This document shows, one piece after another, positions 1 through 64,000 of a stretch of 64,000 nt of DNA. How positions within the stretch are numbered: position 1 is the stretch's first letter; each line of letters starts with the position of its first letter. Source of the stretch: Lachnospiraceae bacterium (GTDB lineage: Bacteria; Bacillota; Clostridia; Lachnospirales; Lachnospiraceae); assembly GCA_022796795.1 (NCBI GenBank), contig JAAWJI010000011.1, forward strand, positions 27,880-91,879. The letters are read 5' to 3'. The translations under genes were made by a program, and so were the position numbers. Below the pieces are notes generated by a model. It had not been told where the DNA came from. It saw only the letters and a list, made by a program, of their open reading frames with translations, and searched no databases.

Positions 1-362
1 AGCCGCACGGTCACATCCGGATACAGGTGCATAAAGAGTTCCAGGGCTTTAGGAATCATAAGGGAACAGCGAACAGGCGGCACGCCGATGACAAAGGTGC
101 TGCTTTTCTGTTTGAGAGACGCAAGCTTAGACCGAAGCGCCAGTTCCTGGGTCTGGATCTTTTTCATATCCTCAATATAGATTACGCCAGCCTCTGTCAC
201 TTGAATGGGCTGGACGCTTCGGTCAAACAGCTTGATCTCCAGGTCACGTTCCAAGCGATTAATATAGTTTGTAAGGGTTGGCTGGCTGATAAACAGCCGC
301 GCCGCCGCCCGTGTCAGATTTCGTTCCTCTGCCAGGGTCAGTACATATTCCAGCTTATCCAC
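1..362 (-). CDS. LysR-family transcriptional regulator, N-terminal part (truncated by window edge)
   Basis: Minus-strand translation from GTG at 362: VDKLEYVLTLAEERNLTRAAARLFISQPTLTNYINRLERDLEIKLFDRSVQPIQVTEAG..., a typical LysR HTH; RBS-like GAAGGGAAGGA upstream. Confidence 0.88.
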   Translation of the reverse strand, partial: MDKLEYVLTLAEERNLTRAAARLFISQPTLTNYINRLERDLEIKLFDRSVQPIQVTEAGVIYIEDMKKIQTQELALRSKLASLKQKSSTFVIGVPPVRCSLMIPKALELFMHLYPDVTVR

Positions 363-437
363 AATGGTTCCTTCCCTTCTTTCTTCATAGAGCTCCAGAT
401 AGCTGGATGACTCTGATCCCAGTGTTAGGCGTTGCCT

Positions 438-1730
438 TTACAAGATCGGAAATACGGTCATGATCCACCCAACGGATACCACACAGCAGATCAGGGCCAA
501 CAGAGCGGACTGCTTAAACATGCATTTCTGATCATACCCGCCGTAGTTCATAATATAGGGAACCGCAGGAGTAGCCATGGGCGTCATAAATGCCGAGAGG
601 CAGGCGGCCTGTACCAGAATCATCAGCCCCACCGGATTGCCGCCTATGGACGCGCAGGTGGCTATGGCAATGGGATGGAAAATCATCATGGTTCCGCGAT
701 TCTGCATGACCTGTGTCATGATAAAGGGAATCAGGAAGAAAATCAAGCCTACAATATAAGAATTTCCATTGACCGCATGAACCATGGCAGCCATACCGTT
801 TCCGATGAGCTCCCCTGCACCGGTGGCGCTGAGGGCGCCGGACATGGCCAGAGCTCCCACGATGAGAAGCAGCATACTCATGGGAATGGCCGCGGTAGCT
901 TCCCGGGGCTTTAATACGCCGAACAGGACCATGAGAATGGCTCCAATGACGGTGATTTCCCAGTTTTGCAGTCCCAGGCGGGATGCGAACATGAGAGCCA
1001 GGGCATCTGCAAAGAAAATAACCACGCCTGCATATTCCTGAAGGGGCTTCAGCGAAGCCTTTGCGGCAGCGCTTTTGACTGCCTCCACGGGCTTAACAAC
1101 AGGCTCATCCGGTGTAGTCCGGGTGCAGAAAAAGGCACAGTAGAGCACACAGATAATCAGAAGCGGCAGGCGTGCTTTCATGGAATCTGTCAGCGCTACG
1201 GTAAAATCCATGTATCCATAGCTTTCCAGATATCCGTTTAATTCGGCTGCCACGGTAGCGCCGGCTCCAACAGGCAGTGTGCCGCAGGTAACGATGGCGC
1301 TGACTCCCAGAGGAAACATAACCTTGCTGGGCTTAATGTTCATGCTCTCTGCGGATGCCGCCAGCATGGGAGCCACAATACCAAACACGACTACCGGGCT
1401 TTGAATAAACTGGCTTAACAGCATAGCGATGGCGCAATAGCCCAGCATCATCTTGTTTAGATTTCCCTTGGCAATTCCCGAAATACCGTCTGCAATTTTC
1501 GTGCAGAATGAGGTTTGGTTAAAGCCTGCCGCCACAATACACATGCCGGCAATCATAATGACATTGGCATTGGAAAAATAAGTAAGCGCACTGGCTGCAT
1601 CCAGACATCCTGTGAGAGTCAGGGCCAGCAGAGAGGTAATGGCTACGGTAGCCAGACTGTACAGCCCGCTACAGTACCCGATGACGGTCAATCCGAAGAT
1701 GACCAGACAGATAATCAACTGCGTATTCAT
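438..1730 (-). CDS. SLC13/DASS-type anion permease
   Basis: 430-aa hydrophobic ORF with multiple TM segments; SNANVIMIAGMCIVAAGF and MTPMATPAVPYIMNYGGY resemble SLC13/CitT-like permeases. Confidence 0.75.
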   Translation of the reverse strand: MNTQLIICLVIFGLTVIGYCSGLYSLATVAITSLLALTLTGCLDAASALTYFSNANVIMIAGMCIVAAGFNQTSFCTKIADGISGIAKGNLNKMMLGYCAIAMLLSQFIQSPVVVFGIVAPMLAASAESMNIKPSKVMFPLGVSAIVTCGTLPVGAGATVAAELNGYLESYGYMDFTVALTDSMKARLPLLIICVLYCAFFCTRTTPDEPVVKPVEAVKSAAAKASLKPLQEYAGVVIFFADALALMFASRLGLQNWEITVIGAILMVLFGVLKPREATAAIPMSMLLLIVGALAMSGALSATGAGELIGNGMAAMVHAVNGNSYIVGLIFFLIPFIMTQVMQNRGTMMIFHPIAIATCASIGGNPVGLMILVQAACLSAFMTPMATPAVPYIMNYGGYDQKCMFKQSALLALICCVVSVGWIMTVFPIL

Positions 1731-1811
1731 ATGGTAAATCCCCCTTTTGTAAAAAATAAGTTGTATACCGTCCGCGCAGCAGGCGCTTATTGCCTAAGGC
1801 CCACGGGGACG

Positions 1812-2933
1812 CTATTTATATTCATTGTAATCCAGGCTCCATTTCCATTCATGGTAGGGCGCTGTCTCCAGGATATCCTCCCGAAGCTCCACGCCAAGTC
1901 CAGGTCCCTCCGGGAGCAGCATATACCCGTTCTCAATGACAAAGGGCGTTTGGATCTCCTGCTGGATTTTCTCCCACTCCGGATCCGGGGCAGGACACAT
2001 TTCCATGACCTCAAAATTGGGAATGGATGCCGCCAGATGCAGACTGGCAGCCGTATTGATGCTTCCTGTGGCAATATGCGGGATCACATTTACATAGTGG
2101 CTCTCTGCAATAGCCGCCGCCTTTTTGCAGCCGGTGATTCCTCCCATAATGCACACATCCGGCCGCAGGAAGCTAACATTGTCCTCCCGCAACAGCATAT
2201 CTACATCCTGGATACAGAAGCTGCGCTCCCCTACGCCGATGGGTGCCTCCGCCTTCCTACACACTGCCTGGAGAGTCTGATAATTCTCATAGTTGATGGG
2301 ATCCTCAAAAAAGAGCAGATGGCAGTCGGCTGTGCGCTTCATGAGATCCACGCTTTCATGGGGCTGTAAAGACCGGTGGATCTCACAGCCAATATCCAGA
2401 TCCAGCCCCACGGCTTCCCGGACCGCATGAATCATACGGCTCATGGCATCCTGGCGTTTGGCATAGGAGCCGTTTGCTTCCTGGATGTTTGTGGGATTGA
2501 GACGGATGCAGGTATAACCCTCCGCTTTTAGTTTTAAGGCGCTTTCTACGCTCTGTTCTATGTTTTTTCCCCGTACCACGCCCCACAGACGGATCTTATC
2601 CCGGACCGCACCGCCCAGCATCTGATAAATGGGTGCGTTGAAATACTTTCCTTTAATGTCCCAGAGCGCAATGTCAATGGCGCTGATGGCGCCGCAGACC
2701 GAGGTTCCACCGAATTTAAACCGGCTGTACAGCTCGCTGTCCAGATACTCGATTCGCAGAGGATCCTGTCCCAGCAGGGGCTCCTCCATCCTGTGAACGG
2801 CTCCCGCCATAGATTCCCGGAATCCCCAATTTCCGCCTTCCCCCACGCCAACAATTCCTTCATCGGTATAAACCTTCACAAACATTCTCCGCCATCCGGT
2901 CATAATGGGTTCTACTTTAGTAATCTTCATACA
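1812..2933 (-). CDS. Mandelate racemase/muconate lactonizing enzyme family (enolase superfamily; galactonate dehydratase-like)
   Basis: MKITKVEPIMTGWRRMFVKVYTDEGIVGVGEGG..., SAIDIALWDIKGKYFNAPIYQMLGG, CEIHRSLQPHESVDL, FFEDP, IATGSINTAASLHLAASIPNFEVMEM. Confidence 0.88.
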   Translation of the reverse strand, partial: CMKITKVEPIMTGWRRMFVKVYTDEGIVGVGEGGNWGFRESMAGAVHRMEEPLLGQDPLRIEYLDSELYSRFKFGGTSVCGAISAIDIALWDIKGKYFNAPIYQMLGGAVRDKIRLWGVVRGKNIEQSVESALKLKAEGYTCIRLNPTNIQEANGSYAKRQDAMSRMIHAVREAVGLDLDIGCEIHRSLQPHESVDLMKRTADCHLLFFEDPINYENYQTLQAVCRKAEAPIGVGERSFCIQDVDMLLREDNVSFLRPDVCIMGGITGCKKAAAIAESHYVNVIPHIATGSINTAASLHLAASIPNFEVMEMCPAPDPEWEKIQQEIQTPFVIENGYMLLPEGPGLGVELREDILETAPYHEWKWSLDYNEYK

Positions 2934-3033
2934 GCACCTCCTGTTTTGCACTTCGCCAAAGTGTTTTCTATGTTTTTATTATAATCTGTACATTTTGACG
3001 AAGTCCAATAATGGATTCCCATGATTCCATAGC

Positions 3034-3773
3034 CTACAGGCTATCAATCACACCGATCCCATCCCGAATCTTTATTTCCGTGTGGTAAAGCTTACTCAAA
3101 TCCTGCAGGTGCCGCAGGAAGATTTCTGAAATTTCATTCCGTTTACAGACAGGATATCCTCCGGCAGGGGAGTCACATAGCCCAGCTTCACGCCGTAATC
3201 CGCATAGGCGTTCATGTTTGTCTCCTGCACCAGGCTTTTCAGTGTGGAAAAATAGTCCTGGGTCACATGGTAGACGGTATCCACCCGCAGGCCGTTTACT
3301 CCCGGGCGGCCGCACATCTGGGGACTTTGCTCCCCTGCCAGGTCAGAATCATGAAAATCCGAGGTAACGCCAATAAGGGCTACCCGGCAGCTGCCCGTGT
3401 CCAGATAGGCGGCCCGGGAGGCTTCCGTGAGATTTTTTCCGGTTCCCGCAAATATCATGGCCCGGTCTTTTAGATGCCGGGCAGTAGCCAACAGGCCTCC
3501 ATGGCAGAAATCGCAGGCATGGTTGTTGGCGGTATTATACAGGTTAAAGCCCATTCCCCTTAAGTCGTCCAGGAACACAGGATCCGTCATGGCCCAGGTG
3601 CCGCCGCTAAAGGCCGACGGATATCCCTCCTCCTCATGACAGGTAACTTCCAGGTTGTTGAAGCTTACATCGTGGGAGAGGATCAGCTGCTGAAGCTCTT
3701 TCCCCCCAGGGTACTCTGCCGGGATTCTTCTGGTGGCAAAAGAATCCCCGGAGGCTATGAATGTTGTTTTCAT
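3034..3773 (-). pseudogene. CapA-family (poly-gamma-glutamate biosynthesis-like metallophosphatase) gene with internal deletion/frameshift
   Basis: N-terminal CapA-like sequence (FIASGDSFATRRIP...FNNLEVT...NTANNHACDFCHGGLLATARHL...) runs to VNGMKFQ, then the normal C-terminal tail (RHLQDLSKLYHTEIKIRDGIGVIDSL) follows at once in another frame. Confidence 0.72.
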
Positions 3774-3779
3774 GGAAAT

Positions 3780-5087
3780 TTATCCCTCCTTCTTTCCCAG
3801 CAAATCCCACACGACGCCTGCGTAATAGGCGGCGCCCAGAGACAGGGCGTGCTCATCAAAATCAAACTGCCGGCTGTGGAAAGCCGAAGCGCAGGGAATT
3901 TGAATCCCCGTAAAGCAGGCCTGACCGCCCTTTTCGATAACCCGTTGGGTCATATAGGCAAAATCCTCGCTGCCGCCCATGTCTTTGGGATCGCCGGTTT
4001 CCAGGTGCAGCTTTTCCTCACAGACCTTGCGCAGCCGCTCCACCAGAGCAGGCGTACAGGCCATGGCGGCAGCCCCGCCCATACGGGTTACCTCCAGGGT
4101 GCAGCCGTGCATGGCAGCCGCGCTTTCCAGAATCTGTATGGTATACTGCTCCATATACGTATTGATGGCAGTGGTTTCCCCCCGCACTTCAATCTCAAGC
4201 TTCGCCTGGTCGCAGATAACGTTTCTGCCGCTGCCGGCGTGCAGGGTTCCCACATTCACCCGGCTGCTTCCCTCCCCGTGCCGGGGAATGGCGTGGAGAT
4301 TCAAGGCCGCAGTGGCTGCTGCCAGCAGCGCGTTTTGGCCTTCCTGGGGATAAAGGCCAGCATGGGCGGATTTTCCTTTGAAATAGGCGTCCAGCTTGCT
4401 GGTGGCCAGGGTTCCCGAAAGACCAGGACAGATCTGAAAGCCGCCGTCAGAGGATTCCGCCAGATGACTGGCCAGAACATAGTCCACATCATCCAGATGA
4501 CCGTTTTCCACAATGGACCGGGCGCCCCGGACGCCCTCTTCCGCAGGCTGGAAAATAATTTTAACGGTTCCTGCAAGCTGATCCCGCACAGAGGCCAGAA
4601 GCTCTGCCGCGCCAAGGCCGATAGTAATATGGCCGTCATGGCCGCATGCATGCATAACGCCCTCTGTAAGGGATCTAAAGTCCTCCCGGACCGGCTTGTG
4701 GGTTTCCTCCCCACACTCAAATACGCCCAGAGCGTCCATGTCAAAGCGCAGGGCTATTACAGGCCCTTCCCCGCAGTGCAGGATTCCAATGACGCCCGTA
4801 TGGCCTCCGGCTGTTTGGGGAAGGAATTCCGGGCAAGCCCCGTGTTCCAGGGCCCATGCATAGTGTTCCTCCATGACTTCCTTTGGCGGAAGCCCCATGC
4901 GCGCCTCCTCCTTGCAGACTTTTGTTCCTGTAAGCACTTCATACCCCAGATCTTTGAGCCGTCTTGCAATCAAAGATGAAGTTCGCATTTCCAGCCATCC
5001 GGTTTCCGCATATTTGTGCAGATCTCTCCGGCAGTGAACCAGCTGTTCCTGCAGATTCTTCGCTTCTTTTACCAGTTTCTGATACAT
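3780..5087 (-). CDS. M20-family amidohydrolase, AbgA (aminobenzoyl-glutamate hydrolase subunit A)-like
   Basis: RRDLHKYAETGWLEMRTS, RFDMDAL, HACGHDGHITIGLGAAELL, FQPAEEGVRGA; AbgA-like insert (MGLPPKEVMEEHYAWALEHG). Confidence 0.88.
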   Translation of the reverse strand: MYQKLVKEAKNLQEQLVHCRRDLHKYAETGWLEMRTSSLIARRLKDLGYEVLTGTKVCKEEARMGLPPKEVMEEHYAWALEHGACPEFLPQTAGGHTGVIGILHCGEGPVIALRFDMDALGVFECGEETHKPVREDFRSLTEGVMHACGHDGHITIGLGAAELLASVRDQLAGTVKIIFQPAEEGVRGARSIVENGHLDDVDYVLASHLAESSDGGFQICPGLSGTLATSKLDAYFKGKSAHAGLYPQEGQNALLAAATAALNLHAIPRHGEGSSRVNVGTLHAGSGRNVICDQAKLEIEVRGETTAINTYMEQYTIQILESAAAMHGCTLEVTRMGGAAAMACTPALVERLRKVCEEKLHLETGDPKDMGGSEDFAYMTQRVIEKGGQACFTGIQIPCASAFHSRQFDFDEHALSLGAAYYAGVVWDLLGKKEG

Positions 5088-5257
5088 TGTTTCTCCTTTC
5101 TTTGCCTGCTGGGATTCCCAATAAAATAATTTCAGCCTTGTTTTATGTATTTTGACGCTGATCCGAACTCTTTCACATCCGGTTTTTGTTGTTTATACCG
5201 AAAGGACCCGGAGATATCAAAATTTTTTGGGGAAATATTTCGGAATCATCATAACAC

Positions 5258-5286
5258 TTGACACAAAAATGGGGGAAATATATAAT
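5258..5286 (+). promoter_or_regulatory. Consensus sigma-A promoter upstream of lysR
   Basis: TTGACA (5258-5263), 17-nt spacer, TATAAT (5281-5286). Confidence 0.8.
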
Positions 5287-5338
5287 TTTTATAGAAATCC
5301 TGTCTTTTTTTATATAAGGGTCTGCCTGCTGTCTTTCC

Positions 5339-5412
5339 AGAAGAGACACGAGAAGAAGAGACACAAGAAGCAGAAGAGACACGAGAGGCAGAAGAGACAC
5401 AAGAGACAAAAA
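5339..5412 (+). repeat. Degenerate purine-rich tandem repeat (core AGAAGAGACACRAG) in the lysR leader
   Basis: Four consecutive copies of (A/G)GAAGAGACAC(A/G)AG with 3-6 nt spacers, plus a fifth partial. Confidence 0.8.
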
Positions 5413-5473
5413 AGCGGAAACAGGATAGAAGGAACAAAATTTTTTAAATAGAAAAGCAGAAATGAGGGAGTGC

Positions 5474-6388
5474 ATGAAACTTGAACAGATCGCCCAGGTA
5501 ATCGCCGTGGCAAACACAGGGTCCTTTACCAAGGCTGCCCAGCAGCTATATCTTTCCCAGCCCAATTTGAGCCAGTCCATCAAACAGCTGGAGGAAGAGA
5601 TCGGCAACAATATTTTTGAACGGGCGCCTTCCGGAGTCACGGTTACGCCCTTTGGCAGGGAATACCTGGATCATCTGTATTCCCTTCAGAAGGAGCTGGA
5701 TTCCCTGGACAGTTTTTGCCAGCACCATTCCCAGGAGATCCGCCTGTCCCTGAGCATTGCCGTCACCAAATGCATCTGGATCAACGAGCATTTTTCCAAG
5801 GTTATCGCCGCCAGTTCAGATCATAACCTCCATTTCTCCCTGTATAATACGGAAGATTTGGACACGGCTCTGGATCTGGTGCGAAGCTCTGCCTGTGATC
5901 TGGCTGTCATCAACCTGTTCAGCATCGAACGGCGGGAGGAGATCAGAAGGTGTGTGAACAGCGGCCTGGAATATCATCGGTTCTTTTCTTTCCCGCTTCA
6001 TATCATGATCGGGGAAAAGAATCCTTTGTATCACCAGGAGGCCCCCATTACCCTGGAGGATATGCTTGCCTATCCCTATGTCAGCTATGGATCTCACCGG
6101 GAGCTTACCAGTTCCCGGCTCCTGCGAAGCTTGGGGATTTCCCAGCATCTGCAAAGCACCATCTGTGTCAATACCAACAGCGCCTTGTATAACGTGGTTG
6201 CCAATACCCAGGCGTTTACCCTTTCCGCAAACGCCTTTGCCTACACGGCCCAACCGGGAATACGGGCCATTCCCCTGTCCGACCTGCCCTATTTTATTGA
6301 ATATGGCTGGGTGAAACAACAGCGCATGGCTCTCTCGTCTGTTGCAGAGGATTTTATTCAATCCATTTTAGATATCCCGGTCAGATAA
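5474..6388 (+). CDS. LysR-family transcriptional regulator
   Basis: MKLEQIAQVIAVANTGSFTKAAQQLYLSQPNLSQSIKQLEEEIGNNIFERAPSGVTVTPFG; full-length LysR. Confidence 0.93.
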   Translation: MKLEQIAQVIAVANTGSFTKAAQQLYLSQPNLSQSIKQLEEEIGNNIFERAPSGVTVTPFGREYLDHLYSLQKELDSLDSFCQHHSQEIRLSLSIAVTKCIWINEHFSKVIAASSDHNLHFSLYNTEDLDTALDLVRSSACDLAVINLFSIERREEIRRCVNSGLEYHRFFSFPLHIMIGEKNPLYHQEAPITLEDMLAYPYVSYGSHRELTSSRLLRSLGISQHLQSTICVNTNSALYNVVANTQAFTLSANAFAYTAQPGIRAIPLSDLPYFIEYGWVKQQRMALSSVAEDFIQSILDIPVR

Positions 6389-7343
6389 GGGAATTCGGGG
6401 ATTTAGCGGGACTGGCGGCTATGCGGAGAAATTCTTCCATGGCACGGCTCAGATAGCGCCCCTTTTTCCAGTAAAAATAAATGTTGCGCATGCTTATTTC
6501 CCCCTCAAGCTTATAATAGACCACCCCTGGGTTTGGAGGCGTCCTGCAGATCAGGGTACTGCTCACAAAGGAGATTCCCATGCCGGAGCAGGTAATGTTG
6601 TAGGCGGTCATTTGCTGATCCAGTTCAAAGATGGTTCTGGGCAAAAAGCCGCGGGACTGACACAGACGGACAGCTCTCTTTCGGGTATCGTTTTCCGGCT
6701 TCAGCATGATAAAGGGCTCCTGAGAAAATTCTTCCAGGGGAACGGCGGCTATTTGGTCCTCTAGGAAGGAGCCGTCGTAGATGGTTTCCAGTTTCAGCTG
6801 GTACGCCCCCATTCTCTGATTTACGGCAAAGCTTTCCGGTACTGCCAGAAGAAGAGACTCCTCCTGAAACTTTGCATGCTCAAAGAGCCCGGGATCCGGA
6901 ACATGATTATCAATCACCAGGTTCACGCTGCCCTGCTGCAGAAGCTCCTCCAGCCGGGCTGTGCTCTCCTCCACCAGGGTCAGCTTTACCAGGGGAAAAC
7001 ACCTGGAAAATTCTCCCATCAGGGACGGGAGAACCAGGGAGGAAAACAGGCTGCTTCCGCCCAGAATCAGGCTTCCTGTTTTCAGATCTCCCCAGTCATT
7101 TACGAAATTGGAAAATTCATGCTCCACAGACATGATCTGCTCCACTGCCCGTATGTAGCGCGCTCCGCACTCTGTGAGCCCCAGAGGTTTTGTGCTGCGG
7201 TCAAAGAGGGGATATCCGATCTGCTGCTCAATGCGCTTCACTGTGGCGCTGAGAGAGGGCTGGGAGATAAACAGATTTTGGGCCGCCTTTATAAAGCTGC
7301 GCTCCCTGTATACTTCATAGACGTATTCCTTTCCCTGAAACAT
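6381..7343 (-). CDS. LysR-family transcriptional regulator
   Basis: EVYRERSFIKAAQNLFISQPSLSATVKRIEQQIGYPLFDRSTKPLGLTECG; convergent with and slightly overlapping the preceding lysR. Confidence 0.93.
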   Translation of the reverse strand: MFQGKEYVYEVYRERSFIKAAQNLFISQPSLSATVKRIEQQIGYPLFDRSTKPLGLTECGARYIRAVEQIMSVEHEFSNFVNDWGDLKTGSLILGGSSLFSSLVLPSLMGEFSRCFPLVKLTLVEESTARLEELLQQGSVNLVIDNHVPDPGLFEHAKFQEESLLLAVPESFAVNQRMGAYQLKLETIYDGSFLEDQIAAVPLEEFSQEPFIMLKPENDTRKRAVRLCQSRGFLPRTIFELDQQMTAYNITCSGMGISFVSSTLICRTPPNPGVVYYKLEGEISMRNIYFYWKKGRYLSRAMEEFLRIAASPAKSPNSLI

Positions 7344-7472
7344 AAGCAGTCTCCTTACTATAATTTTAAATTTATAGAAATTATAAGAATATATGTATTT
7401 GATTATAGTTTACGCTTTTTTTATAATAGCTGCAACAACCAAATTTGAGAATTTAATCAGGAGGGATTTCAC

Positions 7473-8909
7473 ATGAGCCAGACAGAAAACCAGGGCTATC
7501 GACTGGAAAAAGATTCCATTGGATCCAAGGAGGTACCGGAGCAGGTCTATTACGGCATTCAGTCTCTGCGGGCTTCGGAAAACTTTCATATCACAGGGCT
7601 GGGACTGCACCCGGAGATCATTATCAGCATGGCCTACATAAAAAAGGCGGCGGCCATTACCAACTGTGAGACAGGTATTCTGAAGAAGAAAAAAGCAGAA
7701 GCCATTGTGCGGGCCTGCGACGAGATCGTGGCCGGTAAATTACATGAGCATTTTATCGTGGACCCCATTCAGGGCGGGGCGGGAACCTCTCTGAATATGA
7801 ATGCCAATGAAGTCATCGCCAACCGGGCTATCGAGCTTCTGGGAGGAAAAAAAGGAGACTATACCCTGATCAATCCTAACGACCATGTAAACTGCGGCCA
7901 GTCCACCAATGATGTGATTCCCACTGCCGGAAAAATGACCTCTCTGCGGCTGTTGTACCACTTAAAGAAGGAGCTGCAGCGGCTTCACAAGGCGCTGACG
8001 GAAAAGGCAACGGAATTTGATTCCGTGATCAAGATGGGACGCACCCAGATGCAGGACGCAGTGCCCATTCGCCTGGGACAGGAATTCCACGCCTATGCCA
8101 ACGCCATCCAGCGGGACATTTACCGCATGGATAAGGCTATGGATGAAATGCGCACCCTGAATATGGGCGGCACCGCCATTGGAACCGGCATCAATGCGGA
8201 CGAGATTTATCTGGAACGGATTGTGCCCAACCTGTCCGAGGTCTCTGATATGGAATTTATTCAGGCCTTTGACCTGATTGACGCCACCCAGAATCTGGAC
8301 CCCTTTGTGGCTGTGTCCGGCGCCGTGAAGGCATGTGCCGTGACTCTGTCCAAAATGGCCAACGATCTGCGCCTCATGTCCTCCGGCCCCCGTACAGGCT
8401 TTGGCGAGATCAACCTTCCTCCCAAGCAGAACGGCTCCTCCATTATGCCGGGAAAGGTAAACCCGGTGATTCCTGAGGTGGTGAACCAGGTGGCCTTTTA
8501 TGTGATTGGAAACGATATGACCATCACCATGGCCGCGGAGGCCGGACAGCTGGAGCTCAATGCCTTTGAGCCTATTATCTTTTACTGCATGTTCCAGTCC
8601 ATTGATATGCTGTCCTATGCAGTGCAGACCTTTGTGGACAACTGTGTCAGCGGTATCACGGCCAATGAGGAGCGCTGCCGCAATCTGGTGGAAAACAGCA
8701 TTGGAATTATCACGGCCATTTCTCCCCATGTGGGCTATCAGGTGGCTGCGGATGTGGCGAAAAAAGCCCTTCAGACAGGAGAATCCGTGCGGAACCTGAT
8801 TCTGAAAGAGGGACTTTTGAAGGAGGAGGAGCTGGATCTGATCCTGGATCCGGTTCAGATGACAGAGCCGGGAATATCAGGGAAAGAGCTGTTGATGAAA
8901 AAGGCTTAG
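7473..8909 (+). CDS. aspA: Aspartate ammonia-lyase
   Basis: YRLEKDSIGSKEVPEQVYYGIQSLRA; fumarase/aspartase signature GSSIMPGKVNP; RBS AGGAGGG. Confidence 0.92.
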   Translation: MSQTENQGYRLEKDSIGSKEVPEQVYYGIQSLRASENFHITGLGLHPEIIISMAYIKKAAAITNCETGILKKKKAEAIVRACDEIVAGKLHEHFIVDPIQGGAGTSLNMNANEVIANRAIELLGGKKGDYTLINPNDHVNCGQSTNDVIPTAGKMTSLRLLYHLKKELQRLHKALTEKATEFDSVIKMGRTQMQDAVPIRLGQEFHAYANAIQRDIYRMDKAMDEMRTLNMGGTAIGTGINADEIYLERIVPNLSEVSDMEFIQAFDLIDATQNLDPFVAVSGAVKACAVTLSKMANDLRLMSSGPRTGFGEINLPPKQNGSSIMPGKVNPVIPEVVNQVAFYVIGNDMTITMAAEAGQLELNAFEPIIFYCMFQSIDMLSYAVQTFVDNCVSGITANEERCRNLVENSIGIITAISPHVGYQVAADVAKKALQTGESVRNLILKEGLLKEEELDLILDPVQMTEPGISGKELLMKKA

Positions 8910-9083
8910 TTACTTTTCACACCCACGCCAATCACTCCGCTGATTGGCGTGGAGCAAATACAGTTATGGGGCCGAAGGGACTGCCCTTCGCCGAAGGCGA
9001 CTTTAAATGGGCAGTCCCTGTTACAATTCGCACCTTTATCAAATAAAAGCTTTTCAAAAACTGGCGTGGGTGTGAATTGTAAC
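8910..9083. repeat. Nested palindromic intergenic element (MITE/REP-like)
   Basis: Outer arms 8910-8930 / 9062-9082 (19 of 21 matching); inner perfect 12-bp hairpin 8923-8934/8941-8952; 11-bp perfect hairpin 8976-8986/9009-9019; 15-bp arms 9020-9034/9069-9083 (14 of 15). Confidence 0.8.
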
Positions 9084-9237
9084 AAAGCTTAGAAAGGCCT
9101 TGCCTCAGCCGCAATTTTTGCGTTGCAGAATAGAGGGAATTGCGCTATAATGGTGGACAGGATTTATCTGGACACAGGGAAATTTCCATGCCAGATAGAG
9201 AAGACTGGAAGCCGTCAGGAGCGGCGGATTGGAGGCT

Positions 9238-10266
9238 ATGATGGAAAAGAAGAATATTGACTGGAGCAATCTTGGTTTTGGCTACATAGCTACAGAGCAG
9301 AGATTTGTTTCCAATTACAAGAACGGAGCCTGGGAGGAAGGCGGTCTCACCACAGACAGCATGGTGACCATTAGCGAGTGCGCGGGAGTGCTGCAGTATG
9401 CGCAGACAATTTTTGAGGGCCTGAAGGCTTATACTACAGAGGATGGACGCATTGTGACCTTCCGCCCGGACCTCAATGCAGAGCGCATGGAGCAGTCTGC
9501 CAGGCGGCTGGAGATGCCGGTGTTTCCCAAGGAGCGTTTTATTGAGGCTGTTAGACAGGTGGTGAAGGCTAATGCCGCCTATGTGCCTCCCTATGGAACC
9601 GGAGCGACCCTGTATATCCGGCCCTATATGTTCGGCAGCAATCCGGTGATCGGCGTGAAGCCTGCAGATGAGTATCAGTTCCGTGTTTTTGTAACTCCGG
9701 TTGGACCTTATTTTAAGGGCGGCGTAAAGCCTCTTACCATCCGGGTCTCTGACTTTGACCGGGCGGCGCCTCATGGAACGGGCCATATTAAGGCCGGATT
9801 AAACTATGCCATGAGCCTTCATGCCATTGTGACAGCTCATGAGGACGGATACGATGAAAATATGTATCTGGATGCGGCTACCCGCACCTATGTGGAGGAG
9901 ACAGGAGGAGCAAACTTCCTGTTTGTGACTAGGGACAATAAGGTGGTAACGCCCAAGTCCTCCAGTATTCTGCCGTCTATCACCCGGCGCTCTCTGGTGT
10001 ATGTGGCCAAGGAGTATTTAGGCCTGGAGGTAGAGGAGCGGGAGATTCCTGTGAGCGAGCTTGGAGAATTTGCAGAGTGCGGCCTGTGCGGCACGGCAGC
10101 TGTGATCTCTCCTGTGGGAAAGATCGTGGATCACGGCCGGGAGATCTGTCTGCCCAGCGGTATGGAGCACATGGGACCTGTTACCCAGAAGCTTTACGAT
10201 ACCCTGACCGGCATCCAGATGGGACGCCTGAAGGCTCCGGAGGGCTGGATCTACCAGATTGGGTAA
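9238..10266 (+). CDS. ilvE: Branched-chain amino acid aminotransferase
   Basis: FEGLKAYTTEDGRIVTFRPDLNAERM, YIRPYMFG, GLNYAMSLHA, CGTAAVISPVGKI; fold-type IV class II BCAT; GGAGG before the ATG. Confidence 0.92.
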   Translation: MMEKKNIDWSNLGFGYIATEQRFVSNYKNGAWEEGGLTTDSMVTISECAGVLQYAQTIFEGLKAYTTEDGRIVTFRPDLNAERMEQSARRLEMPVFPKERFIEAVRQVVKANAAYVPPYGTGATLYIRPYMFGSNPVIGVKPADEYQFRVFVTPVGPYFKGGVKPLTIRVSDFDRAAPHGTGHIKAGLNYAMSLHAIVTAHEDGYDENMYLDAATRTYVEETGGANFLFVTRDNKVVTPKSSSILPSITRRSLVYVAKEYLGLEVEEREIPVSELGEFAECGLCGTAAVISPVGKIVDHGREICLPSGMEHMGPVTQKLYDTLTGIQMGRLKAPEGWIYQIG

Positions 10267-10311
10267 GCTGTTTTCCGGAAAGAGATGATAAAAGAGAATC
10301 TTGGTATATGC

Positions 10312-10341
10312 AGAAAACGGACTCGAAAGAGTCCGTTTTCT
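10312..10341 (+). terminator. Hairpin terminator downstream of ilvE
   Basis: Perfect AGAAAACGGACTC-GAAA-GAGTCCGTTTTCT between convergent genes. Confidence 0.8.
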
Positions 10342-10371
10342 ATGGTCTATATGGGATTTATCGTCTTATGC

Positions 10372-11880
10372 TTAGAATCCAATCAATACTGCGATAATCA
10401 TGACAAGGGAGGCGCTGACAAACAGCACGCCCTGCATCTTGATCTGGAATTTGGCCCATTTTCCCCACTCAAGCTTGGCTACGCCCAGGGTGCCCAGCAG
10501 GCAGCCGGAAGTAGGCACGATCAGGTTGGAGAAGGCGTCGCCCAGCTGGAAGGCCAGTACAGAGGTCTGACGGGATACTCCCACCAGGTCTGACAGAGGA
10601 GCCATAATAGGCATGGTCAGAGCAGCCTGTCCGGAGCCGGAAACCACGAAGAAGTTGAATACGGTCTGGAACACGTACATGAGCCATGCGGAGATCACAG
10701 CCGGGAAGTGCTGCATGCCGTTGCTGATGGCGTGAAGGATAGTGTTCAGCACTGTGGGGGAGGAAGCGCTTGTTCCGCCCAGAATGATAATGATTCCCTG
10801 CGCCATACCGACCACCAGAGCAGCGCCTACCAGGTCAGCCGCACCGGACTGGAAAGCAGTGGCAATGTCGTTGACCCGCATGTCGTTCAGCTTGAAGATC
10901 ACGGCGATTATACCGGATACCAGACCCATGACAAAGAACTGGGAGGCGATTTCCGGAATATAGAAGCCTTTTTTCACCACGCCCCAGACGGTCCAGATCA
11001 TGGTCGCCAGGATGACCAGGAGAATCAGCTTATGGCCCAGACGGAAATCCGCCTTGGTATCCTCTTCTTTAAACTCGTTCCGGTATTTGGCGTCGCTGTC
11101 ATAGGCCACGGATGCCGTGGGATCCTTTTTAATTTTAGCGGCATACATCATGGTAAAGCCTGCGCCGATGCCGGTAAACAGGAACCAGAGTACAATACGG
11201 AAGCCAGCCCCGGAGAGTACGGGCACCTCGGCGATTCCCTGGGCAATAGCCAGACTGAAGGGATTCATCCAGGATGCGCCGAAGCCGATCTGGGTAGCGC
11301 AGTAGGTGACCAGCACGCCGATTACCGCGTCGTATCCCATGGCAATAAACATGGGCACCAGGATCATGGCAAAGGGAATGGCCTCCTCGCCCATGCCGAA
11401 GACAGCGCCGCCCAGAGAAAAGAGGACAAAGAGGACAGGAATCAGAAACTTTTCCGCGCCCTTGGTCCGCTCGATCATAGCCAGGATGCCCTGGTCCACA
11501 GCTCCGGTTTTCAGCACAATGCCAAAGGCGCCTCCGATTACCAGGATAAAGGCTACGATACCTACGGCAGATCCCCACTTGTCTCCGGTGGTAAGGCCCT
11601 CGAACACATAGTTCAGAATGCCCTGGCCGCCGAAATCCTCGGTTCCAAACAGAGGCGCTGTGCTGGTGATCTTATTGCCGTTTTCGTCAGTTACATACTG
11701 GAAGCTGTCCGGATCCAGAACAGTCCGGGTTTTCTCCTCCCCATTTTGCATGTAGGTGATGTCTTTGGTCTCATATTGTCCCAGCGGCACGAACATGGTC
11801 AGAACCGCTGCGAATAAAATGACAAAGAAAATAATCACATAGGTATGGGGCATTTGCAGCTTTCGCTTTTTTTCATTCAT
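10372..11880 (-). CDS. YfcC-family (DcuC/ArgE-antiporter-like) transporter
   Basis: MPHTYVIIFFVILFAAVLTMFVPLGQYE..., GMGEEAIPFAMILVPMFIAMGYD, FFVVSGSGQAALTMPIMAPLSDLVGVSRQTSVLAFQLGDAFSNLIVPTSG. Confidence 0.85.
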   Translation of the reverse strand: MNEKKRKLQMPHTYVIIFFVILFAAVLTMFVPLGQYETKDITYMQNGEEKTRTVLDPDSFQYVTDENGNKITSTAPLFGTEDFGGQGILNYVFEGLTTGDKWGSAVGIVAFILVIGGAFGIVLKTGAVDQGILAMIERTKGAEKFLIPVLFVLFSLGGAVFGMGEEAIPFAMILVPMFIAMGYDAVIGVLVTYCATQIGFGASWMNPFSLAIAQGIAEVPVLSGAGFRIVLWFLFTGIGAGFTMMYAAKIKKDPTASVAYDSDAKYRNEFKEEDTKADFRLGHKLILLVILATMIWTVWGVVKKGFYIPEIASQFFVMGLVSGIIAVIFKLNDMRVNDIATAFQSGAADLVGAALVVGMAQGIIIILGGTSASSPTVLNTILHAISNGMQHFPAVISAWLMYVFQTVFNFFVVSGSGQAALTMPIMAPLSDLVGVSRQTSVLAFQLGDAFSNLIVPTSGCLLGTLGVAKLEWGKWAKFQIKMQGVLFVSASLVMIIAVLIGF

Positions 11881-11999
11881 AGTTTCTTCTCCGTTCCCTC
11901 TTGCGTAAATACGCGTTGTTGTGTTTTGTTCACAGTTGGGTGTTGGCGCCTTTCCTCACAGGGCGCCGGGCAGCGTTGGCTGCCGCGCTAAATGGACGG

Positions 12000-13172
12000 C
12001 TACTCAAAGGTACCCTTTTGGACAGGGATTTTATCCTGTACCATCAGGTTTCCTCTGGCCAGAACCGTGTGGATTTCCAGCGTGTTCTCCTCTGCAAGCA
12101 CCAGATCCGCATCCATACCAGGAGCAATGCGTCCTTTGCGGGAGAGCTTCAAAAGAGCAGCCGGATTGGCGGTTACGGGCAGAAGAGCCCTGGAAATATC
12201 CAGGCCTTCCTGCAGAACGCAGTCCCGGAATTCCCGGTACAAGGAGGTGACTTTTCCCACTCCCAGGCCCAGACAGGTTCCATCTTTGGAAAAGATGGGC
12301 ATGCTGCCCTGGCCGTCGGACGAGAAGGCAATCTGATGCTCCGGCACGCCGTCCTCCAGCATCATCCGAAGACCTGTGCTGGCCTTTACCTCGTCCTCCT
12401 CCAGAAAATCCGGATCCGAGCTGGTGGTCAGGTCCACAAAGCCTCCCAGCTCCCTGGCGTAGGAGATGCCGTCCCGCAGCAGGCGGGTGCTGCGGTTGAT
12501 ATGGGTGGGCAGCATATTGACCGGGGGAATCTCCGTTTCCTCCACTACATACCGCAGATAGGACAGCATGCGGGGGCCGTCGCCCATATGGATATTCACA
12601 AGACCTGCCTTGCCGGACAGGATGCCTCCCACCCGGGTGTCCGCCACAATCCTTGTAAATTCCTCCCGGGTAGGCTGGGAAGAACGGTGATCCGAGATGG
12701 CGATTTCCCCGCAGCCCACCACCTTGTCGATGAGGATCAGATCGTCCAGAATGTTTCCGGTAAGAGTGCGGACCGGAACCTGGTAAGAGCCTGTATAAAT
12801 ATACGTGGAAATGCCCTCCTCCTCCAGTCCCCGGGCCTTCGCCAGCAAAGAAGCGGCGCTTCGGGTCGTTCCGTCCGTGCCAAGGCACCCCACCACTGTG
12901 GTCACGCCTCCCAGGGTAATGTCGGTCAGCATGATCTCAGGAGTCCGAGTGTGATAGCTTCCCTCGCCGCCGCCGCCCAGAATGTGCACATGGCTGTCGA
13001 GAAAGCCCGGGAACACCAGCATACCTTCCCCCTCCAGAACCTGTACCTCATAGTCGCTGACAGCCGGAATATCCGGAGCAATTTTCTGAATGCGGGAATC
13101 CGCTATGAGAATATCCTGTACGCCTAAGTATTCCGGGGCATAAATTTTAGCTTTGCGGATCAAAGTCAGCAT
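12000..13172 (-). CDS. iadA: Beta-aspartyl-peptidase (isoaspartyl dipeptidase)
   Basis: GMLVFPGFLDSHVHILGGGGEGSYHTRTPE, GGVTTVVGCLGTDG, GEIAISDHRSSQPT, VNIHMGDG, FSSDGQGSMPIF. Confidence 0.92.
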   Translation of the reverse strand: MLTLIRKAKIYAPEYLGVQDILIADSRIQKIAPDIPAVSDYEVQVLEGEGMLVFPGFLDSHVHILGGGGEGSYHTRTPEIMLTDITLGGVTTVVGCLGTDGTTRSAASLLAKARGLEEEGISTYIYTGSYQVPVRTLTGNILDDLILIDKVVGCGEIAISDHRSSQPTREEFTRIVADTRVGGILSGKAGLVNIHMGDGPRMLSYLRYVVEETEIPPVNMLPTHINRSTRLLRDGISYARELGGFVDLTTSSDPDFLEEDEVKASTGLRMMLEDGVPEHQIAFSSDGQGSMPIFSKDGTCLGLGVGKVTSLYREFRDCVLQEGLDISRALLPVTANPAALLKLSRKGRIAPGMDADLVLAEENTLEIHTVLARGNLMVQDKIPVQKGTFE

Positions 13173-13216
13173 AAGAAATCCTCCTTTGTGGTACTGCTTG
13201 TTGGTACTTTGTACAG

Positions 13217-13245
13217 TATATCATATATTACCAGAATCTGATATA
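13217..13245. promoter_or_regulatory. Possible operator upstream of iadA
   Basis: Inverted repeat TATATCA-N15-TGATATA in the iadA 5' region. Confidence 0.35.
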
Positions 13246-13369
13246 TAAATTTGAGAGAAATTGTAAGAATTATGCATAAATGTGACCTAAAATGTCACTG
13301 CTCCGTCCGTTCCCGGTCACATTGGCAGATATTCGCAAATCCATGCCTTTGCAGAAGAGATAAAAAAAC

Positions 13370-13401
13370 GGCAGGACGGATCCTCATTGTCCAGTCCTGC
13401 C
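13370..13401 (-). terminator. Intrinsic terminator (minus strand)
   Basis: GGCAGGAC...GTCCTGCC followed on the minus strand by G and a T7 run. Confidence 0.75.
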
Positions 13402-13448
13402 TTTCTGCTTGCATGCGGGATCACAAAGCCCCGGGGGCCGGGAAGGAA

Positions 13449-13685
13449 TCACCGCATATTTCCCATAAGCTGGCGCATTTCTTCCAGAATTGCCATGTCG
13501 TCCGCGGTGATTTTCAGGTTGGAGCTGTAGGTCTCACCAGCGGCCGTAGTGGCCTGGATTTCCAGAATCGTGCCCTCGGCAATGGTGTTTTGGGCAACGG
13601 CCTGGAGAAACAGGGGGAATTTGGGATGGTTGCGTGTAAAACGGTCCCAGAGTCCTTTGACGCGCAGTAAATCCATAGGGTTCAT
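13449..13685 (-). CDS. Small conserved-looking hypothetical protein (78 aa)
   Basis: ORF with RBS-like GGAGAGGAGAAT upstream of the start and a minus-strand terminator downstream; no family recognised. Confidence 0.6.
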   Translation of the reverse strand: MNPMDLLRVKGLWDRFTRNHPKFPLFLQAVAQNTIAEGTILEIQATTAAGETYSSNLKITADDMAILEEMRQLMGNMR

Positions 13686-13701
13686 AGAAATTCTCCTCTC
13701 C

Positions 13702-13961
13702 TTAAAGATTCAATTCACGGGCAATCGCTGAGAAATTGATGAGCAGATCGTCGTAGATGTTTACCTTGATGGTGGCATCAAAGCTGAATACCACATGGAT
13801 CAGGTCTCCCTCGAAATAGTTAAAAGTATGGCTTGATGAACCTGCGTTTGACTGGACATGTAAAAAATCTGTCCGTCAAAAACTTCTGCCCTGACATGTT
13901 CCGGCAAAGCTTCATACTGCTCTAAAGTAGTAATGGGAAGCTGCGACTGCAATGTTGGCAT
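13702..13961 (-). pseudogene. Uma2-family (DUF820) endonuclease-like gene with internal deletion
   Basis: N-term MPTLQSQLPITTLEQYEALPEHVRAEVFDGQIFYMSSQTQVHQAIL, then the Uma2 C-term in another frame: NYFEGDLIHVVFSFDATIKVNIYDDLLINFSAIARELNL; total 260 nt, not a multiple of 3. Confidence 0.7.
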
Positions 13962-14180
13962 GTATCATCCTTCCTTTCCTGGCTGATGCATAGGGTCAAA
14001 TACATGGAAAACAAAATACGTTAGAGAGAATTATAACACAGGCACGGGAATATTTCCACTGCTTTTGCCTGGTCCCTGCTTGATACGCTGGCCATAGCAT
14101 GCAGTCTCTGTACTTTGTGATGAAAGAAATGGGCAGTTAAAAATGGAATGATAGGGTTTGAAAAGGGATTGGAAAAATAG

Positions 14181-14238
14181 TTGACACAAGAATAAGACTG
14201 TGGTAGTATAAACAAAAAGAAACTACTACAGTCTTATT
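14181..14238 (+). promoter_or_regulatory. blaI-M56 promoter with dyad operator
   Basis: TTGACA (14181)-17-TAGTAT (14204); dyad AATAAGACTGTGGTAGT (14191-14207) / ACTACTACAGTCTTATT (14222-14238), 16 of 17 matching. Confidence 0.75.
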
Positions 14239-14288
14239 TTAGTGGAACCGGAAAAAGAAACAATATGTGAGAAGGGAGTAAGGCAGGC

Positions 14289-14648
14289 ATGGAGATAAAA
14301 TTATTTGACTCGGAGTTAAAGGTTATGGAGGTGCTGTGGAGGGAGGGAGACACCACGGCCAGGCAGATTGCGGCTGAGTTAAAGGAGCAGGTGGGCTGGA
14401 ATGTAAATACCACCTATACGCTGATTAAGCGCTGTATTAAAAAAGGGGCTATTAAACGCACGGAGCCCAATTTTCAGTGTCATGCCCTGATTCCCAGGGA
14501 GGAGGTTCAGGAGGCGGAGACCAATGAGCTCATCAATAAGGTATATGACGGATCAGCGGATAAGCTGTTTGCGGCTCTGCTTGGACGAAAGAAATTGTCA
14601 GCAGAACAGATCGAGAAACTGAAACAGATCGTGGGAGAGCTGGAGTGA
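14289..14648 (+). CDS. BlaI/MecI/CopY-family transcriptional repressor
   Basis: LFDSELKVMEVLWREGDTTARQIAAELKEQVGWNVNTTYTLIKRCIKKGAIKR. Confidence 0.93.
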   Translation: MEIKLFDSELKVMEVLWREGDTTARQIAAELKEQVGWNVNTTYTLIKRCIKKGAIKRTEPNFQCHALIPREEVQEAETNELINKVYDGSADKLFAALLGRKKLSAEQIEKLKQIVGELE

Positions 14649-14649
14649 G

Positions 14650-17424
14650 GTGATAGCTATGACATGGATACAGATGGGAATTTCAGGAGCGGCAATGATT
14701 GGAGTGGCGGCAGTTTTTCGGGCTTTGCTGCTTCACCGGCTTCCTAAACAGGTGTTTCTTGTATTGTGGGGGATTATCCTGGCGCGTCTTTTGGTGCCTT
14801 TTTCTATTTCTTCCCCCTTTAGCATTTACGGGCTGCTAGGGAGTCCGGAATATGTGGAGCGCGCAATGTTTGCAGGGGACGAAGAGAGGAGCTTCGGAGC
14901 TTCTGGAAATCCGGAATATGCGGATGGCATAGAAGCTCCCGGGGGGAAGCTTCCAGGGGACTTCGGGGCTTTGGAACACTTGTCCCTTACAGATGACGTG
15001 AAGGAGAGCGATACGGCAAACATCCAGGAGATCCAAACAGCAGGAGATCAGGAGATCTACGGGGATCATGGGCAGGAGAGACTGACAGGGCCGAAGGAAC
15101 CGGTACAGAAATCCTCTGAACTGGCAAGCTTGTTTTTAACGAAAGACTTCTGGGGGCTTATCTGGATTCTGGGAACCTGCCTGGCGGCGCTTTCTTTTGG
15201 TATCTCCTACCTGCGGTGCCTGAGGGAGTTTCAGGTGGCCCTGCCGGTGGAGGGGACTGCCAGGGAGTGGCTGGGGGAGCATTTGACAGCAGATGGCAGG
15301 ACGCCCGGACTTTGGAGGAGACCTGTTTCTATCCGCAGTCTGAATCGGCTGGGAACGCCTCTGACTTATGGGATTTTCCGGCCCGTGATCCTGGTTCCCA
15401 GGGACATGGATTGGAGCGACCGCCAGGCCGCAGATTATATTCTGGAACATGAGTGGGTGCATATCTGCCGCATGGACGCCCTTTTTAAGCTGTTTCTGGC
15501 TTTGGCTGTCTGTGTGCACTGGATGAATCCTCTGGTGTGGCTGATGTTTCATCTTGCCAACCGGGATCTGGAGCTGTCCTGCGATGAGGCGGTGCTCAGG
15601 CGCCTGGGAGAGCAGGTAAAATCCTCCTATGCCCGGATGCTGATTTCCATGGAAGAGAAAAAGAGCGGTCTGTTGCCTCTTTACAGCGGGTTTGGGAAAA
15701 ACGCCGTGGAGGAGCGGATCACAGCCATTATGAAGCATCACAGGACGTCTCTTGGGGCATTGCTGGCAGCAGGCGTAGGGATTCTGTGCGTGAGCAGCGT
15801 GTTTGCCACCTCCCCCAGGCAGGAGTACGGTCAGAAAGATTTGCGGGAGGCTCTGACCCAGATTCCCGGAGATGACTTTACCCGGGAAGAGAGTCAGAAG
15901 CTCTTTGATCTGTGGATCGAAGGGTATGAGAACATGACAGTTTCTGATTTTCAGGAACAGCTGTGGAACATGACGGATACAAATGAATATATGGAGCTGA
16001 TCGACAGATTCAGCTTCGCAGAGCTGAGTTGGGAGCTTCCCCAGGGCCGGGAGGCGGATGGACTGGACGCCTTTATCGAATACTTTTTCCATGTGTTTGA
16101 GCCCCTGTGCGCAGAAAAATGGCAGAGCCGGGATTTTGGGGATTTTATCATGGAAACCCGGGAGGAGCATGGGGATCCAGGGATACTGGAGTATGTTCTC
16201 ACCCTGGAGATCAGGGATCGAAATGTGCTGACAGTGGGAAGCTATGAGGCCGTACCGCCAGCTGTCCATGAGGCCCTTGCCCGGTTTCTGGGAGAGAGGA
16301 CTTCGGAGGAGCTGCGGGATGAAGAACAGATGGAGGTGCTTTTGAGACAGGAATGGGAGCGGATTTGGGAGGAGCTTGACACGGAGCCGGCTCTTTCTCT
16401 CTCCCTCTCCTGGTTTTATATGCCTCCGTCCATGGACGACGCTTTTTTGTATAGCCAGATTTCCGCAGAGGTTCAGGATGAGTGGAAGAACAGACTGGAT
16501 CCCTATCTGCCCCTGGGGCTTACTTACACGTATACCGAGGATGGAAACGGCGGGTATGTCCGCATGTATTATGAGGGCCGGGAGGTCCGGGGAATCTGGG
16601 ATGAGGAGACGGGGGAATGGATTTCCGATCATACGGGACTTGGCCGATATGACGCAGATGCGGTGGAGCTTATGGCAGTCCGGGAAAACGGGCGGTTAAG
16701 CGGACTGCGGGAGGCTGCTCCACAGGAGCAGAAAGAATGGGACGAACTGCGAAGAGAGAACGAAAGGGCCTCCCAGGAGGAAACCTTCCGGGAAGAAGCG
16801 CTTCGCAGGGCAAGAGAGACAGAGCACGGAACCAGGCAGGACTATGATTCTCTGCTTAAGCTTAGGGTAGAGGGTTATGATAAGCTGTCCCTGGAGGAGT
16901 TTAATGGGAAGCTTCTGGACTGGTGCAATGAAAATCCGGAGGGTATGGAGCGAATCGCGGAGGATGTCTTTTTGGAGGATTACCAGGTTTCTCTGACAGA
17001 GGAGGAAAAAGAATTTGTGTCCCGGACCTTTCCCCTTTCCCGGGAAGAAAATTACCGCATGGTGACCAGCTGGCAGACGGGGGAGCCATTAAAGCCCGCC
17101 TGGGTAGGCTCCAGAAAGTGGGTAAAACAGGAGGAGAGCACAGGAAACTGGTGCACGCTGTACTATCAGTTTTCCTACGAAATTCCGGATCAAAGTCGTG
17201 TCACCGTGGGAGAGCGGGACCGACTGGTGGGCGGTATGGAGAAGGAGATTCGCCGGTTTTGGGAGGACAGCGGTCTGCAGGAGCTGCTTGCCATGAAGGA
17301 AGAACAGGTGGCGGCGTATTTCCAGAGGCTGGCAGAGCAGTATAGCACAGAGCAGCTGGTGATTTCCATTGATGAGGAGCAGGTCCAATTTGAGCATCGT
17401 CCGGAGGGTTATTTACTTTCCTAA
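14650..17424 (+). CDS. M56-family (BlaR1-like) membrane metallopeptidase with extended repeat-containing C-terminal region
   Basis: N-terminal TMs, LEHEWVHICRMDALFK (HExxH), HWMNPLVWLMFHLANRDLELSCDEAVLRRLG; starts 1 nt after blaI stop. Confidence 0.88.
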   Translation: MIAMTWIQMGISGAAMIGVAAVFRALLLHRLPKQVFLVLWGIILARLLVPFSISSPFSIYGLLGSPEYVERAMFAGDEERSFGASGNPEYADGIEAPGGKLPGDFGALEHLSLTDDVKESDTANIQEIQTAGDQEIYGDHGQERLTGPKEPVQKSSELASLFLTKDFWGLIWILGTCLAALSFGISYLRCLREFQVALPVEGTAREWLGEHLTADGRTPGLWRRPVSIRSLNRLGTPLTYGIFRPVILVPRDMDWSDRQAADYILEHEWVHICRMDALFKLFLALAVCVHWMNPLVWLMFHLANRDLELSCDEAVLRRLGEQVKSSYARMLISMEEKKSGLLPLYSGFGKNAVEERITAIMKHHRTSLGALLAAGVGILCVSSVFATSPRQEYGQKDLREALTQIPGDDFTREESQKLFDLWIEGYENMTVSDFQEQLWNMTDTNEYMELIDRFSFAELSWELPQGREADGLDAFIEYFFHVFEPLCAEKWQSRDFGDFIMETREEHGDPGILEYVLTLEIRDRNVLTVGSYEAVPPAVHEALARFLGERTSEELRDEEQMEVLLRQEWERIWEELDTEPALSLSLSWFYMPPSMDDAFLYSQISAEVQDEWKNRLDPYLPLGLTYTYTEDGNGGYVRMYYEGREVRGIWDEETGEWISDHTGLGRYDADAVELMAVRENGRLSGLREAAPQEQKEWDELRRENERASQEETFREEALRRARETEHGTRQDYDSLLKLRVEGYDKLSLEEFNGKLLDWCNENPEGMERIAEDVFLEDYQVSLTEEEKEFVSRTFPLSREENYRMVTSWQTGEPLKPAWVGSRKWVKQEESTGNWCTLYYQFSYEIPDQSRVTVGERDRLVGGMEKEIRRFWEDSGLQELLAMKEEQVAAYFQRLAEQYSTEQLVISIDEEQVQFEHRPEGYLLS

Positions 17425-17494
17425 GCAGATATATTATAATAAAATCCACAGTTGGGCCAGGTTTTAACAATGGAACCAGAAGGAGGATCAACCC

Positions 17495-18055
17495 ATGCTG
17501 ATTGACATTACACTTCGTATTACCCCCAAAATGGTGGAGGACGCCCAGGGAAATGAAAAGAAGGCCATGGTAGGCCATCTGGGTACCCATTTTGATGTGA
17601 TGAATCAGGAATTTCCCCTGGAATACATCACACGCAGAGGCGTGGTGTTTGATGTAAGCGCCTGGAAGGAGCGGGAGATCACCTCAGCGGATGTGGAGCT
17701 GGAGCGGGTGAGTCCTGACATGGCCGTGCTCTTTTACACAGGCTTTGTGGAGCAGGAGGGCTATGGGGGCAAGCGGTATTTTACAGAGCACCCCCAGCTT
17801 TCCCGGGAGCTGGTGGAGAAGCTTGTAGAGAGAAAGGTTTCTATCATCGGAGTTGACTTTGCCGGGGTTAGGCGGGGAAAGGAGCACACGCCCACAGATC
17901 AGTACTGCGCGGACCAGGGCGTGTTCATTGTGGAAAACCTCTGCAACCTGGGGAGCCTTCCCGCAGACGGAGAGGAGTTTCTGGTCCACACCTATCCCAT
18001 GAATTATGAGGGGATGACAGGACTTCCCTGCCGGGTGGTGGCGGAAAAGCCCTGA
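17495..18055 (+). CDS. Cyclase family protein (kynurenine formamidase-like)
   Basis: IDITLRITPKM..., GHLGTHFDVM, GVDFAGVRRGKEHTPTDQYCADQGVFIVENLCNL. Confidence 0.82.
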   Translation: MLIDITLRITPKMVEDAQGNEKKAMVGHLGTHFDVMNQEFPLEYITRRGVVFDVSAWKEREITSADVELERVSPDMAVLFYTGFVEQEGYGGKRYFTEHPQLSRELVEKLVERKVSIIGVDFAGVRRGKEHTPTDQYCADQGVFIVENLCNLGSLPADGEEFLVHTYPMNYEGMTGLPCRVVAEKP

Positions 18056-18064
18056 GGAGAGAAC

Positions 18065-19198
18065 GTGAAAAAAGAGATTTCTTATCAGGTATCCCTGGAG
18101 GAGGACGAAAACAAGCTGGAGCAGGTTCTGCGGCGGTCTCTGGAACTAAGTCCCCGGGAGATCCGAAGAGCTAAATTCCGCCCCCAGGGCATTTGCGTCA
18201 ATGGCGTCAGGCGGCGGGTTACGGAAACTGTGCGCCAGGGAGAGAGGATCACGGTCTGTCTGGAAGAGGAGGGAGACGGCCAGGATCAGCTGGTGGCCGT
18301 GGCAGGAGAACTGCAGGTGCTTTATGAGGACGGGGATGTGCTGGCTGTGTGCAAGCCCCCGGGCCAGGTCTGTCATCCCTCCGGGGGGCATTACGCCGAT
18401 ACCCTGGCCAATGTGATGCAGGATTATTTCCAGAGGAAGGGGCAGCAGGGAAGGATTCGTCTGATTGGACGGCTGGATCAGGAAACCTCGGGCATTGTGC
18501 TGGCGGCCAAGAGCCAGGCGGCGGCAAGCCGTCTGAGCAAACAGCGGGAGCAGGGAATCCTGAAAAAGGAATATCTGGCTTTGGCGGCTGGCAATCCGCT
18601 TCCGGATCAGGGATGGGTGGAGGAGCCTATAGGTCCAGCCAAAAACAGAACAGAGGGAAAACGGGAGGCCATTAGGATGCAGGTGCGGCCGGATGGAAAG
18701 CCTGCCCGGACTTTTTATGAGACGCTGGCTCAAAGGGACGGCGTCTCTTTGTTGCGCCTGACGCTGGATACGGGCCGCACCCATCAGATCCGGGTCCATA
18801 TGGCCTGGCTGGGTTGTCCGCTGCTGGGAGACACCCTGTATGCAGCCATGGCGGAGGGCTTTACCCGGGCCGCGCTGCATGCCGGGACAGGAGGCTTTAC
18901 CCAGGCCGTGCTGCATGCCGGGGCGGAGGGCTTTACCCAGGCCGCGCTGCATGCCGGGACAGGAGGCTTTACCCAGGCCGTGCTGCATGCCGGGGCGGAG
19001 GGCTTTACCCAGGCCGCGCTGCATGCCAGGACAGGAGGCTTTACCCGGGCCGCGCTGCATGCCTGGCGGCTGGCGTTCTGCCAGCCCTTTACCGGGGAAC
19101 CCATTGTGCTGCAAGCGCCCTTTCCTGAGGATTTTGCGGGATACCTTGTGCATTTTCCGCAAATTGTGTATAATGGGGAAGATGTCAAAGGATCATGA
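18065..19198 (+). CDS. RluD-like pseudouridine synthase with internal tandem repeat
   Basis: LYEDGDVLAVCKPPGQVCHPSGGH, IGRLDQETSGIVLAAKS, LDTGRTHQIRVHMAWLGCPLLGDTLY, AALHAWRLAFCQPFTGE. Confidence 0.9.
   Translation: MKKEISYQVSLEEDENKLEQVLRRSLELSPREIRRAKFRPQGICVNGVRRRVTETVRQGERITVCLEEEGDGQDQLVAVAGELQVLYEDGDVLAVCKPPGQVCHPSGGHYADTLANVMQDYFQRKGQQGRIRLIGRLDQETSGIVLAAKSQAAASRLSKQREQGILKKEYLALAAGNPLPDQGWVEEPIGPAKNRTEGKREAIRMQVRPDGKPARTFYETLAQRDGVSLLRLTLDTGRTHQIRVHMAWLGCPLLGDTLYAAMAEGFTRAALHAGTGGFTQAVLHAGAEGFTQAALHAGTGGFTQAVLHAGAEGFTQAALHARTGGFTRAALHAWRLAFCQPFTGEPIVLQAPFPEDFAGYLVHFPQIVYNGEDVKGS
18857..19063 (+). repeat. 36-nt in-frame coding tandem repeat (~5.75 copies; alternating as a 72-nt higher-order unit)
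   Basis: GFTRAALHAGTG-GFTQAVLHAGAE-GFTQAALHAGTG-GFTQAVLHAGAE-GFTQAALHARTG-GFTRAALHA. Confidence 0.95.
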
Positions 19199-19299
19199 GG
19201 AAGTGTATGGGAAAATTTTCAAATCTCATGCATACCTTAGAAGGAGTGAATCTGCCGGATAGTCCGGCAGTGTCAGGTTTGAGAAGGGGGAGCGTTAGA

Positions 19300-20481
19300 A
19301 TGAAGAATCTATGGAAAAGCCTGCCGGCGCGGCTGTTGGTGGGTGTAATAGTGGGAGTATTGGCAGGGCTTGTGGCCAATGAATCGGTGATGAATGTGGT
19401 GGTTACGCTGAAGCAGGTGCTGGGTCAGGTAATTACCTTCTGTGTGCCGCTGATCGTGATTGGATTTATCGCCCCGTCTATTACCAGGCTTGGGCAGAAT
19501 GCCTCCCGGATGCTGGGAGTGGCCCTTATTTTGGCCTATGTGTCTTCTATCGGCGCAGCTCTGTTTTCTATGGCAGCCGGATATGGGCTCATTCCGCATC
19601 TGTCCATTGCCTCAGATGTGGAGGGACTGAAAAAGCTGCCGGATGTAATATTCCAGCTGGAGATCCCCCAGATCATGCCGGTGATGAGCGCTCTGGTGTT
19701 TTCCGTGCTGCTTGGCCTGGCCGTGACCTGGACCAAATCAAAGCATACAGAGGAAATCCTGGATGAGTTTCAACAGATCGTGCTGAGCATTGTTTCCCGG
19801 GTGGTGATTCCCATGCTGCCGTTTTTTATCGCCACCACCTTTTGCGGCCTGGCCTATGAGGGAACCATTACCAGGCAGCTGCCCGTATTTCTCAAGGTGA
19901 TTATCATTGTGATGATCGGACATTATATCTGGATGGCTCTTTTATATGTGCTGGCAGGAGTCTATTCCGGAAAGAACCCCATGGAGGTAGTCAAACACTA
20001 CGGTCCCGCCTATTTGACGGCCGTGGGAACCATGTCCTCGGCGGCAACCCTGGCAGTGGCCCTGCGCTGTGCCCGGAAGTCCTCGGTACTGCGGGAGGAT
20101 ATGGTAAATTTCGGCGTTCCCCTGTTTGCCAATATTCATTTGTGCGGCTCCGTGCTTACAGAGGTATTCTTTGTCATGACGGTGTCCCAGATTCTCTATG
20201 GACATATGCCTTCTGTGGGAACTATGGTGCTGTTCTGTCTGCTCCTGGGCGTTTTTGCCATCGGAGCCCCCGGAGTGCCGGGAGGAACGGTTATGGCGTC
20301 TCTGGGATTGATCACCGGAATTCTGCTCTTTGATGAGACGGGAACCGGTTTGATGCTGACCATTTTTGCTCTGCAGGACAGCTTTGGTACGGCCTGCAAC
20401 GTAACAGGAGACGGAGCTTTGACCTTGATTTTAACCGGTTATGCAAAGAAGCATGAGATTGCGGAGGAGCAGAAATCTTGA
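19300..20481 (+). CDS. Dicarboxylate/amino acid:cation symporter (DAACS family)
   Basis: SLPARLLVGVIVGVLAGL, VIGFIAPSITRLG, GTMSSAATLAVALRCAR, FGVPLFANIHLCGS, GAPGVPGGTVMAS; RBS AAGGGGGAG before ATG 19300. Confidence 0.88.
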   Translation: MKNLWKSLPARLLVGVIVGVLAGLVANESVMNVVVTLKQVLGQVITFCVPLIVIGFIAPSITRLGQNASRMLGVALILAYVSSIGAALFSMAAGYGLIPHLSIASDVEGLKKLPDVIFQLEIPQIMPVMSALVFSVLLGLAVTWTKSKHTEEILDEFQQIVLSIVSRVVIPMLPFFIATTFCGLAYEGTITRQLPVFLKVIIIVMIGHYIWMALLYVLAGVYSGKNPMEVVKHYGPAYLTAVGTMSSAATLAVALRCARKSSVLREDMVNFGVPLFANIHLCGSVLTEVFFVMTVSQILYGHMPSVGTMVLFCLLLGVFAIGAPGVPGGTVMASLGLITGILLFDETGTGLMLTIFALQDSFGTACNVTGDGALTLILTGYAKKHEIAEEQKS

Positions 20482-21398
20482 AAAAAGATCTGCAGGTGAG
20501 GGAGATCTGGCAGGGAGATTGCCTGGAACGCATGAAAGAGATCGAAACAGAGTCTGTTCATTTGATTCTCTCAGACATTCCCTATGGGATCAGCTATGAG
20601 GAATGGGATGTACTTCATCACAATACCAACCATGGTCTGCTGGGGGCAAGTCCCTCCCAGCAGAGGAGCGGCAGCATTTTTAGGACCAGGGGAAAGCCCT
20701 TAAACGGCTGGTCCCAGGCGGATAAGCAGATCCCAAAGGAATATTATGAATGGTGCGGCAGCTGGGCTCCTGACTGGTATCGGGTGCTAAAGCCCGGCTC
20801 CAGCTGCTTTGTGTTTGCCGGACGGCGCCTGGCTCACCGCTGTATTTGCGCTCTGGAGGATGCAGGATTTATTTTTAAGGATATGCTGGCCTGGGAAAAG
20901 GATTCGGCGGCCTATCGGGCCCAGCGGGTCAGCTGTGTGTTTGAACGCCGGGGGGATGCGGAAAACAGCTTGCGTTGGCAGGGATGGAAGGTGGGAAATC
21001 TGCGGCCTCTGTTTGAGCCGGTGCTTTGGTTTATGAAGCCCTATCCTGTGGGGGGAACCCTGGCGGATAATATTCTGAGCAATGGGGTGGGGGCATTCCA
21101 TGAGCAGGAGCTGAAAAGGCTTACGGAGCAGGAAGAGGGAGTAAGAAGCTGCTCCAATCTGCTCCGTGTCCGGGCAGAGGGATCAGACCGGGGCCGGCAT
21201 CCTGCCCAGAAGCCGGTGCGGTTGCTGGAAATTCTTATTTCCCTGGTGACCGCAGAGGAGCAGCTGGTGCTGGATCCCTTTTGCGGCAGCGGGAGTACCC
21301 TGGTGGCTGCAAAAAGGCTTGGCAGGCAGTATCTGGGGATTGAGCAGAATGAGGAGTATTGCCGGATCGCCAGGGAACGGCTGAGGGATGCGAAATAG
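20478..21398 (+). CDS. Solitary DNA methyltransferase, beta-class (N4-cytosine or N6-adenine)
   Basis: Catalytic motif DIPYGISYEEWDV N-terminal, SAM-binding LDPFCGSGSTLVAAKRLGRQYLGIEQNEEYCRIARERL C-terminal; TTG start overlaps symporter stop. Confidence 0.9.
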   Translation: MKKDLQVREIWQGDCLERMKEIETESVHLILSDIPYGISYEEWDVLHHNTNHGLLGASPSQQRSGSIFRTRGKPLNGWSQADKQIPKEYYEWCGSWAPDWYRVLKPGSSCFVFAGRRLAHRCICALEDAGFIFKDMLAWEKDSAAYRAQRVSCVFERRGDAENSLRWQGWKVGNLRPLFEPVLWFMKPYPVGGTLADNILSNGVGAFHEQELKRLTEQEEGVRSCSNLLRVRAEGSDRGRHPAQKPVRLLEILISLVTAEEQLVLDPFCGSGSTLVAAKRLGRQYLGIEQNEEYCRIARERLRDAK

Positions 21399-21407
21399 GA
21401 TAGAGAA

Positions 21408-21467
21408 ATCAAAAAGAGACGGCTGAAGCTCTCAGGTCATAAACCGGAGCGGAAGCCGTCTTTTTTT
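21408..21467 (+). terminator. Hairpin terminator downstream of methyltransferase
   Basis: GACGGCT...AGCCGTC followed by TTTTTTT. Confidence 0.7.
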
Positions 21468-21554
21468 GCCCGTGCATGAAATTTATCCAAAAAGGAAAAC
21501 TTTTTCTGAAAGTGGAAGCGTCTAATAGACAGAACAGGAAGGAGGACAAAAATT

Positions 21555-22049
21555 TTGAATCGGGAAGCATTACAAAAGAAAGTGGAAGAGCAGATCCTGG
21601 ATTCCTATGAGGCTTTGTACCGCCTGGCCTTTACCTACGTGCATCAGGAGCAGGATGCTCTGGACATTGTACAGGAAAGTGTTTACCGGGCCATGAAGCA
21701 CGCCTCTTCAGTCCGGGAGGAGCAATATATAGAGACCTGGCTCTGGCGGATCACCATGAATACGGCGATAGATTTTATCCGGAAGAATCGCAGGGAACTG
21801 GTTCAGGAGGAGTTTCCGGAAGCCGGAGTGGAGGATCAATATCAGGATTTCGATACCCTGGAAGCCCTGGAGGTGCTGTCAGAAAAAGAGCGGGCCGTGG
21901 TGGTGCTGCGATTCTTTGAGGACCGGCAGATCCGGGAGGTAGCGGAGATTCTTCAGGAAAATACCAACACGGTAAAAACCATTTTATACCGAAGTCTGCG
22001 GAAACTGAAAATAGAATTGACCAGGGAGGAATTGCTCTATGAAGGATAA
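21555..22049 (+). CDS. ECF-type sigma factor (SigV-like)
   Basis: AFTYVHQEQDALDIVQESVYRAMKH, TWLWRITMNTAIDFIRK, VLRFFEDRQIREVAEILQENTNTVKTILYRSLRKLK. Confidence 0.9.
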   Translation: MNREALQKKVEEQILDSYEALYRLAFTYVHQEQDALDIVQESVYRAMKHASSVREEQYIETWLWRITMNTAIDFIRKNRRELVQEEFPEAGVEDQYQDFDTLEALEVLSEKERAVVVLRFFEDRQIREVAEILQENTNTVKTILYRSLRKLKIELTREELLYEG

Positions 22050-23127
22050 GAGGCTGGACCATATGAGAGAAGAGTACGAACAGATTGGAATTCCCGGAGA
22101 GCTTCGGGAGCGTGTAGAGACGGCGATCCTGCAGGCAAAGAGGGAACTTGGCATGGAGGAAGAGATCCCAAGAACAAAGATCCAAAAAGCAGACGCAAAA
22201 AGGGAAGAAGATGCTCAGAAGACAGTTGCAGGTACACAGAAAACGTGGACAATGGAAATAGATGGAGCAGAAGAGGAGGATTGGAGCATGAGTCAGGGAA
22301 GCAGAGGAAAACAAAAGGGAAACAGAAGAGGAAGGACAAGGAGGAGTCCGCTTTCCTGGGCAGGGGGAATCGCGGGGACAGCTGCGGCCGCCATGCTGGT
22401 GATCACCGTGCTTGCCAACACAAGTCCCTCTGTGGCCTATGCCATGGAAAGCATTCCGGTCTTGGGAAGCATTGTGAAGGTGGTGACCTTCCGGAATTAT
22501 GAGAGGAAAGAAAACACCATGGAAGCCAATATTAAGGTGCCGGAGCTTCAGGTGGAGGATTCCACGGGCCAGGTACAGGAGGAAAGCACCGAGGAACTGA
22601 ACCGACGGATTCAGGAGTACACAGATGAGATCATCGCCCGGTATGAGGCGGACGTGGAGGCTGCGGGAGGAGAAGGCCATGAGTCCGTAGAGCTGGATTA
22701 CCGTATTGTGACAGACAACGAGAAGCTGTTCTCCATCCGTTTCGATGAGCTCATTGTTATGGCCAGCGGCACCCAGCTGGTAAAAATCTATCATGTGGAT
22801 AAAACCACCGGCGAGGTAATCAATCTGGACGGTCTGTTCCAGGCAGATGCAGACTATGTGACGGCAATATCCGAGAATATCAAAGAACAGATGAAGGAGC
22901 GGATGGCAGAGGATGAAAATGTCAGCTACTGGGTAGACAGCGATATGCCGGAGTGGAATTTTAAGGAGATTCGGAAGGACGCCGTGTTCTATGTAAATGA
23001 GGCGGGACATTTGGTTATTGTTTTTGATGAGTATGAGGTGGCTCCGGGATTTATGGGAAGCCAGGAATTTGAGATTCCCACAGAGGTGATTGCGGGGATG
23101 GTGAAAGAGGGATATCTTCTGCCTTAG
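22039..23127 (+). CDS. RsiV-like anti-sigma factor (single TM, DUF3298-like extracellular domain)
   Basis: Overlaps sigma gene; TM at WAGGIAGTAAAAMLVITVLANTSPSVAYAME; DYRIVTDNEKLFSIRFDELIVMASGTQLVKIYHVDKTTGEVINLDGLF...FYVNEAGHLVIVFDEYEVAPGFMGSQEFEIP. Confidence 0.78.
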   Translation: MKDKRLDHMREEYEQIGIPGELRERVETAILQAKRELGMEEEIPRTKIQKADAKREEDAQKTVAGTQKTWTMEIDGAEEEDWSMSQGSRGKQKGNRRGRTRRSPLSWAGGIAGTAAAAMLVITVLANTSPSVAYAMESIPVLGSIVKVVTFRNYERKENTMEANIKVPELQVEDSTGQVQEESTEELNRRIQEYTDEIIARYEADVEAAGGEGHESVELDYRIVTDNEKLFSIRFDELIVMASGTQLVKIYHVDKTTGEVINLDGLFQADADYVTAISENIKEQMKERMAEDENVSYWVDSDMPEWNFKEIRKDAVFYVNEAGHLVIVFDEYEVAPGFMGSQEFEIPTEVIAGMVKEGYLLP

Positions 23128-23260
23128 ATGAGTGGAGATTGACGGCGCCGAAATCTGGTTGTCCAGGGAGGACGAGGAGTTTCGCCATAATCCGGGTGTT
23201 GTGGAGGTTGGAGAAGGAAGTGGGGGGCAGGGTTTGCTCCGACTTAATGTAGAATTTTCA

Positions 23261-23359
23261 GGGGCTGTGGCAAAACAGCTGTTATATACAAGATAGAGCA
23301 TTTAGGCCACAAAGGTTGCACCTATATCTTGCGTATAAGCTGCATTTTGCAACAGCCCC
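23261..23359. repeat. Imperfect 35-nt inverted repeat element (MITE- or IS-end-like)
   Basis: GGGGCTGTGGCAAAACAGCTGTTATATACAAGATA ... TATCTTGCGTATAAGCTGCATTTTGCAACAGCCCC. Confidence 0.75.
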
Positions 23360-23372
23360 TTCTAATATTTCT

Positions 23373-24536
23373 CTATTTAACCACTTTCCCCTGAAACAAC
23401 ATTCCTGTAATGTCCAAATTCTCATTCAGCAGCACCACATTGGCCGTTTTCCCGGGATCCAGACTCCCGAAGCGGTCATAGATGCCGATGGATTTTGCGG
23501 GATTGACCGTGGCGCATTTCACGGCGGTCCACAGGGGAATCCCCATATCCTTCACTGCATGGCGCATACAGTCCATAAGGTTGGTGGCGGAGCCGGCAAT
23601 GGTGCCGTCTGCCAGGGTTGCCAGGGAGCCGGTTACCTTCACGGCCTGTCCGCCCAGGGAATAATCCCCGTCAGTAAGGCCTGTGGCCATCATGCTGTCG
23701 CTGATCAGGATCACCCGGTTGTCTCCGAACATCTTAAAGGTGGCCCGGACCATGGCGGGAGCGATATGAATGCCATCGCAGATCAGTTCCACCTGGCAGG
23801 CGGCATCGTCAAAGGCAGCTCCCACTACCCCGGGAGCCCGATGGGAAAAGGGCATCATAGCGTTGTACAGGTGGGTTGCGTGGCTGGCGCCTGCAGCCAG
23901 GGCAGCCCAGGCTGTGTCATAGTCCGCTGTGGTATGGGCAATGCTCAGCACCACCTGACCTTTTAGAGCCTCTATAAACTCCATGGCTCCTTCCAGTTCC
24001 GGGGCCAGGGAGACCAGCCGGTACAAGCCTCCTGCAGCCTTCTGCAGGCGGCGGTACATGGCCAGATCCGGCTTTTTCAGATAAAGGGGATTCTGAGCCC
24101 CCTTTTTCTCCAGAGACAGGAAGGGGCCTTCCATGTGGATCCCGCAAAGCCTGGCCAATGGGGGCTTTGTGGTTTGGCGGCTGCCTTCCTGGTCCGCTTC
24201 TTCGTCCTGCCAGCGGGCAAACTCCAAAGCCTCCCGTCCGATAGAGGTTAGGGTTTCCTCCGGCAGGGTCATGGTGGCCGGGCAGATCTGGGTGACGCCG
24301 TTTTGCAGTTCATATGCGGCGATTGCCTCAAAGGCCTCCCAGGTGCCGTCGCAGAAGTCATAGCCCACGCAGCCGTGGAAATGGATGTCCGTAAGTCCCG
24401 GGATGGCATAGGCTCCCTGACCGTCCAGAATCTCATGGTCCCTGGAAGTTTGAGAAAGCTGTGAACCGTCTGTGTACAGCTCTCCTTCCTCAAAGGCGCC
24501 ATTTTCCCGGAAAATCCGGATATTTTTCACAATCAT
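23373..24536 (-). CDS. nagA: N-acetylglucosamine-6-phosphate deacetylase
   Basis: GAYAIPGLTDIHFHGCVGYDFCDGT, GIHMEGPFLS, SIAHTTADYDTAWAALAAGASHATHLYNAMMPFSHRAPGVVGAAF, CDGIHIAP. Confidence 0.93.
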   Translation of the reverse strand: MIVKNIRIFRENGAFEEGELYTDGSQLSQTSRDHEILDGQGAYAIPGLTDIHFHGCVGYDFCDGTWEAFEAIAAYELQNGVTQICPATMTLPEETLTSIGREALEFARWQDEEADQEGSRQTTKPPLARLCGIHMEGPFLSLEKKGAQNPLYLKKPDLAMYRRLQKAAGGLYRLVSLAPELEGAMEFIEALKGQVVLSIAHTTADYDTAWAALAAGASHATHLYNAMMPFSHRAPGVVGAAFDDAACQVELICDGIHIAPAMVRATFKMFGDNRVILISDSMMATGLTDGDYSLGGQAVKVTGSLATLADGTIAGSATNLMDCMRHAVKDMGIPLWTAVKCATVNPAKSIGIYDRFGSLDPGKTANVVLLNENLDITGMLFQGKVVK

Positions 24537-24610
24537 GAAAGTGCCTCCTGTCCTTTTTATGTTTGCAGGCCATATGCCGCGAAGGGATTTTCATATGTCT
24601 GCGGAAGATT

Positions 24611-25342
24611 TTATAGTTTCATCATGGACATGGCCGCCTCGTCGGCAACTAAGGTCACGTCCGGATGCAGCTGCAGCACAGAGGCCGGTACCTGAGGAGT
24701 AATGGGGCCCTCTACGGCTTTGGCCAGGATCTCTGCCTTGTCTGCGCCGCTGACCACAAGGAGAATCTTCCGGGCCAGCATAATATTTTTGATGCCCATG
24801 GTATAGGCCTGGCGGGGCACGTCCTCTGCTTTCTCAAAGAAGCGTTTGTTAGCCTCAATGGTGAGAGGAGTCAGGTCCACGCAGTGGGTCTCTGCCGGGA
24901 ACACGCTGTCCGGCTCGTTAAAGCCAATATGGCCGTCATGGCCGATGCCCAGAAGCTGCAGGTCAATGCCGCCCAGGTCCCGGATCATGGCGTTGTATGC
25001 GCTGCAGGCAGCCTCGCTGTCCGCCTCTGCGCCGTTGGGCACATGGGTGTTCTCCATGGCAATGTTGATTCCGGAGAACAGGTTTTTGTTCATAAAATAC
25101 CGGTAGCTCTGGTCGTTGTCCGGCGTCAGGCCTTTGTACTCATCCAGATTGACTGTTTTTACCTGGGAGAAATCCAGATCTCCCTGCTTGTGCCATTCAA
25201 TCAGCTGCTTGTAAGCGCCTACAGGCGTGGAACCGGTAGCCAGACCAAGAACGCAGTCTGGTTTCAGGAGAACCTGTGCGGAGATGATGTTGGCAGCCTT
25301 TCTGCTCATTTCTTCATAGTTTTTGACTTTGTAGATTTTCAT
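24611..25342 (-). CDS. nagB: Glucosamine-6-phosphate deaminase
   Basis: VLGLATGSTPVGAYKQLI, NLDEYKGLTPDNDQSYRYFMNKNLF, LLGIGHDGHIGFNEP, AYTMGIKNIMLARKILLVVSGADKAEIL. Confidence 0.95.
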   Translation of the reverse strand: MKIYKVKNYEEMSRKAANIISAQVLLKPDCVLGLATGSTPVGAYKQLIEWHKQGDLDFSQVKTVNLDEYKGLTPDNDQSYRYFMNKNLFSGINIAMENTHVPNGAEADSEAACSAYNAMIRDLGGIDLQLLGIGHDGHIGFNEPDSVFPAETHCVDLTPLTIEANKRFFEKAEDVPRQAYTMGIKNIMLARKILLVVSGADKAEILAKAVEGPITPQVPASVLQLHPDVTLVADEAAMSMMKL

Positions 25343-25628
25343 GTTGCTTCACCTTTTTACAGACCGTTTTTGATCTGCCCTTTCTTTCTACAGTATAGCA
25401 GATTTTACCGTGAAAGAGGATACAAATTTAAAATTTATTTTGCCCATTTTCGAAAATTTGTTGCAGGTTTTGGGATATTTGTTGCGGCTTTTAGGGAAAC
25501 CGTTGTGAAATCCTTCCGTTTGTAGTATGATAAGGCAGAAAACAAGAGAAACTTTATATCATCCTTTGAGCCCCGCGGATCCGGGACAAAGGATGGGAAA
25601 GCGGCAAAATAGAAGGAGGAATCTAGTC

Positions 25629-26648
25629 ATGGCAATTTTAGTAACAGGCGGCGCAGGCTATATTGGAAGCCATACCTGTGTGGAGCTTATAAACGAGGGA
25701 TATGATGTGGTTGTCATGGATAATCTGTACAATTCCAGCAAAAAGGCTCTGGACCGGGTGGCGGAAATTACCGGGAAGCAGGTAACCTTTTATGAGACGG
25801 ATATGCTGGACCGGGCAGGGGTGGCAAAGATCTTTGCAGAGGAGTCCATCGACGCCGTGATTCATTTCGCTGGCCTGAAGGCTGTGGGGGAGTCCGTGGC
25901 TAAACCCATAGAATATTACTACAACAATATGGCGGGAACCCTGGTTTTGTGCGATGAGATGCGCAAAGCAGGAGTAAAGAATATTGTGTTCAGCTCCTCT
26001 GCCACCGTGTATGGAGATCCGGCCTTTGTGCCCATTACCGAGGATTGTCCCAAGGGAAAGATTACCAACCCCTACGGGCAGACCAAGAGCATGCTGGAGC
26101 AGGTATTGACGGATATCCAGGTCTCCGATCCGGAGTGGAACGTGATTTTGCTGCGCTACTTTAACCCCATCGGAGCCCATAAAAGCGGAAAGATCGGGGA
26201 GGATCCCAAGGGAATTCCCAACAATCTGCTGCCCTATGTGGCTCAGGTAGCCATCGGGAAACTGGAATGTATCGGCGTTTTCGGGGACGACTATGACACT
26301 CCGGACGGAACCGGCGTGCGGGATTACATTCATGTGGTGGATCTGGCCAAGGGCCACGTGAAGGCTATTGAAAAGTTAAAGGAAAAACAGGGCGTGCTGG
26401 TGTACAACCTGGGTACCGGCAAGGGCTACAGCGTGCTGGAGGTGGTAAAGGCCTTCGGAAAGGCCTGCGGCAAAGAGCTGCCCTATGTGATTAAGCCCAG
26501 AAGACCCGGGGACATAGCCCAGTGCTACGCAGATCCCTCCAAGGCAAAGGCGGAGCTTGGCTGGGAAGCTCAGTACGGCATTGAGGAGATGTGTGCGGAT
26601 TCCTGGAGATGGCAGAGCCAGAATCCTGACGGGTATGGTGAAGAATAA
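25629..26648 (+). CDS. galE: UDP-glucose 4-epimerase
   Basis: [100 protein letters not shown] upstream. Confidence 0.96.
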
Positions 26649-26668
26649 AGCAAGATACGAGGTTTTTT

Positions 26669-28249
26669 ATGAAGCAAATCTGGAACCGGTGCGGTTGGAT
26701 AAAACGGATCTGGAAGGAATGGAGAGGAGAGCTGTTGGTCACGGCTCTCTTTCTCCCGTTATTCTGGTATCTTATGGATAGCGGATACCTGAATGACAGT
26801 GCTATGATTTCCAGGGGAACGGCAGGGGTGCTGTGCATATGGACAGCGGCAGCTCTGATTTTTGTGCTGCGGGGAAATATGAGCTGGGAGCGGGGGGCCC
26901 TGCTTTTGCTGTTGTGTGGCCTTACCATGCGCGTGGGCTATGCCCTGGGTACGAATTCCTACATTCGTCATCATGATTATGGAGATATCTGGTGGTTTGT
27001 GTACGGACATACGGAGCAGCTGAATGTGAACGATTATGGCCATGCGCCCTATATTCTCTACCTGTATCTGAACCGGAGCCTGCCGGATTTCAACGTGGGG
27101 CAGTTTTATCACCCGCCTCTGTTTCACATTCTGGCTGCTTTGTCCATGCGGGTCACCTATAAGCTTGTAGGAATCGAGGACCTCATTTATCTGTTTGAGG
27201 CCTCCAAAATCATTTCCTGCCTGGCCTCCTGCTATACTCTGCTGCTGGTGCCAAAGATCTGCAGGGAGCTTAAACTTAGGGGAGCAGGGGCCTTTGCGGT
27301 TGTGGGAGTCATGTCGTTCTTGCCCCTGTTTTATCTCATGGCAGGCTGGGTGAATAATGACGGTCTGGTGCTGTTCTTTATGGTCTGGATCCTTCTCTAC
27401 AGCATCCGCTGGTATCGTAAGCCGTCCTGGGGAAATACGGTTTTCCTGGCTCTGGGCTTTGGACTTGGGATGATGAGCAAGCTGTCCTGCGGCCTCCTGG
27501 CCTTTTTTACGGGGGCGCTGATGCTGGCGCGGCTTCTGTATCAGATGAACGATGGGAGAAGGGGAGAGACGGTATATCCTCTGACTGTAAAGGGTCTGCT
27601 GCTTCGGTTTGCGGCCTTTGGCGCCGTTGCCTTTCCTCTGGGACTTGCCTATCCGGTGCGAAATTATCTGAAATTTAATCAGGCCTTCCATTATGTGCTG
27701 CGGCTGGATATACCGGAGGTTCCTGTATTGGATTTTGCCCGTCGTTTCCTTTTATTCCCTGTAGACAGGCTGTTCTCTCCGGTGTTTGCGGATCCGGCGG
27801 AGTATCATTTGAATCTTTTTTTGCTGAAAACCGCTTCCTTTGGAGAGTTTTCCTATTCGCCGGAATTAGAGGGATGGGGAATTGCCATTGTGGCGTCCAA
27901 TCTGGCTCTAATCCTGCTGGCTGTGTTTAGCCTGATTCTGACGTGGCGCTCCTCCAGGGGATTTCTCAGGCGCTGGGCTATGCCTGGCTTGTGGCTCCTG
28001 CTCTATGGCTCTGCCTTGGCATTTGCCTGGGATTATCCCTACACCTGCAGCATGGACGCCCGGTATGTGGCGCTGACGGTTCTGCTGGGAGCTCTGTATC
28101 TGGGCTTCGGGGTGGAGCGGGGCGTACAGGGAATGAAAACCGGAAAGGGGCTTCTGGGCAGGAGTTTGTGGCTTTTGTATGTATTGGCGTGCTTGGGGGC
28201 AGTGACGGCGCTGGGAGTTTCCGGCTGCTATTTCTTCCTAAATCTATAA
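26669..28249 (+). CDS. Multi-TM glycosyltransferase-like protein (GT-C/PMT-type)
   Basis: Many TM segments; GYALGTNSYIRHHDYGDIWWFVYGH, FYHPPLFHILAAL, EASKIISCLASCYTLLLVPKICREL; follows galE. Confidence 0.65.
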   Translation: MKQIWNRCGWIKRIWKEWRGELLVTALFLPLFWYLMDSGYLNDSAMISRGTAGVLCIWTAAALIFVLRGNMSWERGALLLLLCGLTMRVGYALGTNSYIRHHDYGDIWWFVYGHTEQLNVNDYGHAPYILYLYLNRSLPDFNVGQFYHPPLFHILAALSMRVTYKLVGIEDLIYLFEASKIISCLASCYTLLLVPKICRELKLRGAGAFAVVGVMSFLPLFYLMAGWVNNDGLVLFFMVWILLYSIRWYRKPSWGNTVFLALGFGLGMMSKLSCGLLAFFTGALMLARLLYQMNDGRRGETVYPLTVKGLLLRFAAFGAVAFPLGLAYPVRNYLKFNQAFHYVLRLDIPEVPVLDFARRFLLFPVDRLFSPVFADPAEYHLNLFLLKTASFGEFSYSPELEGWGIAIVASNLALILLAVFSLILTWRSSRGFLRRWAMPGLWLLLYGSALAFAWDYPYTCSMDARYVALTVLLGALYLGFGVERGVQGMKTGKGLLGRSLWLLYVLACLGAVTALGVSGCYFFLNL

Positions 28250-28440
28250 AGGGGTGCAATCTGTCAGATCCCGTTTTTTAGGATCATGGCAATTACGAGG
28301 AAACTTTAGAATAAAGCAGGAAATCCATGGAATACTAATCCTGATTGTTGGCAATTTGTCCTTTGGCAGGGGCGGGTGTCCCTGTAGGTGACAGAAAGAT
28401 TTTGCCCGCAAAAAGTTTGTAAGAATCAGGAGGAATCAGG

Positions 28441-29055
28441 ATGGATTTCAGGAACAGTGTGACCAAGGATAATCTGATGAAGGCATTTGCCGGGGAAAGT
28501 CAGGCCAGGAACCGGTATACCTTTGCGGCTCGGGAGGCCAGGAAGCAGAAGCTTCCGGTGCTGGAGCAGGTGTTTTTGTTTACAGCGGACCAGGAGCGGG
28601 CCCATGCCCAGATTTTTTACCAGCATCTTCAGGAGCTATCCGGGGAAAATCTGCGGGTGGACGGCACCTATCCCGTGGAGGTGTATCAGGATCTGAAAAA
28701 GCTCTTGCACTGCGCCATGCACAATGAATACGAGGAGTTTGACCCGGTTTACCGGGAGTTTGGAGACAAGGCGAAGGAGGAGGGCTTTGACAAGGTGGCC
28801 TATTCCTTTTATGCCATTTCCCAGATTGAGAAGATTCACGGAGACCGGTTTGGAACATACGCCAAATGGCTGGAAAACGGACAGCTTTTCCGGGCAGAGG
28901 TAAAGACAGGCTGGATGTGCCTGAACTGCGGCTTTGTGTATTATGGCACGGAGGCGCCTATGGAGTGCCCGGTGTGCCATGAGGAGCAGGGGCATTTCAT
29001 CCGGCTTTCGCTGGTTCCCTGGACGGGGGAAGAGATGGCTTCGGATAAACAATAG
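28441..29055 (+). CDS. Rubrerythrin
   Basis: FAGESQARNRYTFAAREARKQ, DQERAHAQIFYQHL, HNEYEEFDPVYREFGDKAKEEGFDKVA, rubredoxin-like CLNCGFVYYGTEAPMECPVC. Confidence 0.95.
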   Translation: MDFRNSVTKDNLMKAFAGESQARNRYTFAAREARKQKLPVLEQVFLFTADQERAHAQIFYQHLQELSGENLRVDGTYPVEVYQDLKKLLHCAMHNEYEEFDPVYREFGDKAKEEGFDKVAYSFYAISQIEKIHGDRFGTYAKWLENGQLFRAEVKTGWMCLNCGFVYYGTEAPMECPVCHEEQGHFIRLSLVPWTGEEMASDKQ

Positions 29056-29059
29056 GATA

Positions 29060-29102
29060 AAGGCTATACTGGAACGGTGTTCTGGTATGGCCTTTTTTCT
29101 TA
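29060..29102 (+). terminator. Hairpin terminator downstream of rubrerythrin gene
   Basis: AAAGGCTATACTGGAACGGTGTTCTGGTATGGCCTTTTTT. Confidence 0.75.
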
Positions 29103-29235
29103 TTTTTCTTTTCTGTAGAGAGTTTATATATTTTTCCAATCCGTTCAGTGGATGAAACGGCCTGGTCGATTCTTCCAGTCTTTATCCCTCCGATTTCACT
29201 TGTACGAGTTTAACGGCTTCAGGTCAATATTTTTG

Positions 29236-29287
29236 AAAGGGGGTATCGCTCAATCATCTGATCTGATGATTTTGCGACACCCCCTTT
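29236..29287. terminator. Hairpin between convergent genes (candidate bidirectional terminator)
   Basis: AAAGGGGGTATCGC-tca-ATCATC-tgatct-GATGAT-ttt-GCGACACCCCCTTT. Confidence 0.65.
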
Positions 29288-29290
29288 GAT

Positions 29291-30976
29291 TTACGACTCC
29301 AAATCATCCAGATAATCCTTCAGCTGATTCCGCGCCTCGGAAATAATGGCCCGGTCGTTGGTCTTCAAGGCCCGGTCAAATTTCTGCAGGGCCTGCTCCA
29401 CCAGGATGCGCTGGTTGCCGATGCTTTCCTCATAGATGCGCTCTCCCCGCAGCAGCAGGAGTTTGTTTTCCTCCTGATCCCGGGGCGGGATTTTCAGGTA
29501 GGACAGATCCTCCAGGCGCTGTTCGATCTCCTCGTCCGTCATCTGGGTGTACTGGCTCTTGATGACCTGGCGCACGGTTTTTCCCGTGGATACCACTTTC
29601 ACCACCACCTCCAGAATGGAGTTGATATCGTAGGTGTAGGTTACGTCTATGCTCTCCTCCCCGGCCTTTGCCTTGGGAATTTCAATGAGCAGCTCTCCCA
29701 GGGACAGGTTATTCTGAGCGAAACGGCTCTCTCCCTGGAGAATGTGCACCCGCAGCTGGGTCTGGTTGTCCCGGATCGTATAGAGGCGCTCCGTGCGGCT
29801 GGCCGGAATAATGGTGTTGCGCTCGATAATAGGGCAATAGTGGCCGCTCTCGAAATACCCCTCATCGATCTCACGGCTTACCTCCGTGCCCAAAGTAAAG
29901 GGACACACGTCCGTGAGAATGACCTCCTTGATGGCCTGGTTGCGCTCCTTCATGGCGCTCTGAATGGCAGCGCCCAGGGCCACGGCCTCGTCGGGATTCA
30001 CCGTGCAGTTGGGCAAACGGTGGAAGAGACGGGCCACAAATTTCCGCACGATGGGAAGCTTGGTGGCGCCTCCGATGAGCACCACCTGGTCAATATCCTT
30101 CAGGCGGATACCCGCGTCGCTTAAGGAGCGTTTGATGGGCTGGCGAATCCGTTCCAGGAGATCCTGGCAGGCGTCCTCAAAGGCGCCCAGGGAAATATCC
30201 ATTTCCCTGGTCTCTCCCTGGTAGGGGAAGGTAAAGCGGCTCACAGCTCCATCAGAGAAGCCGTATTTACAGATTTCCGCCTGTTTTTTCAGGGTTTCCA
30301 GGTCTTTTCGGCCCAGCTCATAGATGGGGATTTCCTGCTTTTTGCAGAACAATTCCATCAGAACCTTGGTAAAGTCCTCGCCGCCCAGGAAGTTGTCTCC
30401 GGCCACGGCCCGGACCTCCAGAATATTTTCAAATAACTCCAGGATGGACACGTCAAAAGTGCCTCCCCCCAGGTCGAACACCAGGAAGCGGTGGTTGCTG
30501 CTGGCCTGATACAGGCCGTAGGCAATGGCGGCCGCAGTGGGCTCGCTGATAATGCGCTCCACCTTGAGTCCCGCCAGCTCTCCGGCCCGCTTGGTGGCTC
30601 TGCGCCGCATATCGTTGAAATAGGCCGGCACGCTGATGACAGCCTCGGTAATCTCCTCGTGCAGATATTCCTCCGCGTCCTCCTTGAGAGAACGCAGGAC
30701 AAAGGAGGAGAGCTCCTCCGCAGTATAATCCTTTCCATTCAGGGAATATTTCTTATCGCTTCCCATGTTCCGCTTAAAGACAGAGGCAGCGCTGTCCGGA
30801 TGGAGCAGCATCTGCTCCCTGGCAGTTTCGCCTACGTAAAGCTGCCCCTCCTTGTCAATGCAGACCACAGAGGGAGTCAGATATTTGCCCAGACGGTTGG
30901 GGATCAGCTTGGGGCCCTCTTCTGTGAAATAGGCCGCCAGACTGTTGGTAGTTCCTAAGTCAATTCCTAAAATCAT
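29291..30976 (-). CDS. Hsp70-family chaperone, short HscC-like type
   Basis: MILGIDLGTTNSLAAYF, AVISVPAYFNDMRRRATKRAGELAGLKVERIISEPTAAAIAYGL, VFDLGGGTFDVSILEL, VVLIGGATKLPIVRKFV; 561 aa, truncated versus DnaK. Confidence 0.9.
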   Translation of the reverse strand: MILGIDLGTTNSLAAYFTEEGPKLIPNRLGKYLTPSVVCIDKEGQLYVGETAREQMLLHPDSAASVFKRNMGSDKKYSLNGKDYTAEELSSFVLRSLKEDAEEYLHEEITEAVISVPAYFNDMRRRATKRAGELAGLKVERIISEPTAAAIAYGLYQASSNHRFLVFDLGGGTFDVSILELFENILEVRAVAGDNFLGGEDFTKVLMELFCKKQEIPIYELGRKDLETLKKQAEICKYGFSDGAVSRFTFPYQGETREMDISLGAFEDACQDLLERIRQPIKRSLSDAGIRLKDIDQVVLIGGATKLPIVRKFVARLFHRLPNCTVNPDEAVALGAAIQSAMKERNQAIKEVILTDVCPFTLGTEVSREIDEGYFESGHYCPIIERNTIIPASRTERLYTIRDNQTQLRVHILQGESRFAQNNLSLGELLIEIPKAKAGEESIDVTYTYDINSILEVVVKVVSTGKTVRQVIKSQYTQMTDEEIEQRLEDLSYLKIPPRDQEENKLLLLRGERIYEESIGNQRILVEQALQKFDRALKTNDRAIISEARNQLKDYLDDLES

Positions 30977-31051
30977 AGCTGCTTCCTTTTCTTTCTTTCC
31001 TAATGATGTCCATTTCCATGAGTATACTATGTTTCACCCAGTTCGTCAAAT

Positions 31052-34000
31052 TTATCTTAGGGGTTCTCCGTTTCGCAGGGCGTACAGGGAATCCCAGTTG
31101 AAAGGATCCAGCTCCAGGCAGAGCCGGAATTCCTCAGCGGCCTCGCTCATGCGTCCCTGGATCTCATAGACCAGAGCTAATCCCTGGTGGGCCTCAAAGC
31201 AGGCGCGGTAACGGCAGTGCTTGCAACGGTGACACTGGAACATGCTGCGGAAAAAGGCCTCCGCCTGCTCCAGACGTCCCGCGTACATATGGGGCAGAGC
31301 CACAGAAAAGAGGCGGGCCGGCCGCAGGGACGGACGCTCCAGGTAATTGGCGAAGCCGCCGCATTCCCGCTGGAATAAGGCCTCGTATTCTGCGAAATAC
31401 TGCTGCACCTCGTCACGCTTGCCCAGATGGAAGCAGGCGTTCATGTGCCCGCTTAAAAGGGACCGGCGCTGGGAAAAGCTCATTTTGCGGCTGCTATCCT
31501 TCAGAAGCTTTTTGCTCAGCTTGTAGGCAGCCTTGAAATCCCGCACCACATCCAAATAGAAGTCCAGGGCATCATTAAACAAATCCATATCCGTATTTTT
31601 CTTCAGCAGCTTCTTGTAATAATTCACGCCAAATTTCTTGTCCCCGGCCTCTGCGTGGGCATAGACCAGTCCGCTGGTAGCGTTGGAATCCCCGGGCTTT
31701 TCCGCCAGCTCATTTTCGTAGAGGGGATAGGATTTTTCCGGACGCCCCATGCGCCGGTAAATACGGCACAGGTCGTTGCGGGAGTGGGTGGGATAATTGT
31801 TCAGCACCTCCTGGGCCACGGCGACAGCCTCGTCATAACGCCCCAGCATTACATAGGATTTGGCCAGGCTGGTCAGAGGAAAGGAGGTCCGTTCATTGCT
31901 GGAGTGGAGAAGCTCTACGGATTTCTCCAGGATTTCCACAGATTCCTCAATCCGGTCCATGAGCTGCAGAGTCAGCCCCCAGTTGGCATAGGCGTACACA
32001 TCGTCGGGCTTACATTCCGCGGCCTTCTGAAAGTCGGCAAGGGCTTTTTCCAGCTCATAGCCGTCCTGATACAGAATTCCCCGCTCCACATAGTAGTAGC
32101 AGCTGTCCGGAAACAGCTCCAGCTGTCGGGTGGCATAGGGAACGGCTTTTTCGTAATCCTCCATGCGGTCCGTGCGGTTGAAGAGATTCTGGTAATAGTT
32201 CATGAGATGATGGTTTGCCTTCCGGTCGTTAGGGTCCAGATCCAGAATCCGTTTGCAGTGAATCAGGATTTTCTTTGACTGGGGATCCAGATCCTGCAGA
32301 CAATCTACAATATCATTAAGAAGAGCCGTATTGTCCGGAATATCCTTGGTGAGAGACAGGTAAATATCCAGGGCCTGCTGGTCCCTGTGGAGCCTGCGCA
32401 GGAAATCTCCCTTCATCCAGATCAGATTGGAGGAGTCCGGAAACAGGCGTACAGCCTTGTCAGCCTCAGCAAGTCCGGTCTCGTATTCCCGCATATCCAT
32501 CAGGCACAACAAGATTTCCCGGTAAACATCCACCGGGGATTCAATATCATTATTCTCATCCTTTAGCTTGGGAAGCAGATCCTGGCACATATGCATGGCC
32601 TTTTCTGTTTGTTCCTTGTTCTGAGACAGGTAACGTAAGGTTCGCGCCTCAAAGAAATCCAACTCATTGCTGCCAAGTCCCACCTCCCGGGCCTTTTTGA
32701 TTACATCCAGGGCGTCCTGGTACTGGCGGTAGTAGTAAAATACCTTGGTTGCCAGCAGATAGGGTTTCAGATAATAGGGGTAAATATCAATGGCCCTGTG
32801 GTAATCATCCACGACCTCCTGGGCCTTTCGCAGGTTGTAGTAGGCCTCCTGCCGGTAGGTAAAGGCAGGGAAGTACCCCTCATCCTCCTGGATAATGGCG
32901 TCGCAGGTGTCAATGCAAAGCTCGTTCTTTTCCCGGCGCAGATAGAAGGAGGCCAGGGCAGACTGATAGGAGAGCCGGGTGCCCAGATCCTTCTCGGCCT
33001 CGATGGATTTTTGGAAAAATTCTATGGCAGAGGCGTCGTTTTCCTCGTCGCCCCGCTCCTGCAGACACAATGCCTGGGTAAAATAGGCATAGGGAAGCCG
33101 TTCCAGCTTCCGCTGGGTCTCCGGTGTGCCGTCGTCCTCCAGATCCTGAATCTTTAAGGTCCAGACGCACAGGTAGGGCAGAGCCTTTTCGTATTCCTTC
33201 TGAGCCAAGTAGGTGCGTCCCAGAAGGTTGCTGTAATCCAGGGTAGATTCCTCCGGCGGCGTAACGCTTGTGAGCAGCTCCACGTTTTGATCAAAGAGCT
33301 CGTTTTGGAAATAGCACCAGCCCAGCTCCAGGCGCTGCTTGAAATCCCCGGAATTTTCCTTCAGCTGTTTTTCCAGATCCACAATCAGATGGGTGTTGGC
33401 CTCCTTCATGCAGTCCAGCATGTCGTCCGTGGGATTGGGGGTGTAGCGGTCCATAAGCTCCAGAACACGTTTTTTGGCGTCGGCCCACCGCTCCATCTTC
33501 AGGTCGGTGTGGACCATGCCCAGCAGCAGGACGTTGTTATCCGGATACTGGGGAAGATATTCCTGGTAGAGAGCGTCTGCCTGTTCCCATTTGTCCACGG
33601 CCTCCAGGGCCACGCCGCACTGGCCGATCATATACTGATTTTTATTTCCCAGCTTCAGCAAAGCCTGGCAGAGCTCATCTGCTTTCTCCAGCTTTTCCTG
33701 CTGAAGAGCAATGCGCATGCGCTCCACATCCTCATAGGGATGATAGATCTGGAAAGCCTTCAGGCCCTCCAGCTGCTCGATGGCCTCGTCCAGCTGGCCG
33801 TCATCCATGGCCCGCTTGGCATTGACGCACTGCTGCATGTATCCGTCGTAGTTGGCGTCGTCTTCCCCCTCAAAAAGGGTAAAATCAAAGAATTCTCCAT
33901 GCTCGATCTTAAAAGCGGCAAAGGAGAGGAAGTTTTCGTGAAAATGTTCCAGTAGGTTCTGCCGGTCCTCCCGGATGTGAAATTCCCTGTCCAGATAGAT

Positions 34001-34393
34001 CCAGATTTCCTGGGGCAGATAAAAATGATAGGACAAAAAGGAAATGCAGGCCAGACGGGCATCCTCCGCCGTATCCAGATCCATGCAAACCTCATCCTGC
34101 ACAAGCTCCTTCCAGCAGTCCAGGTCGCAGCGGGAGGAAAGGGAGGCGTAGATCTGTTCCAGACGGGCTTTCCAGCGTCCCAGGGGGGAATCATCCACAG
34201 GTTCCTCTCCTTCCTGTTCCGCCTGATCGGCCAGGGCCAAAGCCTCCTCGTAGGCCGTGCGCAAGTTCTGAAAGCCCTGAGGGTCATCCTCCGGGTTTGT
34301 GACGGTAAGTTTGGTGCGGTAAGCTTGCTTTAGCAGATTTTTGTCCGTGGTTTCCTGGATCCCCAGGATGTAAAATATTTGTTCTTTCTCCAT
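31052..34393 (-). CDS. Giant TPR-repeat protein with degenerate J-domain-like N-terminus
   Basis: FYILGIQETTDKNLLKQAYRTKLTVTNPEDDPQGFQNLRTAYEEAL; then TPR-like helical repeats (DCYYYVERGILYQDGYELEKALADFQKAAECKPDDVYAYANWGLTL); RBS GGGGAG before ATG 34393. Confidence 0.82.
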   Translation of the reverse strand: MEKEQIFYILGIQETTDKNLLKQAYRTKLTVTNPEDDPQGFQNLRTAYEEALALADQAEQEGEEPVDDSPLGRWKARLEQIYASLSSRCDLDCWKELVQDEVCMDLDTAEDARLACISFLSYHFYLPQEIWIYLDREFHIREDRQNLLEHFHENFLSFAAFKIEHGEFFDFTLFEGEDDANYDGYMQQCVNAKRAMDDGQLDEAIEQLEGLKAFQIYHPYEDVERMRIALQQEKLEKADELCQALLKLGNKNQYMIGQCGVALEAVDKWEQADALYQEYLPQYPDNNVLLLGMVHTDLKMERWADAKKRVLELMDRYTPNPTDDMLDCMKEANTHLIVDLEKQLKENSGDFKQRLELGWCYFQNELFDQNVELLTSVTPPEESTLDYSNLLGRTYLAQKEYEKALPYLCVWTLKIQDLEDDGTPETQRKLERLPYAYFTQALCLQERGDEENDASAIEFFQKSIEAEKDLGTRLSYQSALASFYLRREKNELCIDTCDAIIQEDEGYFPAFTYRQEAYYNLRKAQEVVDDYHRAIDIYPYYLKPYLLATKVFYYYRQYQDALDVIKKAREVGLGSNELDFFEARTLRYLSQNKEQTEKAMHMCQDLLPKLKDENNDIESPVDVYREILLCLMDMREYETGLAEADKAVRLFPDSSNLIWMKGDFLRRLHRDQQALDIYLSLTKDIPDNTALLNDIVDCLQDLDPQSKKILIHCKRILDLDPNDRKANHHLMNYYQNLFNRTDRMEDYEKAVPYATRQLELFPDSCYYYVERGILYQDGYELEKALADFQKAAECKPDDVYAYANWGLTLQLMDRIEESVEILEKSVELLHSSNERTSFPLTSLAKSYVMLGRYDEAVAVAQEVLNNYPTHSRNDLCRIYRRMGRPEKSYPLYENELAEKPGDSNATSGLVYAHAEAGDKKFGVNYYKKLLKKNTDMDLFNDALDFYLDVVRDFKAAYKLSKKLLKDSSRKMSFSQRRSLLSGHMNACFHLGKRDEVQQYFAEYEALFQRECGGFANYLERPSLRPARLFSVALPHMYAGRLEQAEAFFRSMFQCHRCKHCRYRACFEAHQGLALVYEIQGRMSEAAEEFRLCLELDPFNWDSLYALRNGEPLR

Positions 34394-34771
34394 AAGTGAT
34401 CTCCCCTTTTTCAAGCAATTTTTCTGTAAATGTTTTCTGCGTTTGCTTTTCTCGTGATTTGCGGTTCTAATCGGGCTAAGCAGTTGGAAAGGAACTTACA
34501 AATTCTGCTTAGCAAGCGCAAATGGGAACATACCCGTTACCGCTCATTATAGCATTTGTTAAGAGCAAAAATCTACCCATTTGCGTCAAAAAATTAGGGA
34601 AAAAATTAGGGATTTTCCGCAGGTATGTGCGTTATGTTTTCTACGAACCGAACAGAGGGCTCTCATGTCTGCCAGGCTCGTCTTTAAAATTTTTCATTGA
34701 AGCTGCGATAGAAAAGATGGAGAGGTAAAAGATGGGGTAAAAGATGGATTCTAAGCTTTGAAAAGAAGTGC

Positions 34772-34800
34772 TTGACAAGAGAAAACACGGTGCGTATAAT
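34772..34800 (+). promoter_or_regulatory. Consensus sigma-A promoter upstream of the PP2C-kinase operon
   Basis: TTGACA (34772-34777), 17-nt spacer, TATAAT (34795-34800); about 270 nt upstream of the PP2C start. Confidence 0.8.
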
Positions 34801-35074
34801 GTGAATATACAGAAAGCCAATAGTTTCTGATGCCGCGGCTGTCCACGCTGCGGTATGTGTTTTCTGTCATGGGCGTTCGCCCGGAATTTTCAATATCAGA
34901 GCAGAAATAGAGAATAAGCATAAGATTGCTCTCGCATTTGCAGGAAGAAGCCCTGTGTGTTGGATTTATTTCCACAGATAGGCAATGAGGTTTGTCTCAT
35001 AAGGACCCAGATATATTTTTGCTGTGTGAAAGGTGAGATTATGGGGATTGGAGGTTTATGGATGGGGACAGGGT

Positions 35075-35896
35075 ATGAAGTATAAGATTGCGGTCTGCTC
35101 TTCCAGGGGAAGGAAGCGAAGGGAGAATCAGGATTCTCTTTTGGTGAAGACGGCCTGGACAGAGCAGGGAACAGTGCTTTTGGCGGCTGTCTGTGACGGT
35201 ATGGGAGGCTTAAGCATGGGAGAAATGGCCAGCGCCCTTTTGATTCACAGGCTTTGCGGCTGGTTTGAGGAAGGGTTTCCTCTTCTCCTGAAAAGAAAGA
35301 AGTCCGCGCCTGGTCAGGGAAGGCTATTGCGGGCTTGTCACGCCAGGGAAGAGCTGCTTTTTCACAGTCTGGAGCGGCTGTTGGAGCAGGTCAATGGAGA
35401 GCTCTGCGTCTACGGACAGCGAAAGGGAATTCAGGTTGGAACTACGGCCACCATATTTCTGGCTGTGGGAAACCGGTATGTAATTGCCCAGGTGGGGGAT
35501 TCCCGGGCGTATGAGATTCGGTCAGGGATCCGGCAGCTGACCAGGGATCAGACGTTGGTTCAGCGGGAGCTTGAAGCAGGGAGAATTACGCAGGAGGAAG
35601 CCATAAGGGATCCGCGGCGCAGTATTCTGCTCCAATGTATAGGAGCTGAAGGGGAAGTGTATCCGGATTTTTATAGGGGAAGACTGGGAAGGAACAGCAT
35701 GTTTTTGCTTTGCAGCGACGGGTTTTGGCATGTGGTTTCTAAGGAGGAGCTTTGCGCCGGGCTTTCACCGGGAAGACTGAAGGAGGAGGCGGACATGCAG
35801 AGGGCCCTGGAGGAGCTTACAGGGCTTATTCAGAAACGTAAGGAGCAGGACGACAGCTCCGCGGTGCTGATTCGCTCAGAGGCGCCTGTTACATGA
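35075..35896 (+). CDS. PP2C-family protein phosphatase
   Basis: SSRGRKRRENQDSLLV, VCDGMGGLSMGEMAS, GTTATIFLAVGNRYVIAQVGDSRAYEIR, LTRDQTLVQREL, MFLLCSDGFWHVV, QDDSSAVLIR. Confidence 0.93.
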   Translation: MKYKIAVCSSRGRKRRENQDSLLVKTAWTEQGTVLLAAVCDGMGGLSMGEMASALLIHRLCGWFEEGFPLLLKRKKSAPGQGRLLRACHAREELLFHSLERLLEQVNGELCVYGQRKGIQVGTTATIFLAVGNRYVIAQVGDSRAYEIRSGIRQLTRDQTLVQRELEAGRITQEEAIRDPRRSILLQCIGAEGEVYPDFYRGRLGRNSMFLLCSDGFWHVVSKEELCAGLSPGRLKEEADMQRALEELTGLIQKRKEQDDSSAVLIRSEAPVT

Positions 35897-35927
35897 GTGC
35901 CTGTGTGGGGAAAGGAGGAGTAAGAAA

Positions 35928-37637
35928 TTGCTGCAGATGGGAGACTTGGTAGACGGAAAATATCGGATTCTGCGCAAATGCGGCCAGGGCGGCATGAGCG
36001 TGGTCTACATGGCGGTGAATGAGCGCGCCAATAAGACCTGGGCGATCAAGGAAGTGCGAAAGGATGGATCCTGGAATTTTCAGGTAGTGAAGCAGGGGCT
36101 TTTGACGGAGACGAACCTGCTGAAACGCCTGAGTCACCCGCATTTGCCCAGTATCGTGGATGTCATTGACCAGGAGGGCTCCTTTCTCATTGTTATGGAT
36201 TATATTGAGGGACGTACTCTGAAAGATGTGTTGGACGAGGAAGGGCCACAGTCTCAGGAGAAGGTGCTGGACTGGGCCAGACAGCTCTGCGATGTTTTGG
36301 GATATCTTCATTCCCGGGAACCAGCGGTGATTTACCGGGATATGAAACCCTCCAATGTAATGCTGCGGCCGGACGGACAGGTGGTGCTTTTCGATTTCGG
36401 GACGGCCCGGGAATACAAGAGGGAGGGCCTGGAGGATACCACCTGCCTTGGCACCCGGGGCTACGCAGCGCCGGAACAATACGGCGGACAGGGACAGACG
36501 GACGCCCGGACGGATCTGTTCTGCCTAGGAGCAGCTATGTACCATTTGCTCACCGGACATAATCCCGGGGAGCCGCCCTATGAAATGTATCCCATCCGCC
36601 GCTGGCGTCCGGAGCTTTCCTCCGGTTTGGAAGAGATTATCTGTAAATGTACCCAGAGCAATCCGGCGGACCGATATCAGTCCAGCGGGGAGCTTTTGTA
36701 CGCCCTGAATCATTACTGGAAGCTGGATCAGACCTATCGCAGGAAACAGCGCAACAGCCTGGGCGTGTTTCTGGCGCCTGCGGCGATGTCCCTGCTCTTT
36801 GCCCTGGCCGGGGCGGGTTTTTACGGGGCGGGACTCCATGTGCAGAGAAACAGCTATGACGCCTGCCTGCTGGCCGCCAAAAATGCTGCGGAAAAAACAG
36901 AAGAGATCAGCCATTACAGAAAGGCCATAAGCCTGGATCCTTTCCGCAGCGAGGGGTATCTAGGCCTTTTGCGGGAGGGATATCTGGACGACCAGCTGCT
37001 GACCAGGGAGGAAAGCCTGGAGCTTAGACAGATCCTTCTGGATTACGGCAGAGACGGCAGGAGCAACGAGAGTGAATTTTGCAGGAATCAGGCAGGCTAT
37101 GAGCAGTTTGCCTATGAGGCGGGAATCGCCTACTATTATAAATTCCAGGAGCGGGAGAGTAAGAAAAATGCCAAGGGCTATCTGGAAATCGCGGCGAATT
37201 CGGAGCATCTGCCAAAACAGCAGCGGGAACGGGCCAGAAGGCTGGCCGTGATCTGCGGTTACTACGCCAGGATCGGCATTCCGGACGCGGCGGGAGACGA
37301 GCTGGTCACTTATAGGGAGTACTGGCGGGATCTGACAGAGCTGTCCCAGGGAAACCTGGTGGAGCAGGATAATGCCAGGACAGCCCTCTTGCTGTACCGG
37401 GAATTGGCGGGACAAATCGTGTCCAGGGCCTGGGATTTCCGAAAGGGCGGTGTGGAGCAAAAAGAGGTACTGCAGGAGCTTGAAAAGATCCGAACCCATA
37501 TAGGAACAGACTTTTCCCAGGTAAAGGGACAGGAGCCAGGGGAACTGGAGGAGGAACTTTTAGAGCTGGAGAAGCTTTTGGAGCAGGCAGAGCGGATGGT
37601 GGGCTCCGCCTATGGGCAGAAGGGACAGGGGGTGTAG
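35928..37637 (+). CDS. Transmembrane Ser/Thr protein kinase
   Basis: KYRILRKCGQGGMSVVYMAVNERANKTWAIKEV, VIYRDMKPSNVMLRPDGQVVLFDFGTAREYK, TRGYAAPEQYGG; TM near LGVFLAPAAMSLLFALAGAGFYGA; no PASTA repeats seen. Confidence 0.92.
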   Translation: MLQMGDLVDGKYRILRKCGQGGMSVVYMAVNERANKTWAIKEVRKDGSWNFQVVKQGLLTETNLLKRLSHPHLPSIVDVIDQEGSFLIVMDYIEGRTLKDVLDEEGPQSQEKVLDWARQLCDVLGYLHSREPAVIYRDMKPSNVMLRPDGQVVLFDFGTAREYKREGLEDTTCLGTRGYAAPEQYGGQGQTDARTDLFCLGAAMYHLLTGHNPGEPPYEMYPIRRWRPELSSGLEEIICKCTQSNPADRYQSSGELLYALNHYWKLDQTYRRKQRNSLGVFLAPAAMSLLFALAGAGFYGAGLHVQRNSYDACLLAAKNAAEKTEEISHYRKAISLDPFRSEGYLGLLREGYLDDQLLTREESLELRQILLDYGRDGRSNESEFCRNQAGYEQFAYEAGIAYYYKFQERESKKNAKGYLEIAANSEHLPKQQRERARRLAVICGYYARIGIPDAAGDELVTYREYWRDLTELSQGNLVEQDNARTALLLYRELAGQIVSRAWDFRKGGVEQKEVLQELEKIRTHIGTDFSQVKGQEPGELEEELLELEKLLEQAERMVGSAYGQKGQGV

Positions 37638-37640
37638 AAG

Positions 37641-38057
37641 CTGGAGGAAATTACGGCGCAGATTGTATATTATACCAGGCTTTCTCTGCTGTGTTTGGGA
37701 TTGTCCCTGCTGTGTTTTCTCACGGCAGTGATTTTATTTTACAAGCTGGATATTGGGACAGCCGTGGCAGACCTACGGGGGTATTCTGCCAGGAGAGAGA
37801 CTGAAAAGCGGAGGGTAAAAAAGCGAAGGACCAAAAGGCAAAGGATCAAAAACCAGAGGTCAAGAAGGTGGGGGACCAAAAGGCGGAGGTCAGAAAAGCG
37901 GAGCATAGGAAAACGAGGAGGCGCAAAGACTCGTAGATCCGGACCCAGGAGAAAGGAGAGCTTCTTTGTGCCGGAACGGGAGATTATGTTGACCCATACA
38001 CCGCGGAGGCGGATGGAAACAGGCGAAGAGAAAGAGGAGGAGAAGGGAAGTTTATGA
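37641..38057 (+). CDS. Small membrane protein with highly basic tail
   Basis: LEEITAQIVYYTRLSLLCLGLSLLCFLTAVILFYKLDIG (TM) then Arg/Lys-rich low-complexity tail; in frame with the kinase after one TAG; possible CTG start at 37641 with SD-like AGGGGGTG. Confidence 0.5.
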   Translation: MEEITAQIVYYTRLSLLCLGLSLLCFLTAVILFYKLDIGTAVADLRGYSARRETEKRRVKKRRTKRQRIKNQRSRRWGTKRRRSEKRSIGKRGGAKTRRSGPRRKESFFVPEREIMLTHTPRRRMETGEEKEEEKGSL

Positions 38058-41000
38058 AGAGAGGGAAGGAAAAGAGAAGAATGACGGGGAGAAAGGGCCT
38101 GGCAGGAATCGCAGTCCTTTTATGTCTTTGGGGGAGCATGGGGGATTGGAAGTTTTTGGATGTCTATGCGTCGGAGGAAAACGGGGAGCGGGTACAAGAG
38201 CAGGAACAGGGGCAGGAGCAACAGGAACAGGAGCAGCAGGAGCAGCAGGAACAGGAGCAACAGGAACAACAGGAACAACAGCAACAACAGGAACAACAGG
38301 AGCAAGAGCAGGGAAATCCGGGGTCTGAAAGAAAGCAGAGCTATGGCATTTCTCTGACAGATGTAAAAAATGATACCGGAATCTGCGTACAGGATGAGGA
38401 AGGAAAGTATTATTTCGGGGAGAGTCTGCGGGTGACACTGGAAATAGGCGTGGAGGAGTTGGAAGAGCCGGAGGAACCGGGAGAGCCAGGGGAACCGGAG
38501 GAACCAGAAGAGCCAGGGGAGTCGGAGGAACCGAAGGAGCCAGGGGAATCGGGAGAGCCGGAAGAGCTGGAGGAACCAGAAGAGCCAGAGGAGCCAGGAG
38601 AATCGGGAGAGCCGGAGGAACCAGAAGAGCCAGAGGAGCCAGAAGAGCCGGAGGAACCAGAAAAGCCGGAGGAAGCCGCGTCCACAGTGTTCTTAAAGAG
38701 GAATGGGGAAACACTGGCCCGGATTGACGCGGCTATGACGTATGTGGAGGACCTGCAGGAGGAAGGGGAATACCTCTATGTGCTGGAGGATGAGGAGGGG
38801 CATCTGTATGACTCCGCCGTTTTGGTAAATGCCAGGCAGTGCAAATCCAAGCCGCAGCTTGCGATTTCTTTTCCGGACACCGCGCCCTGTATGGGAGAGA
38901 CTGCCTTTTTTCAGGGGAACCCGGATATTTTGGCAAGAATCCAAGATGAAATGGGAATCTGGAAAGTGGAATACCGGAAGGAAAGGGAGGGGAGCCAGGA
39001 GGAGCCAAAGATTTATTGCCTGCTAAAGGAATATGGAAAGGAGGAGGAAATCTACCCGGCGAAACAGCATCAAACTTTTGTCGGAAGCCTGAAATCAGGA
39101 GACCTGGAAGAGGAGCTTAGAGAAGCTTTGGAGGGCAGCCATTGCTATATAGTTCGGGTGACCAATGTAATGGGACAAACGACAGAAGCAAAGGCTCGCT
39201 TTGTCCTGGATGAGACGTGTCCGGTTCTGGAGTTTCAGTATCCGGAAGGGACAAAAGACGAGAATACCAGGCGTTTGTTCTACCGGGGGGAGGCTGCCAT
39301 AGGTCTGCGGCTCTGGGAGGCCTGGTATGAGGAGCAGCTTTACCAGAAGCCTGGGAGCGGAGAGTCTGGGATCGAAGAGTCTGGGATCAGAGGGCCAGAG
39401 ATCAGAGAGTCTGGGAGCGGAGAGCCAGGGATTGTGGAGCCCCGGATTGTGGTTGACGGAGATCAGAATGGACAGGCATGTGTGGAACAATGGGTCGTTG
39501 AAAAGCCGGAGGGGAAAGTCTGCGCCAGGAGCCAGGTTCACCTTCCAGGAGAAGCGGGGGAGGAAATCTCCTATGGTATCCGGGTCAGATACAGGGACTG
39601 TGCGGGAAATGCCCTGAAAAAGGAGCCTCAGGTTTGGGGAGAGGAGCAGGAAGACGGAGTGGTCAGCTGTGAACTGGTGGTGGATCAAAAGCCTCCCCGG
39701 CTTCTTTCCTTTCAGACCCAGGGGACTATTCGTCATCAGATAGGGGAAATTCCCGTTTATGAGCACAACAAGGATCAGGGAGATGTGCAGATCTCTTTTG
39801 TGATTCAGGATCATCCGGACTATTGGGATCCTCAGGCTGTGGATTTTAAAATTTACAGGAAGGGCGAGTCTGGACCTGTGGCGGATTTTGGCGGAAAAAA
39901 TCAAAGCGGGAATCAAAAGGGAGCACTGGAATGGGAGCATAGGGGGGATCGGCACAGGGCTGTCTGTCATTTCTATGGGGAAGAGGAGCAGGCAGGAGAA
40001 TATTACGGGGTGGTCTCTTACCAGGACCGGGCGGGAAATCCGATGGAGACTGAGAAAGAGGAAGACGGACTTTCAGAGGAGGCTCCCGGCAGATTACGGG
40101 GGAAGAGCTTTATTTTAGATCACCGGGCTCCGGAAGTTACGGTATCCTGCTCCCAGGCCGTAAGTCTGTTGGATGTCCGGGGAGCTCATGCCGCGAAAGA
40201 GAAGGAAAGGATTCCGGAAAAGGGGGATACCGCCTATTACGGGGATAAGATTAACGTTTCCTTTGAAATACAGGAGGAGTATCCGGCCTTGGAAAGGAAG
40301 GAGGACGGCGGATGGGAGCTTAAGGATTTTTCCCTGAGGGTTATCCGGGACGGGGAACTGTTGGAGGAGGAGCCTGATGTCAGCTGGCGGTATGAGCCGG
40401 GGGAACAGATTTGCTATGGAAGCTTTCAGATGGAAGCGGATAAAAAGGAACATAAGACAGACGGGGCCTATGAGATCCGGATTGCCTATGAAGATTGCGG
40501 GGGAAATCAAATGATTGGGGCAGATGGGATCACCGCAGGACTATTGAAGGAGGGCGTCTACCAAAGTCCGCTGCTGATTCTGGATACCGTAGCGCCGGAG
40601 CTTGCGCTCTCCTACACCATGGAGCCTGTGAGAAGCTTGGGGGACACCCAATATTTTAAGGAAGCAGGAAAGCTTGAGATACAGATTTCTGATAAAAGCT
40701 TCCGCATGGGAGAGCTAAAGGAAGAGTTGGAAAAGCTTGTGGTGGAAAATCAGATGGGGGAGAAGCTTACAGAGAAAACGGCTCTGTGGGCAGCCGTACA
40801 GGGACTGGAAAGCTCTCTTTTATGCAGTCAGAAACAGGTGGTGGAGCTTCCGCTTGCCGAGGACGGGATCTATGAAATCCCGGTAGCGTACACGGATCTG
40901 GCAGGAAATCCGGCAGTCTGGAAGGACAGCGGTTTGCCTGTGGGGCAGAGCAGGTCGAGAGTCTGCATAGACCGGCGGGCTCCGGAGCTTGAACTTACCT

Positions 41001-43420
41001 GTCAGGTGGAGGAGTCAGGTTTTTTGGACTGTATCCGATACCGGAATCTGGATTTTTGGACTGCAGATCACAAGATGACTATGACGGTCCGGGCAGAGGA
41101 TCACACGGCGGGCATTAGGAAAATCCGCTTTACTGTCACAGATGAAGCGGGAAAGGAAACTGTGAGGGAAGAGGATTTCCCATCCTGTATACAGGGGAGC
41201 TATGCTCTGACGCTGCCTCTTTGGGATCGGGATTTTAAGGGAAGCATCAAGACGGAGGCCCTGGATTGGTCTGAAAATACAAGAGAGCTTGTTCAGTACG
41301 GGCTGGTGGAGAGCCAGGAAACGCACCGGGAAAGTCAGAAGGCCCGGATTCTCACAAAGACCCAACCCTCCCGGGTGGTGGATGGCGTGGAGTATTATGG
41401 GGAAGACGTAGAGCTTTCGCTGGAGGTGGAGGATTCCTATGGGGGGATCCAAAAGGTTTCCTATGAGGCGGGGAGTCAGATTTTGGGAGAGTGGGACTGT
41501 GTGCAGGAAGCAGAGAAAGGACAGAGCCCGGAGGGGATTTCGGATCTGACTTACCGCTTTAGGAAGGACCTGGTTTTATCCGCCCATGCCAATAACCGAA
41601 ATAATGTGCCAGTGCGGGCCTCTTTTATTGACCATGCCGGACATGTGGAGACAGTGGAGAAATTTTACCAGATAGACGCCACGCCTCCTGTGATTACGGT
41701 GGAATATGACAGAAATACCCCTGCTCATGAAAAATATTATGACCAGGCCAGGACTGCATATGTGACGATCCGGGAGCGCAATTTCGATCCCCGGGACGTA
41801 GTGTTTACAATTACGAATACAGAGGGAGCGCTGCCGGAGATCGGAAGCTTTCGCAGTACGGGCCAGGGAGACGACATGCAGCACAGCTGCCAGGTCGTTT
41901 TTCAGGAGGACGGGGAGTATACCTTTACGGTGGGCTTTCAGGACTTGGCCGGAAATGTGGCGGATTACAGCCGGGTGGACACCTTTGTCATTGACAGGAC
42001 GGATCCCGTGCTTACAGTGACCTATGACAATCAGGAGGCGGCCTCGGGATTCTATTTTGCCAAGGGCAGGAGGGCTACTCTGACGGTGGAGGAGCATAAT
42101 TTTGATCCATCTCTTATGAAGGTGCAGATCCGCGCAGAAGAGGGGGAAGCCCCGGCGGTATCCGGATGGAGCCGGAATCAGGATGTTCACCAGGCGCAAA
42201 TTTATTTTCAGGCGGATGGAAGCTATACTTTTTCCGTGGAGGGATCAGATTTGGCAGGAAATCCCCTGCCAGGCTATGAGACAGAGCCCTTTGTCGTTGA
42301 TCAGACAGTCCCGGAGCTGGAAATTCTGGGCGTTCGCCATAAGTCCGCCAACAACGGGAAAATTGTCCTGGAGATTCAGGGCAGGGACACCCATTATGAT
42401 CCAACAGGAACGAAGATCCGGCTGCGGGGACTTAAAAACGGAGAACAGGAAATTCGGGTGGGAGAAGAGAAGGAGTCAGGAGAGAGAGAGTCAAGAGAGA
42501 AAATCCTGACTGCGGATACCTGGAGGCAGTCCAGGGATGGAATGCAGCTTCAATTTCTGGATATTCCCCGCCTAAAAGAGCTGGATGATCTGTATATTCT
42601 GGAGGCGGAAATCTGTGATCTGGCAGGGAACCGGGCGCAATCCGCCATTTCGTTTTCCGTGAATCGGTTTGGCTCTGTCTATACCCTGGAACAGGAGACC
42701 GAGAAGCTGGTGGGAGAAAAAGGCGTCTTTTACACCCAGAGCGCGCCGGATCTGATCATCACAGAGACCAATGTGGATACCCTGGAGTTTCAAGAGATCG
42801 TCTGCAGCAGGGACGGGAGCCTGAGGACCCTGCAGGAGGGGCGGGATTATCAGGTGCGCGCCGACAAAGCAGAGGGAGAGTGGAAACAATATACATACCA
42901 CTTGAACAAGGAGAATTTTCAGCAGGAGGGTGTGTACCGGATTTCCATTTATTCGGAGGACCGGGCCAGAAATACTTCGGATAATAACACAAAGGGAAAG
43001 GAGCTTGGATTTGCCGTGGACCGCACAAGTCCCTGGATTCAGATTCCCGGTCTGGAGGAGGGCGCCCAATACAGGGAAAGGAGCCATAGAGCCCTGGTGG
43101 ATGTGCAGGATAATCTCTGCCTGCAGCGGGTGCAGATTGTGCTGAATGGAGAGAAGCGGGTATATGAAGCCGGGGAGCTTGCAGAGCTTGAGGGAAAGCT
43201 GCCCCTTTTGGCAAAAAGCAGTCCCCACTGGCAGGAATTGGAGGTGACGGCTTGGGACGGGGCCGGAAATGTGAGGAAAACAGAAGCGCTACGATTCCTT
43301 GTAACTCCCAATATTTTGGTACCCTTCTTTCTTAACAAGCCCTTGTTTTATGGGAGCCTGGGGGGCCTGATAGTTTTGGGGGCGGCGCTGGCAGCTGGAT
43401 TTTGGAAGCAAAGGAGCTGA
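38054..43420 (+). CDS. Giant surface protein: signal/TM N-terminus, Q/E and E/P low-complexity stalk, ~11 Ig-like modules, C-terminal TM anchor
   Basis: 1788-aa ORF; recurring D(x)AGN and DxxxPxLxxxY signatures (YQDRAGNPM, YTDLAGNPAVW, FQDLAGNVADY, GSDLAGNPLPG, ICDLAGNRAQ); C-term LFYGSLGGLIVLGAALAAGFWKQRS. Confidence 0.85.
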   Translation: MKRGKEKRRMTGRKGLAGIAVLLCLWGSMGDWKFLDVYASEENGERVQEQEQGQEQQEQEQQEQQEQEQQEQQEQQQQQEQQEQEQGNPGSERKQSYGISLTDVKNDTGICVQDEEGKYYFGESLRVTLEIGVEELEEPEEPGEPGEPEEPEEPGESEEPKEPGESGEPEELEEPEEPEEPGESGEPEEPEEPEEPEEPEEPEKPEEAASTVFLKRNGETLARIDAAMTYVEDLQEEGEYLYVLEDEEGHLYDSAVLVNARQCKSKPQLAISFPDTAPCMGETAFFQGNPDILARIQDEMGIWKVEYRKEREGSQEEPKIYCLLKEYGKEEEIYPAKQHQTFVGSLKSGDLEEELREALEGSHCYIVRVTNVMGQTTEAKARFVLDETCPVLEFQYPEGTKDENTRRLFYRGEAAIGLRLWEAWYEEQLYQKPGSGESGIEESGIRGPEIRESGSGEPGIVEPRIVVDGDQNGQACVEQWVVEKPEGKVCARSQVHLPGEAGEEISYGIRVRYRDCAGNALKKEPQVWGEEQEDGVVSCELVVDQKPPRLLSFQTQGTIRHQIGEIPVYEHNKDQGDVQISFVIQDHPDYWDPQAVDFKIYRKGESGPVADFGGKNQSGNQKGALEWEHRGDRHRAVCHFYGEEEQAGEYYGVVSYQDRAGNPMETEKEEDGLSEEAPGRLRGKSFILDHRAPEVTVSCSQAVSLLDVRGAHAAKEKERIPEKGDTAYYGDKINVSFEIQEEYPALERKEDGGWELKDFSLRVIRDGELLEEEPDVSWRYEPGEQICYGSFQMEADKKEHKTDGAYEIRIAYEDCGGNQMIGADGITAGLLKEGVYQSPLLILDTVAPELALSYTMEPVRSLGDTQYFKEAGKLEIQISDKSFRMGELKEELEKLVVENQMGEKLTEKTALWAAVQGLESSLLCSQKQVVELPLAEDGIYEIPVAYTDLAGNPAVWKDSGLPVGQSRSRVCIDRRAPELELTCQVEESGFLDCIRYRNLDFWTADHKMTMTVRAEDHTAGIRKIRFTVTDEAGKETVREEDFPSCIQGSYALTLPLWDRDFKGSIKTEALDWSENTRELVQYGLVESQETHRESQKARILTKTQPSRVVDGVEYYGEDVELSLEVEDSYGGIQKVSYEAGSQILGEWDCVQEAEKGQSPEGISDLTYRFRKDLVLSAHANNRNNVPVRASFIDHAGHVETVEKFYQIDATPPVITVEYDRNTPAHEKYYDQARTAYVTIRERNFDPRDVVFTITNTEGALPEIGSFRSTGQGDDMQHSCQVVFQEDGEYTFTVGFQDLAGNVADYSRVDTFVIDRTDPVLTVTYDNQEAASGFYFAKGRRATLTVEEHNFDPSLMKVQIRAEEGEAPAVSGWSRNQDVHQAQIYFQADGSYTFSVEGSDLAGNPLPGYETEPFVVDQTVPELEILGVRHKSANNGKIVLEIQGRDTHYDPTGTKIRLRGLKNGEQEIRVGEEKESGERESREKILTADTWRQSRDGMQLQFLDIPRLKELDDLYILEAEICDLAGNRAQSAISFSVNRFGSVYTLEQETEKLVGEKGVFYTQSAPDLIITETNVDTLEFQEIVCSRDGSLRTLQEGRDYQVRADKAEGEWKQYTYHLNKENFQQEGVYRISIYSEDRARNTSDNNTKGKELGFAVDRTSPWIQIPGLEEGAQYRERSHRALVDVQDNLCLQRVQIVLNGEKRVYEAGELAELEGKLPLLAKSSPHWQELEVTAWDGAGNVRKTEALRFLVTPNILVPFFLNKPLFYGSLGGLIVLGAALAAGFWKQRS
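38193..38312 (+). repeat. Gln/Glu-coding low-complexity repeat
   Basis: QEQEQGQEQQEQEQQEQQEQEQQEQQEQQQQQEQQEQEQG. Confidence 0.9.
38448..38680 (+). repeat. Glu-Pro-coding low-complexity repeat
   Basis: VEELEEPEEPGEPGEPEEPEEPGESEEPKEPGESGEPEELEEPEEPEEPGESGEPEEPEEP... Confidence 0.9.
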
Positions 43421-43558
43421 GAGGACCTTGCTTTGGCCAGGGATTTGTATGAGGAGCAGCGCAGTTAAAATATGACAAAAAATGGAACGGAAGATACATG
43501 GAAAAGCCGACAGAGGAATGATATACTGGCTTCAGAATTAAAAAAGGGAGGTTCACCT

Positions 43559-44932
43559 ATGAAGAAAAAAGTATTGGCATTGATTTTATGCGGAATTCTG
43601 GTTGTTTCCGGATTGACGGCATGCGGCGGCAAAGAGGAACCGGCTGCAAGCGTACCAGCGTCAGAAGAGCCGGCTGAAGCGGGATCTACAGCGAAGGAAG
43701 AGGAAGGTAACGCCAGCTCGCAGGGCGTGACATTGACCTTTATGGCAAGCCAGGACTGGGTATATGACGCAGAAATGGAGCTGGGCCAGAAGTTTGAGCA
43801 GGAGACAGGAATCAAGATTGATTATCAGATCATTCCTTCCGACCAGTATTACACGGTTTTGATGACAAAGCTGAACAGCGGCGAGGGTCCGGATATCTTT
43901 GGCGGACAGTCCGGTACCTACGATATTGTGTCTCAGTATAATGTAGAGAAAAACGCAGTGGATTTATCCAATGAGTCTTGGGTGGGCGTTTACGATGAAT
44001 TTGCAAAACAGCAGACCTCTACAGGCGGCGTGCTGTATGGAGCCACATATTTTGATACCACCACAGATTTTTACATGGTGTATAACAAGAAGATTTTCGA
44101 GGAATATAATCTGCAGATTCCCGCCAACTATCAGGAATACCTGCAGGTTTGCCAGACACTGCTGGACAACGAGGTTATGCCCTTCTTTGAGTGCATGGGA
44201 GATGGATGGCATCATGTCATGTGGTTCTGCGAGATCGGTGGAAAGTTTGAGGAGCTGGTTCCGGGAATCGTGGATAAGCTGAATAACAATGAGATCAAAT
44301 TTGCGGATGTTCCGGAATTTAAGACGTGCCTGGAACAGATGAAGGAAATGGCGGACAAGGGCTACTTTGGGGACAACTATCTTTCTGACGAATATGCAGA
44401 TATGCCGGCAGCGCTGGGAAGTGGGGAATTTGCCATGACTATGGCAAAGCCGGGTACGATTTCTGAGATTGCCGCTGCTTCTAACGGAGCCTACACAGAG
44501 GATGACTTTGGAATGTTCCTGATTCCTACTCTGGACAATGACGTGCTGAACGTACATCCCTGCGGGCCTACTAGATTTATTTACTCTGGTTCTCAGCATA
44601 TTGAGGAGGCAAAACAATATCTGGAATTTATGGCAAGCCAGGAAAGCGTTCAGTATATGATTGACAATGAGCCCAAGGTGGAAAATCTGCCCTATAATGT
44701 AGGCCAGACACCAGCTTACAGTGAGTACACCCAGAATTTTCTGGCCTCCTGTGAAAAATCTGGCACTGTATTCCAGGACAGCATCAAATACCTGAATCCT
44801 CAGTGGTTTGAGTTTGGACAGGATATGATTGCTATGTTGATTGGCGATATGGATGCGGATCAGGTGCTGCAGGCGGTAGACCAGAGACGGGAGACGCAGG
44901 CTGTGGCGGCAGGAGATGCTGCCTGGAACTAA
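43559..44932 (+). CDS. Extracellular sugar-binding lipoprotein (ABC transporter, SBP family 1)
   Basis: MKKKVLALILCGILVVSGLTACGG lipobox; VTLTFMASQDW..., LMTKLNSGEGPDIFGGQ. Confidence 0.92.
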   Translation: MKKKVLALILCGILVVSGLTACGGKEEPAASVPASEEPAEAGSTAKEEEGNASSQGVTLTFMASQDWVYDAEMELGQKFEQETGIKIDYQIIPSDQYYTVLMTKLNSGEGPDIFGGQSGTYDIVSQYNVEKNAVDLSNESWVGVYDEFAKQQTSTGGVLYGATYFDTTTDFYMVYNKKIFEEYNLQIPANYQEYLQVCQTLLDNEVMPFFECMGDGWHHVMWFCEIGGKFEELVPGIVDKLNNNEIKFADVPEFKTCLEQMKEMADKGYFGDNYLSDEYADMPAALGSGEFAMTMAKPGTISEIAAASNGAYTEDDFGMFLIPTLDNDVLNVHPCGPTRFIYSGSQHIEEAKQYLEFMASQESVQYMIDNEPKVENLPYNVGQTPAYSEYTQNFLASCEKSGTVFQDSIKYLNPQWFEFGQDMIAMLIGDMDADQVLQAVDQRRETQAVAAGDAAWN

Positions 44933-44948
44933 AAAGCAGGATATATGG

Positions 44949-44985
44949 ATGCTGTCAGATCGTGGCAAATGCGATCTGACAGCAT
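44949..44985 (+). terminator. Hairpin terminator between SBP gene and convergent response regulator
   Basis: Perfect 14-bp stem ATGCTGTCAGATCG-N9-CGATCTGACAGCAT then TTCTTTGTCT. Confidence 0.8.
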
Positions 44986-44993
44986 TTCTTTGT

Positions 44994-45761
44994 CTAGGAC
45001 TCCGCATGCTCCGCGGCCTGATTCCGGAAGCAGCTCGGACTTACGCCGGCGGCCTTGCGAAAAGCCTTGCTGAAATGGAACTGATCGGCATACCCCACTT
45101 TTTCTCCTACCTCCCGAATGGGCAGGGCGGTGTTCAGCAAAAGCTGCTTGGCATGCTGGATCCTAAGATCTGTCAAATATTTGATGGGCGTGCAGCCTTT
45201 ATGTTTATTGAAGATTTTGGCCAGATAAGCGGAGCTGAAGCCCAGTCTCTGGGCCAGGGAGGTCAGATCCACCTCCTGGGCAAAATGATTCTGAAAATAC
45301 AAGGACACATAGTCCACAATCTGGGCGGCATTGTGAGAAGAGATGAGAGAATCCTCTTCCAGCTCGTACTGTTTGCTGAGAGCCAGCTTTACCCGGGTCA
45401 GAGAATCCAGCAGCTTTTCCTCGGTGACAGGCTTCAGAAGATATTCGAAAACCTGATTGTGCAGAGCCTCCTGGGCATATTCAAATTCCGCATAGCCAGT
45501 GAGGATAATAGAGCGGATTTCCGGATACCGCTCCTGGGCAATATGAGTCAGCTCCAGGCCGCTCATAACAGGCATTTGGATATCGGTAATAATCAGGTGA
45601 ATATTCTGGGATTCCAACAGAGCCAAAGCCTCCGCTCCGTTGTGACACATGGCCTTCACACGAAAGCCCATATCCAATTCCTCCACATGGCGGGCAGTAC
45701 TCTTTAGAAGCAGATCTTCGTCCTCCACCACCATCACATTAAAATGCTGCAGTTTAATCAT
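44994..45761 (-). CDS. YesN-type response regulator (receiver + AraC HTH)
   Basis: MVVEDEDLLLKSTARHVEE, LIITDIQMPVMSGLEL, C-terminal AraC HTH SSAYLAKIFNKHKGCTPIKYLTDLRIQHAKQLL...VGYADQFHFSKAFRKAAGVSPS. Confidence 0.94.
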   Translation of the reverse strand: MIKLQHFNVMVVEDEDLLLKSTARHVEELDMGFRVKAMCHNGAEALALLESQNIHLIITDIQMPVMSGLELTHIAQERYPEIRSIILTGYAEFEYAQEALHNQVFEYLLKPVTEEKLLDSLTRVKLALSKQYELEEDSLISSHNAAQIVDYVSLYFQNHFAQEVDLTSLAQRLGFSSAYLAKIFNKHKGCTPIKYLTDLRIQHAKQLLLNTALPIREVGEKVGYADQFHFSKAFRKAAGVSPSCFRNQAAEHAES

Positions 45762-47560
45762 ATGACTTTTCCTCCTATGGTTACACTTGCCCCTCCGGAG
45801 GGCATAGTTCCCACATCGAAAATAAATGCTGTTTTATACAGCATATAGTAACGAACATAGATATTCATCATTCCCAGGCCATCCAGCTCCAGGCGGGGCA
45901 GAAGGCCATGGATATTGACTTCTCTGATTTTTTCCTGCAGGTTTTCCAGAGCTTCCGGGGAAAAGCCGGGGCCATTGTCCCGGACCTCAATAATCCAGGT
46001 GCTCTCTCCTTGTACTCCGCGGATGGAAATGTGCCAGGGAGGCGCGGCCTTTGTGGTATATTTTACGGCGTTTTCCACCAGAAGCTGGATGGAAAGCTTA
46101 GGAAGCTCCAGCTCCAGCATCTTATCCTCCACATCAATAGAGTAGGACAGGGAACTGCCAAAACGGATTTTCAGACAGTTCAGGTAGCGGTCACAGTGCT
46201 CCAGCTCCTCCTCCAGGGTGGAGAGTGGACGCTTGTTGGAGGAAATATAGCGTAGAATTTCCGTCATATCAAGGCACATCTGACTGATGCCCTCCGTCAT
46301 TCCCTCCTCCGCCATGGCGTTGATGGTAGCCAGGGCATTGTAGAGAAAATGGGGATTTGTCTGGGATTGGAGGGCCAGCATCTGGGCCTGCAGCTCCTGC
46401 TCTTTCAACAACATCAGGGCCTGGAGAGAGTGAATCTGGCGCTCCTGGAATTCATTCACAGAGTCCCGCAGCTTATCAATCTCCACAATATGGGAGTCCG
46501 GCATATGAAGCCGCTTCCATTTATCCTGAAAATCCAGATCATTGAGATAATCGTACATATGGGTCAGGGGAGCGCTGAGCCGCAGGGAAAGCTTCCAGGC
46601 AATAAAATAGCAGCAGACGCAGCCGATCAGGAGAATCAGCAGCATGCCGCTCAGATAGCGGAAAATGGGAATCAGCACCTGCCTGCGGTCAATGGTGACA
46701 ATGGTGGTAAAGCCGCACTTGGCCATTCTGGAATAATAAACGTATTCCCGGCTTCCGGTAAAAGAGTTCTGGACGGATTCCGTATGGGTGTCTGCAGCCC
46801 TCAGATAGTCAAAGGTCTGGCCAGGATCCTGGTCCAGGGGATAGGCCAGATTTCCCAGATTGTCATAGATATACACCTGAATCTCATAGCTGCTGCCAGG
46901 CTCTATAGCCTGGGAGAAGGCGATGTCCTGGTACTGCATGACCTCTACAATCCCCATGGGCCGGTGAAAATTATCAAAGAAAACCCGGCAGATGGAGGTG
47001 TAGAGCCGGTCCGGCCGGGTGCCGGTGCTGTAGGAGAGCAGAAGATCCGATTCGCTGGGAGGATAAAAGGCATGTCCGTCCATAGCCATGGTATCCTCAT
47101 ACCAGGATTTTTCCCAAACCCTGGTGTTCTGGTAGCCGGTATAATTTCCCATACAGTAGCAGCCTTCCTCCAGGTCATAGAGAATAATCTGCCTCACATT
47201 GCTGTTGGCGCCCCGGATGGAATAGAGCAGATTATTCATGGAGGATTCGGCGGAAACCTTTTCCTGACCATCCATGGAACCGCGCCGGGAAAAATAGCTG
47301 GCAAAGGTGTCTTTAAGCTGAGTGGAATAGAGCACATTGACGCTTGTGATGTTCATAAGCTCCAGCTGGTTTTCCACATCCTGGGAAATGGTGTCGCAGA
47401 TTTGCTGCAGGCTTTCTGTGGTATTTTTACGCATGGTTACATATTCCATGGCCGTAAATACAAAGGAGACGGACAGCAGAATCACCAGCATAAGATTCAG
47501 ATAGGTGGATAGGAGTATTTTCTGAATACTGCGATTAGATTTTGATTTCATCATATCCAC
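45758..47560 (-). CDS. YesM-type sensor histidine kinase
   Basis: LQSQTNPHFLYNALATINAMAEEG (His kinase), VENAVKYTTKAAPPWHISI, VRDNGPGF, GLGMMNIYVRYYMLY. Confidence 0.94.
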   Translation of the reverse strand: MDMMKSKSNRSIQKILLSTYLNLMLVILLSVSFVFTAMEYVTMRKNTTESLQQICDTISQDVENQLELMNITSVNVLYSTQLKDTFASYFSRRGSMDGQEKVSAESSMNNLLYSIRGANSNVRQIILYDLEEGCYCMGNYTGYQNTRVWEKSWYEDTMAMDGHAFYPPSESDLLLSYSTGTRPDRLYTSICRVFFDNFHRPMGIVEVMQYQDIAFSQAIEPGSSYEIQVYIYDNLGNLAYPLDQDPGQTFDYLRAADTHTESVQNSFTGSREYVYYSRMAKCGFTTIVTIDRRQVLIPIFRYLSGMLLILLIGCVCCYFIAWKLSLRLSAPLTHMYDYLNDLDFQDKWKRLHMPDSHIVEIDKLRDSVNEFQERQIHSLQALMLLKEQELQAQMLALQSQTNPHFLYNALATINAMAEEGMTEGISQMCLDMTEILRYISSNKRPLSTLEEELEHCDRYLNCLKIRFGSSLSYSIDVEDKMLELELPKLSIQLLVENAVKYTTKAAPPWHISIRGVQGESTWIIEVRDNGPGFSPEALENLQEKIREVNIHGLLPRLELDGLGMMNIYVRYYMLYKTAFIFDVGTMPSGGASVTIGGKVI

Positions 47561-47710
47561 CTCCAGGGATTGCTGTACTCATCTTATCATAAGTGGATCG
47601 AAGTTTCCAGAAAGAGGTTAAAAAAAAACATAAAGATCCTTTTTTCGTGCATGGGATCCCGGAGAAAATTGGTATATGATAGGGGCAGAGAAGATAAAGG
47701 AGGGTTTTTC

Positions 47711-48586
47711 GTGAAAAAGTCAAAGGTCTATCCTTGGTATTTTGCAGTGGGAGCGCTGCTCATCTACACAGTTCTGTATGTCATGCCGGGAATCATCGGC
47801 ATCGGATATTCGTTTACAGACTGGTCGTCCTACTCCACAGAGCTTCATTTTGTAGGGTTTAAAAATTTCAAGACCATTTTCAGTGCGGATGAAAATTACC
47901 TCAAGTTTATCGGCAACACATTGCTGTTCACTGTGGTTACCACAGCCTGCAAGACGGTGCTGGCATTGATTCTGGCCCTGGCCTTGAGCAAAAACATTAA
48001 GTGCAAGAATTTCCACCGGGGCGTTATGTACATGCCCTCGGTTCTGTCTATTTTGATTGTAGGCCTGGTGTTCACTTCCATTTTGAATCCTAAAAACGGC
48101 CTGCTCAACAGTGCTCTGGATACCATGGGGCTTGGCTTTCTCACACAGAAATGGCTTACCAATCCCAAAATCGCCTTCTGGTCTGTTATGGCAGTGGACG
48201 TGTGGAGAGGCGCCGGCTATATTATGACGATTCTGATTGTGGGAATCCTCTCCATTTCCACCACCTACTATGAGGCGGCCAGCATTGACGGCGCCGGAGG
48301 CTGGGCTAAATTCTTACATATTACCCTTCCCCTGCTGCGCCCCACTCTGGCAGTTACCATTGTGCTGAATGTGCTCTACGGTCTGAAGGTCTTTGATATT
48401 ATCTACGTGCTGACAAACGGCGGGCCCGGGCATACCACGGAGGTTATGTATACGGCGGTATTTAAGCAGTTCTCTCAGGGAATGTACGCCATCGGCACCT
48501 CCATCAGCTCCATTATGTTTATCTTTATGGTCGTTATCGGATTCTTTATGATTAAGATTCTCACAGGGAAAGAGGTGGAGGAATAA
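47711..48586 (+). CDS. Sugar ABC transporter permease (MalF/UgpA-like)
   Basis: YEAASIDGAGGWAKFLHITLPLLRPT (EAA loop), multi-TM; GTG start with AGGAGGG. Confidence 0.93.
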   Translation: MKKSKVYPWYFAVGALLIYTVLYVMPGIIGIGYSFTDWSSYSTELHFVGFKNFKTIFSADENYLKFIGNTLLFTVVTTACKTVLALILALALSKNIKCKNFHRGVMYMPSVLSILIVGLVFTSILNPKNGLLNSALDTMGLGFLTQKWLTNPKIAFWSVMAVDVWRGAGYIMTILIVGILSISTTYYEAASIDGAGGWAKFLHITLPLLRPTLAVTIVLNVLYGLKVFDIIYVLTNGGPGHTTEVMYTAVFKQFSQGMYAIGTSISSIMFIFMVVIGFFMIKILTGKEVEE

Positions 48587-49413
48587 TGCGTGGAAAGAAA
48601 CATATTCAGATTTTTTTAAAAAATATTCTGGCCTGGCTGGTATCCCTGATTATGCTGTTGCCGCTGGCCCTGATTGTGATCAATGCCTTTAAACCGGAGG
48701 AAGAGGCTCTGGCCCTGACCCTGACTCTTCCCGTAAATTGGACCCTAGAGAATTTTACTGTGGTTATTGAGAAGGGAAAGCTGCTGGTCAGCTTCTTAAA
48801 CAGTATGCTGTACTCGGTAGGCGCAACGCTTCTCACCGTGACGTTTGCCTCCATGGCAGCCTATCTGATGTCCAGGCGCAATGACAGCAGGTTTTTCCGG
48901 GCTGTTTATATGTACCTGGTACTGGGAATTGTGATTCCCATCAACTATGTGGCTCTTATGAAAGTGATGCAGATAACTCACCTGAACAATAACCGGCTGG
49001 GAATTATCCTGCTCTACACAGCCCTGCAGCTGCCCTTTATGGTATTTCTCATTTATGGCTTTGTGGCCAAGGTGCCCCGGGAGTTGGACGAGGCTGCGGT
49101 TATGGACGGCTGCGGTCCTATCAAACTATTTTTCAGTATTATTCTGCCTCTTTTAAAGCCAGCGGTGATCAGCTCGGCGGTGTTGTGCTTCCTCAATACC
49201 TGGAATGAGTTTATTATGCCCCTGTATTTCCTGAATTCCACCACCAAGTGGCCCATGCCCCTGGCGGTGTACAACTTTTTCGGCCAGTATTCCAAGTCCT
49301 GGAATCTGATCTGCGCGGATATTCTGCTGACCTGTCTGCCGGTAATTATCATTTATGTGGCTTGCCAGAAATATATCGTGGGCGGCCAGACAGCGGGAGC
49401 TGTGAAGGGCTAA
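48586..49413 (+). CDS. Sugar ABC transporter permease (MalG/UgpE-like)
   Basis: LDEAAVMDGCGPIKLFFSIILPLLKPAVISSAVLCFLNTWNEFIMPL. Confidence 0.94.
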   Translation: MRGKKHIQIFLKNILAWLVSLIMLLPLALIVINAFKPEEEALALTLTLPVNWTLENFTVVIEKGKLLVSFLNSMLYSVGATLLTVTFASMAAYLMSRRNDSRFFRAVYMYLVLGIVIPINYVALMKVMQITHLNNNRLGIILLYTALQLPFMVFLIYGFVAKVPRELDEAAVMDGCGPIKLFFSIILPLLKPAVISSAVLCFLNTWNEFIMPLYFLNSTTKWPMPLAVYNFFGQYSKSWNLICADILLTCLPVIIIYVACQKYIVGGQTAGAVKG

Positions 49414-49504
49414 AGTCTGCAGACAACGTTTCCGTCGCTTTCCCAAAACGCATGGAAGGCCGTTGTACGACGGGAAGCAGGAACAGAAAGTGAGGAGAGA
49501 GACC

Positions 49505-51955
49505 ATGATTACAGATTTTCATATGAGACAGAATGGAGTGGAGCTTTATTCTGACAAGGGATTGTACTGGATCCAGGGACTGGGAGAAGGAATTTTTCGT
49601 TGCGTGTATACCCTGAGGGACCACATAGAGCCGGTTTCTCCCCTGGAAATCGTACCCCAAAAGCCCTGGCGCCTAGCGGTGGCTGAGGAAGAGGGGAAGT
49701 TTCAGATTACGGGAGCTCAGATCCGCCTGCAGGTTGACAAACGGACAGAGGCTTTTACCTGGTTTGAGGAGGAAACGGGAAGGCTGTGGCTGGAACAGCC
49801 TGGCCGGGAACTGACGGAGACGCCTGTAGACCGCTGCTGCCTGGAAGGGGAGGATCCGGTGATTGAGCGGGTAAAAACTGTGGACGGAGAACGGAATTTT
49901 GTTAAAAATCTTAAGCTTCGCAGGGATCGTATGGCCTACCGGGCCAGACTATACCTGGATTTTCAGGAGGAAGAGGAGATCCATGGGCTTGGGCAGGGCG
50001 AGGAGGGGATTTACAACTATCGGGGAACAAATCAGTACCTGTACCAGCACAATATGCGGATCCCGGTGCCCTTTTTGGTTTCCAGCAGGAACTATGGTAT
50101 TTTGGCGGACTGCGGCTCGCTTATGACCTACAACGATGATGCCAGGGGAACCTACCTCTTTTTGGATACGGTGGAGCAGCTGGATTACTATTTTATTGGA
50201 GGACAGAGCCTGGATGAGGTGATCAAAGACTTCCGGGAGCTTACCGGGCGGGCTGCAATGCTGCCCAAATGGGCTTTTGGCTATGTGCAGTCCCGGGAGG
50301 CCTATGAGAATCAGGAAGCGCTTTTGGATGTGGCCGGTCGCTACCGGAGTCTGGGCGTTCCTCTGGACTGCGTGGTTCAGGACTGGCATACCTGGGAAGA
50401 GGACCAGTGGGGCGACAAGCATTTGGATAAAAAGCGGTATCCGGATATCCGGGCCATGCACGAGAAGCTTCATGCCATGAAGGTACATACCATGGTTTCC
50501 GTCTGGCCCAATATGAACGCAGGAACGAAGAATCATGAGGAATTTTTGAGAAAAGGAATGCTTCTCTATGACTATTCCACCTATGATGCCTTTTCCCAGG
50601 AAGCAAGAAAGCTCTACTGGAAGCAGCTGGAGGAGGAGTTGTTTTCGGGAGGCTTCGATTCCTGGTGGTGCGATTCCACAGAGCCCTTTTCCGGGCCGGA
50701 CTGGTCCGGGCCGTCCGTAAGGGAGCCTTGGGAGCGTTATTGTCTGGTAGGGGAAGAGCACAAAAAATATCTGGATCCGGCCCAGGCCAATTTGTATGCT
50801 GTGGCCCACGCGAAGGGTATCTATGAAAATCAGCGCAAAGTCTGTGGGGAGAAGCGGGTTTTGAATCTGACGCGTTCAGGCTATGCCGGTTCCCAGCGTT
50901 ATGGGACCGTGCTGTGGTCCGGGGATACCAGCGCCAGCTGGGATACTATGAAAAAGCAGATCACAGAGGGGTTAAATTTCTGTATGAGCGGCATGCCTTA
51001 CTGGACCCAGGATATCGGCGCCTTCTTTGTGGTGAAGGAGAACTGGCAGCACCGGGGCTGCGGGCGCAGCAATGATCCCACACCGCTGTGGTTCTGGAAT
51101 GGGGATTACGAGGAGGGCGTGGCGGACCCGGCATACAGGGAGCTCTATGTGCGCTGGCTCCAGTATGGAGTATTTCTGCCCATGTTCCGCTCCCACGGCA
51201 CGGACACACCCCGGGAAATCTGGAATTTTGGAAAACCGGGAGAACCCTTTTTTGAGGCCATCCGGGAGGCCATAGAGCTTCGCTACCGGCTCATCCCCTA
51301 TATTTATACCTGGGCCGGCCGGGTGACCTGGGAGCATGCCACCATGCTGCGAAGCCTGCTCTTTGATTTCCAGGGAGATCCGGAGGCTCGAAGGTTGAAT
51401 CAGGAATTTATGTTCGGGGATAACATTCTGGTGTGTCCCGTGACAAAGCCCATGTTTTATGACAGGAATGGGCAGAAACTTCCAGAAGATATAAGCTGGA
51501 GCTGCTATCTGCCCGGGGGCTGCGGCTGGTATGATTTCTGGGACCATACATACCTGGAGGGTGGACAGTGGGTGCGTGTGGATGCAAAGCTTAACAGGAT
51601 TCCGCTGTTTGTCCGGGCAGGAAGCATACTGCCTTTGGAGACAGACCTTACCTATGCCCAGGAGGAGACGGGAAAGCCTCTGGAGCTCTGGATCTACCCG
51701 GGAGCCGACGCTGCCTTTCGTCTCTATGAGGATGCCGGGGACGGCTATGGGTATGAGGATGGGGATTACCAGTGGATTTCCATGGAGTGGAAGGAAGAGA
51801 CCAGGACTCTGAGGATTGGAGCATGTTCCAAGAGTTTCCCTCAGGGCATAAAGGGACGCAGGTGCGTGGCGCTGCTTGGAAATGAAAGGGGAGCTTCTGC
51901 AAAGAGAGCAGAATTTCTTTATACAGGGGAAAACGTGGAGATCTTTCTGGGCTGA
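49505..51955 (+). CDS. Glycoside hydrolase family 31 (alpha-glucosidase/xylosidase-like)
   Basis: FWEIHGLGQGEEG-like region, LPKWAFGYVQSREAYENQ, WWCDSTEPF (nucleophile region), RSGYAGSQRYGTVLWSGDTSASWDTMKKQI, PMFRSHGTDTPREIWNFG. Confidence 0.92.
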   Translation: MITDFHMRQNGVELYSDKGLYWIQGLGEGIFRCVYTLRDHIEPVSPLEIVPQKPWRLAVAEEEGKFQITGAQIRLQVDKRTEAFTWFEEETGRLWLEQPGRELTETPVDRCCLEGEDPVIERVKTVDGERNFVKNLKLRRDRMAYRARLYLDFQEEEEIHGLGQGEEGIYNYRGTNQYLYQHNMRIPVPFLVSSRNYGILADCGSLMTYNDDARGTYLFLDTVEQLDYYFIGGQSLDEVIKDFRELTGRAAMLPKWAFGYVQSREAYENQEALLDVAGRYRSLGVPLDCVVQDWHTWEEDQWGDKHLDKKRYPDIRAMHEKLHAMKVHTMVSVWPNMNAGTKNHEEFLRKGMLLYDYSTYDAFSQEARKLYWKQLEEELFSGGFDSWWCDSTEPFSGPDWSGPSVREPWERYCLVGEEHKKYLDPAQANLYAVAHAKGIYENQRKVCGEKRVLNLTRSGYAGSQRYGTVLWSGDTSASWDTMKKQITEGLNFCMSGMPYWTQDIGAFFVVKENWQHRGCGRSNDPTPLWFWNGDYEEGVADPAYRELYVRWLQYGVFLPMFRSHGTDTPREIWNFGKPGEPFFEAIREAIELRYRLIPYIYTWAGRVTWEHATMLRSLLFDFQGDPEARRLNQEFMFGDNILVCPVTKPMFYDRNGQKLPEDISWSCYLPGGCGWYDFWDHTYLEGGQWVRVDAKLNRIPLFVRAGSILPLETDLTYAQEETGKPLELWIYPGADAAFRLYEDAGDGYGYEDGDYQWISMEWKEETRTLRIGACSKSFPQGIKGRRCVALLGNERGASAKRAEFLYTGENVEIFLG

Positions 51956-52059
51956 TATTTTTGGATGACGGCTGGGGAGGCTTTGCAGAGGAGTTTCCGC
52001 ATTTCAAGCAGGAAAGACACAGGCGTTTTTAGAGTGCAACAGGAGAGGAGTTGTCTATT

Positions 52060-53241
52060 ATGAAATATAAGAAGAACTGGGAGCAGGCCCAGGAAAAATG
52101 GAAAAATTACTGGAAACAGCAGAATACAGGCCGTCCCCTTATGTGTGTGATCGCCAGAAAGCCGGAGATTGAGCATCTTTCCTCTGGGAAACCGGTAGAA
52201 GGCGGCTGTAAGGATGTGATCTGCCAGGGACTGTATTATGGTCTGCCGGAGGAATTGAAATGGAAAACCATGGAGGATAAATATCTGGATCCAGAGCAGA
52301 TTGTGGCCCGCTACCGCCATTTCTGCGAGACTCATGAATTCCTGGGGGAGAGCTTTCCAAATCTGGATGTGGATTTTGGGCCGGGTTCCCTGGCCTCCTA
52401 CCTGGGCTCGGATATTCAGTTTAAGGAGGATACGGTGTGGTTTACCCCCTGCTTTACAGACTGGGAGAGTGCGCCGGAGCTTGTATTTGATCCGGAAAAT
52501 TCCTGGTTCCAGAAGCATATGCAGCTGGTAAAACGGTGCCGGGAGCTGGCCGGAGATGATTTCTATGTGGATATGCCGGATCTCATGGAGAATATGGATG
52601 TGCTGGCTTCCTTGCGGGATTCCCAGGAGCTGCTCTGCGATCTTTTGGAGGATCCGGAGGAGATTGCCAGGAGAATCCGCCAGATTGATCAGGTTTACTA
52701 CGAATACTACGACCGGTTTTATGATGTGATCAAGGATCAGGAGGGCGGAAATGCCTACACGGTGTTTCAGATTTGGGGGCCAGGCCGGACTGTGAAGCTG
52801 CAGTGCGACCTGTCGGCCATGATTTCCGCAGAAGCTTTCCGGGAATTTATTCAGGATTCCCTGCGCCGCCAGGCGCAGAAGGCGGACTGCGTGCTCTATC
52901 ACCTGGATGGGCCCCAGGCTATCCGTCATCTGGATGCCCTCATGGAGATTGAGGAGATTCACGCCCTCCAGTGGACCAGCGGGGACGCCGGACCTGACGG
53001 AACCTTGGAGGACTGGGATGTGATCTATGACAAGGCCCGGGCCGCTGGGAAATCTCTGTGGGTCAAGGTGTATTCCGGGAAATTTGAGGACTGGCTGCGC
53101 CATGTGGACCGGCTGGTGCAAAAATACGGGTCCCACAGCCTGTTTCTCATGTTTCCGGAGATGTCCCTGGAGCAGGCCCAGAGGCTTCTCCAATATGCGG
53201 ATGAACATTGGAGCGATGTGAAGGGAACCTTTCAGGCCTAG
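52060..53241 (+). CDS. Uroporphyrinogen decarboxylase (URO-D)-like protein
   Basis: DLMENMDVLASLRDSQELLCDLLEDPEEIARRI, YHLDGPQAIRHLDALMEIEEIHALQWTSGDAGPDG; sits in a sugar operon. Confidence 0.65.
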   Translation: MKYKKNWEQAQEKWKNYWKQQNTGRPLMCVIARKPEIEHLSSGKPVEGGCKDVICQGLYYGLPEELKWKTMEDKYLDPEQIVARYRHFCETHEFLGESFPNLDVDFGPGSLASYLGSDIQFKEDTVWFTPCFTDWESAPELVFDPENSWFQKHMQLVKRCRELAGDDFYVDMPDLMENMDVLASLRDSQELLCDLLEDPEEIARRIRQIDQVYYEYYDRFYDVIKDQEGGNAYTVFQIWGPGRTVKLQCDLSAMISAEAFREFIQDSLRRQAQKADCVLYHLDGPQAIRHLDALMEIEEIHALQWTSGDAGPDGTLEDWDVIYDKARAAGKSLWVKVYSGKFEDWLRHVDRLVQKYGSHSLFLMFPEMSLEQAQRLLQYADEHWSDVKGTFQA

Positions 53242-53342
53242 TCAATGTCCAGGGAGAGGCTGTGAGCAGCCAGCAGCTTACAGCTGTATGGCAGGGACGA
53301 ACCAATGCAAGAGCGTACAGGTGTAAAATAATCAAATAACAG

Positions 53343-53382
53343 GGACTGCCGGGAATTTCGGGGAGAAATTCTATGGCAGTCC
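53343..53382 (+). terminator. Hairpin terminator at end of GH31 operon
   Basis: GGACTGCC-ggg-AATTTC-gggga-GAAATT-ctat-GGCAGTCC then ATGTTTTTATT. Confidence 0.65.
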
Positions 53383-53453
53383 TATGTTTTTATTAGGTTG
53401 CGGATGGAGTCCGGGGTATGATATACTAAGTAGCGACAACGCATGTACTTGAA

Positions 53454-54092
53454 TTGGGAGGAAAAACATTGAAATTTGACAGTATTATCTTTTTGTTGGA
53501 CCGCCGCATGGCGGCTTTCCGGCCGGGAAAGAAGCCGGAGATAATTTCTTTGGCCAAGCTTCCCCAGGTGCCCATGATCCCCAGCTATTATCATCTGGAG
53601 GAGAGCGGGGAGTCCCAAGAGGCAGTGATTCAGGAGCTGCGGCCCTATGTAAAAGGATTCTTCCGGAAACAGGCGGTGCTTTTGTGCATGCCTGACGACG
53701 CGCCTGTGTTCGTAGATCAGAAATATATGCGGGAATTTTTTATCTGCCATGGTGCGGGGACAAACACTACGGTCCGCACCCTGGAAAGCCTGTGTCTGGA
53801 AAAGGGACGGGAATATGTGGCGGTTTCCCGCTCCGAGCGTTTGATCACCTTGACCTACCGCCGGGGGCAGAGTCAGCCAAAGATTCAGTATTTGCCCCTG
53901 TCCCTGGCAAATCCGGAGACCGTGGGCCTGGGAATCCGGAGTCTGAGTCTGGAGGTAGCCTACAACGAGCCGGATATTTATATTCTGGATCCAGATGAGA
54001 AGCTTAAGGAATACTATGCGCTGGGGACGCCGGTGGGGTTAGAGGAACTGGCAAAGTGGGCGCAGTCCTTGGCGGAGAAAAACTGGGTGTGA
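53454..54092 (+). CDS. Conserved-looking hypothetical protein
   Basis: 212-aa ORF, likely start at TTG ~53469 (MKFDSIIFLLDRRMAAFRPGKK); RBS-like GGGAGG; no confident family. Confidence 0.6.
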   Translation: MGGKTLKFDSIIFLLDRRMAAFRPGKKPEIISLAKLPQVPMIPSYYHLEESGESQEAVIQELRPYVKGFFRKQAVLLCMPDDAPVFVDQKYMREFFICHGAGTNTTVRTLESLCLEKGREYVAVSRSERLITLTYRRGQSQPKIQYLPLSLANPETVGLGIRSLSLEVAYNEPDIYILDPDEKLKEYYALGTPVGLEELAKWAQSLAEKNWV

Positions 54093-54173
54093 GAAAGGGA
54101 AAACGGGAGGGGAGACTGGCTGTGATCTGACAGCAGCTGAATTTGGGAAGATTTGTGAAGGAGGAAACAAGAT

Positions 54174-55307
54174 ATGGCAGGATCCATATTTGGAAAACAA
54201 TTCTGCATTTCCACCTGGGGGGAATCCCATGGAAAGGGAATCGGAGTGGTCATAGACGGATGCCCGGCAGGGCTGCCCTTAGGGGAAGAGGATATCCAGG
54301 TCTATTTGAACCGCAGGAGGCCGGGACAGTCCCAGTACAGTACGCCCCGGAAAGAGGCGGACCAGGTGGAGATTTTGTCCGGAGTCTTTGAGGGACGGAC
54401 CACAGGCGCCCCTATTTCTCTGTTGGTGGAGAATACCTCCCAGCGCTCGGCGGATTACAGCGAGATTGCGTCCTATTACCGTCCGGGACATGCGGACTTT
54501 ACCTTTGATCAAAAATATGGGTTTCGGGATTACCGGGGAGGCGGACGCTCCTCGGGCCGGGAGACCATTGGCCGGGTGGCCGGAGGCGCTGTGGCAGCCC
54601 GGATTCTGGAGAGTCTGGGTATTACCTTTTGTACCTACACAAAATCCATTGGGCCGGTTTCTGTGGAAATGTGCCGGTTTGACGCCCGGGAAATTCAGAA
54701 TAATCCGGTCTTTATGCCGGATGCCCAGGCGGCGGAGAAAGCTCAGGAATATCTACAGCAATGCATGAAGGAACACAATTCTGCCGGCGGCGTCATCGAG
54801 TGTGTGGTGAGCCGGGTACCGGCTGGTCTTGGGGATCCCTGCTTTGAGAAGCTGGAGGCAAATCTTGCCAGGGCGATGCTGTCCATCGGCGCTGTAAAAG
54901 GATTTGAAATGGGGGACGGTTTTTCTGCAGCCCGCAGTACGGGAGCAAAGAACAACGACGCATTTTATATAGGAGACCAGGGGCGGGTGGAAAAGGCCAC
55001 CAACCATGCCGGAGGCGTTCTGGGTGGAATCAGTGACGGAAGCCCCCTGGTTTTCCGGGTCGCGGTTAAGCCTACGCCATCCATTTCCAGGAAACAGCAG
55101 ACTGTGAACCGGAAGGGCGAGGAGATTCAGATCCAGGTAAAGGGACGGCACGATCCGGTTATCGTACCCCGGGCTGTGGTGGTGGTGGAGGCCATGGCAG
55201 CCCTGGTGCTGGTGGACGCTTTGTTCTTTGGCATGACAAGCCGCATGGAGTATTTGGAGAGAATCTGGGGAGAGCCAGAGAGGGGATTTCCCCGGACTGA
55301 CGCCTGA
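54174..55307 (+). CDS. aroC: Chorismate synthase
   Basis: GKQFCISTWGESHGKGIGVVIDGCPAGLPL, RPGHADFTFDQKYGFRDYRGGGRSSGRETIGRVAGGAVA, NHAGGVLGGISDGSPLVFRVAVKPTPSI. Confidence 0.96.
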   Translation: MAGSIFGKQFCISTWGESHGKGIGVVIDGCPAGLPLGEEDIQVYLNRRRPGQSQYSTPRKEADQVEILSGVFEGRTTGAPISLLVENTSQRSADYSEIASYYRPGHADFTFDQKYGFRDYRGGGRSSGRETIGRVAGGAVAARILESLGITFCTYTKSIGPVSVEMCRFDAREIQNNPVFMPDAQAAEKAQEYLQQCMKEHNSAGGVIECVVSRVPAGLGDPCFEKLEANLARAMLSIGAVKGFEMGDGFSAARSTGAKNNDAFYIGDQGRVEKATNHAGGVLGGISDGSPLVFRVAVKPTPSISRKQQTVNRKGEEIQIQVKGRHDPVIVPRAVVVVEAMAALVLVDALFFGMTSRMEYLERIWGEPERGFPRTDA

Positions 55308-55384
55308 GATTAAAATTGGCAGATTGGATGCGGGGAAAATATATGAGAAAAGCCTGCATCGAATAAAGGAAAGAGGAAAGATGG

Positions 55385-56512
55385 ATGTATGAACTGATTA
55401 AACGGGATGGAAACGCAAGACGGGGACGGCTGCACACGGTTCACGGTGTGATCCAGACTCCCGTGTTTATGAATGTGGGAACCGCGGCAGCCATTAAGGG
55501 GGCTGTTTCCACCATGGATTTGAAAGAAATCGGCACCCAGGTGGAGCTGTCCAATACCTACCACCTGCATGTGCGTCCGGGGGATGAGATTGTGAAAAAA
55601 ATGGGGGGACTCCACAAGTTTATGGTGTGGGACCGGCCCATTCTCACAGATTCCGGAGGGTTCCAGGTGTTTTCCCTGGCCTCTTTGCGGAAGATCAAGG
55701 AGGAGGGAGTTTATTTTAATTCTCATATTGACGGACGCAAAATTTTCATGGGGCCGGAGGAGAGCATGCAGATTCAGTCCAATCTGGCCTCCACCATTGC
55801 CATGGCCTTTGACGAGTGTCCCTCCAGCGTGGCGGAGCGCTCCTATGTGGAGCAGTCTGTGGCCCGGACCACCCGCTGGCTGGCACGGTGCAAGAAGGAG
55901 ATGGCCAGGCTCAACAATCTTGCGGACACCATCAATCCCCATCAGCTGCTGTTCGGCATCAATCAGGGAGCCATTTATGAGGATATCCGCAGGGAGCATG
56001 CCAGACAGATTGCGCAGATGAATCTGGACGGCTATGCCATCGGCGGACTGGCCGTGGGGGAAAGTCATGAGGAAATGTATCATATCATCGAGACTGTGGT
56101 TCCGGAGCTGCCTTTGGATAAACCGATTTATCTCATGGGCGTGGGAACCCCGGCCAATATCCTGGAGGCTGTGGAACGGGGTGTGGACTTTTTTGACTGC
56201 GTATACCCCAGCCGCAATGGACGCCATGGACATGTGTACACCAACCAGGGAAAACGGAATCTGTTCAACGCCAAGTATGAGCTGGATGACCGGCCTATAG
56301 AGGAGGGCTGTCAGTGTCCGGCCTGCAGGCATTATAGCCGGGGATATATCCGGCATTTGCTGAAGGCAAAGGAAATGCTGGGCATGCGGCTTTGCGTGCT
56401 CCATAATCTTTATTTTTATAATACCATGATGGAGGAGATCCGGGACGCCTTAGATGCGGGAGAATTTGCGGCGTATAAGAGGAAGAAGCTGGCTGGGCTC
56501 CAGGGGGAATAA
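55385..56512 (+). CDS. tgt: Queuine tRNA-ribosyltransferase
   Basis: VELSNTYHLHVRPGDE, ILTDSGGFQVFSLASLRKIKEEGVYFNSHIDGRK, GIGGLAVGE-like region, CPACRHYSRGYIRHLLKAKEMLG zinc site. Confidence 0.96.
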   Translation: MYELIKRDGNARRGRLHTVHGVIQTPVFMNVGTAAAIKGAVSTMDLKEIGTQVELSNTYHLHVRPGDEIVKKMGGLHKFMVWDRPILTDSGGFQVFSLASLRKIKEEGVYFNSHIDGRKIFMGPEESMQIQSNLASTIAMAFDECPSSVAERSYVEQSVARTTRWLARCKKEMARLNNLADTINPHQLLFGINQGAIYEDIRREHARQIAQMNLDGYAIGGLAVGESHEEMYHIIETVVPELPLDKPIYLMGVGTPANILEAVERGVDFFDCVYPSRNGRHGHVYTNQGKRNLFNAKYELDDRPIEEGCQCPACRHYSRGYIRHLLKAKEMLGMRLCVLHNLYFYNTMMEEIRDALDAGEFAAYKRKKLAGLQGE

Positions 56513-56550
56513 GGCGCCTGTAAAAGATAGGTGTGTTGTAAAGACAGAAT

Positions 56551-56600
56551 AAGGGGCTGTAAAAATGGAGTGAGACATTCCCCATTTTTTACAGCCCCTT
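56551..56600. terminator. Hairpin between convergent tgt and GH20 gene (terminator or palindromic repeat)
   Basis: AAGGGGCTGTAAAAATGG ... CCCATTTTTTACAGCCCCTT. Confidence 0.65.
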
Positions 56601-56639
56601 GTTGAATCTTGTTAATTCCGTACAGGAAGACCAGCAGAT

Positions 56640-58406
56640 TTACATTTTTGTCAGCTGTTCCAGAAACTGCACCACCAGTCCCAGCTGGGACAGCTTGTTT
56701 TCTCTAAGCCAGGCATTTTCATAGTCGGGGATCCAGGCCTCCCACCATTCCTTTAGCTGGGTGCGGGTGAATTCTGCATGGCCGCTTAGGAAGAGCACAG
56801 TCTGGTTCAGCAGCCGGATTGCCTGGGCGGCCACGGCCAGATCTCCCATGCAAGGATCCGTATCTGCCCCCAGCTCCCGGAATTTCTGCAGCAGCTCCTG
56901 ACAATGAGCGATGTGTTCCAGGATCTTAGGAATATCTGCTTCCAGTTCCTCTTCTTCTCCCCGTTTTCTGGCGCTGAACCAGGGCACTAGCCGGGCCCAC
57001 TCGGCGGTGCGCTGGCAGTCTCCCAGCTCCCGGATCAGCTGCACCACGTTGACGTCTCGCTGCTTATAGAGAAGAGCGCTGACTGACCGGTCAAAGTATT
57101 CGTCCAGATCTCCCAGGGCGTTCCAGGATTTTTCCGCCCCGGCGGCTATGCCGAACTGCTGGCAGTTCCAGGAGCAGATGGCGCCGAAATCCCCCCAGTT
57201 GGTGTTGAGGAGTCCCTGGGCATGGTTTTCATAGCCATACTGGGCCATTTTTGTAATATTTCCCGTGGAGCGGTCGATCTCCTCCACAAACCGGTTCCAG
57301 GAGGAGGTGCCGGGGCAGACAATTTGGGCGTAACCGCTTTGACCGAAAAACTCTACATTTTTTTTCACAGGATCTTTCAGGTAGCACCAATTCAGCAGCA
57401 CAGTGTCCTTTGGCAACAGGGAAACCTTTTCCGGGTGCTCCAGCAAAATATCCCCCCACATCTGCACGGTCTTTCCGTGGGACTTCACATGACTGATAAG
57501 CTTTGTGACAAAGGAGAGGTAAGCTTGGGCGCTGTCCTGCCCCGCGTTTTTTCCCTTACAGAGGTCAAAGGTTTCGTCGCAGCAAATATTAAACCGGTTG
57601 CTGCAAAAAAGGGGAAGATACTGGTCTATGAGGGAGCAGATCAGGGAAAGGCTCTCAGGGTTGAACACGTCGATGGTGTGGTGATCCATTTTTTCCATCC
57701 AGTAGTGGTTGGAGGGTTTATAGTCTGCAAGCTCGCACAAATGACGGTATTTCCTGCTCTGCAGCAGGTCGTACAGATGACCGAAGGTGGAGAGGGAAGG
57801 CACCAGCTCTATAAAATAGAGATGACAGAACTGGTCCAGCTCCAGCAGTTCTTCAGCGGTGAGCCTGTTTTCAGGATCCGTGATGTCCAGACATTCTGTA
57901 AATTCAAAATTGCTTTCCACATACAATTCCAGACAGTTGATTTTCAGGCTGGACAGTTCCCTTACTATGGCTTTTAGCTGATCCAGGGTGGGGACCCGTC
58001 CCCGGGAAATATCGTGATAAAAGCCCCGGTCCGCAAAATCCGGGGTGTCTGAAATATACAGGCAGGGCAGCTCATTTCCATATTGGAAGAGAAGCTGGCC
58101 TAAGGTTTGCAGTCCGTAAAAGGCCCCTGAGGGACCGTCTCCCAGGATTTTGATCTGCTTGGGTGAGATTTCCAGGCTGTATCCGTCTCCCCGGGAGCTA
58201 TGAGAAATATAGATGGCTCCTGGAGCCGGCTCTCCGGCCCGCAGGTCCGGGGCAAAGCCCTGCAGATCCTTCAGGGTGTTCCTGATCTGAAGAGCATGAA
58301 AGGAGAGGCGGTTGTCACAGCCGTCTGCCAGAATAAGGGACGGGATTTCTAAAGAGAAGGTCCCGGGCTTTCGCGTAAGGTGTTTCGGATTTGGTATGAG
58401 ATTCAT
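56640..58406 (-). CDS. GH20-family-like beta-N-acetylhexosaminidase
   Basis: SRGDGYSLEISPKQIKILGDGPSGAFYGLQTLGQLL, DTPDFADRGFYHDISRGRVPTLDQLKAIVRELSSLKINCLELYVE, FNICCDETFDLCKGKN. Confidence 0.82.
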   Translation of the reverse strand: MNLIPNPKHLTRKPGTFSLEIPSLILADGCDNRLSFHALQIRNTLKDLQGFAPDLRAGEPAPGAIYISHSSRGDGYSLEISPKQIKILGDGPSGAFYGLQTLGQLLFQYGNELPCLYISDTPDFADRGFYHDISRGRVPTLDQLKAIVRELSSLKINCLELYVESNFEFTECLDITDPENRLTAEELLELDQFCHLYFIELVPSLSTFGHLYDLLQSRKYRHLCELADYKPSNHYWMEKMDHHTIDVFNPESLSLICSLIDQYLPLFCSNRFNICCDETFDLCKGKNAGQDSAQAYLSFVTKLISHVKSHGKTVQMWGDILLEHPEKVSLLPKDTVLLNWCYLKDPVKKNVEFFGQSGYAQIVCPGTSSWNRFVEEIDRSTGNITKMAQYGYENHAQGLLNTNWGDFGAICSWNCQQFGIAAGAEKSWNALGDLDEYFDRSVSALLYKQRDVNVVQLIRELGDCQRTAEWARLVPWFSARKRGEEEELEADIPKILEHIAHCQELLQKFRELGADTDPCMGDLAVAAQAIRLLNQTVLFLSGHAEFTRTQLKEWWEAWIPDYENAWLRENKLSQLGLVVQFLEQLTKM

Positions 58407-58679
58407 AGCGGTATCCTCCATAGAAAGATAGGGGTAAAGCTGGTTTTTATGGGAACAGACTATCATAGACAAACCAGCCGGTCAACCGTATTTGAAAACC
58501 TGTCAAATTTGTATGGATATAGGTTTAATTTGTTGATTGAACGAGAATGGGGGGCGTGATATTTTGAGTATAACAGTGAGACCAGAAGAAAGGCGGCTGG
58601 CAGGCGGCCGGAGACGTCTTTGCAGAGGGCCGGTGCTGAATAGAAAATTTTCTACAGGAAAGGAAAAGGGGTTGGGAAA

Positions 58680-59939
58680 ATGAGGGATAAGGTTAAAATT
58701 GGCGTGTTTGGCGCAGGGCGGGGAGAAACCATGATGAAATACTGCACCCATGCGGAAAACGCGGAGCTTGTGGCGGTGTGTGACAAAAATGAGCTGTTTT
58801 TAAACCGGGTACGGGAGAAGCTGAACAGCGATTCCATCTCCTATTATACGGATTTTGACAGCTTTTTGGCCCACGACATTGACGCGGTGGTACTGGCAAA
58901 CTACGCCACAGAGCATGCGCCCTTTGCAGTCCGCTGTCTGAAAGCCGGCAAGCATGTGCTCAGCGAGGTGCTGCCCTGCGAGACGCCGGCGGAGGCCGTG
59001 GAGCTTGCGGAGGCAGTGGAGGAGAGCGGCAGGATTTACGCTTATGCGGAAAACTACTGCTATATGCCGGCGCCCCGAAAGATGCGGCGTCTGTACCAGG
59101 AGGGGAAGCTTGGCGAGTTTGAGTACGGGGAAGGAGAGTATTTCCACAACTGCGAGAGCATCTGGCCCTCCATCACCCAGGGAGAACCGGACCACTGGCG
59201 CAACCGGATTTCCGCCACCTTTTACTGTACTCATTCCCTGGGTCCCCTGCTTCATATCAGCGGACTGCGTCCGGTGAAGGTGACGGGCTTTGAGCTTCCC
59301 TTTAACCTGCGCTGCGCCAGAATGGGAGCCAAGGCAGGTCTGGGAGCCATTGAAATGGTAGAGCTGGAGAACGGCGCCATTGTAAAGAGCTGTCATGGCC
59401 TGGGGATTTCTCGGAATTCTGTGTGGTATACGGTATACGGTTCCCTGGGACGCATGGAGAGCGCCCGGGAGGATGCGGAGGCAGGCAATACCTCCAGGCT
59501 GTACTGCAACCTGGATAAATTTGAGGGGGAAAACAGCACAGTCGTGGAGAGCTCTACCCCCAAGGACGTCCACTCTGCCGCATCGGAGGCTTATGGCCAT
59601 GATGGTTCCGACTACTATGTTATGTGGAATTTTACAGAAAAGATCCGGGGAAATGGGGATGCGGAGATTATTGATGTCTATGAGGCCCTGGACATGGGAC
59701 TTTCCGGATTTTTTGCTTATGAATCGATCCGTAGGGGCGGCGTGCCTGTGTCCATTCCCAATTTCCGTCATCCTCTGGAGCGGGAGGCATACCGGTATGA
59801 CACCACCAGCACCAATCCGGAGAAGGCAGGCAAATTTTATGTGCCCAGCTACTCCAAGGGAAATCCGGAGGTTCCCGCCTCCACCTATGAACGTATCCGG
59901 GAGCTTTGGGAAAAATCACTAGAAGAAAAGGAATCGTAA
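58680..59939 (+). CDS. Gfo/Idh/MocA-family oxidoreductase
   Basis: KVKIGVFGAGRGETMMKYCTHAENAELVAVCDKNE, VVLANYATEHAPFAVRCLKAGKHVLSEVLPCETPAEAVELAEAVEES. Confidence 0.92.
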   Translation: MRDKVKIGVFGAGRGETMMKYCTHAENAELVAVCDKNELFLNRVREKLNSDSISYYTDFDSFLAHDIDAVVLANYATEHAPFAVRCLKAGKHVLSEVLPCETPAEAVELAEAVEESGRIYAYAENYCYMPAPRKMRRLYQEGKLGEFEYGEGEYFHNCESIWPSITQGEPDHWRNRISATFYCTHSLGPLLHISGLRPVKVTGFELPFNLRCARMGAKAGLGAIEMVELENGAIVKSCHGLGISRNSVWYTVYGSLGRMESAREDAEAGNTSRLYCNLDKFEGENSTVVESSTPKDVHSAASEAYGHDGSDYYVMWNFTEKIRGNGDAEIIDVYEALDMGLSGFFAYESIRRGGVPVSIPNFRHPLEREAYRYDTTSTNPEKAGKFYVPSYSKGNPEVPASTYERIRELWEKSLEEKES

Positions 59940-60133
59940 ACTGAGAAGTGGTTTATATTGACGGAAATACAGATGGAAACATAGAAAAAATATACAGAAC
60001 CACGAAAAAGTTTAATTTGACTGACACAGAGGTTTAAAATGTTTAATTACAAGGGGAATGGAAAGGGCTATACTGTTAGCATAGAAATTGATTCGGACTT
60101 CTAACCAAAACAAGTAAAAGGGGGAAATTTAAC

Positions 60134-61870
60134 ATGAAGAAGCGTAACCGTAGTTTAGCGCTGTTCCTGGCCATGATGCTGGCAGTTTCCACATTCAGTG
60201 GGTGCGGCGGAAAGAAGACGGAAGAGCCTCAGGTGACTCCAGCTCAAACGGAAGCAGGTGAGACAGGTGAAACTGGTGAAACAGGAGGAGAGGCAGAATG
60301 GGATGGAAATATGGATAACCTCTATGTTATCGACATCATGCCGCCCACACCGCTTATTACTGCATCTATGGATACCGCAGTGGGACAATATATTGCAGAG
60401 AAATTCGGAATTGCTTTCAACTACATACAGTATTCGGGAGATATCACGGAAAAGCAGGCATTGATGCTGGCCGGCAGCGAGTATAACGAAATACAGTACA
60501 TGCAGGGCGAGGATATTTTCAAGAAGTACATTGATGCAGGCGCTCTGCTGAACCTGGATGATTACAAGGATCTGATGCCGGATTTCTATAAGCGGTATGA
60601 GAAGATCATACCCTACTGGCGGGCTTCCGCAGCGGACGGCGGTCTCTACAAGTGGGAGAGAGACACGCCCACCGAGACCGAGACGACCCTGACCCATACA
60701 GACGTGCTGGTGCGCACGGATGTGCTGGAGTATTATGGTTGGCCGGAGCTGGTTTCCGCCAGCGACTGGAGAGAGTTCCTGGCAAAGGCCGTAAAGGACT
60801 TCCCCACTACCTATGACGGACAGGCAACCGTAGGTATGACCATGCCCATGGCGGAGTCCTATGGAATCCAGGGTATTGTTCCCGTAGGATATGAGAAGGG
60901 CGATACCTACTTTGGATCAGGCAATGATTATCACATCTACAATATTAAGACCGGACAGTTTGAGGAATACCTGCTGGCTCCGGAGGTGAAAGAGTCTTTC
61001 CAGTTCTTTAACAACCTGTACAAGGACGGCACCCTGGATGAGGAGTGCTTTACGGATTCGGCGGATATTACCCTTCAGAAGCTGAGTAATGGCCGCGCCA
61101 TTGCAGCCTGGTATGTAACCTGGAATCAGGGCAGCGCCAATCAGGAGCTGACCAATGCGGGTCATCCGGAAATGAGCTATATTCAGATGCCTTTCCAGCT
61201 GGATTCCCAGGTAGGACAGGATTATATGCTGAGTATGAGAGCCTCCTATCCCTACTACTCCATGGGAATCACAAAGAACTGCAAGTATCCGGAGCGCGTT
61301 GCTAAATTCATCAACTGGTGCTGCACCGACGAGGGACAGATTGTTCTTCAGTCCGGCCTGGAAGGCGTACATTACACCGTGGAAAACGGCGAGCGCGTGC
61401 CTACCGACTTGTTCCGTCAGTGCTCGCAGGATGTGGAAGTGCAAAAGAAGGAAGGAGTCATTGGAGCCCTGTCAGGTCTGCCTCTGTGCAATTCCTATGC
61501 GGAAGACGGTCAGCCCTTTAACCTGGCTCAGACCTGGGAGTTTGTGGATGGTTTCTCTCTGACAGACCGGGAGAAAGAGGCTTATGCAGGACTGGGATGG
61601 AGTACCTCCAACCAGTGGTGGAATGAGCATTGCAAAGGCTTTGACGCAGGTTACTTCCAGTCCTGTGCCCTGGATCCTTCCAGTGACCTGGGCAAGGTGG
61701 GAGCCAAGATGACAGAGGTCCGGGTGAAATACTCCGCCAACCTGCTTATGGCAGACGATTTTGAGGCTGTCTGGAACGAATTGATGGCAGAATACGATAA
61801 ACTGGATCATGAACCGGTGATCGAGGCTATGAATGAGACGCTTGCCGGCTTTACGGAAGCGCTGAAGTAA
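60134..61870 (+). CDS. LplA-type extracellular solute-binding lipoprotein
   Basis: MKKRNRSLALFLAMMLAVSTFSGCGGKK lipobox; large SBP preceding LplB/LplC-like permeases. Confidence 0.88.
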   Translation: MKKRNRSLALFLAMMLAVSTFSGCGGKKTEEPQVTPAQTEAGETGETGETGGEAEWDGNMDNLYVIDIMPPTPLITASMDTAVGQYIAEKFGIAFNYIQYSGDITEKQALMLAGSEYNEIQYMQGEDIFKKYIDAGALLNLDDYKDLMPDFYKRYEKIIPYWRASAADGGLYKWERDTPTETETTLTHTDVLVRTDVLEYYGWPELVSASDWREFLAKAVKDFPTTYDGQATVGMTMPMAESYGIQGIVPVGYEKGDTYFGSGNDYHIYNIKTGQFEEYLLAPEVKESFQFFNNLYKDGTLDEECFTDSADITLQKLSNGRAIAAWYVTWNQGSANQELTNAGHPEMSYIQMPFQLDSQVGQDYMLSMRASYPYYSMGITKNCKYPERVAKFINWCCTDEGQIVLQSGLEGVHYTVENGERVPTDLFRQCSQDVEVQKKEGVIGALSGLPLCNSYAEDGQPFNLAQTWEFVDGFSLTDREKEAYAGLGWSTSNQWWNEHCKGFDAGYFQSCALDPSSDLGKVGAKMTEVRVKYSANLLMADDFEAVWNELMAEYDKLDHEPVIEAMNETLAGFTEALK

Positions 61871-61891
61871 CAGGAACCAGCAGAAATATCA

Positions 61892-61927
61892 ATCCGCCCG
61901 GCGAAGATGGTTTTTGCCGGGCGGGAT
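61892..61927 (+). terminator. Hairpin between SBP and permease genes (candidate attenuator or mRNA stabiliser)
   Basis: ATCCGCCCGGC-gaagatggttttt-GCCGGGCGGGAT then TTCTCTTTAT. Confidence 0.6.
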
Positions 61928-62012
61928 TTCTCTTTATAGGGTTTTGCGTCCTATAAAGCAGGACCCTCCGGGGGATGCACACTCTTTTAATTAACAGTCG
62001 AGGAGGAATAGT

Positions 62013-62972
62013 ATGAGGCAAGCAGTAGCTGAGACAGCCCCCATGCCGGGCTCTTCCAGGAAGAAGCTCTGGAACAAGATCAAACGGCAGAAATGGCTGC
62101 TTTTGATGATGACACCTGCGTTTCTCTGTATTTTGCTGTTTAACTATCTGCCTTTATCCGGTTGGTACATTGCCTTTTCCGAGTACAAGCTGGGAGGCTC
62201 TCTGTTTGGCGGCGAGTTCGTAGGATTGAAATATTTTGCCAAGATTTTCCAGGAAAGCTCGGATCTGGTTTATCTGATCCGGAATACTCTGGTCATGAAC
62301 GGCGTTACTCTGATTCTGAATCTCTTGGTAGCCCTGATTCTGGCAATTCTCCTGAAGGAGGCTACCTGGAAGCGGGGAGCAAAAATTACCCAGACGGTTT
62401 CCTTTTTTCCATACTTTGTGTCCTGGGTTATCGGCTACTCCATTGTCTGGTCTTTGCTGGCAGTAAATTCCGGCGCCATCAACCAGTTTCTGGTGCGGGT
62501 GGGGATTCTGGAAAAGGGCCTGAATATTCTGGGAGATCCCAAATATTCCTGGCAGCTGATTATCCTGCTGAATATGTGGAAATCCACAGGATACAATACG
62601 ATTATTTTCCTTTCCGCCATTTCGGGAATTTCCTCGGAGGAATACGAGGCGGCCGCTCTGGACGGTGCGGGACGCTGGCAGCAGATCCGGTACGTGACTC
62701 TGCCCAACCTGCTTCCCACTGTGTCGGTTCTGCTGATTATGAACGCAGGCTGGATCTTAAGTTCCAACCTGGAGCAGTTCTTTATCTTCAGCAATCCAAC
62801 CAACTGGTCCCGGATGGAGGTGCTGGATATGTATATCTATAAATTTGGCTTGAAAATGCTGGATTTCCCCTATGCCACGGCTATGGGAATCATTAAGACC
62901 ATTGTCAGTATCATGCTTCTGCTCTTTGTAAACTGGCTGACCAAGCGCATGAATGAGAATTCGGTGTTGTAG
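62013..62972 (+). CDS. ABC transporter permease (LplB-like)
   Basis: SSEEYEAAALDGAGRWQQIRYVTLPNLLPTVSVLLIMNAGWILSSNLEQFFIFSNP. Confidence 0.93.
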   Translation: MRQAVAETAPMPGSSRKKLWNKIKRQKWLLLMMTPAFLCILLFNYLPLSGWYIAFSEYKLGGSLFGGEFVGLKYFAKIFQESSDLVYLIRNTLVMNGVTLILNLLVALILAILLKEATWKRGAKITQTVSFFPYFVSWVIGYSIVWSLLAVNSGAINQFLVRVGILEKGLNILGDPKYSWQLIILLNMWKSTGYNTIIFLSAISGISSEEYEAAALDGAGRWQQIRYVTLPNLLPTVSVLLIMNAGWILSSNLEQFFIFSNPTNWSRMEVLDMYIYKFGLKMLDFPYATAMGIIKTIVSIMLLLFVNWLTKRMNENSVL

Positions 62973-62983
62973 GAGGGATTTTG

Positions 62984-63856
62984 ATGATACGGAAAAAAAG
63001 CTTTGGAAATTTTATGTTTGACGCCGTCACGGCCCTGCTGCTGCTTCTGATCTTTGTGATTATGGTATATCCCTTTTTGTACGTGATCAATTTTTCCATC
63101 AGCTCCCTGTCGGAAACAGGGGGAAGCTTGTTGATCCTTCCCAAGGGAATCACGTTTGCGGCTTATGGGACGCTGTTGAAGGACAAGGCTCTCTTAAGCG
63201 CCTTTCTGGTCTCGTTGGCCAGAAGTATCATTGGACCGGTGCTTATGCTGGCAGTAACCGGCATGGCGGCCTATGTGCTGGCAACGCCCAACCTGGTATT
63301 CGGGAAGTTCTTCCGCACCGCCTTTGTGCTGACCATGTATGTGTCCGCAGGTACGGTGCCCACCTATATCTTTATGAAGCAATATGGTCTTATGAATAAT
63401 TTCTTGGTATACATTCTGCCCTATTTGTGCAGCGCCTTTAACCTGATTCTGATTCGGACCTATATTGAGGGGATTCCCCGATCTCTTCAGGAGGCGGTGT
63501 ATGTGGACGGCGGTAACGACCTGGTGGCTTACTGGAAGGTGATCTTCCCGGTGTGCCAGCCGGTGAACGCGGCCATTCTGCTGTTCGGCATCCTGAACCA
63601 GTGGAACAACTTCATGGACACGCAGCTGTACTGTGCCATGGAAGAAAAGTTGTATACTCTGCAGTATGTGCTCTACAATACCCTGGCGGCCCAGACCAAC
63701 ATTGAGGCTTTAAAAAACGGCGCGGTCATGGCGTCCAGCGGACAGACGATAAAGATGGCTATTACGGTAATTACGGTGGTACCGGTTATGTGCATTTACC
63801 CCTTCCTGCAGAAATACTTTGTATCAGGAATCATGATTGGATCCGTGAAGGCATAA
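62984..63856 (+). CDS. ABC transporter permease (LplC/YtcP-like)
   Basis: YVINFSISSLSETGG, GIPRSLQEAVYVDGGNDLVAYWKVIFPVCQPVNAAILLFGILNQWNNFMDTQLY. Confidence 0.93.
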   Translation: MIRKKSFGNFMFDAVTALLLLLIFVIMVYPFLYVINFSISSLSETGGSLLILPKGITFAAYGTLLKDKALLSAFLVSLARSIIGPVLMLAVTGMAAYVLATPNLVFGKFFRTAFVLTMYVSAGTVPTYIFMKQYGLMNNFLVYILPYLCSAFNLILIRTYIEGIPRSLQEAVYVDGGNDLVAYWKVIFPVCQPVNAAILLFGILNQWNNFMDTQLYCAMEEKLYTLQYVLYNTLAAQTNIEALKNGAVMASSGQTIKMAITVITVVPVMCIYPFLQKYFVSGIMIGSVKA

Positions 63857-63911
63857 GCGGAGATAGAAATAGCGAGAGAGGGACGCGGGTCAGGAGAGCG
63901 GCAAATTCTTT

Positions 63912-64000
63912 AGGTTAGAATCGATGATGGGGTAAACGAAAAAGCAGTTTTGGCATTCCAGTGAACTGCCCCTTCGTTTACACCATTTTCGATTTGACCT
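63912..64000. repeat. ~89-nt imperfect palindrome (MITE- or terminator-like) reaching the window edge
   Basis: AGGTTAGAATCGATGATGGGGTAAACGAAAAAGCAGTT versus reverse complement of the end AGGTCAAATCGAAAATGGTGTAAACGAAGGGGCAGTT. Confidence 0.75.

Follow-up and report, generated by a model that had tools for sequence, protein, structure and literature searches.

The window, the whole 64,000-nt stretch of gut-bacterial DNA analysed here, contains on its forward strand an ORF at positions 18065..19198 with a GTG start, encoding a 377-aa pseudouridine synthase of the RluA family. The assignment draws on profile matches to PF00849 (1.5e-31; 110.2 bits against a cut-off of 26.8) and TIGR00005 (206.5 bits, above the cut-off of 192.7), and on the predicted fold. 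The PF00849 catalytic domain, delimited by profile match and alignment, covers aa 91-247 (18335..18805, forward strand), with the RLD motif at aa 136-138 and GRTHQIRVHMAW at aa 237-248. Residues R136, D138, G237, R238 and H240-W248 fall in columns that are invariant among 55 aligned sequences, and both the RLD and GRTHQIR motifs are intact. We take D138 of the RLD motif to be the catalytic Asp. The AlphaFold2 model (mean pLDDT 84.7) shows an RluA-type fold, and its best PDB match is E. coli RluD (2ist, E 4.2e-26).

The initial annotation described the enzyme as RluD-like, which holds at the level of the family, given the TIGR00005 score, and does not hold for RluD itself. Against the equivalog model for RluD, the synthase of 23S rRNA positions 1911/1915/1917, the protein scores 147 bits, below the cut-off of 351, and a different gene of the source genome (contig C38) scores 277.9 bits, also below that cut-off. 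Six PF00849 genes are present in the source genome. Because of its lower score on the RluD model, the gene in the window appears to be an accessory paralogue, and not the genome's best RluD candidate.

The 3' part of this gene carries a tandem array at 18848..19063 (forward strand), consisting of six head-to-tail 36-nt units, each encoding 12 aa, with a higher-order period of 72 nt. Tandem Repeats Finder reported 5.8 copies of the 36-nt period with 89% matches (18857-19063) and 3.0 copies of the 72-nt period with 97% matches and a score of 400 (18850-19063). Together with the codon register, this bears out the earlier description of an in-frame 36-nt expansion with about six 12-aa units and a 72-nt higher period. 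Read in codon register, the units are MAEGFTRAALHA, GTGGFTQAVLHA, GAEGFTQAALHA, GTGGFTQAVLHA, GAEGFTQAALHA and RTGGFTRAALHA, followed by WRLAF; unit 2 matches unit 4 exactly, and unit 3 matches unit 5. Each repeat of the peptide combines GFT[R/Q]A[A/V]LHA with a linker of 3 aa. The first and last units are of an R type and the inner ones of a Q type, so that they carry distinguishing bases. Wherever units differ, the difference is non-synonymous, and this might point to selection for variety, although no more than about five variable codons are concerned.

An exact repeat of 88 nt occurs in two overlapping copies at an offset of 72 nt (18868-18955 and 18940-19027, together 18868..19027 on the forward strand). 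In 200 shuffled versions of the gene no exact repeat exceeded 14 nt, and in the gene outside the array the maximum was 10 nt, which places the array far beyond chance. Identity of the 72-nt copies over 88 nt also points to recent growth, in agreement with what had been proposed from the near-identity of the units. The array lies in frame with the gene and contains no stop, and its near-identical head-to-tail units, its period divisible by three and its position inside an open frame are those of a coding minisatellite. Searching the source genome for the 36-nt unit with up to three mismatches gave six matches, all within the array, and a reversed-pattern control search of the same genome gave none. 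A dispersed repeat or mobile element was ruled out, since the unit occurs at the array alone.

In the protein, the array occupies the loop between the GDxxY motif and the strand RxALHAwrLxF, both of which are seen in relatives. The initial annotation had noted that the RAALHA segment preceding this strand is present in multiple copies. The repeat is indeed derived from the enzyme's own sequence, and the description can be refined: because RAALHA leads straight into the conserved LHAwrL.F..P strand, the last unit, RTGGFTRAALHA (19028..19063, forward strand), represents the native copy, and the extras are the five units that precede it. DSSP on the AlphaFold2 model and the alignment place the LHA of this last unit in the native beta strand LHAWRLAFC (aa 331-339), and the C-terminal strand region WRLAFCQPFTGEPIVLQAPFPEDF is conserved downstream of the array (19064..19138, forward strand). 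In-silico removal of five units yields YAAMAEGFTRAALHAW, with a loop of 10 residues, the length seen most often in a set of 111 distinct sequences (46/111; 11 residues were found in 27/111). Most of the core is predicted with pLDDT above 90 and the array at about 45, residues 268-313 being below 50 almost throughout; the short helices drawn in the extra units are of too low confidence for use. In line with the earlier suggestion of a tolerated surface loop, the model indicates that the five extra units most likely form a flexible surface loop at a site tolerant of insertions and deletions.

The same loop differs in length among relatives. Two sister species from the genus of the window have loops of 30 and 33 residues, non-repetitive and unrelated in sequence, and the length is 24 residues in several gammaproteobacterial members and 28 in two Bacteroidota members; alignment places a segment of about 24 residues there in E. 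coli RluD. In another Lachnospiraceae species (L054), the loop reaches about 107 residues and is made of degenerate 33-nt units that show a higher-order period of 99 nt (3935-4229), unrelated in sequence to the 36-nt array and predicted at very low confidence. Three more tandem arrays lie in the same 7-kb stretch of L054. In a set of about 150 relatives, arrays at the loop are confined to these two lineages; arrays have thus arisen there independently at least twice, though rarely. No copies of the 36-nt unit were found in any relative examined; the identical copy number across distant species that the initial annotation had named as evidence against its reading was thus not observed. By match lengths, no other large insertion was detected in the aligned part among 64 matches from 397 family genomes and 38 from 391 class genomes, two samples that overlap. 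The large open frames of G095 and G144 were candidates for further expansions and were dropped, since their loops are ordinary. In the sister species (L008, L009), further loops of the enzyme are extended as well, by about 30 residues after FYETL (G002) and about 20 after EEPIGP (G003).

We consider it highly likely that the array is a coding minisatellite that arose by slippage or unequal recombination, with a recent 72-nt step, and that it is tolerated in the loop, probably without a dedicated function. Replication slippage or unequal recombination would have started the array through a tandem duplication of about 36 nt coding for xxxGFTRAALHA, just 5' of the last conserved strand of the catalytic domain. 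The copies would then have diverged slightly (Q for R, V for A, GAE and GTG linkers), and a 72-nt pair would have been duplicated again recently. Selection would be needed solely to purge out-of-frame products. The last copy would supply the native strand, the other five being extruded as about 60 extra residues of flexible loop, and the enzyme would still fold, since the period is divisible by three and the surface loop that takes up the copies already varies in length in the family. We infer that the array is most likely neutral or nearly so, and the enzyme has presumably kept its activity despite it. Hairpin-driven expansion was dropped, as the array DNA, on either strand and at 72 or 144 nt, gave folding z-scores of 0.16 to 2.5, none more stable than shuffled sequence. 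The ends of the putative single-copy ancestor showed no microhomology of at least 5 nt at a spacing of 25-45 nt.

The added units could instead form a functional variable loop that alters the contact of the enzyme with RNA or the ribosome, with copy number tuning specificity or activity. The presence of arrays at one loop in two independent lineages, the segment found there in E. coli RluD, the non-synonymous nature of all unit differences, and the extension of other loops in sister species would fit such a role. We nevertheless regard it as unlikely, since the lineages share no insert sequence, the inserts are predicted at very low confidence and are missing from nearly all relatives, and tolerance accounts for the same pattern. 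A bolder version, in which the loop is a hot spot where lineage-specific arrays derived from the enzyme's own sequence recur and alter RNA engagement, with a tuning or phase-variable copy number, seems to us quite improbable. Relaxed constraint or early decay, with the array mirroring the reduced importance of an accessory paralogue, would agree with the multiplicity of PF00849 genes in the genome and with the restriction of strong matches to this paralogue to 60 of 397 Lachnospiraceae genomes, a figure that varies with the E-value threshold chosen. The chances of this reading appear slim, given that the frame and the RLD and GRTHQIRVHMAW motifs are intact and the C-terminal strand is retained 3' of the array. 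Outside the loops, moreover, dN is well below dS against the sister species (0.27-0.32 versus 1.5-2.1, with dS near saturation, so that the ratio is uninformative on the time since the array arose). This supports the view that the gene outside the loop has been under purifying selection, as a working gene over the longer term.

An artefact, in which the assembler made the copy number or the whole array, has to be considered for a draft assembly of 76 contigs, tandem repeats being a known general source of assembly errors (PMC6868369). We judge it very improbable: the units carry distinguishing bases, the longest exact repeat is within the span of ordinary 150-base reads, and the usual error of assemblers is to collapse repeats of this kind, not to create in-frame ones. 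The actual number of copies may exceed six.

Coding repeats have been described in other enzyme genes. In-frame tandem duplications of 3-84 bp, ascribed to slippage, occur in the loops of KPC beta-lactamase (PMC12593533); like the array, they lie inside an enzyme gene, but they are short, selected by drugs and of measured effect, whereas the array comprises six units and is under no known selection. The copy number of 6-bp coding tandem repeats in the mutL gene of Salmonella and E. coli shifts by slipped-strand mispairing (PMC2955026). These also lie inside a gene, here for an enzyme-like repair protein, and a protein that has lost a single 6-bp copy is inactive, so that the repeat works as a switch (PMC2955026), whereas the synthase array is putatively neutral. 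The KPC and mutL cases (PMC12593533, PMC2955026) show that coding repeats in genes of this type are an established phenomenon. RluA-family 23S/tRNA pseudouridine synthases (TIGR00005; E. coli RluD, PDB 2ist/1qyu/7bl5) resemble the array protein in fold and catalytic motifs, and their segment from GDxxY to the RxALHA strand varies in length, as it does at the array. Among the relatives examined, however, only L054 shows at this place near-identical tandem copies of a motif of its own, and its unit differs. Searching the literature for tandem repeats in enzymes of the RluD type returned nothing relevant. The array is genuine and an uncommon feature for an enzyme of this kind, but the underlying process is ordinary. 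It provides a natural case in which an enzyme core gained about 60 residues by repeated in-frame self-duplication with its fold apparently kept, and it marks one RluA-family loop as an indel-tolerant site. If its copy number proves variable, the array is a possible strain-typing marker; knowledge of pseudouridine synthases is unchanged by it.

In-frame arrays are common in the source genome and in Lachnospiraceae. In 447 kb of the source genome, 13 tandem arrays scored at least 100, all with periods divisible by three, and the pseudouridine synthase array had the top score. This corresponds to 29 arrays per Mb, against 10-40 per Mb in five related genomes, as estimated from samples of stretches (447 kb here and small samples of the other five), and lends little weight to the idea of an exceptionally repeat-rich genome. 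Since in-frame arrays are so common, the synthase array needs no special process. Ordinary Lachnospiraceae coding minisatellites resemble it in period (similar to 36 nt, a multiple of three) and in lying in open frames. Most of the others sampled are, by translation, of low complexity or in large or surface-type proteins, whereas this one lies in a catalytic domain; this location and its top score in the sample are what is unusual about it. Elsewhere in the window, Gln/Glu-rich and EEP-type tandem arrays (38198-38674) lie near the N-terminus of a 1788-aa protein with bacterial Ig-like domains (38054-43420), whose gene adjoins one for a protein kinase domain protein (PF00069, 35928-37637). Pro-rich TPPVEAPKPPV tandem arrays are found in another open frame of the source genome (L178:9949-10239; G000, contig C42).
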